A stretch of DNA of 29,363 nucleotides from a virus. The notes under the pieces are model-generated. The model made no database searches. It was not told the DNA's origin and saw only the letters and a program-made list of their open reading frames with translations. The position numbers and the translations under genes were made by a program. Below are positions 1 to 29,363 of this stretch, in pieces (position 1 is the first letter of the stretch; the number at the start of each line of letters is the position of its first letter). The DNA lies in IMG/VR virus record IMGVR_UViG_3300047382_000720, positions 1-29,363 of that record. The stretch is one strand, 5' to 3'.

Positions 1-7
1 CTGTCAT
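1..7 (-). CDS. 5' end of a leftward gene, cut by the window edge
   Basis: Only the ATG and the start of the second codon lie inside the window, so no product can be named. The start is supported by its context read on the minus strand: a GGGAG Shine-Dalgarno site a few bases upstream, and a perfect TTGACA-17-TATAAT promoter at 53-81 pointing toward it. It belongs to the leftward early-type block and has its own promoter, separate from the 79-residue gene just upstream. Confidence 0.55.
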
Positions 8-52
8 ATTTTTTCTCCCGAAAAATTTGGTTAACTGCGATTTAATATAGAT

Positions 53-81
53 ATTATACGTGTCTCTGAGCATATTGTCAA
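53..81 (-). promoter_or_regulatory. sigma70 promoter for the gene at the left edge
   Basis: On the minus strand, TTGACA (81-76), a 17-bp spacer and TATAAT (58-53) match the sigma70 consensus exactly. It lies just past the stop of the 79-residue gene and drives the leftward gene starting at position 7. Confidence 0.85.
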
Positions 82-84
82 GAA

Positions 85-324
85 CTATTCAACAGGTCCT
101 GGCATCCAATCCCAGAATAGTTCGTCTCCATAAGACAGGGATAGAATGTCATCAACGTCTAAGCCTTCGTCAGACTCGATCTGTCCGCCGTCTACTAGCT
201 CATTGCGTAGTTCGTTTACAAAATGCTCAAACTGATCTTTCTTGTAGAAAGAGAACGAGCCATCGGCTACATCAAATGTAACCACATCGGGGTATCCTGG
301 TGCTTTGCTAAGGTAGTTAGTCAT
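85..324 (-). CDS. small acidic early protein, 79 aa, unknown function
   Basis: I do not recognise this protein. It is strongly acidic, with 18 Asp/Glu against four Lys/Arg, has a predicted soluble fold with a central helix rich in Phe, Glu and Leu, and ends in a Trp/Pro-rich segment. The ATG has an AAGGAC Shine-Dalgarno site about 8 nt upstream. A perfect sigma70 promoter at 372-400 lies upstream, and a second promoter-like element at 509-537 could also read into it. It seems to be a single-gene transcription unit, because the next leftward gene has its own promoter. Small acidic early phage proteins sometimes mimic DNA and inhibit host nucleases or polymerase. That is only a hypothesis here, based on charge, size and promoter strength. 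Confidence 0.8.
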   Translation of the reverse strand: MTNYLSKAPGYPDVVTFDVADGSFSFYKKDQFEHFVNELRNELVDGGQIESDEGLDVDDILSLSYGDELFWDWMPGPVE

Positions 325-360
325 AATTTGTGTCCTTTAAATGTTTGGTTATTTGTTTTG

Positions 361-378
361 AATATGGGTATATTATAC
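361..378. repeat. 18-bp element shared with 3026-3043
   Basis: The sequence AATATGGGTATATTATAC occurs identically at 361-378 and 3026-3043. In both places it contains the -10 box (TATAAT on the minus strand) and the start region of a leftward promoter. The 3' copy lies in a perfect GGGTATA-T-TATACCC palindrome, and this copy in a one-mismatch version. Its placement suggests an operator. Confidence 0.75.
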
Positions 379-400
379 ACGCACTTTGAGCACTTGTCAA
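372..400 (-). promoter_or_regulatory. sigma70 promoter of the 79-aa gene
   Basis: On the minus strand, TTGACA (400-395), a 17-bp spacer and TATAAT (377-372) are a perfect consensus. The untranslated leader to the ATG at 324 is about 40 nt. The -10 box is part of the 18-bp element shared with the promoter region of the 49-aa gene. Confidence 0.85.
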
Positions 401-508
401 CTGTTTTTGAGAAAAATACGTGAGGAGAACGCAATTTAATTCCGGGGGGCCGCACACGACCTCGGCGTGTCAAGTATTTTTTGCTCAAATCTACCAAAAT
501 TTTCTCGA

Positions 509-537
509 ATTATCTCGCACCCGCTCCAGGTTGTCAA
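509..537 (-). promoter_or_regulatory. leftward sigma70 promoter-like element
   Basis: On the minus strand, TTGACA (537-532), a 17-bp spacer and GATAAT (514-509) match the consensus at 11 of 12 positions. No gene begins nearby. The transcript would run about 175 nt before reaching the 79-residue gene, so it is either a second promoter for that gene or makes a leader RNA. A weaker TTGTGA-16-GATAAT lies just upstream at 549-576. Confidence 0.55.
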
Positions 538-583
538 GACTAGACTTAATTATCTCAAATCTGGCAAAAGTCACAAAAAGGAC

Positions 584-613
584 TTGACAAGATGGTGGTA
601 GGTTTGGTACAAT
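584..613 (+). promoter_or_regulatory. rightward promoter P1 with GC-rich discriminator
   Basis: TTGACA (584-589), an 18-bp spacer and TACAAT (608-613) are followed directly by CGGCGCC. No gene with a Shine-Dalgarno site follows, so it probably reads into the downstream RNA unit. The discriminator shares CGGCGC with P2. Confidence 0.65.
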
Positions 614-681
614 CGGCGCCATTTTGTCACACCAAAGACTAACCACTTGTGAATAATTTGCCACCAACTTACAAAAAAGAC

Positions 682-710
682 TTGACATCGTTTCACAACT
701 GTACTATAAT
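682..710 (+). promoter_or_regulatory. rightward promoter P2 with GC-rich discriminator
   Basis: TTGACA (682-687), a 17-bp spacer and TATAAT (705-710) are a perfect consensus, followed by CGGCGCG. Transcription should begin near 717. A GC-rich discriminator after the -10 box is typical of stable-RNA promoters under stringent control. No protein start follows, which supports an RNA product. Confidence 0.8.
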
Positions 711-742
711 CGGCGCGAGGTACACCAACTACTTCGTCGTCG

Positions 743-770
743 TACTACTACTGGCGCCCCCGCGCCAAAA
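743..770. repeat. 28-bp hairpin repeat, copy 1
   Basis: This copy is identical over 28 bp to 840-867, with start points 97 bp apart. It consists of three TAC/ACT steps, then a perfect 5-bp stem GGCGC/GCGCC around a CCCC loop, then AAAA. Such an exact copy in an intergenic region implies selection or recent duplication. Confidence 0.85.
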
Positions 771-839
771 TATAGACTATGACCTTTTGCAGCAAATTGG
801 TCACACGTTTTCGGGCAACACCACAAATAATCGTTGTAA

Positions 840-867
840 TACTACTACTGGCGCCCCCGCGCCAAAA
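840..867. repeat. 28-bp hairpin repeat, copy 2
   Basis: This is the second exact copy of the 28-bp element at 743-770. It lies about 20 bp before the bidirectional terminator. Confidence 0.85.
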
Positions 868-883
868 ATAAAATGTCAAGCCC

Positions 884-925
884 AAAAAAATCCGCAAAAT
901 TCAGTTTTTGCGGATTTTTGGTTTT
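884..925. terminator. bidirectional intrinsic terminator
   Basis: A 14-bp stem, AAAAATCCGCAAAA paired with TTTTGCGGATTTTT around a short TTCAG-type loop, is followed by T-rich runs in both directions. It would end the rightward RNA unit from P1/P2 and the leftward operon whose last gene stops at 947. The two units therefore converge here. Confidence 0.8.
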
Positions 926-930
926 TAGCG

Positions 931-946
931 TGTTCCATGTGGAACA
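931..946. promoter_or_regulatory. parS-like 16-bp palindrome
   Basis: TGTTCCATGTGGAACA has perfect 7-bp arms around TG. It differs at one base from TGTTCCACGTGGAACA, a known form of the chromosomal ParB-binding site parS. It sits between the terminator and the stop codon of the 47-residue gene. No parA or parB gene is in the window, so host ParB binding is a hypothesis. Confidence 0.45.
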
Positions 947-1090
947 TTAAAAAATCTGGGTCAAAATAATTATTTGCAAAACGATTGCCAAAATTGGGCA
1001 AATGGTGCGTATAATTTCAAGTCTCAATTTGAGGCGGGCAAGCTCCGCCTCTTGATCGATTATTTTATCTTGCAATTCAATATTTTTCAT
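947..1090 (-). CDS. small coiled-coil/membrane peptide, 47 aa
   Basis: This short gene is easy to miss. Its ATG overlaps the TGA of the exonuclease gene as ATGA, and GGAG lies 8 nt upstream inside the exonuclease's last codons. The peptide has a charged helical N-terminal half with a Glu/Leu/Arg heptad look (residues 3-27) and a hydrophobic segment near residues 29-46 that ends at the C terminus, so it is probably a membrane-anchored peptide. It is the last gene of the leftward exonuclease operon and stops just before the parS-like site and the terminator. The GAGGCGG/CCGCCTC inverted repeat at 1031-1051 lies inside it. I do not recognise a family. Size and topology would fit a small superinfection or inhibitor peptide, but that is speculation. 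Confidence 0.65.
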   Translation of the reverse strand: MKNIELQDKIIDQEAELARLKLRLEIIRTICPILAIVLQIIILTQIF

Positions 1091-1749
1091 TTTCCTAGCT
1101 CCAAGATTTGAGCGCGGGTAGTATCGCGCAAAATGTAGGTTAAAATCATAGCTTCATAATCGCGCGCATCTTCTAGCGCGGTGTGGGGTTCATCAGCAAG
1201 CGAACCTTGATATTCTGTATCAGCAATATATTTTGCCATAGCATCAGCAGTCATTGATGGCTTGCGAAGTTTAGCAGTTAGCAAACCGCGCGCCTTGCAA
1301 AAATCTTGGTAAGAAGCCAAAACGCCAATTTTGCGTTTTGCGGATTTCATCAAACAAAACCGAGAGCCGAAAATCCCCAAGTTAATGCGCGTATTTCTGC
1401 ATTTGCCAAGATCAAAAGCCAAATTATAAGCCGTTAAGGTGGGATTGTAGCGCGCCTTGATGCCAGCCAGCCATTGATTAATTAGGGCAGGGCTTGAGAT
1501 TGAGCGTTCGCCTGATTCGAGCATATCGTCATAATTTTTAGCCCTACGATAGGCGGATTGTTCCGACCAAAACGCATCAGCATCAGCAGATGGATCAGAA
1601 AATAGCGGTAATTTGCCAAAGTGTCCGAGAACCATAGCCCCGAATTGTTCGACAATCTCACCCTGTTTGGTAACAATTACCGCGCCAAAGTCCGCAACAG
1701 TCCCGCGTTGAGTTGTCTCAGTGTCTACGATTAAATAGTAGTGTCTCAT
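1087..1749 (-). CDS. DEDDh-type 3'-5' exonuclease (DnaQ/RNase T superfamily)
   Basis: This 220-residue protein shows the three Exo motifs of the DEDDh family. Exo I is VDTETT with Asp9 and Glu11. Exo II is in LTAYNLAFDLGKC with Asp113. Exo III is DEPHTALEDARD with His189 and Asp194. The family removes nucleotides from 3' ends using two metal ions held by these residues. Phage members act in proofreading, DNA recycling or RNA turnover. The length fits a stand-alone exonuclease with no polymerase attached. Its ATG overlaps the stop of the phosphatase gene (TAATG), so the two are co-translated and probably act on related nucleic-acid ends. The operon promoter is at 2450-2478. The substrate, DNA or RNA, cannot be told from sequence. 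Codons here are rich in GCG and CGC, unlike the late genes. Confidence 0.9.
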   Translation of the reverse strand: MRHYYLIVDTETTQRGTVADFGAVIVTKQGEIVEQFGAMVLGHFGKLPLFSDPSADADAFWSEQSAYRRAKNYDDMLESGERSISSPALINQWLAGIKARYNPTLTAYNLAFDLGKCRNTRINLGIFGSRFCLMKSAKRKIGVLASYQDFCKARGLLTAKLRKPSMTADAMAKYIADTEYQGSLADEPHTALEDARDYEAMILTYILRDTTRAQILELGK

Positions 1750-2225
1750 TATTTAGCCCCCATTGAAGCATTGATTTGAATAGCATTTTTTGCCGTAATT
1801 CCTAGATCTTGAGCCATAGCCAAGACCGCCTGATTATCATCATAAAAAACCGCGTTCCGAGTCCATCTAGCCAAAGGAATATTTTTAGATGCAAAGTAAT
1901 TAATTAATAGATCGCGTTTCATTTCAGCATCAGCGCGATTATCACCCATCGCCCGCGATAGAATATAATCAGCGCGCAAATTATTATCAGCTAGATAACA
2001 ATGATCATGCACCGATAAAACGCGCGCGGTGCATATGATAACATGATGCCCGTTAGAATAAACCGAACGCATCAACCGAGCCAGTGGCAAAAGTTTATCT
2101 TGATTAATTTTTTCGCGGGTACAATTCGCAATCCAGTTATCAAGGTCAAGAGTACCATCAGCGCGCGTCAATTGGCGGTGGCTTGAGTCTATAACAGTGT
2201 GATCAAGATCAAATATATAATTCAT
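1749..2225 (-). CDS. HAD-superfamily phosphatase resembling the T4 Pnkp phosphatase domain
   Basis: This 158-residue protein has the four HAD motifs: DLDHT near the N terminus (nucleophile Asp6, acid/base Asp8), motif II ICTAR with Thr66, motif III Lys103 in EMKRD, and motif IV FYDD with Asp129 and Asp130. The segment GDNRADAEMKRDLL followed by FYDDNQAVLAMAQDLGI resembles the T4 polynucleotide kinase 3'-phosphatase domain, which removes 3'-phosphates from nucleic-acid ends. No kinase domain is present. It lies between a small membrane protein and the exonuclease in one leftward operon. A 3'-phosphatase next to a 3'-5' exonuclease suggests end repair or nucleic-acid salvage. It could instead be a nucleotide phosphatase (5'-nucleotidase type), since the substrate cap is minimal. 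The fold assignment is firm and the substrate is inferred. Confidence 0.85.
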   Translation of the reverse strand: MNYIFDLDHTVIDSSHRQLTRADGTLDLDNWIANCTREKINQDKLLPLARLMRSVYSNGHHVIICTARVLSVHDHCYLADNNLRADYILSRAMGDNRADAEMKRDLLINYFASKNIPLARWTRNAVFYDDNQAVLAMAQDLGITAKNAIQINASMGAK

Positions 2226-2227
2226 AA

Positions 2228-2422
2228 TTAAGCACCTAAAAGGTTTGAAGTGAAGCCGACAATGCTAACAGCATTTAAGGCAATAAGGTTGTAGGTTCTA
2301 TTTGCTATCGCTTGAATAGTCAAAAGAGACAGCCCAAGCAAGGCGAACGGCACAACCAAAGTGAAAGAAAAGGCGACCATTACAACCGAGCCAACCCAAC
2401 CTAAAAAATCAAATCTATTCAT
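2228..2422 (-). CDS. small membrane protein, 64 aa, unknown function
   Basis: The chosen start is the ATG at 2422, because GGAG lies 8 nt upstream on the minus strand. An in-frame upstream start at 2470 would lie before the expected transcription start of the promoter at 2450-2478, so it is unlikely. The protein has one clear transmembrane segment (about residues 8-34, VGSVVMVAFSFTLVVPFALL and onward) and a second hydrophobic stretch toward the C terminus, so two membrane passes are possible. It is first in the operon with the phosphatase, exonuclease and 47-residue peptide. I do not recognise a family. Early phage membrane proteins of this size can act in superinfection exclusion or in tethering replication complexes, but nothing in the sequence decides this. 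Confidence 0.65.
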   Translation of the reverse strand: MNRFDFLGWVGSVVMVAFSFTLVVPFALLGLSLLTIQAIANRTYNLIALNAVSIVGFTSNLLGA

Positions 2423-2441
2423 ATCAATATCTCCAATGGTT

Positions 2442-2463
2442 AAGCCCTGATTATACAGGGCTT
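2442..2463. promoter_or_regulatory. operator-like inverted repeat around a -10 box
   Basis: Perfect 8-bp arms, AAGCCCTG (2442-2449) and CAGGGCTT (2456-2463), flank the six bases that form the -10 box of the leftward promoter. This placement suits a dimeric repressor that blocks RNA polymerase. It could also form a hairpin, but neither strand has a good T-tract after it except a short TTTT on plus. Confidence 0.6.
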
Positions 2464-2478
2464 TTCCCAATGATGCAA
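2450..2478 (-). promoter_or_regulatory. promoter of the membrane protein-phosphatase-exonuclease operon
   Basis: On the minus strand, TTGCAT (2478-2473), a 17-bp spacer and TATAAT (2455-2450). The -35 box is weaker than in the other promoters, and the -10 box sits exactly in the loop of the 2442-2463 inverted repeat. Together this suggests a regulated promoter. Confidence 0.65.
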
Positions 2479-2482
2479 GCGT

Positions 2483-2785
2483 TTATTTTATCGCGCTTAG
2501 AAGTTTAGAGAGTGCCGAACCAGTGGCTTTTTCTAGCCCTGCTAGATCGTCAATATCTAAGCCCGAACAAATCGCGCTTACAATATCAGCTTTAGTCGGA
2601 GCCGATTTTTTACGCGCGGGAGCGGGCTTAGAGATATATTCGATGCCCTCACGTTTTGCCTTAGCAATGATGGATTTTGCAGATCTGCCCATTTCTTTAC
2701 CCAAAGCCTGGGCTTTGTCATAGTCAAGGGGCGCATTAGCGGTGAGTGTTGCAACCATTTCTGGCGTGTAGTTAATAGTAGTCAT
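2483..2785 (-). CDS. putative nucleic-acid-binding early protein, 100 aa
   Basis: The protein is basic overall. Residues 1-50 hold a probable helix-turn-helix-like unit (YTPEMVATL, then LDYDKAQALGKEMGRSAKSI), ending in a KAKREGIEY segment. An Ala/Pro/Lys-rich linker (residues 51-62) follows, then a C-terminal helical region, PTKADIVSAICSGLDIDDLAG, with a SAP-like or helical-hairpin look. I recall similar two-part proteins among conserved phage hypotheticals but cannot name a characterised one. AAGGAC precedes the ATG, and a strong TTGACT-17-GATAAT promoter lies at 2835-2863. It is likely a single-gene unit, because the next operon has its own promoter. It could be a DNA-binding regulator or accessory replication protein. 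The HTH reading is inference from the residue pattern. Confidence 0.7.
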   Translation of the reverse strand: MTTINYTPEMVATLTANAPLDYDKAQALGKEMGRSAKSIIAKAKREGIEYISKPAPARKKSAPTKADIVSAICSGLDIDDLAGLEKATGSALSKLLSAIK

Positions 2786-2834
2786 AATAAAAAGTCCTTA
2801 AAAAGTTATATAGTTTATTTGTTAATACCTGGGT

Positions 2835-2863
2835 ATTATCTCAGATAAAAGCGAATAAGTCAA
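2835..2863 (-). promoter_or_regulatory. sigma70 promoter of the 100-aa gene
   Basis: On the minus strand, TTGACT (2863-2858), a 17-bp spacer and GATAAT (2840-2835). The -35 box overlaps the TGA stop of the 49-residue gene. The -10 box is flanked by imperfect arms CTGGG/CTCAG, echoing the palindromes on other leftward promoters. Confidence 0.8.
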
Positions 2864-3009
2864 GCATTTTCGTCGCTTAATTCGCCCCTTTCATCGCATG
2901 GGGCGCATGGTATTTTTTTGCTTATCCAGTTAGTAAATGCGACGGCAACCGCACCGAACGCAACCACGAAAAAGAAAGCGCATAAATATAAAGAAATAAT
3001 TGTAGTCAT
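2860..3009 (-). CDS. small single-pass membrane peptide, 49 aa
   Basis: The ATG at 3009 has GGAGG about 8 nt upstream, better than any upstream in-frame start, because the longer frame would begin ahead of the likely transcript start. The peptide has one hydrophobic segment near residues 3-26 (IISLYLCAFFFVVAFGAVAV), then a short basic patch (SKK), a Cys-Pro-Cys motif (PCAPC) and an acidic tail. This looks like an N-terminal membrane anchor with a small cytoplasmic or periplasmic tail. The CxxC-type pair (Cys-Ala-Pro-Cys) could bind metal or be redox-active. No family is recognised. It is transcribed leftward from a promoter with the shared 18-bp element, so it is probably an early gene. Confidence 0.65.
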   Translation of the reverse strand: MTTIISLYLCAFFFVVAFGAVAVAFTNWISKKIPCAPCDERGELSDENA

Positions 3010-3025
3010 GGCGGAGCCTCCGTTT

Positions 3026-3066
3026 AATATGGGTATATTATACCCTAAAAATGCGACCCGATGCAA
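3026..3066 (-). promoter_or_regulatory. leftward promoter with perfect palindrome on the -10 box
   Basis: On the minus strand, TTGCAT (3066-3061), an 18-bp spacer and TATAAT (3042-3037). The -10 box lies in GGGTATA-T-TATACCC (3031-3045), a perfect 15-bp palindrome, and 3026-3043 is the second copy of the 18-bp element found at 361-378. It drives the 49-residue gene. Confidence 0.55.
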
Positions 3067-3085
3067 AGTTAGCGCGACCCGATGC
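3053..3085. repeat. 12-bp direct repeat, GCGACCCGATGC twice
   Basis: Exact copies at 3053-3064 and 3074-3085 are 21 bp apart, two helical turns, just upstream of the leftward promoter. They look like tandem binding sites for a regulator. Confidence 0.6.
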
Positions 3086-3115
3086 GCCTATGTGGTCACG
3101 CTTTGCCAGGGCGTA

Positions 3116-3134
3116 AATAAGAATCATTCGCATT
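3116..3134. promoter_or_regulatory. Fur-box-like site 1
   Basis: AATAAGAATCATTCGCATT matches the Vibrio-type Fur consensus AATGANAATNATTNTCATT at all but two defined positions. It is 30 bp (start to start) from a second, better match. Binding by host Fur is a hypothesis. Confidence 0.4.
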
Positions 3135-3145
3135 TGGGGGGCGGT

Positions 3146-3164
3146 AATGAGACTCATTCTCATT
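3146..3164. promoter_or_regulatory. Fur-box-like site 2
   Basis: AATGAGACTCATTCTCATT matches the same Fur consensus at all but one defined position. The pair could equally be operators for a phage regulator. They lie between divergent early and late promoters. Confidence 0.45.
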
Positions 3165-3278
3165 TGGAGCGCCCGCGCTCCCCCACACGTACAACTTTGG
3201 GAAATTTGAGAAACCAAGAAGGTGCTATAAAAGACTTGCCCAAAGCACAACGCCTATACCCCAACTCAAAAAAACTTC

Positions 3279-3307
3279 TTGACAATTTTTGAAAACTACG
3301 ATATAAT
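3279..3307 (+). promoter_or_regulatory. sigma70 promoter of the first late module
   Basis: TTGACA (3279-3284), a 17-bp spacer and TATAAT (3302-3307) are a perfect consensus. The expected transcript start near 3314 rules out an upstream TTG codon at 3307 and supports the GTG start at 3331. Confidence 0.9.
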
Positions 3308-3330
3308 TGCTGACATTCAAGGAGAATTTT

Positions 3331-6300
3331 GTGGCAATCGGTTATAACAAATATCACTATTTAAACGACGTATGTGCAGATCATGATTATGATGCAGAGA
3401 GCACAGTTCCTCGTGCGCAGATACATAACATGGTGCCTATAAAAAGAAGATTTAGGATAAAGGCAGGAAAAGCAAGTGTTTTTGGCCAAGAGTTATATGG
3501 ATTTTTCCTAGACCCAGGTGGTAACCTTATAGGTCAAATAGATAATTTAGACGACTATTATGACCTGAACGGATATGTAGAGAATGTTAGAATTCTTTCT
3601 ATCGTTGAAACTGTAAGGCCGTCAGGATCAACCAACTCAGTAAGTGTTTATGTAACGGAAGCTCGAGGAGTGGCGCCGTTTCATCGTATAGAGTGCACTC
3701 CTATTCGAGATACCGGGCCCGGAGGCACTATTGTAAGCGGAACCGGCGGAGGTACTATTACTACTGCCCCTACCATAAGAAGTTTCGTAGAGCTTGCAAG
3801 TGATACAGACCAAACTATAAATTCAACTCAGGCTACGTATCTATATAACCAGCCTGGTTATGGCGGCATGCAAGAGATGCTGTTTACCCCCCTACAAAGT
3901 AACAGCTATGGACCTAACAACCCCTATTTTTTTCAAAAGTGTACTAGCCAGGGGGGCGTTTGGTTTGATACAGCATACGAAATAACAGCATACTGCTACC
4001 CAATTGCTACTGCTAGGTTTGAGGTTACTGATCTAGTTAGTAGTTCCAACCCTGAGACAGTATATAATGATGTTCTTGGAACTGGCCTTCAAGACGGTTC
4101 AAACTGCAAATTTAGTCGCAGCAAACCGGATCCTTATCTTAGCCACGGAGTTACAAATCCTGGGGTAGCCTGGTTCAAAAATCAAAAACAATTGCATCTA
4201 ACAATACAAAATTGGAGCTTTGATCTTGACGACGCTTGTTGGGATTTTTGTAAAATAAATTCAATGATATTTAGAAGACTAGATGCTATTGAAAGCACTG
4301 TTTCAACTAACTCGGATGGCACTAGGTTGGCTAAATGGGTATGGCAAAATGTGTATTATGGTCCGCTGGGTAGTCATACTAAAAAAACTCTCCCAACAGT
4401 TATACAGTTAATACAAGGAGACTTATTAGAGTTTCAAAAATTAAACTCTTTGAGATTAGTAGATGCTATAACACAAAACGAATATTTTCAGTTTTGGGAT
4501 AGAGATGAGGTATCTGAAGAGTTTAATGGTGACCAGTATTGTGTAGGTATGGGCTCTATTGACAGTCAGGAAGTAAATTTTAATAATCCAAATAGCGGGG
4601 TACAAACACTAATATCTAATAAGTATATTAATTGGAGTAAAAGTCACCAATATAACTCATCATATTTTAATACCACAAATAAAGCAAGAAATTTTTTAGG
4701 ATGCTACTATAATACTGAAAGAAGAGAGTTAGTTATAAAAGTAACGTTTAAAGCAGTAGACCATGCTAATGAGACAAATGAACATGATCATCTATGGGAT
4801 GTTTTTCAAATGGGACCTGTCTGTGTACATAGAAATAGTTTTGAATCACATGAGGCTCGTCCCTTTTATTCTTCTACTGAACAAAACAATGGCACTTATT
4901 TATACCACGAATGTACTTGGAGAAAACATTTTCCTTCGCAAAGAGAGGTTAATTCAGGTCTTCCATATACTGCTTGGGGTAGTACTACAGAAACTGTGTT
5001 TGCAGAAACCGCTCCTAAACCTGCCATGGCTCAAAAAGCTCTATCGTTCGGAGGAACACTAGCATTAAAAGACGCAGTGGGAACTCAACTTAATAATGAG
5101 TTTGCAGGAAGTGTATATAATTTTTGGGCTTATGAAGATAGATGCTTTCTAAGCGCCCCGATTTTGGCTGCACAGGTGAGCGGTGTGAAGGGTACGAGAA
5201 CACAATATTATACTTGGAATAATTCAAATAGACTATGTAATAGAGATGTGTTAGTAATAGACACTGATTTTTCTCCTAAAGCTGTATATTCAGTTAATGG
5301 ACCTATACTCGGAATGACAATTACTGCTGAGGGGGCAGTTGGTTTTTATAGCAACAGTCAAAGTTATCCACAAAATTGGGATTTTAAAGTAGCTAAAGGC
5401 TGGAATAATCAAGGGTATGAAAAAATAATTGAGGTATCAGGAACTGGGAATGGTCTTGCTGCCAAAAGAAACCCCTTGATGGTAATTAGAACTGCTGTAG
5501 GTAGATCATATCATATGCCAGAAGATTATTCCAATGCCGCATTCACTGCAGCTTCTCTCGGCGCAGGCATTACTACCGATAGTCCTTATGTAATACTAGG
5601 ATACGATCATTCTTACGATCAAGAATTTACAGACCCAGGAATAGATCATACAGGAGGAATTGTAAGATATTTAAGGGAAGGTGTTGATTATGACATTATG
5701 CATTCAATAAGCCCTATATATAATACGAAAGAGTCTATAAACGGCTATTTTACAGGTAGAACTACATACAGCACCGTTGACGCATACGAGCTTGCAGGCC
5801 ACGGCGCTAGACCCCACTATGGAGTTGGTGCCAACTTTATATCATCACATACTACTAGTAATAGTCCTGCATACACCGCAGTTACAACTAGAACCTATAA
5901 TGATTATGAAGCTACTAAAACTCATACTGTTAGAATGGAAACACCTGCAGGAGGTACGGCACCTTGGCAAGAAGCCACTATTAAAGAGACCTTCAATATG
6001 AAAACACGTAGCTACCAAAATTTTGAAACTTATGATAAACAAGTAAGATTCATTTCTAGTGCTAGACTGGGAAATGATAATAAACCCTATGGCCTAGAAG
6101 TGTTTAACTCCTCGGGAAGTAAAAGATTTGACGTAGCTAAAAGAACCGCTAGAATTTATGGAATATTTAGTGGCACTTCTTCAACCGAAATAACAAGTAC
6201 AACAATTCCAGGTCTAAGCTCAGACGGAAGCTGGGGAGTTATACAAACCTATCCTTCTTCTGTATTTAATGCTTTAATTAAGCCCGGACCATCTACTAAT

Positions 6301-6414
6301 GGCACCGCTGGAGCTTATATCGATATTTTTAAAGTTAGCGGACAACAAACGGGAAACAGCTATAATAACTTCTGGACAGTTTTTAACTGGGAAGTAATAG
6401 TTTTTAGGATATAA
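3331..6414 (+). CDS. large tail-associated structural protein, 1027 aa
   Basis: The start is GTG 3331, with GGAG at 3321-3324. The -10 box ends at 3307, so earlier in-frame starts would not be in the mRNA. The protein has no signal peptide or membrane segment and is rich in Tyr, Asn, Thr and Gly. It has an N-terminal globular part (about 1-125), a Gly/Thr linker near residue 133 (GPGGTIVSGTGGGTI), a long beta-rich body and a C-terminal part with YGLEVFNSSGSKRFD. That motif resembles GLEVKN motifs in the next gene and, from memory, phage tail proteins of the DUF6453 type. It is first of three co-directional genes ending with a tail assembly chaperone. The likely role is distal tail, tip or receptor-binding protein. 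I do not recognise the body of the protein. Confidence 0.75.
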   Translation: MAIGYNKYHYLNDVCADHDYDAESTVPRAQIHNMVPIKRRFRIKAGKASVFGQELYGFFLDPGGNLIGQIDNLDDYYDLNGYVENVRILSIVETVRPSGSTNSVSVYVTEARGVAPFHRIECTPIRDTGPGGTIVSGTGGGTITTAPTIRSFVELASDTDQTINSTQATYLYNQPGYGGMQEMLFTPLQSNSYGPNNPYFFQKCTSQGGVWFDTAYEITAYCYPIATARFEVTDLVSSSNPETVYNDVLGTGLQDGSNCKFSRSKPDPYLSHGVTNPGVAWFKNQKQLHLTIQNWSFDLDDACWDFCKINSMIFRRLDAIESTVSTNSDGTRLAKWVWQNVYYGPLGSHTKKTLPTVIQLIQGDLLEFQKLNSLRLVDAITQNEYFQFWDRDEVSEEFNGDQYCVGMGSIDSQEVNFNNPNSGVQTLISNKYINWSKSHQYNSSYFNTTNKARNFLGCYYNTERRELVIKVTFKAVDHANETNEHDHLWDVFQMGPVCVHRNSFESHEARPFYSSTEQNNGTYLYHECTWRKHFPSQREVNSGLPYTAWGSTTETVFAETAPKPAMAQKALSFGGTLALKDAVGTQLNNEFAGSVYNFWAYEDRCFLSAPILAAQVSGVKGTRTQYYTWNNSNRLCNRDVLVIDTDFSPKAVYSVNGPILGMTITAEGAVGFYSNSQSYPQNWDFKVAKGWNNQGYEKIIEVSGTGNGLAAKRNPLMVIRTAVGRSYHMPEDYSNAAFTAASLGAGITTDSPYVILGYDHSYDQEFTDPGIDHTGGIVRYLREGVDYDIMHSISPIYNTKESINGYFTGRTTYSTVDAYELAGHGARPHYGVGANFISSHTTSNSPAYTAVTTRTYNDYEATKTHTVRMETPAGGTAPWQEATIKETFNMKTRSYQNFETYDKQVRFISSARLGNDNKPYGLEVFNSSGSKRFDVAKRTARIYGIFSGTSSTEITSTTIPGLSSDGSWGVIQTYPSSVFNALIKPGPSTNGTAGAYIDIFKVSGQQTGNSYNNFWTVFNWEVIVFRI

Positions 6415-6415
6415 T

Positions 6416-7660
6416 ATGACATACGGACTAGAAGTTAAAAACTCTAACGACATTGATCTTATAGATACGTCTTCAATTCAGCCTCAAATATATAAGACTT
6501 TATACAATCAAAACCCTGGCCAGTTTCCTACGCAAGGAATAATTCCTGGATTTCCGTCAAAACTTGCAAAAGCTATAGTTTTACCTGCTTCAGTTGATAG
6601 ACATAATATATTTTTTTACACTCGCCCAAAGTATTCTAGCGCCAGTAATGGAAGATCTCTTTGCTACTGTTTACACAGAGGTGTAGCCACTGTTAGAAAT
6701 ACTCTTTCTAATAGTGCTGCAAGCGGTCAAAATTATTTAATAATAAACACTGGAGTATATAGTACTTCTTCTTCTCAAGCCTATAGTGTTTCTGGAGTTG
6801 CTCCAGCCTCAAGCTCTTCGGGGTTAAATTCGAATCCTGTACCTTTTGATTATGTTGGAGCAAATTGCACTACTGCTGGAATGACCTGGTCAGGGGGAAG
6901 CAGTACTGCCACTGTTATAGCTGCAGAATATTATCAAGGATTTACAAATAAAATAAAATTAACTTTCAATAAAAACCTTCAACAGTCTCATCCTGTAAAT
7001 AAGATAGTTGCTTGGCCTTCTTTTGACGCTATTTTTATACTAGACCCGGAAGGTTTAGAGTGGTTTTCTGATGAATACATAGATATAGCCATAGGTGTTC
7101 CTAACTTAGAGCAAGAGGAAGACAATGATTTTGGAGTAGAGGTAAAAAATACTAATGGATCGGTATATAGATTTAGTAGTAACAGAAAGAATTTTGTTGC
7201 AGTAGGTCAATTATTCGCTCCGACACAGTTAAATTTAGGAACTTACTTTATTCGTACACTTGCCTCTGGTATAGGCATAGAAAACGTCAATGCTAGCTGG
7301 CCCAGTATCGAGGTTACCTCTGCTGAGAACTTAACTGTAGATAGTTGGATTTTTTCAAATGCTACTATAAATGAAACAGACTTATATGCAAAAGGGCTCG
7401 CCAATTCTGCAGGTATTGGACCAAGTGCCGCACACAAAAAATTTTACAAAGCCTGTATATGGTTTAAGATAGGAACTGGTGACCATGACTATGAGGAATC
7501 ACACTTTGGCTCATATGGACATCCTGCCGGTTATATTGCCTACAGCGGTCCCGCAATTAGTTTATATCCTACACCTATTACAGGTTCAATGGGCGGAACT
7601 AGCAGCCAAGAAGTAAACTTTCAAACCTCAAGATGCCTCATATGGGGCGACATTTTTTAG
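6416..7660 (+). CDS. tail structural protein with GLEV/GVEV repeats, 414 aa
   Basis: The ATG follows the previous stop by 1 nt and has AGGAT just upstream, so translation is coupled. The protein begins with YGLEVKNSNDIDLID and has a second copy of the pattern in the middle, FGVEVKNTNGSVYRFSSNRK (about residues 239-258). Both resemble the C-terminal motif of the 1027-residue neighbour, so this looks like a family of beta-rich tail units repeated across two genes. The rest is Ser/Thr/Asn-rich with no membrane segment. From memory, GLEV.N..G..vF motifs mark phage tail proteins of the DUF6453 group. The role is inferred as minor tail or tip protein, supported by position between a large tail protein and a tail assembly chaperone. 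Confidence 0.7.
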   Translation: MTYGLEVKNSNDIDLIDTSSIQPQIYKTLYNQNPGQFPTQGIIPGFPSKLAKAIVLPASVDRHNIFFYTRPKYSSASNGRSLCYCLHRGVATVRNTLSNSAASGQNYLIINTGVYSTSSSQAYSVSGVAPASSSSGLNSNPVPFDYVGANCTTAGMTWSGGSSTATVIAAEYYQGFTNKIKLTFNKNLQQSHPVNKIVAWPSFDAIFILDPEGLEWFSDEYIDIAIGVPNLEQEEDNDFGVEVKNTNGSVYRFSSNRKNFVAVGQLFAPTQLNLGTYFIRTLASGIGIENVNASWPSIEVTSAENLTVDSWIFSNATINETDLYAKGLANSAGIGPSAAHKKFYKACIWFKIGTGDHDYEESHFGSYGHPAGYIAYSGPAISLYPTPITGSMGGTSSQEVNFQTSRCLIWGDIF

Positions 7661-7668
7661 GAGAAATT

Positions 7669-8106
7669 ATGATATACGCAAAACCTCAGTCAAATGGGGA
7701 GTTAAGTGAAATTTTTGAAATTTTTGACCTTCCTCCCGAAGGTATAGGAGAAGATTTTGTTGAAATTACACAAGATCTTCCTGTATTTTTACCACAAGGA
7801 CTTATATATGCCCACTATTACTGGGATGGTACAAATGCTAGGCATAGAGGACCCGCTCTCTCTGAATACCATGTATGGAGCTATCCAGAGTGGATCGTAG
7901 ATAGAGACCTTCTTAACCAGGTTATCAGAAGAGATAGGAATATTTTACTATCAGAGAGTGATTGGACTCACCTAAGTGATAGTGCTCTAACAGATGCAAA
8001 AAAAGCAGAGTGGGCAATCTATAGGCAAGAATTACGAGATGTTCCCTCAAATAGTACAACTGTTATAGATCTAGATGCTGTTTCTTGGCCTACAAAACCA
8101 ACTTAA
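7669..8106 (+). CDS. tail (fibre) assembly chaperone-like protein, 145 aa
   Basis: The start is ATG 7669, with AGGAG 5 nt upstream. An in-frame ATG at 7633 would lie inside the previous gene and lacks a ribosome site. The C-terminal half, RNILLSESDWTHLSDSALTD followed by a WAIYRQELRDVP segment and a final WPTKP, is the pattern of the phage tail assembly chaperone family (Phage_tail_APC type). There, a DWTxLxD..L motif and W..YRQ.LRD helix are followed by a Trp-Pro tail. Such proteins help fold or assemble fibre and tail proteins and are often encoded beside them, as here. The N-terminal half is acidic and not recognised. It is last in its unit: a new promoter begins directly after its stop. 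Confidence 0.75.
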   Translation: MIYAKPQSNGELSEIFEIFDLPPEGIGEDFVEITQDLPVFLPQGLIYAHYYWDGTNARHRGPALSEYHVWSYPEWIVDRDLLNQVIRRDRNILLSESDWTHLSDSALTDAKKAEWAIYRQELRDVPSNSTTVIDLDAVSWPTKPT

Positions 8107-8115
8107 AAAAAGTTC

Positions 8116-8144
8116 TTGACATCATACCTCCACTTTAGTATAAT
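8116..8144 (+). promoter_or_regulatory. sigma70 promoter of the fibre module
   Basis: TTGACA (8116-8121), a 17-bp spacer and TATAAT (8139-8144) are a perfect consensus. GGAGG (8153-8157) precedes the ATG at 8165. A five-codon ATG...TGA frame begins at 8151, right at the expected start of the transcript. Confidence 0.9.
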
Positions 8145-8164
8145 TTGTCAATGGAGGAAATCAT

Positions 8165-8533
8165 ATGACAGCCGCTCGTTACGACATAACTATTGACCAA
8201 GGTTCAGACTTTGCACTGGAACTTATTGTAAAAGAATCAAACAACCCTAAGAACTTTACCCCCGCAAATGGGAATACTTGGGGTGCCCGTGCAAAATTCA
8301 GAAAAACTCTCGAAGATACTGTATCTTATAACCTAGGTGCAGCCGTTACTCAGAATAGTGACGGAAAGCTAGTTCTCACTCATGCCTTTAGTGATAATAC
8401 TGATGCTCCCGCAGGCACTTATATGTACGATGTAGAAATCTTTCAGCATACCACAGGTGATACTTCTGCAGTTCATCAAGTAACCAGACTACTGTCAGGC
8501 AACCTTACGTTGCGAAGAGAGGTAACTAGATAA
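8165..8533 (+). CDS. small virion structural protein, 122 aa, fibre attachment candidate
   Basis: The protein is a single beta-rich domain with no signal peptide. It begins ARYDITIDQGSDFALELIV, continues through a WGARAKFRKTL strand pair, and ends in an APAGTYMYDVEIF segment and GNLTLRREVTR. This order (QG..F.L.L..., then ...G.Y.YDVE......V.RL..G.l.l..eVT) is common in small phage proteins encoded just before long fibres, similar to N-terminal domains of baseplate upper or fibre-connector proteins. It has a strong GGAGG site, its own promoter, and a 1-nt overlap with the giant fibre gene (TAATG), so the two are probably made together. The inferred role is to connect the fibre to the tail. The family name cannot be fixed by reading alone. 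Confidence 0.65.
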   Translation: MTAARYDITIDQGSDFALELIVKESNNPKNFTPANGNTWGARAKFRKTLEDTVSYNLGAAVTQNSDGKLVLTHAFSDNTDAPAGTYMYDVEIFQHTTGDTSAVHQVTRLLSGNLTLRREVTR

Positions 8534-11500
8534 TGTCATCAGATGGAATTAGTATTTCAATCACCGAAGATGTAACAAAAGTAGAGGTTACAGAAGATGT
8601 TACGACTATCAATATTACGCCAAGCGTAACAACGGTTGAAGCTAAAGGAATTTCCATAGCGAATGCTTCAGCAGCAACTGCAGTAACTTATCAAGGCTCT
8701 AGTAATACTCTTGGAACAGGTGGAAACGTAGCAGCTTCCCTCGACCATATTAATACGAACGGCTTTAACGTAAACACAGATAATACTGTAGATGGTAATA
8801 TTACTTTTGCAGGAGATACTAGACACATATATTTTGGAGATACTAATACTTTTATTGGAGAACATTCTACCTCTAATAAACTAGAATTGAGAGGGGGCGG
8901 TTCCCTGTCATCAGAAACAGTTTATATCGATAACTCTGGAAGTGTTGGTATTGGTACAAGTACCCCCGCATCCAAACTAGACGTAGTTGGTACAATCACA
9001 TTCGATGGTGGTACAACTTCTGCAGATCTAAACTTTGGGGATGACAATAAGGCTACCTTTGGTTCAAGTAATGACTTGCGCATTTATCATGATACAGCCA
9101 GTTTCGAAAGCCCACTTGGAGGTCAATCTGTGATCGAAGATGTGGGCACCAATGGACTGCATATTTCTAGTAACGGAAATGGTATATTTTTAGAAAACGA
9201 TTCTAAGCAGAAAGCCCTTGCCGCATTTACTCTGGCTGGAACTTCTCCATTTATCAGATTATACTATAATAACTCCTTAAGATTAGAGACAACTGCCAAT
9301 GGCGTAGCTGTTACGGGCGAAGTAACTGCAACTGAAAAAATGGAAGCGCCACTCTTTAAAGGTGATTTAGAAGGAGCAGTACATTTTAAAGCATCTGGAA
9401 GTGGTCTAGCAAAAGGCGATGTTGTTTATATTTCTGGATATGCAGGGCAACGAACTACTGTAGACAAAGCAGATGCTTCTGACTCAGCAAAAATGCCCGC
9501 ATTTGGTATTGTAAATGCAACACAAGGAAATAATAATGTAGACATACTTACTTTTGGTAGTATGTTACACCTTTCCACAACCGGTATTGCAACCGGAACA
9601 GAATTATATGTATCCGCCACCACTCCTGGCGGCTACGAAACTTCCGCACCTACGGGTGAAGGAAACCTAGTACAAAAAATCGCAAAAGTAGTAAGAGGTG
9701 ATAGTAATAGCGGTAGTATTAAAATTATGGGTGCTGGGCGTACAAATGCGACTCCAAACCTAAATAACGGTAATATCTTTATCGGTAACTCGAGCAATAT
9801 TCCTACTACTGCATCTTTTGATACAACTTTTGGAACTTCTTTCGGAACTCGTACAACCACAGATCTTACAGAAGGCGATAATGAATACTTCACCCCTGCT
9901 AGAGCAGATGCTCGAGTCGACCTTCAAACAGGCAGTAACCTAGATCTTAGTCAAAAGACTACAACAGAGCTTGCCGAAGGTGATAACGAATATTTCACCT
10001 CTGCCAGAGCAGATGCTAGAGTAAATACAGTACTAGGTACAGGCGTAGATAATATTGTTACTACAGGGTATTTAAGGGGTCCGAGTACTTTTACTATCGA
10101 CCCTGCAGGGCACGGTAATGATACTGGAAAAGTAGTAATTGCAGGTGATTTACAAGTTGACGGTACAACTACTACTATTAACTCTACTACTCTTGACGTA
10201 GCAGATCTAAATATTACTGTTGCAAAAAATGCTACTACCTCAGCCGAGGCAAGCGGTGCAGGGTTGCTTATAGGCGGTACTAATTCAGGCATATTTTGGA
10301 ATGGCTCATTAGAGGAGTTAGGTATTTTTGGCAATACTCAAGTCAATGGTAACCTTTGGATAAAATATGCTCTTTTAGATGACGGTAAAAACCCAGGCAC
10401 TACAGGTCAAGCACTACTTTCCAAAGGATATGGTGGAGTAGAGTGGGGCGATATTTCCACAACTCTAAGTGTTGAAGCAGATAGCGGAGATACACAAGCA
10501 ATAGAAATGCTTACTGAAACTCTCGATATCTCAGGTGGTACAGGAATTAGTACAGCAACCACAGATAATACTGTAACTGTTACTTTGGATAATACAGCTG
10601 TTACTGCAGGAACTTACGGAGCTGCAGAAACAATTCCCCAGATTACAGTAGATGATCAAGGTCGTATAACTAGTGTAAATAATCTTACAGGAAACTCCGG
10701 TCCTCGAGGAGCACACGCAGCTACTACATTTGACTATAAGTTTAACCTAAATGACGTAGCGTCTAGTAATGACTCAACGTACTTATCCCTGTCTAGTTAC
10801 GACTATACAGCATCAGATTTAAAGTTGTCTGTAAATTATACTGATAACAACTCTAATGATTTAACAGATCTTATTAGAGAAGTAACGACTGTAAATAGTC
10901 ATATTACTTTAATAAATAATGAAGACCCCGAAAAGTTCGTAGTACTTAAAATCACTGATGCTCACAGAGATACTTCCGTAGGCTCGGGTCAGTACGAATC
11001 CCTAGTAGTTTCTGTAGAGCGAGTAGCGGGTGTGCTAGGATCAACTTCAGGTACAGAATATCAAAATATGGTAGCAGGCTTGGCAATAGGAGATGGAACA
11101 GACCTTCCTTCTCAGCCTTTAATTACTGCAGCTTTTAATAAAGCGGGAGAACTAGCAGCAATACCTGCAGGCTCATTCAACTACACAAATAACTATAATA
11201 CAGTATTAGGAAATGCTCAACATGTCAGTGGTGGAATCGCCTTTAACAACTGGGATTATACTGCAGCTACTTCTATATCACTAAGTAAGACTGATTCAAA
11301 CTCTAACAATGTTGAGTCTCTTATAGAAGATTTGTTGGGCAGTAATGCTCTTCCTGTTAAAGCTCTTATTACTATTACAAATCAATTAAACCCTTCTAAA
11401 TATGTAACTTTTGAAGTAGATACTATAAGTGGTTTTAATTCAGAGCTCACAGATTCTATAATTGTAGCCGTAGACTATAAATCAGGTTTAACAGGTAAAG

Positions 11501-14500
11501 ACTCTAACGGGGATACTACCGATTCAGCAGGCCTTGTACCTTTGTACGGTGTTGGCTCCGGACCTCTCGCAGTTAGTATACTAAAATTACCTAATAGATC
11601 TACTATTGATACAACAGGAATAGTTTATGGAGTAAGGTATAGTAATGACTTAACAGAAACCTTACCCTCAGGTCAAATTGCTTTTAGCTCTCATAGTTAT
11701 ACTGATAGTAATCTTCAAATTAAGTTACATAGTACTTCTAACGAAAATTATTCTGTAAAAGACTTTATTCGAAATTCAGCCACAAGTACTGCTACGCCTA
11801 AAGGACACCTACGACTAACATCATTAGTAGATAATGACCACGCACTATTTGAAATAGATGGGATTGCTGATAGTACTAGTAACGATTATACAATACTAGA
11901 TTTAACTCATGTTAGCGGATCCGCAGGTAATGTATCCCTTGCGACAAAAGACTTAGTGGTAGTAAGTCTACAAAACGCTGCTGATATTGGTGGAATTGGA
12001 CCGGACGGAGCAAATGCAGCATCTACTTTAGAGTATAATTTTAATTCTTCTATAGGAACCTCTCCAAATTCGGGGAAGATTCAGTTAAATAAGTGGGACT
12101 ATACTCTTTCAAGCATGAAACTGGGCATTAGTAATACGATACCGGATACTACTGATGTAACAGATTTTATTCGATATGTAACAAGTAGTGTAAATTCCAG
12201 CGCTAAAGGCTATATTACAATTACAAATGAAAAAGACAGAAGTCGTTTTCTTGTACTAAAAATTACAGACGATTATTATGACGTTTCGTCTAGCGACGTT
12301 ACCGTAGTATCTGTAGAAAGAGTAGCAGGGTTAGAGGGAGGCAGTAGTTTATCCGATACACTAGTGGGTTCGACCCTTAATCCAACTATGTTAGTGTCTT
12401 TCCAAAGAGCAGCAGATTTTGGGGATATTGATGCTCATCTTAATGTAAGTACTGCAAATGCTAATGAAATACTATCATGGACAGGTAGTGATTTTGCGTG
12501 GGTAGCTGATCAAACAGGTAGTGATGTTAGAACTGTTAAAGTTGATACTGATAATGATGGAACTGCGGATGCAACATTAGCTGCGTCTGAAGAATTACAC
12601 TTAATTGGAGGAACTAACGTTACTCTAGCGGAATCTGGGGGCGTCGTTACAATTAATTCATCTGCCAGCGGTGATGTTAACCAAAACGCATTTAGCAGTG
12701 TAATTGTTAACGGACAAACAACTGTAGCTGCAGATACTACTACTGATGCGCTCACACTTGTAGCGGGTAATAATATAACCATTACAACTGATGCTAACAA
12801 TGATTCAATTACGATTAACTCATCCGGTGGCGGTGGCAGCGGAACTGCTGGTCTAGTTCAAGATGCTGATGGTGATACAAAAATTCAAGTAGAAGAAGCG
12901 ACTGATGAAGATATAATTAGATTTGATATTGCTGGCACAGAGTTGCTGACACTTGATGCTGACGAGCTTGAACTAAAATCTACTGATCTAAAGATAACAG
13001 GTTCCGGAACTGGATCAGATTTATCAAGTACTATTTCTCCAAGCAATACAAACTCTGTAACTGCCTGGAAAAATACCGGTAAAAGCTCATCAACTGGGGT
13101 TGATGAACAGGTTCATAGTGTATATTTAAGTCCAAACGGCACGACTTTAGTGTTTAATACTGATGCCGAGACCGGGGACTCTGTTGTAAAGCAAACTTTA
13201 AGTACAGCGTTTGATATTTCTACTGCAGGCAGTGCGACGACTGATAACGTAATGAGCGGAATATCTTCAAACCAAGAAACAGTTTTTGATTTAACTTTCA
13301 GCAATGATGGTTCTAAATCCTTTGCAATAACAGAGTATAACGGATCATTTGACAGACAGTTAGTATATTGTGAACCTAGCACAGCTTTCGGACCGGACTT
13401 TGGATCTATTGTTAACTTGTATTTTTGGACCGCTAACATGGGCAATGCTTCAAATTATATTCCTAACAGTATTGATTTTAGCACTGATGGTACTAAAGTA
13501 TTTTTTGGTGGCTATAGCCGCTATAATAGTTCTGATTTTTATGTTTGGTCTTATAGCTTATCAAATGCCTTTGATTTATCCGATATTTCAACTTCTACTA
13601 CTAGTACTAGTAGAATAATAAATGTTAGTACGGGTATAAGTGCAATAAATCTTACATCTTTACTTAATAATAAAAATATTAAAATAAACTCTTTAGATTC
13701 GGTGAAATTTTCATCAGATGGTAAAACTTTTTATATTTTAGATTCAGTATTAAAGAATATAAGGTCATTTGCTCTTTCAACCGCATGGGATCTCACTAGT
13801 ACGGTGACATCTTCGGGGTCGCAAAAAATAAGTGTAATTGAATCAACTCCTAAAGCGCTCTGCGTAGATACTGCAAATAATATAGCTTTAATAAGTGGTC
13901 TAGTGAGTGAAAAGATTACTCAATTTAGCCTTGATCATTCAACTCTAGAAGTAGTGTCTGAAGCTACCTCATTTGATGGAAATCTTTTTGTTGCGGGTGC
14001 TCTACAAATAGATGGAGATATTAACCTAACTCAGAATTTAAATAGTAATAATACTTTATCAGAGAGAGTAGTTTCGGAAACCTCTTTAGAGAGCGGATCT
14101 ACTTTTATAGTTAAAGGTCCAGTCCTCGCGAATGATGCTAATACAGTTCACTCTGTAGATCTCTCTAATGCTGCAGAAGTAAACTTTAGTACTAGTGCTA
14201 ATGGAGCTGCTCCACCTTACTCAGTATACTTACCAGGCCATAAATTGAAAAACGGAGATAGAGTTGTTTACTCTAGCGAAAATCAGGGCGGAGCACTCTA
14301 TCTTGATACTAATTATGCTATTGTAACTGGAGACTATATACAGTTTGGTCGACGCTTAACTGATGCTGTAGCTGTTCCACCTATATACAAAGATCTGCAA
14401 AGTCCATCGATAACTAACTCTAACTATGCTGGACAGAACGATCATACTTTTAAGGAAATGAAAAGTGAGATAAAACTAGAGGGTCAAGATATTGAAATAG

Positions 14501-15540
14501 GCGGTAGCGAGGTATTAAATTCTAAGATTTCTATTAGTAATGTAGGAGGTTTCCTTACAAATAATTATATTAATTTAAATGATAGAGCCACCGCATTCAC
14601 AACCTCATATATCAATATAGGCAATCAAGGAGCTGCAAACACTCAAAATGTTAATATTGGTTCGGCCCAATCAACAGTTGCACAAAATATTAATTTATAT
14701 GGTTCAATAACCATGCAGGGTAGTAGCAGAGGTTCTGGAGACAGTACCCATAATAGATCTATTACAATAGGTGGGCAGTATACAAAAGGTACAATAACAC
14801 TTGGTGATTCAGATCTTACGAATACTATTAATATAGGAAGCAGTATTACTGCAGGCAATACTCAAAATATTAATATTGGTACGTCTTCGGCAGGTACTAC
14901 AAATATAAATTTAGGTAAATTTACTCTACCTACCTCTGATGGTAGTGCAAATCAGGTTCTAAAAACTGATGGTAATGGTAATTTAGATTTTGTTGCTCAA
15001 AGCGGCGGCGGTTCAGTTAGAACTGTATCGACTGCGAATGCGAATAATCTTACTGGAACTCTTTTAGATAGTGAAGATTTAGTACTTCAAGAAGGCACTA
15101 ATATAAGTATAGCAGCGTCTGCAGGTGTTGTTACCTTTAGCGCACCAGAAACTCCAGGTGCTATAGACATAATAACTGGTAGTTTAACTGATACGCAATT
15201 TAAAGCTAAAGATGGTAAGAGGCTATTAAAAGTTTCTTCTGGAGGTAGTTATGAGTATAACTTATTTCAGCCAGCGGCGGCGGATATAGGTAAGAGCTGG
15301 ACAGTAATTAATGCTGATAGTTCCGGGTCAGCTTCTTCTTCAGGAATATTAATTGACTCTAACGGACAACGCATTAGATTTATGGATGGATCCTCAAGCT
15401 ATGCAATTGGTAGTAGTGTAGATGCGACTGTACATAGAGGTGGTATTGCCGAGATTGTATGTGTTGCTGCAAATGCTAATGGGGGAACTTCACTAACTCC
15501 TAATTTCATAATTTATGGCTCGGGGATTTTAATAGGATGA
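8533..15540 (+). CDS. giant mosaic tail fibre protein, 2335 aa
   Basis: The protein is almost entirely Ser/Thr/Asn/Gly/Asp-rich. Visible parts in order: an N-terminal strand region with repeated TEDVT (1-40); a fibre segment with VGIGTSTPASKLDV near 136; two 35-residue repeats TTxLxEGDNEYFTxARADARV (about 445-510); a VDGTTTTINSTTLDV segment near 545; a VTAGTYGAAETIPQITVDDQGRI-type segment near 690 (not quoted in full); four related modules of 125-165 residues (about 722-1300); a beta-propeller-like region with recurring FSxDGxKxF and LSTAxDLS blades (about 1525-1810); a beta-helix-like region with NINIG repeats (about 2036-2133); and a C-terminal tip. No intramolecular chaperone (S74) motif is seen at the end. 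The role is host recognition at the tail, inferred from composition, repeats and neighbours. Confidence 0.85.
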   Translation: MSSDGISISITEDVTKVEVTEDVTTINITPSVTTVEAKGISIANASAATAVTYQGSSNTLGTGGNVAASLDHINTNGFNVNTDNTVDGNITFAGDTRHIYFGDTNTFIGEHSTSNKLELRGGGSLSSETVYIDNSGSVGIGTSTPASKLDVVGTITFDGGTTSADLNFGDDNKATFGSSNDLRIYHDTASFESPLGGQSVIEDVGTNGLHISSNGNGIFLENDSKQKALAAFTLAGTSPFIRLYYNNSLRLETTANGVAVTGEVTATEKMEAPLFKGDLEGAVHFKASGSGLAKGDVVYISGYAGQRTTVDKADASDSAKMPAFGIVNATQGNNNVDILTFGSMLHLSTTGIATGTELYVSATTPGGYETSAPTGEGNLVQKIAKVVRGDSNSGSIKIMGAGRTNATPNLNNGNIFIGNSSNIPTTASFDTTFGTSFGTRTTTDLTEGDNEYFTPARADARVDLQTGSNLDLSQKTTTELAEGDNEYFTSARADARVNTVLGTGVDNIVTTGYLRGPSTFTIDPAGHGNDTGKVVIAGDLQVDGTTTTINSTTLDVADLNITVAKNATTSAEASGAGLLIGGTNSGIFWNGSLEELGIFGNTQVNGNLWIKYALLDDGKNPGTTGQALLSKGYGGVEWGDISTTLSVEADSGDTQAIEMLTETLDISGGTGISTATTDNTVTVTLDNTAVTAGTYGAAETIPQITVDDQGRITSVNNLTGNSGPRGAHAATTFDYKFNLNDVASSNDSTYLSLSSYDYTASDLKLSVNYTDNNSNDLTDLIREVTTVNSHITLINNEDPEKFVVLKITDAHRDTSVGSGQYESLVVSVERVAGVLGSTSGTEYQNMVAGLAIGDGTDLPSQPLITAAFNKAGELAAIPAGSFNYTNNYNTVLGNAQHVSGGIAFNNWDYTAATSISLSKTDSNSNNVESLIEDLLGSNALPVKALITITNQLNPSKYVTFEVDTISGFNSELTDSIIVAVDYKSGLTGKDSNGDTTDSAGLVPLYGVGSGPLAVSILKLPNRSTIDTTGIVYGVRYSNDLTETLPSGQIAFSSHSYTDSNLQIKLHSTSNENYSVKDFIRNSATSTATPKGHLRLTSLVDNDHALFEIDGIADSTSNDYTILDLTHVSGSAGNVSLATKDLVVVSLQNAADIGGIGPDGANAASTLEYNFNSSIGTSPNSGKIQLNKWDYTLSSMKLGISNTIPDTTDVTDFIRYVTSSVNSSAKGYITITNEKDRSRFLVLKITDDYYDVSSSDVTVVSVERVAGLEGGSSLSDTLVGSTLNPTMLVSFQRAADFGDIDAHLNVSTANANEILSWTGSDFAWVADQTGSDVRTVKVDTDNDGTADATLAASEELHLIGGTNVTLAESGGVVTINSSASGDVNQNAFSSVIVNGQTTVAADTTTDALTLVAGNNITITTDANNDSITINSSGGGGSGTAGLVQDADGDTKIQVEEATDEDIIRFDIAGTELLTLDADELELKSTDLKITGSGTGSDLSSTISPSNTNSVTAWKNTGKSSSTGVDEQVHSVYLSPNGTTLVFNTDAETGDSVVKQTLSTAFDISTAGSATTDNVMSGISSNQETVFDLTFSNDGSKSFAITEYNGSFDRQLVYCEPSTAFGPDFGSIVNLYFWTANMGNASNYIPNSIDFSTDGTKVFFGGYSRYNSSDFYVWSYSLSNAFDLSDISTSTTSTSRIINVSTGISAINLTSLLNNKNIKINSLDSVKFSSDGKTFYILDSVLKNIRSFALSTAWDLTSTVTSSGSQKISVIESTPKALCVDTANNIALISGLVSEKITQFSLDHSTLEVVSEATSFDGNLFVAGALQIDGDINLTQNLNSNNTLSERVVSETSLESGSTFIVKGPVLANDANTVHSVDLSNAAEVNFSTSANGAAPPYSVYLPGHKLKNGDRVVYSSENQGGALYLDTNYAIVTGDYIQFGRRLTDAVAVPPIYKDLQSPSITNSNYAGQNDHTFKEMKSEIKLEGQDIEIGGSEVLNSKISISNVGGFLTNNYINLNDRATAFTTSYINIGNQGAANTQNVNIGSAQSTVAQNINLYGSITMQGSSRGSGDSTHNRSITIGGQYTKGTITLGDSDLTNTINIGSSITAGNTQNINIGTSSAGTTNINLGKFTLPTSDGSANQVLKTDGNGNLDFVAQSGGGSVRTVSTANANNLTGTLLDSEDLVLQEGTNISIAASAGVVTFSAPETPGAIDIITGSLTDTQFKAKDGKRLLKVSSGGSYEYNLFQPAAADIGKSWTVINADSSGSASSSGILIDSNGQRIRFMDGSSSYAIGSSVDATVHRGGIAEIVCVAANANGGTSLTPNFIIYGSGILIG

Positions 15541-16589
15541 CAGTAATAGCTGCAGTTAAAGGGCGCCTAATGGGTGAATCGAGTTTTTCAAATGAATTAG
15601 ATAATTCGCGTTACACTATGAATAATTATCCAGTATGGACTACGTTTAATGGATACCAGCCTAATAATGACGCGTCATATGTCAACCAAACGGGTACCTG
15701 GAAAACGTTTGGATACTGGCGCCACTATTCTCCGTTGTATAATGATGGCTTTGGTAGTTATATTGGTAATCAACTTTTAGACAGATATGCACGTCATAAC
15801 GGTACCGAGACAGAGCGCGGTGATCATAGGCTTCTTCCATTTCTTTCTGGTTCAGCACCAAGAGTATTAAAAATATATGGAGCCGAAAGTTTGTTTACTT
15901 ATAATTGGGGGCCTTCGAATAATAATGCTGATCGTGGAAATGGAACTACAGGAGAATTTACTAATCAAAATAATACTCGAGTAATAGGCAATACCGGCAA
16001 CTCACAAGGTGGAAATTATATTACAGGTTCTATTGGTACAGGAACTAGTATGTATAATACAAGTCTCTGGACTAGATATGATTGGACCCAGATTGTTGAC
16101 ATACCTGATAGCGCAACGACTGTTAAATTTGGGGCGCAAATCAAAGTTGCAGCGGACGATAAACTAAAGACTTATAATTTTGCCGGCATATATTGTGCAG
16201 AAGATAATTATACAACTAATACACGTGTTGTTAACTACTTCAGAGTTACAGCTAGTAGTCCCCCTTATTCTTTAGCTACAGGTACCTTAAGTTCTTCAGC
16301 ATCACCTTATAATTGGAGTGGTTTAACAACATCTGGGGCTACTGATAATTCTAATAATTTAAAAATATTTACTCCTGCATCAACTGTAGCCAACGAACTT
16401 GCAAGCTTAAATCAAAATGATTATGAAGAGTTTAAAAAAGTTGAATATACTTTTACGCCTCAGTCTGGAACGAATAGAAAAATGTCTTTTAATTTATTTT
16501 TTGCAGAGAGCGCATTTTATCTTGCATATGCGGCAGGAAACCCTACTGGGGGCTTTCAAGTTTTTGATCCTTTTGTGGAGTTTTCATAA
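15537..16589 (+). CDS. fibre-tip or virion structural protein, 350 aa
   Basis: The ATG overlaps the stop of the giant fibre gene (ATGA), so the two are translationally coupled. The protein has no signal peptide or membrane segment and is rich in Asn, Thr, Tyr, Gly and Trp, with a pattern suggesting a beta-sandwich: TRYDWTQIVDIPDSATTVKF, then an acidic YCAEDNY strand, and a C-terminal jelly-roll-like KVEYTFTPQSGTNRK segment. The second half resembles carbohydrate-binding-like modules, but I cannot name one. Position directly after the fibre suggests a fibre tip, an adhesin subunit or a fibre-specific assembly partner. I do not recognise a family. Confidence 0.65.
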   Translation: MTVIAAVKGRLMGESSFSNELDNSRYTMNNYPVWTTFNGYQPNNDASYVNQTGTWKTFGYWRHYSPLYNDGFGSYIGNQLLDRYARHNGTETERGDHRLLPFLSGSAPRVLKIYGAESLFTYNWGPSNNNADRGNGTTGEFTNQNNTRVIGNTGNSQGGNYITGSIGTGTSMYNTSLWTRYDWTQIVDIPDSATTVKFGAQIKVAADDKLKTYNFAGIYCAEDNYTTNTRVVNYFRVTASSPPYSLATGTLSSSASPYNWSGLTTSGATDNSNNLKIFTPASTVANELASLNQNDYEEFKKVEYTFTPQSGTNRKMSFNLFFAESAFYLAYAAGNPTGGFQVFDPFVEFS

Positions 16590-16804
16590 TGAGTTACGAA
16601 TTAGTAAAAAGATGGCTAGATGATTCAACTAGCGTTACTTCTGAAGAAATCAATGAGGCTTCTGATGTTATGTTACAGCAGATGCCTACAGGACCCACTA
16701 TATGCCTAATCGCAGCATTAAGTATTATAAAAAATAATGGAGTAGATGCAGTAGAAAATGTTAGGGAAAGAGTACAAAAGTACGAACAAGAAAATAATTC
16801 TTGA
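16589..16804 (+). CDS. small helical protein after the fibre genes, 71 aa
   Basis: The ATG overlaps the preceding stop (TAATG). The protein is helical and mildly acidic, with a central PTGPTICLIAALSIIKNNG stretch and a C-terminal coiled segment (VENVRERVQKYEQENNS). The central hydrophobic part is too short and broken to call a firm transmembrane helix. Its TGA stop lies inside the -35 box TTGACA of the next module's promoter, which shows how tightly the genome is packed. The function is not recognised. A small chaperone for the fibre or a tail accessory protein are possibilities from position only. Confidence 0.6.
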   Translation: MSYELVKRWLDDSTSVTSEEINEASDVMLQQMPTGPTICLIAALSIIKNNGVDAVENVRERVQKYEQENNS

Positions 16805-16829
16805 CAACTTTGTCCAGACATGATATAGT
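16801..16829 (+). promoter_or_regulatory. sigma70 promoter of the exported-protein module
   Basis: TTGACA (16801-16806), a 17-bp spacer and TATAGT (16824-16829). The -35 box contains the stop codon of the previous gene. It drives the 16868-19971 cluster, which has no other strong promoter. Confidence 0.85.
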
Positions 16830-16867
16830 GAGCATATTAAAAATCAACTACAACTTATAGGCTACAC

Positions 16868-17398
16868 ATGAAATTAAGGTATTTACCCCTTCTCTGCTTA
16901 TCTTTAACAGCACTAGCTGCAGAGGACACAATAATTACAGAGTCGACTTCAACTAGTGATGTTAGTACTACTACTAAACTAGAGTCGCCACCCCCGTCAG
17001 CGATAACGCCGACAATGAATATATCCAACTCCGATCTCTGTACAGTCGGAGTTGCGGGTGCAGTGCAAACCCAGATACTTGGTATCAGCATGGGTACGAC
17101 CGTACGAGACATGAACTGTGAAAAATTAAAGAATGCGAAAACTTTGTACGATATGGGTATGAAAGTTGCTGCTGTGTCTATTATGTGTCAAGACGAACGT
17201 GTATTTGACGCAATGATGAATGCAGGAACTCCTTGTCCTTATGATGGCCTTATCGGAGAAGCAGCAAAAGCAGCCTGGATAGCCAACGTAGAAGAAACGC
17301 CTGTAGAAATTAAAGCAGAGGAGATAGTCGATGAAAAGACAAAGCAAACTCTTATGGGGCTTGGCAGCATCTTTGCTCTGCTCCTCCTCTTACTCTGA
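16868..17398 (+). CDS. exported protein with signal peptide and C-terminal membrane anchor, 176 aa
   Basis: Residues 1-18 (MKLRYLPLLCLSLTALAA) form a Sec signal peptide. A Ser/Thr/Pro-rich linker (about 20-50) follows, then a compact domain with four Cys (DLCTVGVAG, RDMNC, SIMCQDER, GTPCPYDG) that could form two disulfides in the periplasm. The last 15 residues or so (LMGLGSIFALLLLLL) form a hydrophobic C-terminal segment. I recall very similar Cys-patterned sequences (LCTVGVxGAVQTQILGIS) as unnamed proteins in marine phages. It opens a six-gene operon. The 3' end overlaps the next gene by 68 nt in another frame. The function is unknown; a surface-located role during late infection or a virion-associated envelope role is inferred. 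Confidence 0.75.
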   Translation: MKLRYLPLLCLSLTALAAEDTIITESTSTSDVSTTTKLESPPPSAITPTMNISNSDLCTVGVAGAVQTQILGISMGTTVRDMNCEKLKNAKTLYDMGMKVAAVSIMCQDERVFDAMMNAGTPCPYDGLIGEAAKAAWIANVEETPVEIKAEEIVDEKTKQTLMGLGSIFALLLLLL

Positions 17399-18176
17399 TA
17401 CAGTTTACGGGCAATCAAATATAAATGCCTATAACTGGGCAATGCAAAATGTAATACCTCAGCAAGCAGGTCTTACTATACAAAATATAATATATAAATA
17501 TACAGTAGAGAAAGAAGTAGAAGATGCTATGTTAGTGCATATTTCAAACGAAGATGCAATTAACGGAGGTTATATCTTTCGAGCAACAGATGATTGGACA
17601 GGACTACCAGGAACTACTGTTAAGAAAATTAAACCTGCCTCTCAGTTACCAATAGAACATTGGGGAGCAGGATCTATAGAAGTAGAGGGGACAGGCTTAG
17701 TTAAAGACCCTTCTGTTGTTTATAACTGGCAATACGAACCTTGTTTCGACCCACAGTCCGACCCTACTTGTCCAGGTTATATGATACCTTATAATTTAGA
17801 AGATATACTGCCAGTAGTAAACGACCCTCTTGAAGATCAATATGTTCAAGAGCAGCTAGAAAGACAAGCACAACTAGATGAAGAAGATGAAATCCAAAGA
17901 AAAGAACGTTTAAAGAAAAATAAGAAGAATATGGAAAAACTTCTTGGAGGAATTAATACCAGATTGATGTCAGACCTTGCAATGGTTCAAGAAGCGGCAT
18001 ACTTTTCGGTAAACCTATTTCCAACTTCATACTACGATACCATAGGTGGTGGAGTATATGATGATGTCTTGCAACTAATAGATGCAGAGTTGCCCGACAA
18101 TAAAGATGGAAAGCGAGTGAACTACGCTCAACAAAAACTGCATGAAGAAATGATACAATCACAATATGATAATTGA
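17331..18176 (+). CDS. exported protein with signal peptide and coiled coil, 281 aa
   Basis: The start at 17331 lies inside the previous gene but is well supported: AGAGGAG ends 7 nt upstream, and the first residues make a Sec signal peptide (MKRQSKLLWGLAASLLCSSS, cleavage probably near SYS-D). A Cys is present in that region, but the residues before it (Ser-Leu-Leu) do not make a lipobox. The mature protein is acidic with a Tyr/Asp-rich middle part (three Cys near EPCFDPQSDPTC). A charged coiled coil (about 180-215, rich in Glu, Lys and Gln) follows, then a C-terminal helical domain. I do not recognise it. It is expected in the periplasm or envelope with its operon partners. Confidence 0.7.
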   Translation: MKRQSKLLWGLAASLLCSSSYSDTVYGQSNINAYNWAMQNVIPQQAGLTIQNIIYKYTVEKEVEDAMLVHISNEDAINGGYIFRATDDWTGLPGTTVKKIKPASQLPIEHWGAGSIEVEGTGLVKDPSVVYNWQYEPCFDPQSDPTCPGYMIPYNLEDILPVVNDPLEDQYVQEQLERQAQLDEEDEIQRKERLKKNKKNMEKLLGGINTRLMSDLAMVQEAAYFSVNLFPTSYYDTIGGGVYDDVLQLIDAELPDNKDGKRVNYAQQKLHEEMIQSQYDN

Positions 18177-18212
18177 TTATCGAGGGTGCTTCGGCACTTA
18201 TGAGATTAGACT

Positions 18213-18704
18213 ATGAAAAAATCTTTGTTAGCAGCCGGACTTTTACTTTCTAGCGCAGCTTTTGCTAATGTTCCTATTACAGGTTCTGTAGCCTCAAAGT
18301 GTGTAATTAATGTAGATACTCCAGGCGTTTATGGTAACCCATCTGCTAGTGTACTAAGTACCGCTCCTTCGGACGGTGGTGTTGTACCTGTAGTTCGTTA
18401 CGATATTATTAGCGCAGAGCTTTACAAAGCTAAGATTAGCTATCCTGAATCTTTTACAAGTAGTCCTTCTTTGAATGACGTTGTAAACTGGACAGGGGGT
18501 GTAACAGTAAGTCAAACTTCTGATGAATCCATGGCAACATTTGAAACCAACAAAGTAGAGTATAATAACACTACTGAGTATGAATTAGATGTGCAAGGAA
18601 GCGTTTGGTTTGAAGTTACTTCATCTGCCGACTATGGTTATGATAAATCTTTCCCTGGTGGAGAGTATCAAGCAACTGTAACTGCGGAGTGTATTGCACT
18701 ATAA
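18213..18704 (+). CDS. exported beta-rich, pilin-like protein, 163 aa
   Basis: Residues 1-19 (MKKSLLAAGLLLSSAAFAN) are a textbook Sec signal peptide with an AFA cleavage site. The mature part is a beta-sandwich-like sequence starting VPITGSVASKCVINVDTPGV and ending in QATVTAECIAL, with one Cys near each end that could form the single disulfide typical of fimbrial or spore-coat-U-like subunits. A UUCG hairpin (18186-18197) precedes it in the mRNA, and the next gene overlaps by TAATG. The pilin comparison rests on length, Cys placement and the N- and C-terminal patterns, and is a hypothesis. It could also be an unrelated phage envelope or decoration protein. Confidence 0.7.
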   Translation: MKKSLLAAGLLLSSAAFANVPITGSVASKCVINVDTPGVYGNPSASVLSTAPSDGGVVPVVRYDIISAELYKAKISYPESFTSSPSLNDVVNWTGGVTVSQTSDESMATFETNKVEYNNTTEYELDVQGSVWFEVTSSADYGYDKSFPGGEYQATVTAECIAL

Positions 18705-19078
18705 TGCGATTCTGTATTGTATTACTTGGCGTGTTAACTCATGGTTTCATTTGGAGCCATGAGTTAACTCCCACTTATCCTGAACTAAAAACATCTTACC
18801 TGTCAGGAGTTCTTAAAGCAGAGATGCATCTATTTAATAGTCGAAAGGATATTAACTATTATTCAGTTTCAGTCTATGATAAAGACTGGAAGCCTGTAAA
18901 ATTTGCTACGGAAAGCAAAATTATTCAAATGGATTATCTAGATCATAGAGATATAGAAGTCTATGTGCGTAAAAAAGATCAAGAAAAAGCACACTATATT
19001 TGTACTAAATCAAAAATCCTAAAAGGTAAGAGCGCACCTGCATTGGTCGCATCAAGGATTTGTTCAAAAATAAAATAA
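18704..19078 (+). CDS. exported beta-rich protein, chaperone-like hypothesis, 124 aa
   Basis: The chosen start is ATG 18704, overlapping the previous stop (TAATG). A TTG 15 nt earlier in frame would lie inside that gene and gives no better signal peptide. Residues 1-18 (MRFCIVLLGVLTHGFIWS) are a Sec signal. The mature protein begins HELTPTYPEL, has beta strands such as NYYSVSVYDKDWKPVKFA and ends with two Cys (YICTKSK and RICSKIK) that may pair. I recall HELTPTYP-type sequences from marine phages, unnamed. Its strand pattern, resembling the first Ig domain of periplasmic pilus chaperones, and its place after a pilin-like gene suggest it may act as partner or chaperone. This is a weak inference. 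Confidence 0.7.
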   Translation: MRFCIVLLGVLTHGFIWSHELTPTYPELKTSYLSGVLKAEMHLFNSRKDINYYSVSVYDKDWKPVKFATESKIIQMDYLDHRDIEVYVRKKDQEKAHYICTKSKILKGKSAPALVASRICSKIK

Positions 19079-19087
19079 GAGGCAACT

Positions 19088-19510
19088 GTGAAAAAACTAA
19101 TATTATCTATACTCCTAGTGAGTAATGCGGCGTGGGGACAAGGATCACTGAACTTGAACATCCCTCAAGCATCTCAATCTCATGGAACAGATAAAATTAG
19201 AGCAGGTAACGTTGACTGCCAGAATTCTATAGGTTCTGGTACTAACTTTGAGTTTGGGGTAGTTGGAATTATTGAACAGGGTGATGAAATGTTCAAACCT
19301 CAAATCCAAACATACGAAGATCAAGAATTTCGAGACGTAGGAGTATACGCTCGCATAAATATTCCTATCGGTGGCCCAAGCGAACGCATCAACTGTAACT
19401 CTTTGTATCAGTTGGAGCTAACAAAGAAACGTCTAGAAGTAGAAAAGCTACAACGTGAGGTTCAACAATTACGTCAGCTTCAATTCACAGACGATGTTGA
19501 GGAAAATTAA
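19088..19510 (+). CDS. exported protein with C-terminal coiled coil, 140 aa
   Basis: The start is GTG 19088 with AAGAGG 5 nt upstream. Residues 1-17 (MKKLILSILLVSNAAWG) form a Sec signal peptide with cleavage before QGSLNLN. A beta-rich part (GTNFEFGVVGII, DVGVYARINIPIGG) and a Cys pair (Cys44, Cys103) follow, then a helical coiled coil (about 105-133, ELTKKRLEVEKLQREVQQL). There is no lipobox. The 'GVYARINIPIG' strand looks like a membrane-facing beta strand of an outer-membrane protein, but one strand pair is not enough to claim a barrel. It may contact the next gene's coiled coil across the envelope. No family is recognised. Confidence 0.7.
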   Translation: MKKLILSILLVSNAAWGQGSLNLNIPQASQSHGTDKIRAGNVDCQNSIGSGTNFEFGVVGIIEQGDEMFKPQIQTYEDQEFRDVGVYARINIPIGGPSERINCNSLYQLELTKKRLEVEKLQREVQQLRQLQFTDDVEEN

Positions 19511-19512
19511 AA

Positions 19513-19971
19513 ATGGCAGAATTTGAAATTGCAGGAATGACTTTTAAAGGCGGGAAGATGGCGGTAATATTAACTGCTCTTTCTACTCTCGGAGGTGCTA
19601 GCTGGGCAGGTTTTGAGTTTTATAAAGATTACATGGATATGAAAGAAATTGTACAGAATATCGATGTAGACGCTATTGAAGCTCGAAATCGAGTTATTGA
19701 AACTAAACTTGATAATGCCATAGAGTATACACGAGATATTAAATCGGGTCTACGAGATGATATTCTTAGTATCGAAAAACAAGCAGATCGCGTAGAAGAT
19801 AAAGCTCGTAATATGGAAGAAAAAGTACGAGATATGATAGACAAAGCAAGCGAACGTTTTGAAACAAGACGAGACTCATTAATGTCTGACAATGCTAGAG
19901 ATTTAAAAGAATTAGAAAAACGATTTAGCGATAAGTTACAAAAAGCACTTGATAACCCGCTTGCAGACTAG
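19513..19971 (+). CDS. membrane-anchored coiled-coil protein, 152 aa (i-spanin-like topology)
   Basis: It starts 2 nt after the previous stop. An N-terminal transmembrane segment (about residues 13-34, GKMAVILTALSTLGGASWAG) is followed by a short charged turn and a long, highly charged coiled coil (about 48-145). This shape, N-in with a periplasmic coiled coil and about 150 residues, is that of an inner-membrane spanin (Rz type), and a long rod could cross the periplasm. However, no outer-membrane lipoprotein partner with a lipobox is seen next to it, and the preceding gene has an ordinary signal peptide. Alternatives are a scaffold for the exported operon or a structural anchor. It is the last gene of the module. 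Confidence 0.7.
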   Translation: MAEFEIAGMTFKGGKMAVILTALSTLGGASWAGFEFYKDYMDMKEIVQNIDVDAIEARNRVIETKLDNAIEYTRDIKSGLRDDILSIEKQADRVEDKARNMEEKVRDMIDKASERFETRRDSLMSDNARDLKELEKRFSDKLQKALDNPLAD

Positions 19972-19989
19972 ACCTAAGAAAAATATCTC

Positions 19990-20018
19990 TTGACAATATA
20001 ACCCTAACTTAGTATAAT
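19990..20018 (+). promoter_or_regulatory. sigma70 promoter of the packaging module
   Basis: TTGACA (19990-19995), a 17-bp spacer and TATAAT (20013-20018) are a perfect consensus. The ATG of the small terminase gene starts 8 nt after the -10 box, so the transcript is expected to have no leader. Confidence 0.9.
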
Positions 20019-20025
20019 ACGAAAC

Positions 20026-20490
20026 ATGGCAAAAGAACTCACTACAATTTCACCTGAAGGACTGGAAATAGCAAACAGTTACTTACAGTTCGGTAACATA
20101 CGTGGAGTGTGTGAGTATCTACAAGTACCGGAAACACAGGTAGTAGAAGTACTAAATAAGCGGGAAGTAAAAAAGTATATTGATACTGTTTATTTAGACT
20201 TAGGATATCGTAATAAGAATAACATTGGATCTTTACTAGACAATATGATCGCTGCTAAGTTAGAAGAAGCAGAAGAGTCTGGCGTATACTCTAGCAAGGA
20301 TCTAGCTGACTTACTACAAATGGCTCATAAAATGCGTATGGATGAAATCAAGGCGCAAGCAGACTTAGCAAAAGCCGAGAGCGGCAATATCAAAAACCAA
20401 ACTAATGTACAGATTAATGAAGCTGTTCCGTTTGGTCAAGGTAACTATGGTAAGCTGATGGAGAAACTTCTTAAAGATGGAACAGAATGA
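20026..20490 (+). CDS. terS: terminase small subunit candidate, 154 aa
   Basis: The N terminus (about 10-50) has a helix-turn-helix-like pattern (GNIRGVCEYLQVPETQVVEV). A helical middle part follows, with a KKYIDTVYLDLGYRN segment, an Ala/Lys/Glu-rich coiled region (about 75-130) and a polar tail (PFGQGNYGKLMEKLLKDG). This is the layout of phage small terminase subunits, which bind packaging sites as rings and load the large subunit. The length is normal. Position at the head of the packaging module supports it. The start codon sits almost exactly at the expected transcript start, with no Shine-Dalgarno site, so translation would be leaderless or needs a different promoter. The large subunit is 2.3 kb downstream, not adjacent as is usual. 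Confidence 0.7.
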   Translation: MAKELTTISPEGLEIANSYLQFGNIRGVCEYLQVPETQVVEVLNKREVKKYIDTVYLDLGYRNKNNIGSLLDNMIAAKLEEAEESGVYSSKDLADLLQMAHKMRMDEIKAQADLAKAESGNIKNQTNVQINEAVPFGQGNYGKLMEKLLKDGTE

Positions 20491-20686
20491 TAGAATAACG
20501 GATCTTGAGAAAGGTCTCTTTGCTCATGAAGTACAATGTGAAGAACGTTGGAAAACTTGTTTTCAGCGTTTGGAAGATGTGGAAACGTCTCTGAATAGAA
20601 TAGAGACTCGTATGGTTAGTATAGGCGGAACAGTAATCATGTTCCTGGCGGGGGTCATTATTACACTGATCACCCAATTGGGGTAA
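20477..20686 (+). CDS. XhlA-like membrane protein, holin candidate, 69 aa
   Basis: It overlaps the end of the small terminase gene by 14 nt in another frame. Residues 1-45 form a charged helix or coiled coil (DRITDLEKGLFAHE, then RWKTCFQRLEDVETSLNRIE), and residues 47-67 form one transmembrane segment (VSIGGTVIMFLAGVIITLIT). A short N-terminal coil with a C-terminal membrane helix is the layout of XhlA-type haemolysin/holin proteins, which help release endolysin. The match is by shape, not by a proven motif. Two further small membrane proteins at 21783 and 22671 compete for the holin role. Confidence 0.65.
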   Translation: MEQNDRITDLEKGLFAHEVQCEERWKTCFQRLEDVETSLNRIETRMVSIGGTVIMFLAGVIITLITQLG

Positions 20687-20689
20687 ATT

Positions 20690-20758
20690 ATGCACTGTGC
20701 AAGTAAAGCAAAAAAACGCAAAAAGAAAAAGGGCGGTAAAAAACGTCCGAGCTACTAA
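20690..20758 (+). CDS. tiny polybasic peptide, 22 aa
   Basis: This very short frame was chosen because its ATG follows a GGGG stretch overlapping the previous stop, and its own stop overlaps the next start (TAATG). It encodes MHCASKAKKRKKKKGGKKRP then SY; half of the residues are Lys or Arg. It begins a chain of basic small genes between the terminase subunits. Peptides of this kind may bind DNA or RNA, or neutralise packaged DNA. No family is recognised, and expression needs proof. Confidence 0.5.
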   Translation: MHCASKAKKRKKKKGGKKRPSY

Positions 20759-20910
20759 TGAGGTATAAGACTAAAAGAGCTGCAAGAAAAGCAGCAAAAC
20801 GTTTAGGGCTTAAAGGTATTCACTCACATGGCAGGGGAAAAGCAAAAACCTATATGGCAGGCAGTACGCATAAAGCCTATGAGAACGCCAAAAAACGGAG
20901 AAAAAAATGA
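20758..20910 (+). CDS. small basic protein, 50 aa
   Basis: The ATG overlaps the stop of the 22-residue peptide, and the TGA overlaps the next ATG (ATGA), so the gene sits in a translational chain. The product is strongly basic: MRYKTKRAARKAAKRLGLKG at the N terminus, a His/Gly/Arg-rich turn (SHGRGKAK) and a Lys/Arg tail ending KKRRKK. There is no hydrophobic segment. I do not recognise it. The charge and the company of similar proteins suggest binding to nucleic acid during packaging, or a virion-internal role. Confidence 0.6.
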   Translation: MRYKTKRAARKAAKRLGLKGIHSHGRGKAKTYMAGSTHKAYENAKKRRKK

Positions 20911-21134
20911 TCGAGATTTATGAAAAAAGAGGGAACTGGTGCTATAGAGATCAACAGGGAAAACTATTTAAATTTAACACCGAAGCCGAAGCTAAGAGCT
21001 CTTTAGGTTACTTAGAGCCAAAGGAGTTTGAATATGCCAGCGAAAAAGAAAACGAGGAAGGCGAAGAAAAAACCAATACCGACAAACAAGAAACTGTATT
21101 CAACAGTAAAAGCAGCAACAAAAAGAAAGTTTAA
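20907..21134 (+). CDS. small protein with acidic C-terminal half, 75 aa
   Basis: A clear GGAG (20897-20900) lies 6 nt before the ATG. The N-terminal half has an IYEKRGNWCYRDQQGKLFKF pattern, a small beta-like domain reading residues W, Y, G and F at regular spacing. The second half is very acidic (EKENEEGEEKTNTD) with a final KKKV. The 3' 101 nt overlaps the next gene in another frame, where the same bases encode a Lys-rich start. The function is unknown. The beta-like first half, similar in look to small phage 'EIYEKRGKW..' proteins, might be the true functional part. Confidence 0.6.
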   Translation: MIEIYEKRGNWCYRDQQGKLFKFNTEAEAKSSLGYLEPKEFEYASEKENEEGEEKTNTDKQETVFNSKSSNKKKV

Positions 21135-21222
21135 AGTTTATCCTTCTGCTTATGCAAATGCCTACCTTGTAAAAGAGTATAAGAGAAGAGGCGGTAAGTA
21201 TCGTATGGGAGTTAAAAAGTGA
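21034..21222 (+). CDS. small basic protein with YPSAYANA..VKEYKRRGGKY motif, 62 aa
   Basis: The chosen start is ATG 21034, with AAGGAG (21021-21026) 7 nt upstream; an in-frame TTG 6 nt earlier has no such spacing. The N terminus is MPAKKKTRKAKKKPIPTNKK, then KFKVYPSAYANAYLVKEYKR with RGGKYRMG near the C terminus. I recall this VYPSAYAN...YKRRGGKY pattern from small basic proteins of marine phages and large DNA viruses (DUF5872-like neighbours), none with a known role. It lies 101 nt inside the preceding gene and overlaps the next gene by 4 nt (GTGA). Nucleic-acid binding is plausible by charge. Confidence 0.65.
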   Translation: MPAKKKTRKAKKKPIPTNKKLYSTVKAATKRKFKVYPSAYANAYLVKEYKRRGGKYRMGVKK

Positions 21223-21503
21223 AATCTCGTAAAAGCGGACTTAGTAAATGGTTTAAAGAAAAATGGGTAGATATATCCCGACCTAAAAAAGGTGGGGGCT
21301 ACCACAAATGCGGAAGAAAAAAAGCAAAAGGAAAAGGATATCCTAAATGTGTACCAGCAGCAAAAGCAGCTCGTATGACAGCCAAGCAGAAAAGATCAGC
21401 TATTCGCAGAAAGCGTGCAGCCGGTAATCCTGGAGGCAAGCCACGTAATGTAAGTACATTCGTGAAACGGAGAAAAAGCAGTGGCCGCAAGAAAAAAAGG
21501 TAG
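21219..21503 (+). CDS. basic protein resembling DUF5872, 94 aa
   Basis: The start is GTG 21219, overlapping the previous TGA, with GGGAG 7 nt upstream. The sequence has LSKWFKEKWVDISRPKKGGG then a two-Cys segment (YHKCGRKKAKGKGYPKC), followed by VPAAKAARMTAKQKRSAIRR and a Lys/Arg-rich tail. From memory this is the layout of DUF5872, a small basic family in phages and large DNA viruses with a conserved 'GLSxWFKEKWVD' start and spaced Cys. The family has no known function that I can state. A Cys pair with this spacing may bind zinc. It overlaps the next gene by 23 nt. Confidence 0.65.
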   Translation: MKSRKSGLSKWFKEKWVDISRPKKGGGYHKCGRKKAKGKGYPKCVPAAKAARMTAKQKRSAIRRKRAAGNPGGKPRNVSTFVKRRKSSGRKKKR

Positions 21504-21789
21504 AAAAAAACCAGACTCTCGTTTAAAAAAAGCAAGAGTTAAAGGCTATAATAAGCCTCGTCGCACTCCAGGACACCCTAAAAAATCACACATTGTTGTG
21601 GCAAAAGTAGGCAATAAGATTAAGACTATTCGCTTCGGCCAGCAGGGAGCTAAAACGGCAGGGAAGCCGAAGGCTGGAGAGTCTGATAGAATGAAAAAGA
21701 AACGTGCGTCGTTCAAGGCGAGACACGCAAAGAATATAGCTAAAGGCAAAATGTCGGCAGCATATTGGGCGGATAAAGTAAAATGGTAG
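21481..21789 (+). CDS. basic protein with SFKARHAKNIAKGKMSAAYW motif, 102 aa
   Basis: The start is GTG 21481 with CGGAG about 8 nt upstream, inside the previous gene. The protein is highly basic and ends with SFKARHAKNIAKGKMSAAYW then ADKVKW. An IRFGQQGAKTAGKPKAGESD segment lies in the middle, and the N terminus is AARKKGRKKPDSRLKKARVK. I recall the C-terminal 'FKARHAKNI..GKMSAAYWA.KVKW' pattern from conserved phage proteins of unknown function (DUF6321-like). There is no membrane segment. The shared position with other basic proteins between terminase subunits suggests a role with DNA at packaging, but that is inference. Confidence 0.65.
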   Translation: MAARKKGRKKPDSRLKKARVKGYNKPRRTPGHPKKSHIVVAKVGNKIKTIRFGQQGAKTAGKPKAGESDRMKKKRASFKARHAKNIAKGKMSAAYWADKVKW

Positions 21790-22100
21790 AAGACACTAAT
21801 TATCATCCAGCAGACACAAATGGTGATGGTAGCGTATCAAAAGAAGAAGAAGCATTATATCTCGAATTTAAACGCAAAGAACTAGAAGATGCAGATGCTA
21901 TGCGAGACGCACAGCGTAATATGACATGGTTTGCACTTGGAGGATTACTATTATACCCATTTGCAGTTGTACTAGCATCATTAGCCGGCTTAGATCAAGC
22001 ACAAGATACCTTAGGAGATATGGCACCTACATACTTTGTAGCTGTTGCTGGTATAGTTGCAGCCTTCTTCGGTACTCAGGCAATGAAAGGTAAAAAATAA
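21783..22100 (+). CDS. EF-hand membrane protein, holin candidate, 105 aa
   Basis: Residues 11-22 (DTNGDGSVSKEE) are a complete EF-hand calcium loop: Asp, Asn, Asp and Gly at positions 1, 3, 5 and 6, Ser at 7, Val at 8 and Glu at 12. A charged helix (23-45) follows, then two transmembrane segments (about 48-67, WFALGGLLLYPFAVVLASLA; and 84-99, TYFVAVAGIVAAFFGT). Small phage proteins with an N-terminal EF-hand and two membrane helices are conserved in marine phages, as I recall, without a proven role. Two helices and small size fit a class II holin, and a calcium loop could set its timing. The ATG overlaps the previous gene, and its stop overlaps the DUF1353-like gene. Confidence 0.75.
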   Translation: MVEDTNYHPADTNGDGSVSKEEEALYLEFKRKELEDADAMRDAQRNMTWFALGGLLLYPFAVVLASLAGLDQAQDTLGDMAPTYFVAVAGIVAAFFGTQAMKGKK

Positions 22101-22687
22101 TGGATTTTATATTTGACACTATTGTAACATTTTGGCAGTGGACTATAGTAGTAACAGTAATAGCAATTAGTTATATTATTAACAAACTAGATAAACCAGA
22201 TCTAAAGCGTATTAACTTTGAATATACTACAATGCCTAAGATGCAACCCCTGCCTATTAAGACAGCAAGTAAAGGTTTTTGGGGCGCAATATTAATGTGG
22301 CTTACTGGCACACGTCAGTGGGTAATTACAGAAGATTTCCACTACTGGATTGACAATCAAGCGTATAAAATCCCTGCGGGTTTTCAATTTGATGGAGCTT
22401 CGGTTCCTAAGTTCTTAGCAACTTTTCTGTCTCCAGTAGGGGTTTTATTAATGGGTGGTTTAGTTCATGACTATGGTTATAAGTATGCTACTCTTATGAA
22501 AAAAGACGGTAGTAATATTGGCTACCATGACCAAAAACATATGGATGGTCTTTTCCGAGACATTTGTATCGAGGTAAATGGCTTCTATGCTTTAAACTAC
22601 TTAGCATATTGGGCACTACGTTTAGCAGGTTTCGTAGCATGGAACGGACATAAAAAAAGAGGTACACAACTTGAAGTATCTAAGTAA
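22100..22687 (+). CDS. DUF1353-like protein with N-terminal membrane helix, 195 aa
   Basis: The ATG overlaps the previous stop (TAATG). An N-terminal hydrophobic helix (about 9-29) is followed by a soluble domain with FQFDGASVPKF (about 94-104), GLVHDYGYKY (about 120-129) and a GYHDQKHMDGLFRDICIEVN segment. The order FxxDGASVP, then a GxxHDY motif and an H..D..F helix is that of DUF1353, a phage and prophage family of unknown function whose conserved His/Asp pattern could bind a metal. Placement beside an EF-hand/holin candidate makes a cell-wall or lysis role tempting but unproved. The N-terminal helix would place it on the inner membrane. Confidence 0.7.
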   Translation: MDFIFDTIVTFWQWTIVVTVIAISYIINKLDKPDLKRINFEYTTMPKMQPLPIKTASKGFWGAILMWLTGTRQWVITEDFHYWIDNQAYKIPAGFQFDGASVPKFLATFLSPVGVLLMGGLVHDYGYKYATLMKKDGSNIGYHDQKHMDGLFRDICIEVNGFYALNYLAYWALRLAGFVAWNGHKKRGTQLEVSK

Positions 22688-22832
22688 GCTACTAAAACAA
22701 CGTACATCTTGGGATGGAATTGTACTTATTGGAATCTGCGGGTCAGTTATTCTTTTAGGAGGTTTAGCAAAACTTCTAGCATGGGTAGGACTTGGTTACG
22801 GAATCTGGACACTAATAAAAGAAGAAGATTAA
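22671..22832 (+). CDS. small membrane protein with TTG start, 53 aa
   Basis: This short gene is easy to miss. It starts at TTG 22671, with AGAGG (22658-22662) 8 nt upstream, overlaps the previous gene by 17 nt and ends 1 nt before the large terminase ATG. The peptide has a basic start (MKYLSKLLKQRTSWDG), one long or two short hydrophobic stretches (about 16-47, VLIGICGSVILLGGLAKLLA, then VGLGYGIW), and a KEED tail. I recall similar 'LLKQRTSWDGVVLI...WxxWKEED' small proteins from marine phages. It could be a holin or antiholin partner. The alternative, that this gap is non-coding, is less likely because the frame, site and overlaps fit well. Confidence 0.65.
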   Translation: MKYLSKLLKQRTSWDGIVLIGICGSVILLGGLAKLLAWVGLGYGIWTLIKEED

Positions 22833-22833
22833 T

Positions 22834-24138
22834 ATGGCAGTTGAAGTAAGTCGAAAAGATGTACTTTCGGAAGAGTTAGTTGATTATAGGTCTGAGACAA
22901 GGTTTCTAAAACTTCCAGTAGATCCCTATTTGGATTTACTGAATATCACACCGTTGCCTTCGCAGATAGCAATTATTAATGCGATTAACAACCCTAAATA
23001 TCGTTTTGTCTCTGCCGCCGTCTCCCGTCGGCAAGGCAAAACGTACATAGCCAACATTATAGGACAGCTCGTGTCTTTAGTGCCTGGCTCCAATATCTTA
23101 ATCATGTCTCCTAACTATTCCTTGTCTCAGATCTCTTTTGATCTGCAAAGAAACTTGATTAAGCACTTTGATCTTGAAGTTACAAAAGATAACGCAAAAG
23201 ACAAAGTGATTGAAATTTCAAACGGGTCTGCTGTAAGAATGGGTTCTGTAAATCAGGTAGATTCTTGCGTAGGCCGCTCTTATGATTTAATTATATTTGA
23301 TGAAGCGGCATTAGCCGATGGAAAGGATGCTTTTAATGTTGCACTACGGCCTACACTTGATAAAGACAATTCTAAAGCCATATTTATATCTACTCCCCGT
23401 GGCCGTAATAACTGGTTTTCTGAGTTTTTCTATAGAGGATTCTCCGACGACTTCCCCGAATGGTGTAGTATCCGTGCAACTTACAAAGATAATCCTCGAA
23501 TGAGTCAGAGCGATATTGATGAAGCACGAAAGTCAATGTCAGAAGCAGAATTTAAACAAGAGTACGAGGCCGATTTTAATACTTATGAAGGACAAATCTG
23601 GAAATTCAACTTTGAAACCCAAGTTAAAGATTTCTCTCAACTCGATACTAGTAGAATGGATGTCTTTGCGGGGTTGGATGTCGGTTACAAAGACCCGACA
23701 GCAATGTGCGTTATTGCGTATGATTGGGATTCAGAACAATACTATTTGGTGGACGAATACTTCGATGCTGAAAGAACTACTGAACAGCACGCTGCCGAAA
23801 TCCAGAAACTCATTGATCGCTGGGATATTGATTACATTTATATTGATTCAGCCGCTCAACAAACACGCTTTGATTTCGCGCAGAACTACGATATTTCCAC
23901 CATCAACGCTAAGAAGTCCGTACTTGACGGAATTGGACATGTATCGGGAATTATTGAGAACGACATACTCTTTGTGGATCAAGAAGCAACACAGTCTTTG
24001 AGCTGCCTTGATGCGTATCAGTGGGACCCTAACCCTAATTTAATGAAGGAAAAACCGAAACACAATATGGCATCTCACATGGCAGATGCGTTGCGATACG
24101 GATTATACTCATTTCAAATCTCAAACGTATCCTTCTAA
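22834..24138 (+). CDS. terL: terminase large subunit, packaging ATPase and nuclease, 434 aa
   Basis: The ATPase half has a Walker A-type SRRQGKT (64-70), Walker B LIIFDE with catalytic Glu157, and the coupling motif FISTPRG (about 184-190). The nuclease half has the RNase H-like acidic residues Asp282 (GLDVGYKDP), Asp338 (YIDSA) and Asp417 (MADALRYG). This is the motor that pumps DNA into the prohead through the portal and cuts the concatemer at the end of packaging. Walker A here is the modified form seen in phage terminases, with Arg-Arg in place of Gly. The length is usual. The gene follows the 53-residue membrane protein by 1 nt, and the next module has its own promoter. Confidence in function is high. 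The type of packaging (headful or cos) cannot be told. Confidence 0.97.
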   Translation: MAVEVSRKDVLSEELVDYRSETRFLKLPVDPYLDLLNITPLPSQIAIINAINNPKYRFVSAAVSRRQGKTYIANIIGQLVSLVPGSNILIMSPNYSLSQISFDLQRNLIKHFDLEVTKDNAKDKVIEISNGSAVRMGSVNQVDSCVGRSYDLIIFDEAALADGKDAFNVALRPTLDKDNSKAIFISTPRGRNNWFSEFFYRGFSDDFPEWCSIRATYKDNPRMSQSDIDEARKSMSEAEFKQEYEADFNTYEGQIWKFNFETQVKDFSQLDTSRMDVFAGLDVGYKDPTAMCVIAYDWDSEQYYLVDEYFDAERTTEQHAAEIQKLIDRWDIDYIYIDSAAQQTRFDFAQNYDISTINAKKSVLDGIGHVSGIIENDILFVDQEATQSLSCLDAYQWDPNPNLMKEKPKHNMASHMADALRYGLYSFQISNVSF

Positions 24139-24161
24139 TGATACCAGCTTAAAAATAGTTA

Positions 24162-24190
24162 TTGACAAGTTAGCTTAAACTAGATATAAT
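24162..24190 (+). promoter_or_regulatory. sigma70 promoter of the HNH-portal-capsid module
   Basis: TTGACA (24162-24167), a 17-bp spacer and TATAAT (24185-24190) are a perfect consensus, in the 85-bp gap after the large terminase gene. A 12-codon frame with ATG at 24198 starts exactly where the transcript should begin and overlaps the start of the HNH gene in another frame. Confidence 0.9.
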
Positions 24191-24223
24191 TCTTTAAATG
24201 AAAAATAAAGGAACCAGAGGAAA

Positions 24224-24589
24224 ATGCCTAAGTTAAAACGTGACATTGTAAAGTATGTACGAGATAAGGCAAAGTCCAAGTACGAGAAGGGTTCCTCTTG
24301 TGAGATTTGCGGTGCAACAGAGCAGTTAGACTTTCACCACTTTTACAGTCTCACACCATTGTTAAACAAATGGATAAAAGATAACAATCACAATCCCGAG
24401 TACATTCAAGCACTTCGGGATGATTTTATAGAAGAGCATCATGCTGAGCTTTATGATCACACAGCTACTTTGTGTCATACTCATCATTTGAAACTTCATT
24501 CAATTTACGGCAAAGATCCAGCATTGACTACAGCTACAAAGCAGATGCGTTGGGTAAAGATTCAAAGAGAAAAACATGGCTTGGTATAA
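24224..24589 (+). CDS. HNH endonuclease, 121 aa
   Basis: Residues 26-29 (CEIC) and Cys84 with nearby His (LCHTHHLKLH) form a zinc site; DFHHF (His38-His39) is the catalytic first motif; and the LCHTHHLKLHSIYG region is the beta-beta-alpha metal part. Small HNH proteins next to terminase are common in phages. In HK97-like phages they assist the large terminase in cutting concatemers during packaging, and others are homing endonucleases. Here the gene lies between the large terminase and the portal with its own promoter and is followed by a 14-nt overlap with the portal gene, so it is part of the head operon. A packaging role fits the position better than a mobile one. Confidence 0.85.
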   Translation: MPKLKRDIVKYVRDKAKSKYEKGSSCEICGATEQLDFHHFYSLTPLLNKWIKDNNHNPEYIQALRDDFIEEHHAELYDHTATLCHTHHLKLHSIYGKDPALTTATKQMRWVKIQREKHGLV

Positions 24590-25763
24590 TCCTTTTAGTA
24601 AAAAACCTGTTGATGTCGAAGAGAAGTTGAATCCTGCTCAATATCTTGATGGCGGAAATGTAGCTTCCACTAGAGAACCTACTATTTCTTATGAGCGTGC
24701 ATACGAAGATCTAGAAATTGTAAATCGTGGCGTGAATATGATCGTAGATGATGTTGCTGAGATTCCTACTATTGTACTACCCAATACTCAACGAGGTGTT
24801 GTGAAAGGCATAAAGAGATCAAAAGTAGAGCTTCTCTTAAATAAAGAACCTAACCCTTTTCAGGATATAAACACTTTTCGCCGTAACTTAGTTACTGATT
24901 TTATACTAGACGGAAACATTTTTATTTACTTTGATGGTGCTCATATGTATCATCTACCGGCAGATAAAGTACAGATTCATGCTGATAAAGATACTTATGT
25001 AGAAAAGTATACTCTTAATGATACTACTTTTACTACTAATGAAATTATACATATTAAAGATAACTCCTTTCATTCTATTTACAGAGGAGTTCCTAGATTA
25101 AAACCTGCGATGCGTACAATGAACTTGATGGCCTCTATGAGAGCTTTTCAAGATAACTTCTTTAAGAATGGCGCAGTTCCAGGTTTAGTACTTAAGTCTC
25201 CGAACACATTGTCAGAGAAAATTAAAGAACGTATGATGGTATCTTGGCAAACTCGATACCGTCCAGATACTGGAGGTAAGCGCCCCCTTATATTAGATGG
25301 CGGACTAGAAGTTGATAACCTTACAAAAATAAATTTTAAAGAATTAGATTTTCAAAGTGCAATTACAGAGAATGAAAAGATCATTTTAAAAGCACTTGGA
25401 ATCCCTCCAATTTTATTGGATTCAGGCAATAATGCAAATATTCGTCCTAATTTACGACTTTATTATTTAGAGACTATATTACCTATAGTTAGAAAAATTA
25501 ATTTTGCAACTACTCGATACTTTGGTTTCGAGTGTAAAGAAGATATTACAAATATTCCTGCTTTACAACCAGAGCTACGTGATAGTGCTGCATTCTATAC
25601 ATCACTAGTAAATGGTGGTATCATTTCTCCAAACGAAGCTCGTGAAGCATTAGGCTACGAAGCAAGAGAGGAAGCAGAAGATATACGAGTTCCTGCAAAT
25701 ATAGCAGGCTCTGCAGCTAACCCATCGGAAGGTGGTCGACCAGAGGAAACAGAAGAAGAGTGA
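24576..25763 (+). CDS. portal protein, HK97-like, 395 aa
   Basis: The length and layout fit the HK97 portal family. The N-terminal region has YERAYEDLEIVNRGVNMIVD then a DDVAEIPTIVL segment; the middle part is NTFRRNLVTDFILDGNIFIY; the stem is RLKPAMRTMNLMASMRAFQD then NFFKNGAVPGLVLKSPN. An acidic/Pro-rich tail carries GIPPILLDSGNNANIRPN, then LALGYEAREEAEDIR-like helical parts. A ring of twelve portal subunits at one vertex passes DNA into the capsid and later holds the connector. The ATG overlaps the HNH gene by 14 nt, and the next gene starts at GTG overlapping its stop. The call rests on recognisable family sequence pattern and gene order terL-HNH-portal-protease/capsid. Confidence 0.92.
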   Translation: MAWYNPFSKKPVDVEEKLNPAQYLDGGNVASTREPTISYERAYEDLEIVNRGVNMIVDDVAEIPTIVLPNTQRGVVKGIKRSKVELLLNKEPNPFQDINTFRRNLVTDFILDGNIFIYFDGAHMYHLPADKVQIHADKDTYVEKYTLNDTTFTTNEIIHIKDNSFHSIYRGVPRLKPAMRTMNLMASMRAFQDNFFKNGAVPGLVLKSPNTLSEKIKERMMVSWQTRYRPDTGGKRPLILDGGLEVDNLTKINFKELDFQSAITENEKIILKALGIPPILLDSGNNANIRPNLRLYYLETILPIVRKINFATTRYFGFECKEDITNIPALQPELRDSAAFYTSLVNGGIISPNEAREALGYEAREEAEDIRVPANIAGSAANPSEGGRPEETEEE

Positions 25764-26071
25764 CTAGTTTAGGAAAAAAAATACGAATAAATAAAAATAG
25801 AAATATTGAAAAGTTATCTCATTATTTTATAGAACAAGGAAAAATATTAGAAGAAAAAGAATATGGAGAGGTCTCAAAAAGAGAAAAACCTTTAGGGCTT
25901 CCCAATTTAGTTTCTGTATTTGGCAGTTACGAAGCCATGTTAAAAGAGTTAGAATTAGGTCCTTTGGGTAAAGAAGTTATAGCTTTGAAGCCAAAACCTA
26001 AAAAGCCAAAAGCACCAGCTAAACCGAGAGTGGTAAAGCCTGCTAAAGCAAAGGAGAGTAAAGATGAATAA
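25760..26071 (+). CDS. small Lys/Pro-tailed protein between portal and protease, 103 aa
   Basis: The start is GTG 25760, overlapping the portal TGA, with a GAAGAAGAG run just upstream. Its TAA overlaps the next gene's start region by 8 nt. The first half is helical and basic (IRINKNRNIEKLSHYFIEQG), with a LGLPNLVSVFGSY segment in the middle. The last 30 residues are a Lys/Pro/Ala repeat-like tail (KPKPKKPKAPAKPR). I do not recognise the family. The location suggests a small head protein, a scaffold accessory or a decoration factor, but the highly charged tail could also bind DNA. Its Lys/Pro tail is low-complexity and may be disordered. Confidence 0.6.
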   Translation: MTSLGKKIRINKNRNIEKLSHYFIEQGKILEEKEYGEVSKREKPLGLPNLVSVFGSYEAMLKELELGPLGKEVIALKPKPKKPKAPAKPRVVKPAKAKESKDE

Positions 26072-28118
26072 GTTGTTTAATCTTACATCCACATTTAAGT
26101 CTCATGAAGCAGACGATGGATCTGTAATGATACGAGGAATGGCTAGTACAGCTGACTTTGATCGCGCGGGTGATTCCATTTCAGCAGAAGCCTGGACTAA
26201 GGGTGGATTATCAAATTTTGAAAAAAATCCAATTATCTTGTTTAATCACGATTATGACAAGCCAATTGGTAGAGCTACGGGGTTGAAAGCTGGTCCCGAT
26301 GGCTTGGAACTGGAATGTAAAATTAGTAAGGCTGCGCCTGCTAATGTTGCACAATTAGTTAAAGACGGTGTTCTTGGAGCCTTTTCTGTTGGTTTTCGAG
26401 TCAAGGACGCTGATTACTTAAAGGAAACCGACGGACTAATGATTAAGGACGCTGAGTTGTTTGAGGTATCGGTAGTATCTGTACCATGCAATCAGTCAGC
26501 TACTTTTTCGCTCGCGAAGTCTTTTGACTCAGATAAAGAGTACGAAGAATTCAAAAAAACTTTCACAAATCGTGTAGATCTAGCCGGTCAGTCTCTGGCT
26601 AAAGACGAAGTTAATACTTCTAGCGTAGCTAGTGACACACCGAAAAGCGCGGAGAAATCCGCAGATCAGGAGATCAAGATGGATAATCAAAACATCGACT
26701 TGGAAGCTTTTGCAAAGAAAGTAGCAGAAGACACTGCCGCTAAGATTGCTATGAAGCAAGCCGAGCAAAAAGCAGCTGACGAAGCCACCGCTAAAGCAGC
26801 TCAAGAAGCAGAAGAAGCGAAAGCTTTAGAAGCACAATCAATTAAAACAGTTATCAACTCTGGTGTAGAATCAGGTGTTGAAAAACTTATGGGCGACGTT
26901 GAAGCTAAACTAGCTGAAAAAGACGCAAACTTACAAGAAGTAATCGGTTCTTTCCAAAAAGAACTTGAAGAGAAGAAAGCTGAAATTTCAGCAATGCAAA
27001 ACAGCAAAAAATCTTTCTCTGATCGTGGTTCAGACCTTTCTTCTTTCGGTAAAGACTTCCTCAATGCTCACGTATTAGGTAAAATTACTGGTAAAGGTCT
27101 TTCTGGTACAGACTATGGTAAGTCATTACTAGAAAAAGCTGGCGAAACTTCTTATACTGCTAACAACCCAGCACAGGCTCAGCCAATTGATACTTTGGTT
27201 TCTCAAACTTTTGAAGAAGATGTACGTCTTCAACAACAAGTTGCAGGTTTATTCCGAGAAATCCAAGTAAACTCAGGTGCAACCATTCTACCAGTAGTTG
27301 GCGATACTAACTTCGCTGAATTCTCAAGTGGTGGTGTCTCTCCAGGTACTAATAGCCTAGCAGCTAAAGGCCAAGCTTCAAGTACTGACTTCCCAATCAC
27401 TTCAGTAACTGCGTATGCCGAGCGTCTAATCTCTGGTACTTTCCTACCAGCAGATACTGACGAGCAAATCGTTCTTAGCATCATTCCAATGTTGACATCC
27501 GCTCTAGCACGTGCTCATGCACGAGCAATTGATAAAGCTTGTCTGTTTGGTTATGGTACTGCTAACAAAGGTCTAGTTGGTACTGCGGGTGATTACACTG
27601 CCGATGCTGCAGCTGGTGGTTATGCAGCTAACACTGGTGCATTCAGTGGCACTGCGGGCGTACTAAAAGCAGTTGACCTTCTTAACATGAGAGGTAAAAT
27701 GGGTTCTTATGGTATTAATCCTGCGGACCTAGCTTACATCGTAAGTGTTGAGCAGTATCACAATCTAATGTCAGATGATAACGGCTTCTCTGATATTTCA
27801 GAAGTTGGTAATGATCTAGCTACTAAGATTACTGGCCAAGTTGGTTCTGTATACGGTACTCCAGTAGTTGTTAGTGATCAACTAGCGGATGCTGATACTA
27901 ACCAAACTGATAATGTTGCTAAACTTGAAGTAGGTGCTATTGCAGTTAACCGTAACTCTTTCGTAATTCCACGTCTACGTGGTGTGTCTATTGAGACAGA
28001 TTACGAAGTTGCGAACCAGCGTACTGCGCTTGTTGCTTCTCAATCTCTTGGCTTTACCCAAGTGGTTGGTGGTACTACTGCAGCTAACCGTGTTTCTTAT
28101 ACAGAAACAGCTGACTAA
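26064..28118 (+). CDS. prohead protease-scaffold-major capsid fusion, 684 aa
   Basis: Residues 1-165 resemble the HK97 prohead protease (peptidase S78): NHDYDKPIGRA with His62, GAFSVGFRV with Ser108, and ELFEVSVVSVPCN with Glu134 as likely triad. Residues 206-315 form an Ala/Glu/Lys-rich coiled coil typical of the scaffolding delta domain. From about 320 comes the HK97-fold capsid protein (SFGKDFLNAHVLG; PVVGDTNFAEFSSGG; RGKMGSYGINPADLAYIVS; VYGTPVVVSDQLAD). All three jobs, usually in two genes, are on one reading frame. An internal ATG at codon 206 (nt 26679) has AGGAG 6 nt upstream, so a 479-residue scaffold-capsid product without protease is likely. The protease should cut itself and the scaffold off during maturation. 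A strong terminator follows. Confidence 0.93.
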   Translation: MNKLFNLTSTFKSHEADDGSVMIRGMASTADFDRAGDSISAEAWTKGGLSNFEKNPIILFNHDYDKPIGRATGLKAGPDGLELECKISKAAPANVAQLVKDGVLGAFSVGFRVKDADYLKETDGLMIKDAELFEVSVVSVPCNQSATFSLAKSFDSDKEYEEFKKTFTNRVDLAGQSLAKDEVNTSSVASDTPKSAEKSADQEIKMDNQNIDLEAFAKKVAEDTAAKIAMKQAEQKAADEATAKAAQEAEEAKALEAQSIKTVINSGVESGVEKLMGDVEAKLAEKDANLQEVIGSFQKELEEKKAEISAMQNSKKSFSDRGSDLSSFGKDFLNAHVLGKITGKGLSGTDYGKSLLEKAGETSYTANNPAQAQPIDTLVSQTFEEDVRLQQQVAGLFREIQVNSGATILPVVGDTNFAEFSSGGVSPGTNSLAAKGQASSTDFPITSVTAYAERLISGTFLPADTDEQIVLSIIPMLTSALARAHARAIDKACLFGYGTANKGLVGTAGDYTADAAAGGYAANTGAFSGTAGVLKAVDLLNMRGKMGSYGINPADLAYIVSVEQYHNLMSDDNGFSDISEVGNDLATKITGQVGSVYGTPVVVSDQLADADTNQTDNVAKLEVGAIAVNRNSFVIPRLRGVSIETDYEVANQRTALVASQSLGFTQVVGGTTAANRVSYTETAD
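26668..26681 (+). promoter_or_regulatory. internal ribosome site and ATG for a protease-free capsid product
   Basis: AGGAG (26668-26672), 6 nt, then ATG (26679-26681), in frame with the fusion at codon 206. It lies exactly between the protease domain and the scaffold coiled coil. Use of this start would give many capsid copies per protease copy. Confidence 0.65.
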
Positions 28119-28137
28119 TAGTAATACTTTTACTTTT

Positions 28138-28171
28138 AAACTTCGGGGAGGTTCGCCTCCCCCAAGTTTTT
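28138..28171 (+). terminator. strong intrinsic terminator after the capsid gene
   Basis: A GC-rich stem (AAACTT-C-GGGGAGG paired with CCTCCCC-C-AAGTTT, one C:C mismatch) with a TTCG tetraloop, followed by TTTTT. It would end the HNH-portal-capsid transcript and so limit expression of downstream genes relative to capsid. Confidence 0.9.
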
Positions 28172-28191
28172 ACTAATGGACTTATAGAATT

Positions 28192-28779
28192 ATGGCAGAT
28201 TTAATAACACTATCAAACTATAAAATAGCAGAAGGAATTCAGTCTACGAAAGACGATTCTAAGATAGAGTCTATTATTGCTCGTGTGAGTCAATTAGTAA
28301 GAACTTATTGTGGAAATGGTATAACTACTTATCATACTTCGGCAAAGACCGAAACGTTAAGTGTTAATTGGGCATCTAATATTGTACAACTTACAGAAAG
28401 CCCTTTAGTAGGAGTAACTTCAGTAAAAGAGAGAGAGAATCTCTCAGATAGTTACACTACTCTTGTAGAAAATACTGACTACTATGTAGACTACTCTACC
28501 GACAGTATTTATAGAGTATCTTCAAGTGGCGCAGCAAGAAACTGGGCAAATGGTCCAGGTGCTGTGCAAGTAGTTTACACTGCAGGGTATGAAAATTGCC
28601 CTGCTGATTTAGAGTTAGCAGTTATTGATTTAATTACTTATTATGTAAAAGACGAGCACAAAGCACGTCAAACCATTGCGGGTGCGAGCATACAGAATCA
28701 AAGCTCTTCAAGTCAGAGAAACAACGTTGCCTTTCCTGACCACATTAAGAGAGTGTTAGATCTTTATAAGAACTTCTAA
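28192..28779 (+). CDS. head-tail connector, gp6-like adaptor, 195 aa
   Basis: The N-terminal helical part (SNYKIAEGIQSTKDDSKIES, then IIARVSQLVRTYCGNG) and the C-terminal helix (CPADLELAVIDLITYYVKDE) fit the HK97 gp6/SPP1 gp15 family of head completion adaptors, which form a ring under the portal and bridge to the tail. The middle part contains beta strands typical of the larger members. The length is on the long side for the family. It starts 20 nt after the terminator, with no clear promoter of its own, so it may rely on read-through. The next gene overlaps by TAATG. No odd residues are seen. Confidence 0.8.
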   Translation: MADLITLSNYKIAEGIQSTKDDSKIESIIARVSQLVRTYCGNGITTYHTSAKTETLSVNWASNIVQLTESPLVGVTSVKERENLSDSYTTLVENTDYYVDYSTDSIYRVSSSGAARNWANGPGAVQVVYTAGYENCPADLELAVIDLITYYVKDEHKARQTIAGASIQNQSSSSQRNNVAFPDHIKRVLDLYKNF

Positions 28780-29363
28780 TGAGTAGACAGTCTTTTGAAA
28801 GAGCATTTCAAAAACCTTTACTTAGAAAGTTAGATGCAGAAGCACGTAAAGCAGTAACAAGACAGAGAGGGCAGCTGTTAATCTTAGCAGATACAAAAGA
28901 TTTAGAAGCAGTAATTTTAGCTTCTACAGGTACAAAACCTAAAGCCTCTCAGTTAAAAAAAGCATTAGAACAAGCAAAGAAACACGCTAGAAAGTTACAG
29001 TCAAACTTTAAAACTCGTAACAAAAGAAGATATAATGCGATAGTTACCAAGTTGCCAGAAATAAGACTATCACATACATTGAACGAAGATATGTTTATAG
29101 TAAGTAGTTTTTCAAGATCCATTACTACTATTAAGAATACAATGTTAAAGACCTTAGTAGCAGAAGGTGCAATTACATCAGAACAGTCCAAAGATGTATC
29201 AAAAAATCTACATAAAGGACACGGTTCGAGCGGTAACGCAGTTTCTCAGGTTCAGATTGCTTCTTCAGTTTCTGCACTAGATGCACCAACTAGAAAGTTA
29301 CTTTTGTATAATTTAGAAGGTGCTTTTAGGTCGGGAGATTTAGACAAAATTTCTCACAGAGAA
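28779..29363 (+). CDS. incomplete basic protein after the connector, at least 195 aa
   Basis: The ATG overlaps the connector's TAA (TAATG), and the frame is open for 195 codons to the window edge, with no stop. The visible part is strongly basic and mostly helical: MSRQSFERAFQKPLLRKLDA at the start, a KKALEQAKKHARKLQSNFKT segment, then a TSEQSKDVSKNLHKGHGSSG segment and RKLLLYNLEGAFRSGDLDKI near the edge. There is no signal peptide or membrane helix. I do not recognise a family. By position it should be a head closure, neck or minor tail/head protein, since HK97-like genomes place these directly after the connector. The 3' end lies outside the window. Confidence 0.7.
   Translation, partial: MSRQSFERAFQKPLLRKLDAEARKAVTRQRGQLLILADTKDLEAVILASTGTKPKASQLKKALEQAKKHARKLQSNFKTRNKRRYNAIVTKLPEIRLSHTLNEDMFIVSSFSRSITTIKNTMLKTLVAEGAITSEQSKDVSKNLHKGHGSSGNAVSQVQIASSVSALDAPTRKLLLYNLEGAFRSGDLDKISHRE

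Follow-up and report, generated by a model that had tools for sequence, protein, structure and literature searches.

A recurrent non-coding promoter and dyad array beside a parS-like palindrome in T5-like phages, and its likeness to the T5 injection-stop/nick region

What might a phage gain from a short stretch of DNA that is crowded with host-type promoters and exact repeats but appears to encode no protein? The locus that raises this question lies in a 29,363-base virus record of IMG/VR, the whole of which was analyzed and is called the window here. The window is a fragment of a T5-like phage and encodes a large terminase, whose best named relatives are those of T5-like phages at ~50% identity, a portal, and a fused protease/major-head-type protein. 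A single frame at 26064-28118 matches the families of both the head maturation protease and the major head protein, which T5 encodes separately. Six related records contain many T5 homologs in T5-like modules, including a split NAD ligase, D5, a DnaB-like helicase, a polymerase, SbcCD, and capsid and tail genes; in most of them, the array of promoters and dyads described below is located 2-3 kb from the switch of leftward genes to rightward late genes. Judged from the kind of metagenomes and from the relatives, the clade is probably marine. Phage tmRNA genes (marked tmRNA* by ARAGORN) were also seen in the loci L008 (6044-6365), L024 (8504-8957), and L036 (2174-2483), with the tags ANDDVYQLAA, ANDDVYTLAA, and ANDDVYSLAA, respectively.

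The sequence-only reading had proposed a probable phage small RNA, in which two promoters read into a gene-free region with two identical C-loop hairpins and a strong terminator. The parts that it described are indeed present. Both promoters and the terminator hairpin were confirmed (Table 1), and the two 28-bp copies at 743-770 and 840-867, each with a GGCGC/GCGCC stem and a CCCC loop, match exactly and, when lengthened to 37 nt, still agree at 92%. Two copies of the dyad, GGCGCCCCCGCGCC, are present in the window versus 0 expected from shuffles. Beyond the first description, both promoters belong to one ~97-nt duplicated pattern. The transcript from P2 is predicted to start at ~717, and the RNA from 717 to 925 has a predicted fold of -61 kcal/mol (z -4.98), to which the terminator stem and two short GC stems contribute most. 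The window holds three more perfect TTGACA-17-TATAAT promoters, at 372-400 and 53-81 (- strand) and at 3279-3307 (+ strand); two are leftward and one is immediately before a 1035-codon frame.

Table 1 Features of the array and its flank in the window
Feature	Position	Strand	Remarks
Sigma70-type promoter P1, TTGACA-18-TACAAT, then CGGCGC	584..613	+	11/12 consensus matches, extended TG
Sigma70-type promoter P2, TTGACA-17-TATAAT, then CGGCGC (711-716)	682..710	+	12/12 consensus matches
Repeat copy 1, TCGTCGTCGTACTACTACT + dyad + AAAA	734..770	+	
Dyad 1, GGCGC-CCCC-GCGCC	753..766		Begins 36 nt past the end of the P2 GGCGC
Repeat copy 2	831..867	+	
Dyad 2, same sequence as dyad 1	850..863		
Intrinsic-terminator-like hairpin	886..919	+	14-bp stem, then T-rich sequence
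parS-like palindrome TGTTCCATGTGGAACA	931..946		One change versus TGTTCCACGTGGAACA
Gene between array and dmp homolog	1087..1749	-	Weak 3'-5' exonuclease-like match that falls short of the Pfam cut-off
Homolog of T5 dmp (pre-early deoxynucleoside-5'-monophosphatase)	1749..2225	-	HAD/PNKP phosphatase family

The element recurs widely among viral sequences. The exact 23-mer ACTACTACTGGCGCCCCCGCGCC was found in 34 other viral stretches, a 17-mer lacking the dyad's right half in 37, and a promoter-only pattern in 98, some of them by chance. Counting as an array locus any promoter with a dyad no more than 450 bp away yielded 92 loci in IMG/VR, or 67 after near-duplicates were collapsed; L089 and several loci of the promoter scan (e.g., L063, L066, L072, and L082) were apparent chance promoter matches and were left out of the array count. 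Across 11 array-bearing records (46-101 kb), matches to the promoter pattern fall only within the array, one to three per record (a twelfth record in this search was a chance hit), and each record examined carries one array. A window-derived pattern with AACACC between promoter and repeat gave no matches, and no DNA similar to the element was found in named phages. Among cellular genomes, a 19-mer matched one contig of genome_contigs, a Hymenobacter chromosome, with no promoter/dyad match in the locus, and this candidate was dismissed as chance.

Protein coding was likewise rejected as the origin of the array. The 106-codon frame in the window matched no Pfam family, and the longest frames spanning the last dyad, on either strand, differ widely among the 67 arrays, with none conserved. 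Nothing in the window reached the gathering score in Rfam 15, which gave weak sub-threshold hits only, in agreement with the view that no known RNA family fits. Overall, the element is real, widespread, and non-coding, and it matches no annotation or family in the searches made.

Conservation was assessed in 52 distinct cases in which the last AGACTTGACA-type promoter precedes a parS palindrome, with no dyad required. This set omits 35 loci without a parS within 600 bp, a mixture of arrays and chance hits, some of which (L059, L061, and L062) show no dyad after the promoter. An exact GGCGC-N4-GCGCC dyad lies between promoter and parS in all 52 and is directly preceded by ACT in 51; the spacing from the end of the promoter GGCGC to the ACT-dyad is 36-38 nt in 43. 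The two GGCGC starts are thus ~42 bp apart, about four helical turns. The 27 parS-anchored cases that came from the promoter-only scan (L055 and above, counted by hand) all carry the dyad, so its conservation was not produced by the query.

While the GGCGC/GCGCC flanks are invariant whatever the loop, the N4 loop itself is CCCC in only 30 of the 52, CCGC in nine, GCCC in five, GCCG in three, GGCC in two, and one of three others once each; given this variation, the C-rich loop was rejected as a conserved active site. A terminator-like hairpin follows 11 of 63 arrays versus 4.0 expected. The lack of conservation in both loop and terminator argues against a small RNA acting through a C-rich loop. 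More generally, a trans-acting transcript of ~200 nt whose exposed loops bind targets would agree with the strong promoters, the predicted hairpins, the lack of a conserved frame, and the base 3' of the dyad, which across 86 distinct dyads is always a purine (A in 67, G in 19) and never C or T, as a sixth RNA pair (U-A or U.G) would require. However, the stem never covaries, and the leader is rewritten between lineages, with TCGTCGTCGTACTACT before ACT in some and the TTCGCTTTCGC type in others; in L014, the leader string is found inside a promoter spacer. What stands of the sequence-only reading is a conserved, promoter-driven, non-coding region not covered by Rfam, whereas its loop and the 3' end of its RNA are not maintained. 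The small-RNA reading is therefore weakened, and we consider it decidedly unlikely; the array instead has the look of a docking site for host proteins.

Two further motifs were noted. GTCAAG[CG], the reverse complement of the promoters' CTTGAC, occurs 44 times on the array strand in 39 of the 67 loci, often right after the last dyad. Sigma54-type promoters were weak, with a strict pattern in 3 of the 67 loci, and were discarded as an array feature.

In 52 of the 67 arrays, the palindrome GTTYCAYRTGRAAC lies no more than 400 bp from the last dyad, and it occurs nowhere else in those loci; it is absent from the other 15, in three of them because the locus ends within 100 bp. The strict pattern was present once each in six of 12 full records searched, and others have one-base variants. 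By the consensus in the literature, we take this palindrome to be bacterial parS of the TGTTYCACGTGRAACA class. Its sequence suggests a host-type parS and hence a candidate ParB site. The ParB_N family was not found in the 11 array-bearing records, all of which may be incomplete, and was detected in 10 of 14 control genomes. As far as titles and abstract openings reveal, a phage that carries a host-type parS but in which no ParB is detected apparently represents an unstudied case. Fur-box-like palindromes (GAGAATNRTTCNC class) are 18.6-fold enriched in the arrays (12/67 loci), and similar ones are present in the T5 injection stop signal (iss) and in a region of Vibrio phage PG07. The loci with such palindromes within ~400 bp of the array include L065, L077, L079, L095, and L018.

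Such a cluster of sigma70 promoters, parS, and Fur-box-like palindromes could in principle be a sponge, whose chief role would be the titration of RNA polymerase, ParB, and Fur. However, one parS per record and one to three matching promoters are not enough sites to titrate host proteins ahead of replication, and a sponge needs neither fixed spacing nor fixed position. We regard this explanation as very improbable.

All 40 loci that continue for more than 3 kb beyond the array have a dmp homolog there, 0.7-2.0 kb away; the promoters point toward dmp, and the parS palindrome lies between the array and dmp. Homologs of the intervening gene of the window (1087..1749) are present at 29 of the 67 array loci. 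In addition, 16 of 90 left contig ends fall within 500 bp upstream of the first promoter, a number that array truncation may inflate; an excess of this kind is what the end of a terminal repeat would give.

A replication origin is a rival reading. Transcription from the tandem promoters would open the DNA, the displaced strand would fold into the GGCGC hairpin, and replication would be primed there, with parS proximal to the origin as in bacterial chromosomes. The primary origin of T7 similarly has tandem promoters reading into non-coding DNA, although the array promoters are of the host type and their origin role is only proposed. Mean GC skew is about -0.09 to -0.13 on the left of the array and steps up to ~-0.01 on its right. 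At third positions, with gene strand kept constant, the skew is -0.070 on the left and +0.076 on the right, and the right side has the higher value in 37 of 42 loci; the slope of the cumulative skew shifts at the array in two near-complete records. However, these loci are not independent since the same genes recur at the same places, and gene direction also flips ~2-3 kb from the array. A strand-corrected fit to six records placed the best switch point near the array in two, 5-10 kb away in three, and elsewhere in one. Moreover, the skew minimum of T5 is at 53.7 kb, far from its iss. Because the skew shifts at the array even with gene strand constant, the origin keeps some weight, but we consider it unlikely.

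We instead favor, at about even odds (a probability of roughly 0.5), the reading that this DNA corresponds to the injection-stop/nick region of T5 and that a clade of uncultured T5-like phages has remodeled it into a docking site for host proteins. By analogy with T5, the dmp side would enter the cell first and the array would enter last within the leading segment. Host RNA polymerase would then load on the tandem promoters and fire back toward the DNA already inside, host ParB would load on parS, and the polymerase and ParB complexes would hold or mark the boundary until uptake of the remaining genome. The GGCGC sites may be nicked late in infection, in the way that the R/GCGCRGG sites of T5 are, and the short array RNAs may be by-products or auxiliary. 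A more specific proposal, which we rate as improbable, is that ParB at the single phage parS and polymerase firing backward from the phased promoter/dyad array act as a brake or ratchet where the first part of the genome to enter meets the second. If so, these phages would exploit the host chromosome-segregation clamp together with RNA polymerase to control DNA entry.

The mid-entry pause of T5 DNA is described as still poorly understood in PMC13250531, which presents the T5 iss as a region of repeats, palindromes, and DnaA boxes whose transfer mechanism is likewise unclear. A diverged natural family separates the kept parts (promoter, fixed spacing, GGCGC dyad, parS, and nearby dmp) from the free ones and makes it testable whether host polymerase and ParB are located at the entry boundary.

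In T5 (AY543070), the iss spans 9140-10149 with the major nick at 9748, and both are at the inner end of the terminal repeat, whereas dmp is near the outer end, which enters the cell first. The distance to dmp differs, being ~8-9 kb from the T5 iss and 0.7-2 kb from the array. The motif TCG[GC]NTTTGCAC occurs in the arrays 26 times on the promoter strand (19/67 loci) and never on the opposite strand, with 0.09 expected, and is absent from 670,559 bp outside the arrays; it was picked after both sequences had been viewed, and these counts are descriptive. The 111.5 kb of T5 searched contain nine copies, all on the nicked strand; seven of them lie at 9764-10489, within the annotated iss or shortly beyond it. 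The TGTCGGATTTGCACA repeats of T5 run from 9764 past the annotated iss and the terminal repeat (10219) to 10489, and one more is at 12165.

The T5 nick consensus is given as R/GCGCRGG in PMC3517423. The nicked strand of T5 reads TGTCGGATTTGCACAAAA/GCGCAGGGC, with the slash set from the GenBank position and the published consensus, and the - strand of dyad 1 in the window, GGCGCGGG, fits the same consensus. GGCGCRGG reaches densities of 1.18 and 1.29 per kb on the two strands of the arrays versus 0.01 elsewhere, an enrichment of more than 100-fold, the GGCGC part having been preselected; RGG follows GGCGC in 32 of 134 promoter matches. Within the dyad, the full R/GCGCRGG arises only with the loops CCCC, GCCC, or GGGC (36/52).

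Consensus sigma70 promoters, the GGCGC-N4-GCGCC dyad, and parS set the arrays apart from the T5 iss, and neither DnaA boxes nor A1/A2 partners were found for them. The DnaA box TTATCCACA was found in none of the 67 arrays and the looser TTWTNCACA in 21. A1 and A2 are needed for second-step transfer in T5, and blastp at 1e-4 gave no hit to them in the six records and array loci, a search that distant homologs may escape. The region at 109.6-111.1 kb of Vibrio phage vB_VpS_PG07 (Demerecviridae) resembles the arrays in its repeats, in TTTTGCACT and TTTCGCACT beside GGGGCGCAG, and in its Fur-like palindromes, but has three DnaA boxes, no parS, and no R/GCGCRGG; a scan of it revealed no TTGAC-type promoter. 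The array palindrome shares its sequence class with bacterial parS, yet here it is in phages, and the arrays differ in carrying it from both T5 and PG07. Because of this difference, and because DnaA boxes and A1/A2 were not found, we did not file the array as a member of the T5 iss family. Nevertheless, arrays and T5 iss are both non-coding and repeat-rich, lie in a segment bounded by dmp, and contain the oriented motif TCGSNTTTGCAC (not found in the window's own array), Fur-box-like palindromes, and, with a partial fit, the R/GCGCRGG motif; multiple repeats and palindromes are features of a T5-type injection stop signal. Position and partial sequence likeness thus suggest that the array is a counterpart of the T5 iss.

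Follow-up and report, generated by a model that had tools for sequence, protein, structure and literature searches.

The six-gene operon and its products

The IMG/VR virus record IMGVR_UViG_3300047382_000720 comprises 29,363 bases, referred to here as the window, and encodes a T5-like large terminase. In this marine phage, six open reading frames (g1 to g6) lie head-to-tail on the + strand between positions 16868 and 19971. The first, g1 (16868..17398), encodes an exported protein with a Ser/Thr-rich linker, an invariant four-cysteine domain, and a hydrophobic C-terminal tail. It overlaps by 68 nt with g2 (17331..18176), the exported product of which has a presumed beta-rich middle with one conserved cysteine pair, a charged helical stretch, and the conserved tail AQQKLHEEMxxxQY. 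The exported product of g3 (18213..18704) is predicted to be a pilin-like beta-sandwich with the pair Cys30-Cys160, and g4 (18704..19078) encodes an exported protein with a single Ig-like domain, predicted to resemble the N-domain of PapD-type chaperones. The exported protein of g5 (19088..19510), which starts with GTG, has the pair Cys44-Cys103 and a C-terminal coiled helix. In g6 (19513..19971), an N-terminal membrane helix is followed by a coiled coil of about 110 residues that ends in DNPLxx.

A sigma-70-type promoter, the sole one of the operon, is located at 16801..16829 on the + strand (TTGACA-17-TATAGT, with an extended -10 TG; 11/12 match), and a perfect sigma-70 promoter at 19990-20018, after g6, starts the next unit. 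Promoters matching at 11/12 or better are present upstream of g1 in 37 % of the relatives, compared with 0 % of shuffled sequences, and upstream of g2 to g6 in 0 % of the relatives. Due to the conserved promoter before g1, the absence of any upstream of g2 to g6, and the perfect promoter after g6, the assignment of the six genes to one sigma-70 operon, with clear borders from 16801 to approximately 19971, is well supported, and agrees with the single promoter proposed for them in the first-pass annotation.

Signal peptides were called with a home-made rule based on a hydrophobic core, a positive N-terminus, and a -3/-1 site. The rule selected g1 to g5 and, because of the membrane helix, g6, but not one of 21 other window genes tested, consistent with the earlier description of five genes with Sec signals and a sixth with a membrane anchor and coiled coil. 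At least 92 % of the homologues are likewise flagged (g1, 86 of 93; g2, 96 of 101; g3, 89 of 93; g4, 87 of 88; g5, 84 of 86). Paired cysteine columns that are near-invariant across homologues number four in g1 and two each in g2, g3, g4, and g5, whereas the homologues of g6 have no cysteines. Together, the export signals and paired cysteines are strong indirect evidence that g1 to g5 fold in the oxidising periplasm and that g6 is different. It is thus well supported from sequence that g1 to g5 carry Sec-type signals and that g6 is a membrane-anchored coiled coil, the latter probably with its N-terminus inside and its C-terminus in the periplasm, judging from the flanking charges. On reading the sequences, no lipobox cysteine was found at the cleavage site in any of g1 to g5.

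Conservation of the operon and its two modules

Scans of viral contigs returned more than 300 loci with a g4-like gene and more than 560 with a g1-like gene. Co-occurrence, which the first-pass annotation had offered as a check, was assessed in the best 80 IMG/VR loci per query, and the result therefore covers relatives down to approximately 40 % g4 identity. In this sample, every g4 locus with enough flanking sequence also had the other five genes (g1, 115/115; g2, 128/128; g3, 138/138; g5, 142/142; g6, 124/124), and the order g1 to g6 was identical in all 117 complete loci, which include 85 non-identical ones. The fibre genes of the window are present in only 0–8 of 40 relatives. The operon is therefore not bound to a particular type of fibre: all six of its genes stay together, whereas the fibre genes upstream of them are swapped freely. 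Further conserved neighbours are the terminase small subunit (32 of 53 relatives) and a downstream gene for a holin-like, two-helix protein with an EF-hand (41 of 53), which in loci L145 and L121 lies between g5 and g6. Adjacency of a lysozyme gene to the operon was rejected as a general rule, since in the window's own relatives it is often distant or on the opposite strand.

Scans of g1 to g6 against Pfam and NCBIfam gave no usable match and no family of known function, and no description of such genes was found in the literature searched. Neither outcome that the first-pass annotation set as a refutation, relatives without the full set or known unrelated roles for each gene, was observed in the loci sampled. 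The co-occurrence of the genes and the absence of matches to families of known function support the earlier proposal of an undescribed exported system. That proposal had, however, missed the g3/g4 pair, the division into two modules, and the occurrence in cultured phages.

The division is well supported by sequence comparisons, in which g3-g4-g5 and g1-(g2)-g6 are found apart. Homologues of g1 (phrog_20531, E 3e-15) occur in Pelagibacter, Roseobacter, and N4-like phages, and those of g6 in HTVC115P, CRP-810, and ctXG6705. Marine phages including pelagiphages and roseophage CRP-810 have g1 and g6 homologues but no g3 to g5, and another exported protein occupies the g2 slot. No family match was obtained for g2, and homology to the gene at the corresponding position in pelagiphages was rejected (E 0.19), as only the short tail of the HTVC115P protein matches.

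The trio g3-g4-g5, in turn, is found in this order and apart from g1, g2, and g6 in approximately 180 Vibrio phage records; the g4-like, chaperone-like gene is present in 179 Vibrio phage records. No matches in isolate phages were obtained by tblastn with g2, g3, and g4 of the window family; the link to Vibrio phages came first from a weak g5 match and was then confirmed by profile–profile comparison (g3, E 4e-13; g4, E 6e-8; g5, E 1.8e-10), against mismatched controls of about 1e-4 at best, down to 8e-5, that apparently score through the signal peptide alone. Among the Vibrio loci read, which come from sipho-, podo-, and T5-like phages, the trio immediately follows a member of one large fibre-like gene family and is itself often followed by a small lipoprotein gene. 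In g5 (phrog_37374, E 6e-4), two short segments are conserved (EFGVVG...GVYARINIPIG) and are interpreted as a beta-hairpin.

A clear g5 homologue (E 2.7e-13) is encoded by Erwinia phage pEp_SNUABM_01 and several Klebsiella jumbo phages. Its neighbours are a chaperone-like gene and an exported gene of pilin-like layout, and the group is placed among small accessory genes, away from structural and lysis genes. Homology of the chaperone-like gene to g4 is suggested (E 1.6e-6, against mismatched controls reaching 8e-5), whereas that of the pilin-like gene to g3 is not supported (E 0.007 against the same controls). A host origin of the trio was rejected, as no relatives were found among 84,980 species genomes of bacteria and archaea. 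Overall, parts of the operon are found in hundreds of phage contigs, and cultured phages of Vibrio, Klebsiella, Erwinia, and Pelagibacter also carry them, annotated as hypothetical proteins.

A predicted chaperone/pilin-like pair

The AlphaFold2 model of g4 (pLDDT 76) is an Ig-like sandwich. In a Foldseek search of the PDB, 42 of its 50 best matches were pilus chaperones (best E about 1e-3; TM 0.4–0.5), placing the fold of the PapD N-domain in g4 as a similarity of fold only. At 124 aa, signal peptide included, g4 has a single domain, in contrast to the approximately 200 aa of two-domain chaperones. Its Cys100 and Cys120 sit in the last two predicted strands, presumably as in FGL chaperones. 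By sequence, g4 matches phrog_25455 (E 2.9e-6), and neither g4 nor its Vibrio homologues match PapD_N (PF00345).

The model of g3 has a pLDDT of 90.6, and among its 50 best PDB matches were 20 chaperone-usher pilins. These included the top-ranked matches, CfaB followed by FimF, CsuA/B, the PapGII pilin domain, and FimG, with no match below E 1e-3 (approximately 3e-3; TM 0.4–0.5). A Foldseek search against viral proteins gave no named match, and no significant match resulted from PDB sequence searches with profiles of g2 to g5 or the Vibrio homologues. Directly after the predicted cleavage site, the mature N-terminus of g3, NVPITGSVASKC (18267..18302, + strand), has the donor-strand-like motif phi-x-phi-x-G-x-V-x3-C. 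In 68 homologues, G24 and C30 never vary and I22 reaches at least 90 % conservation; the spacing is also kept in the Vibrio homologues, with S replacing G. This motif is taken to be like the N-terminal extension of FimA and FimG, the donor strand of classical pilins.

Each of these results alone is modest. It is the return, by two separate Foldseek searches on adjacent genes, of both halves of one known system that links g3 and g4, and they are probably a chaperone/pilin-like pair. The models predict that g4 is a minimal, one-domain PapD-type chaperone and g3 a pilin-like subunit, forming an usher-less pair within a putative envelope-remodelling operon. Usher (PF00577) was found in none of 22 related records nor in the window record, with a positive E. 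coli control. The moderate confidence of the g4 model, the Foldseek E values, only about 1e-3 for g4 and 3e-3 for g3, and the lack of a PapD_N match are observations that count against the overall explanation considered below.

Possible role and comparison with known systems

Few exported proteins are known from tailed phages. All six products probably go to or through the host inner membrane, and the phage would thereby probably refit the envelope of the infected cell. The reading preferred here, with a probability of roughly 0.4, is that the operon is an envelope-remodelling system built by the phage during infection. In such a system, a beta strand lent by g4 would complete g3 folding in the periplasm, and g3 would then be passed to another strand, either its own conserved N-terminus, giving a short polymer, or a partner. 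The product of g5 may be an outer-membrane or periplasmic partner in this hand-over, and g6 may be a rod that is anchored in the inner membrane, spans the periplasm, and acts together with g1 and g2. The assembled proteins would alter the cell surface or its receptors, and later phages, as well as the phage's own progeny meeting debris, would fail to adsorb. The operon of the window has neither a lipoprotein nor an usher to take g3 to the cell surface, which also counts against this explanation.

None of the four functions suggested in the first-pass annotation (envelope remodelling, superinfection block, adhesion, and a lysis aid) is proved. A superinfection or receptor block is ranked first and tentatively proposed as the role, favoured by the position of the Vibrio trio behind a fibre-like family in unrelated phages and by the placement of the Erwinia and Klebsiella g5 group among accessory genes. 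However, a block specific to a single receptor is made less likely by the swapping of fibre genes around a constant operon in the window's own relatives.

Help with lysis is ranked second and is the main rival, although it is rather unlikely. In this explanation, g1, g2, and g6, assisted by g3 to g5, break or link the envelope layers late in infection in place of spanins, with g6 as an inner-membrane rod. It is suggested by three pelagiphage loci (L229, L259, and L269; read by eye from partial sequence), in which lysozyme- or M15-like genes come after g1, the intervening gene, and g6, by 3TM holin-like genes, also judged by eye, near the g1/g6 module in Mosig and MedDCM phages, by the conserved EF-hand gene near the operon, and by the i-spanin-like architecture of g6. 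Yet none of the six proteins is a lipoprotein partner, the lysozyme gene of the window's own relatives is often elsewhere, and g5 in Erwinia and Klebsiella phages is outside any lysis region.

Less probable again is a surface fibre, in which donor-strand exchange would link g3 subunits into a thin fibre that makes infected cells adhere to one another or to new hosts. The predicted pilin-like fold and donor-strand-like N-terminus of g3 are consistent with this, and there is a precedent in the curli (type VIII secretion) genes carried by pelagiphages and OM43 phages (PMC9599517, PMC9004378), for which such 'sibling capture' has been proposed (PMC9599517). Against it, no usher was found in the 23 records, there is no known route for g3 through the outer membrane, and clumping was not seen for the curli-carrying phage Melnitz (PMC9004378).

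That these are unrelated exported accessory genes merely under a common promoter is improbable. The two halves do occur apart in other phages, but co-occurrence and order are complete among the best 80 loci per query, and g3-g4-g5 recur in the same order in Vibrio phages. Least probable is virion decoration, with g3 maturing with disulfides in the periplasm and joining a strand of the virion fibre after lysis: fibre genes precede the trio in both the window and the Vibrio loci read, and pilin-like domains need a donor strand, but the fibres have no demonstrated candidate strand, g3 stays while they are swapped, and exported virion parts are unusual for tailed phages.

Returning to envelope remodelling, it is possible that the operon represents a class of phage envelope system not recognised before, in which a chaperone/pilin-like machine without an usher, spread across unrelated phages of Gram-negative hosts, would assemble protein in the periplasm or on the surface during infection. 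If g3 and g4 are indeed a subunit and chaperone without an usher, this would be a new use of donor-strand chemistry. It would also make testable what marine phages do to the envelope of an occupied cell, and the system is directly testable in cultured phages.

Among known systems, chaperone-usher pili (PapD/FimC, the FGL type Caf1M, and archaic Csu) share with the operon a predicted periplasmic, Ig-like chaperone, g4, adjoining a pilin-like g3, the donor-strand-like N-terminus of g3, and, presumably, the cysteine pair of FGL chaperones in g4. They differ in that the phage operon has no usher, one chaperone domain rather than two, and no Pfam match, and in that its phage-encoded g3/g4 are joined to g5 and to g1/g2/g6. 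Due to the absence of an usher and of a PapD_N match, the operon is not classed as a chaperone-usher system. The product of g6 would resemble the i-spanin of two-component spanins (Rz/Rz1) in being a coiled coil anchored in the inner membrane, whereas the operon has no o-spanin lipoprotein and five exported partners; as no lipoprotein signals were seen on reading the six sequences, it is not a standard spanin pair. T5 Llp is an exported phage lipoprotein that blocks the receptor of its own phage (PMC9586334), and its action on the host envelope corresponds to the role proposed here for the operon. Llp, however, is one lipoprotein jamming FhuA, and the operon has six proteins, none a lipoprotein; Llp is a precedent for the role and not for the parts. 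The nearest known kind are the marine phages with curli genes. The operon is chaperone/pilin-like, in contrast to the amyloid and CsgG pore of curli, and its six proteins have no match to CsgG, CsgF, or CsgA/B in Pfam and NCBIfam, but both are exported clusters of appendage type in marine phages, with functions equally unsettled.

Packaging, holin-like and capsid genes of the window

A perfect sigma-70 promoter (19990-20018) precedes the terminase small subunit gene; the packaging genes also look to be driven by host-type promoters. The terminase subunit genes are separated by a series of short, very basic ORFs (20758-21789). The basic ORF at 21481-21789 matches phrog_7595, a family of unknown function, and is similar to a g6-adjacent gene of roseophage CRP-810. 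A holin-like gene, encoding an EF-hand and two helices, is present at 21783-22100. This gene is kept close to the operon in 41 of the 53 relatives; in two viral loci, L145 and L121, it sits between g5 and g6, and g6 is present twice within L121 (9589-10924). Further along the window, a single ORF (26064-28118) encodes both a Prohead protease (Peptidase_S78) and the presumed major capsid protein.

g1 homologues in pelagiphage-like contigs

Homologues of g1 are very abundant in pelagiphage-like contigs, with 501 stretches (for example, L026 5785-8123 and L190-L269). In the loci read, the g1 homologue is followed by an exported protein of 410-510 aa and then a membrane coiled coil, the C-terminal end of which is KNPL. 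Judged by eye, the gene after the coiled-coil gene is lysozyme- or M15 peptidase-like in L229, L259, and L269.

g5 and its neighbours in other phages

In Vibrio phage douglas 12A4 (L182 4880-5300), the fibre-like gene and small lipoprotein of the Vibrio cassette are present without the pilin- and chaperone-like genes, and g5 is a remnant only; this is a natural loss. In Erwinia Vequintavirinae and Klebsiella jumbo phages, FBKp24 among them, g5 lies between one chaperone-like and one pilin-like exported gene (L180 4601-5824; L181 4517-5789; L183 3631-4942; L184 3652-4902).
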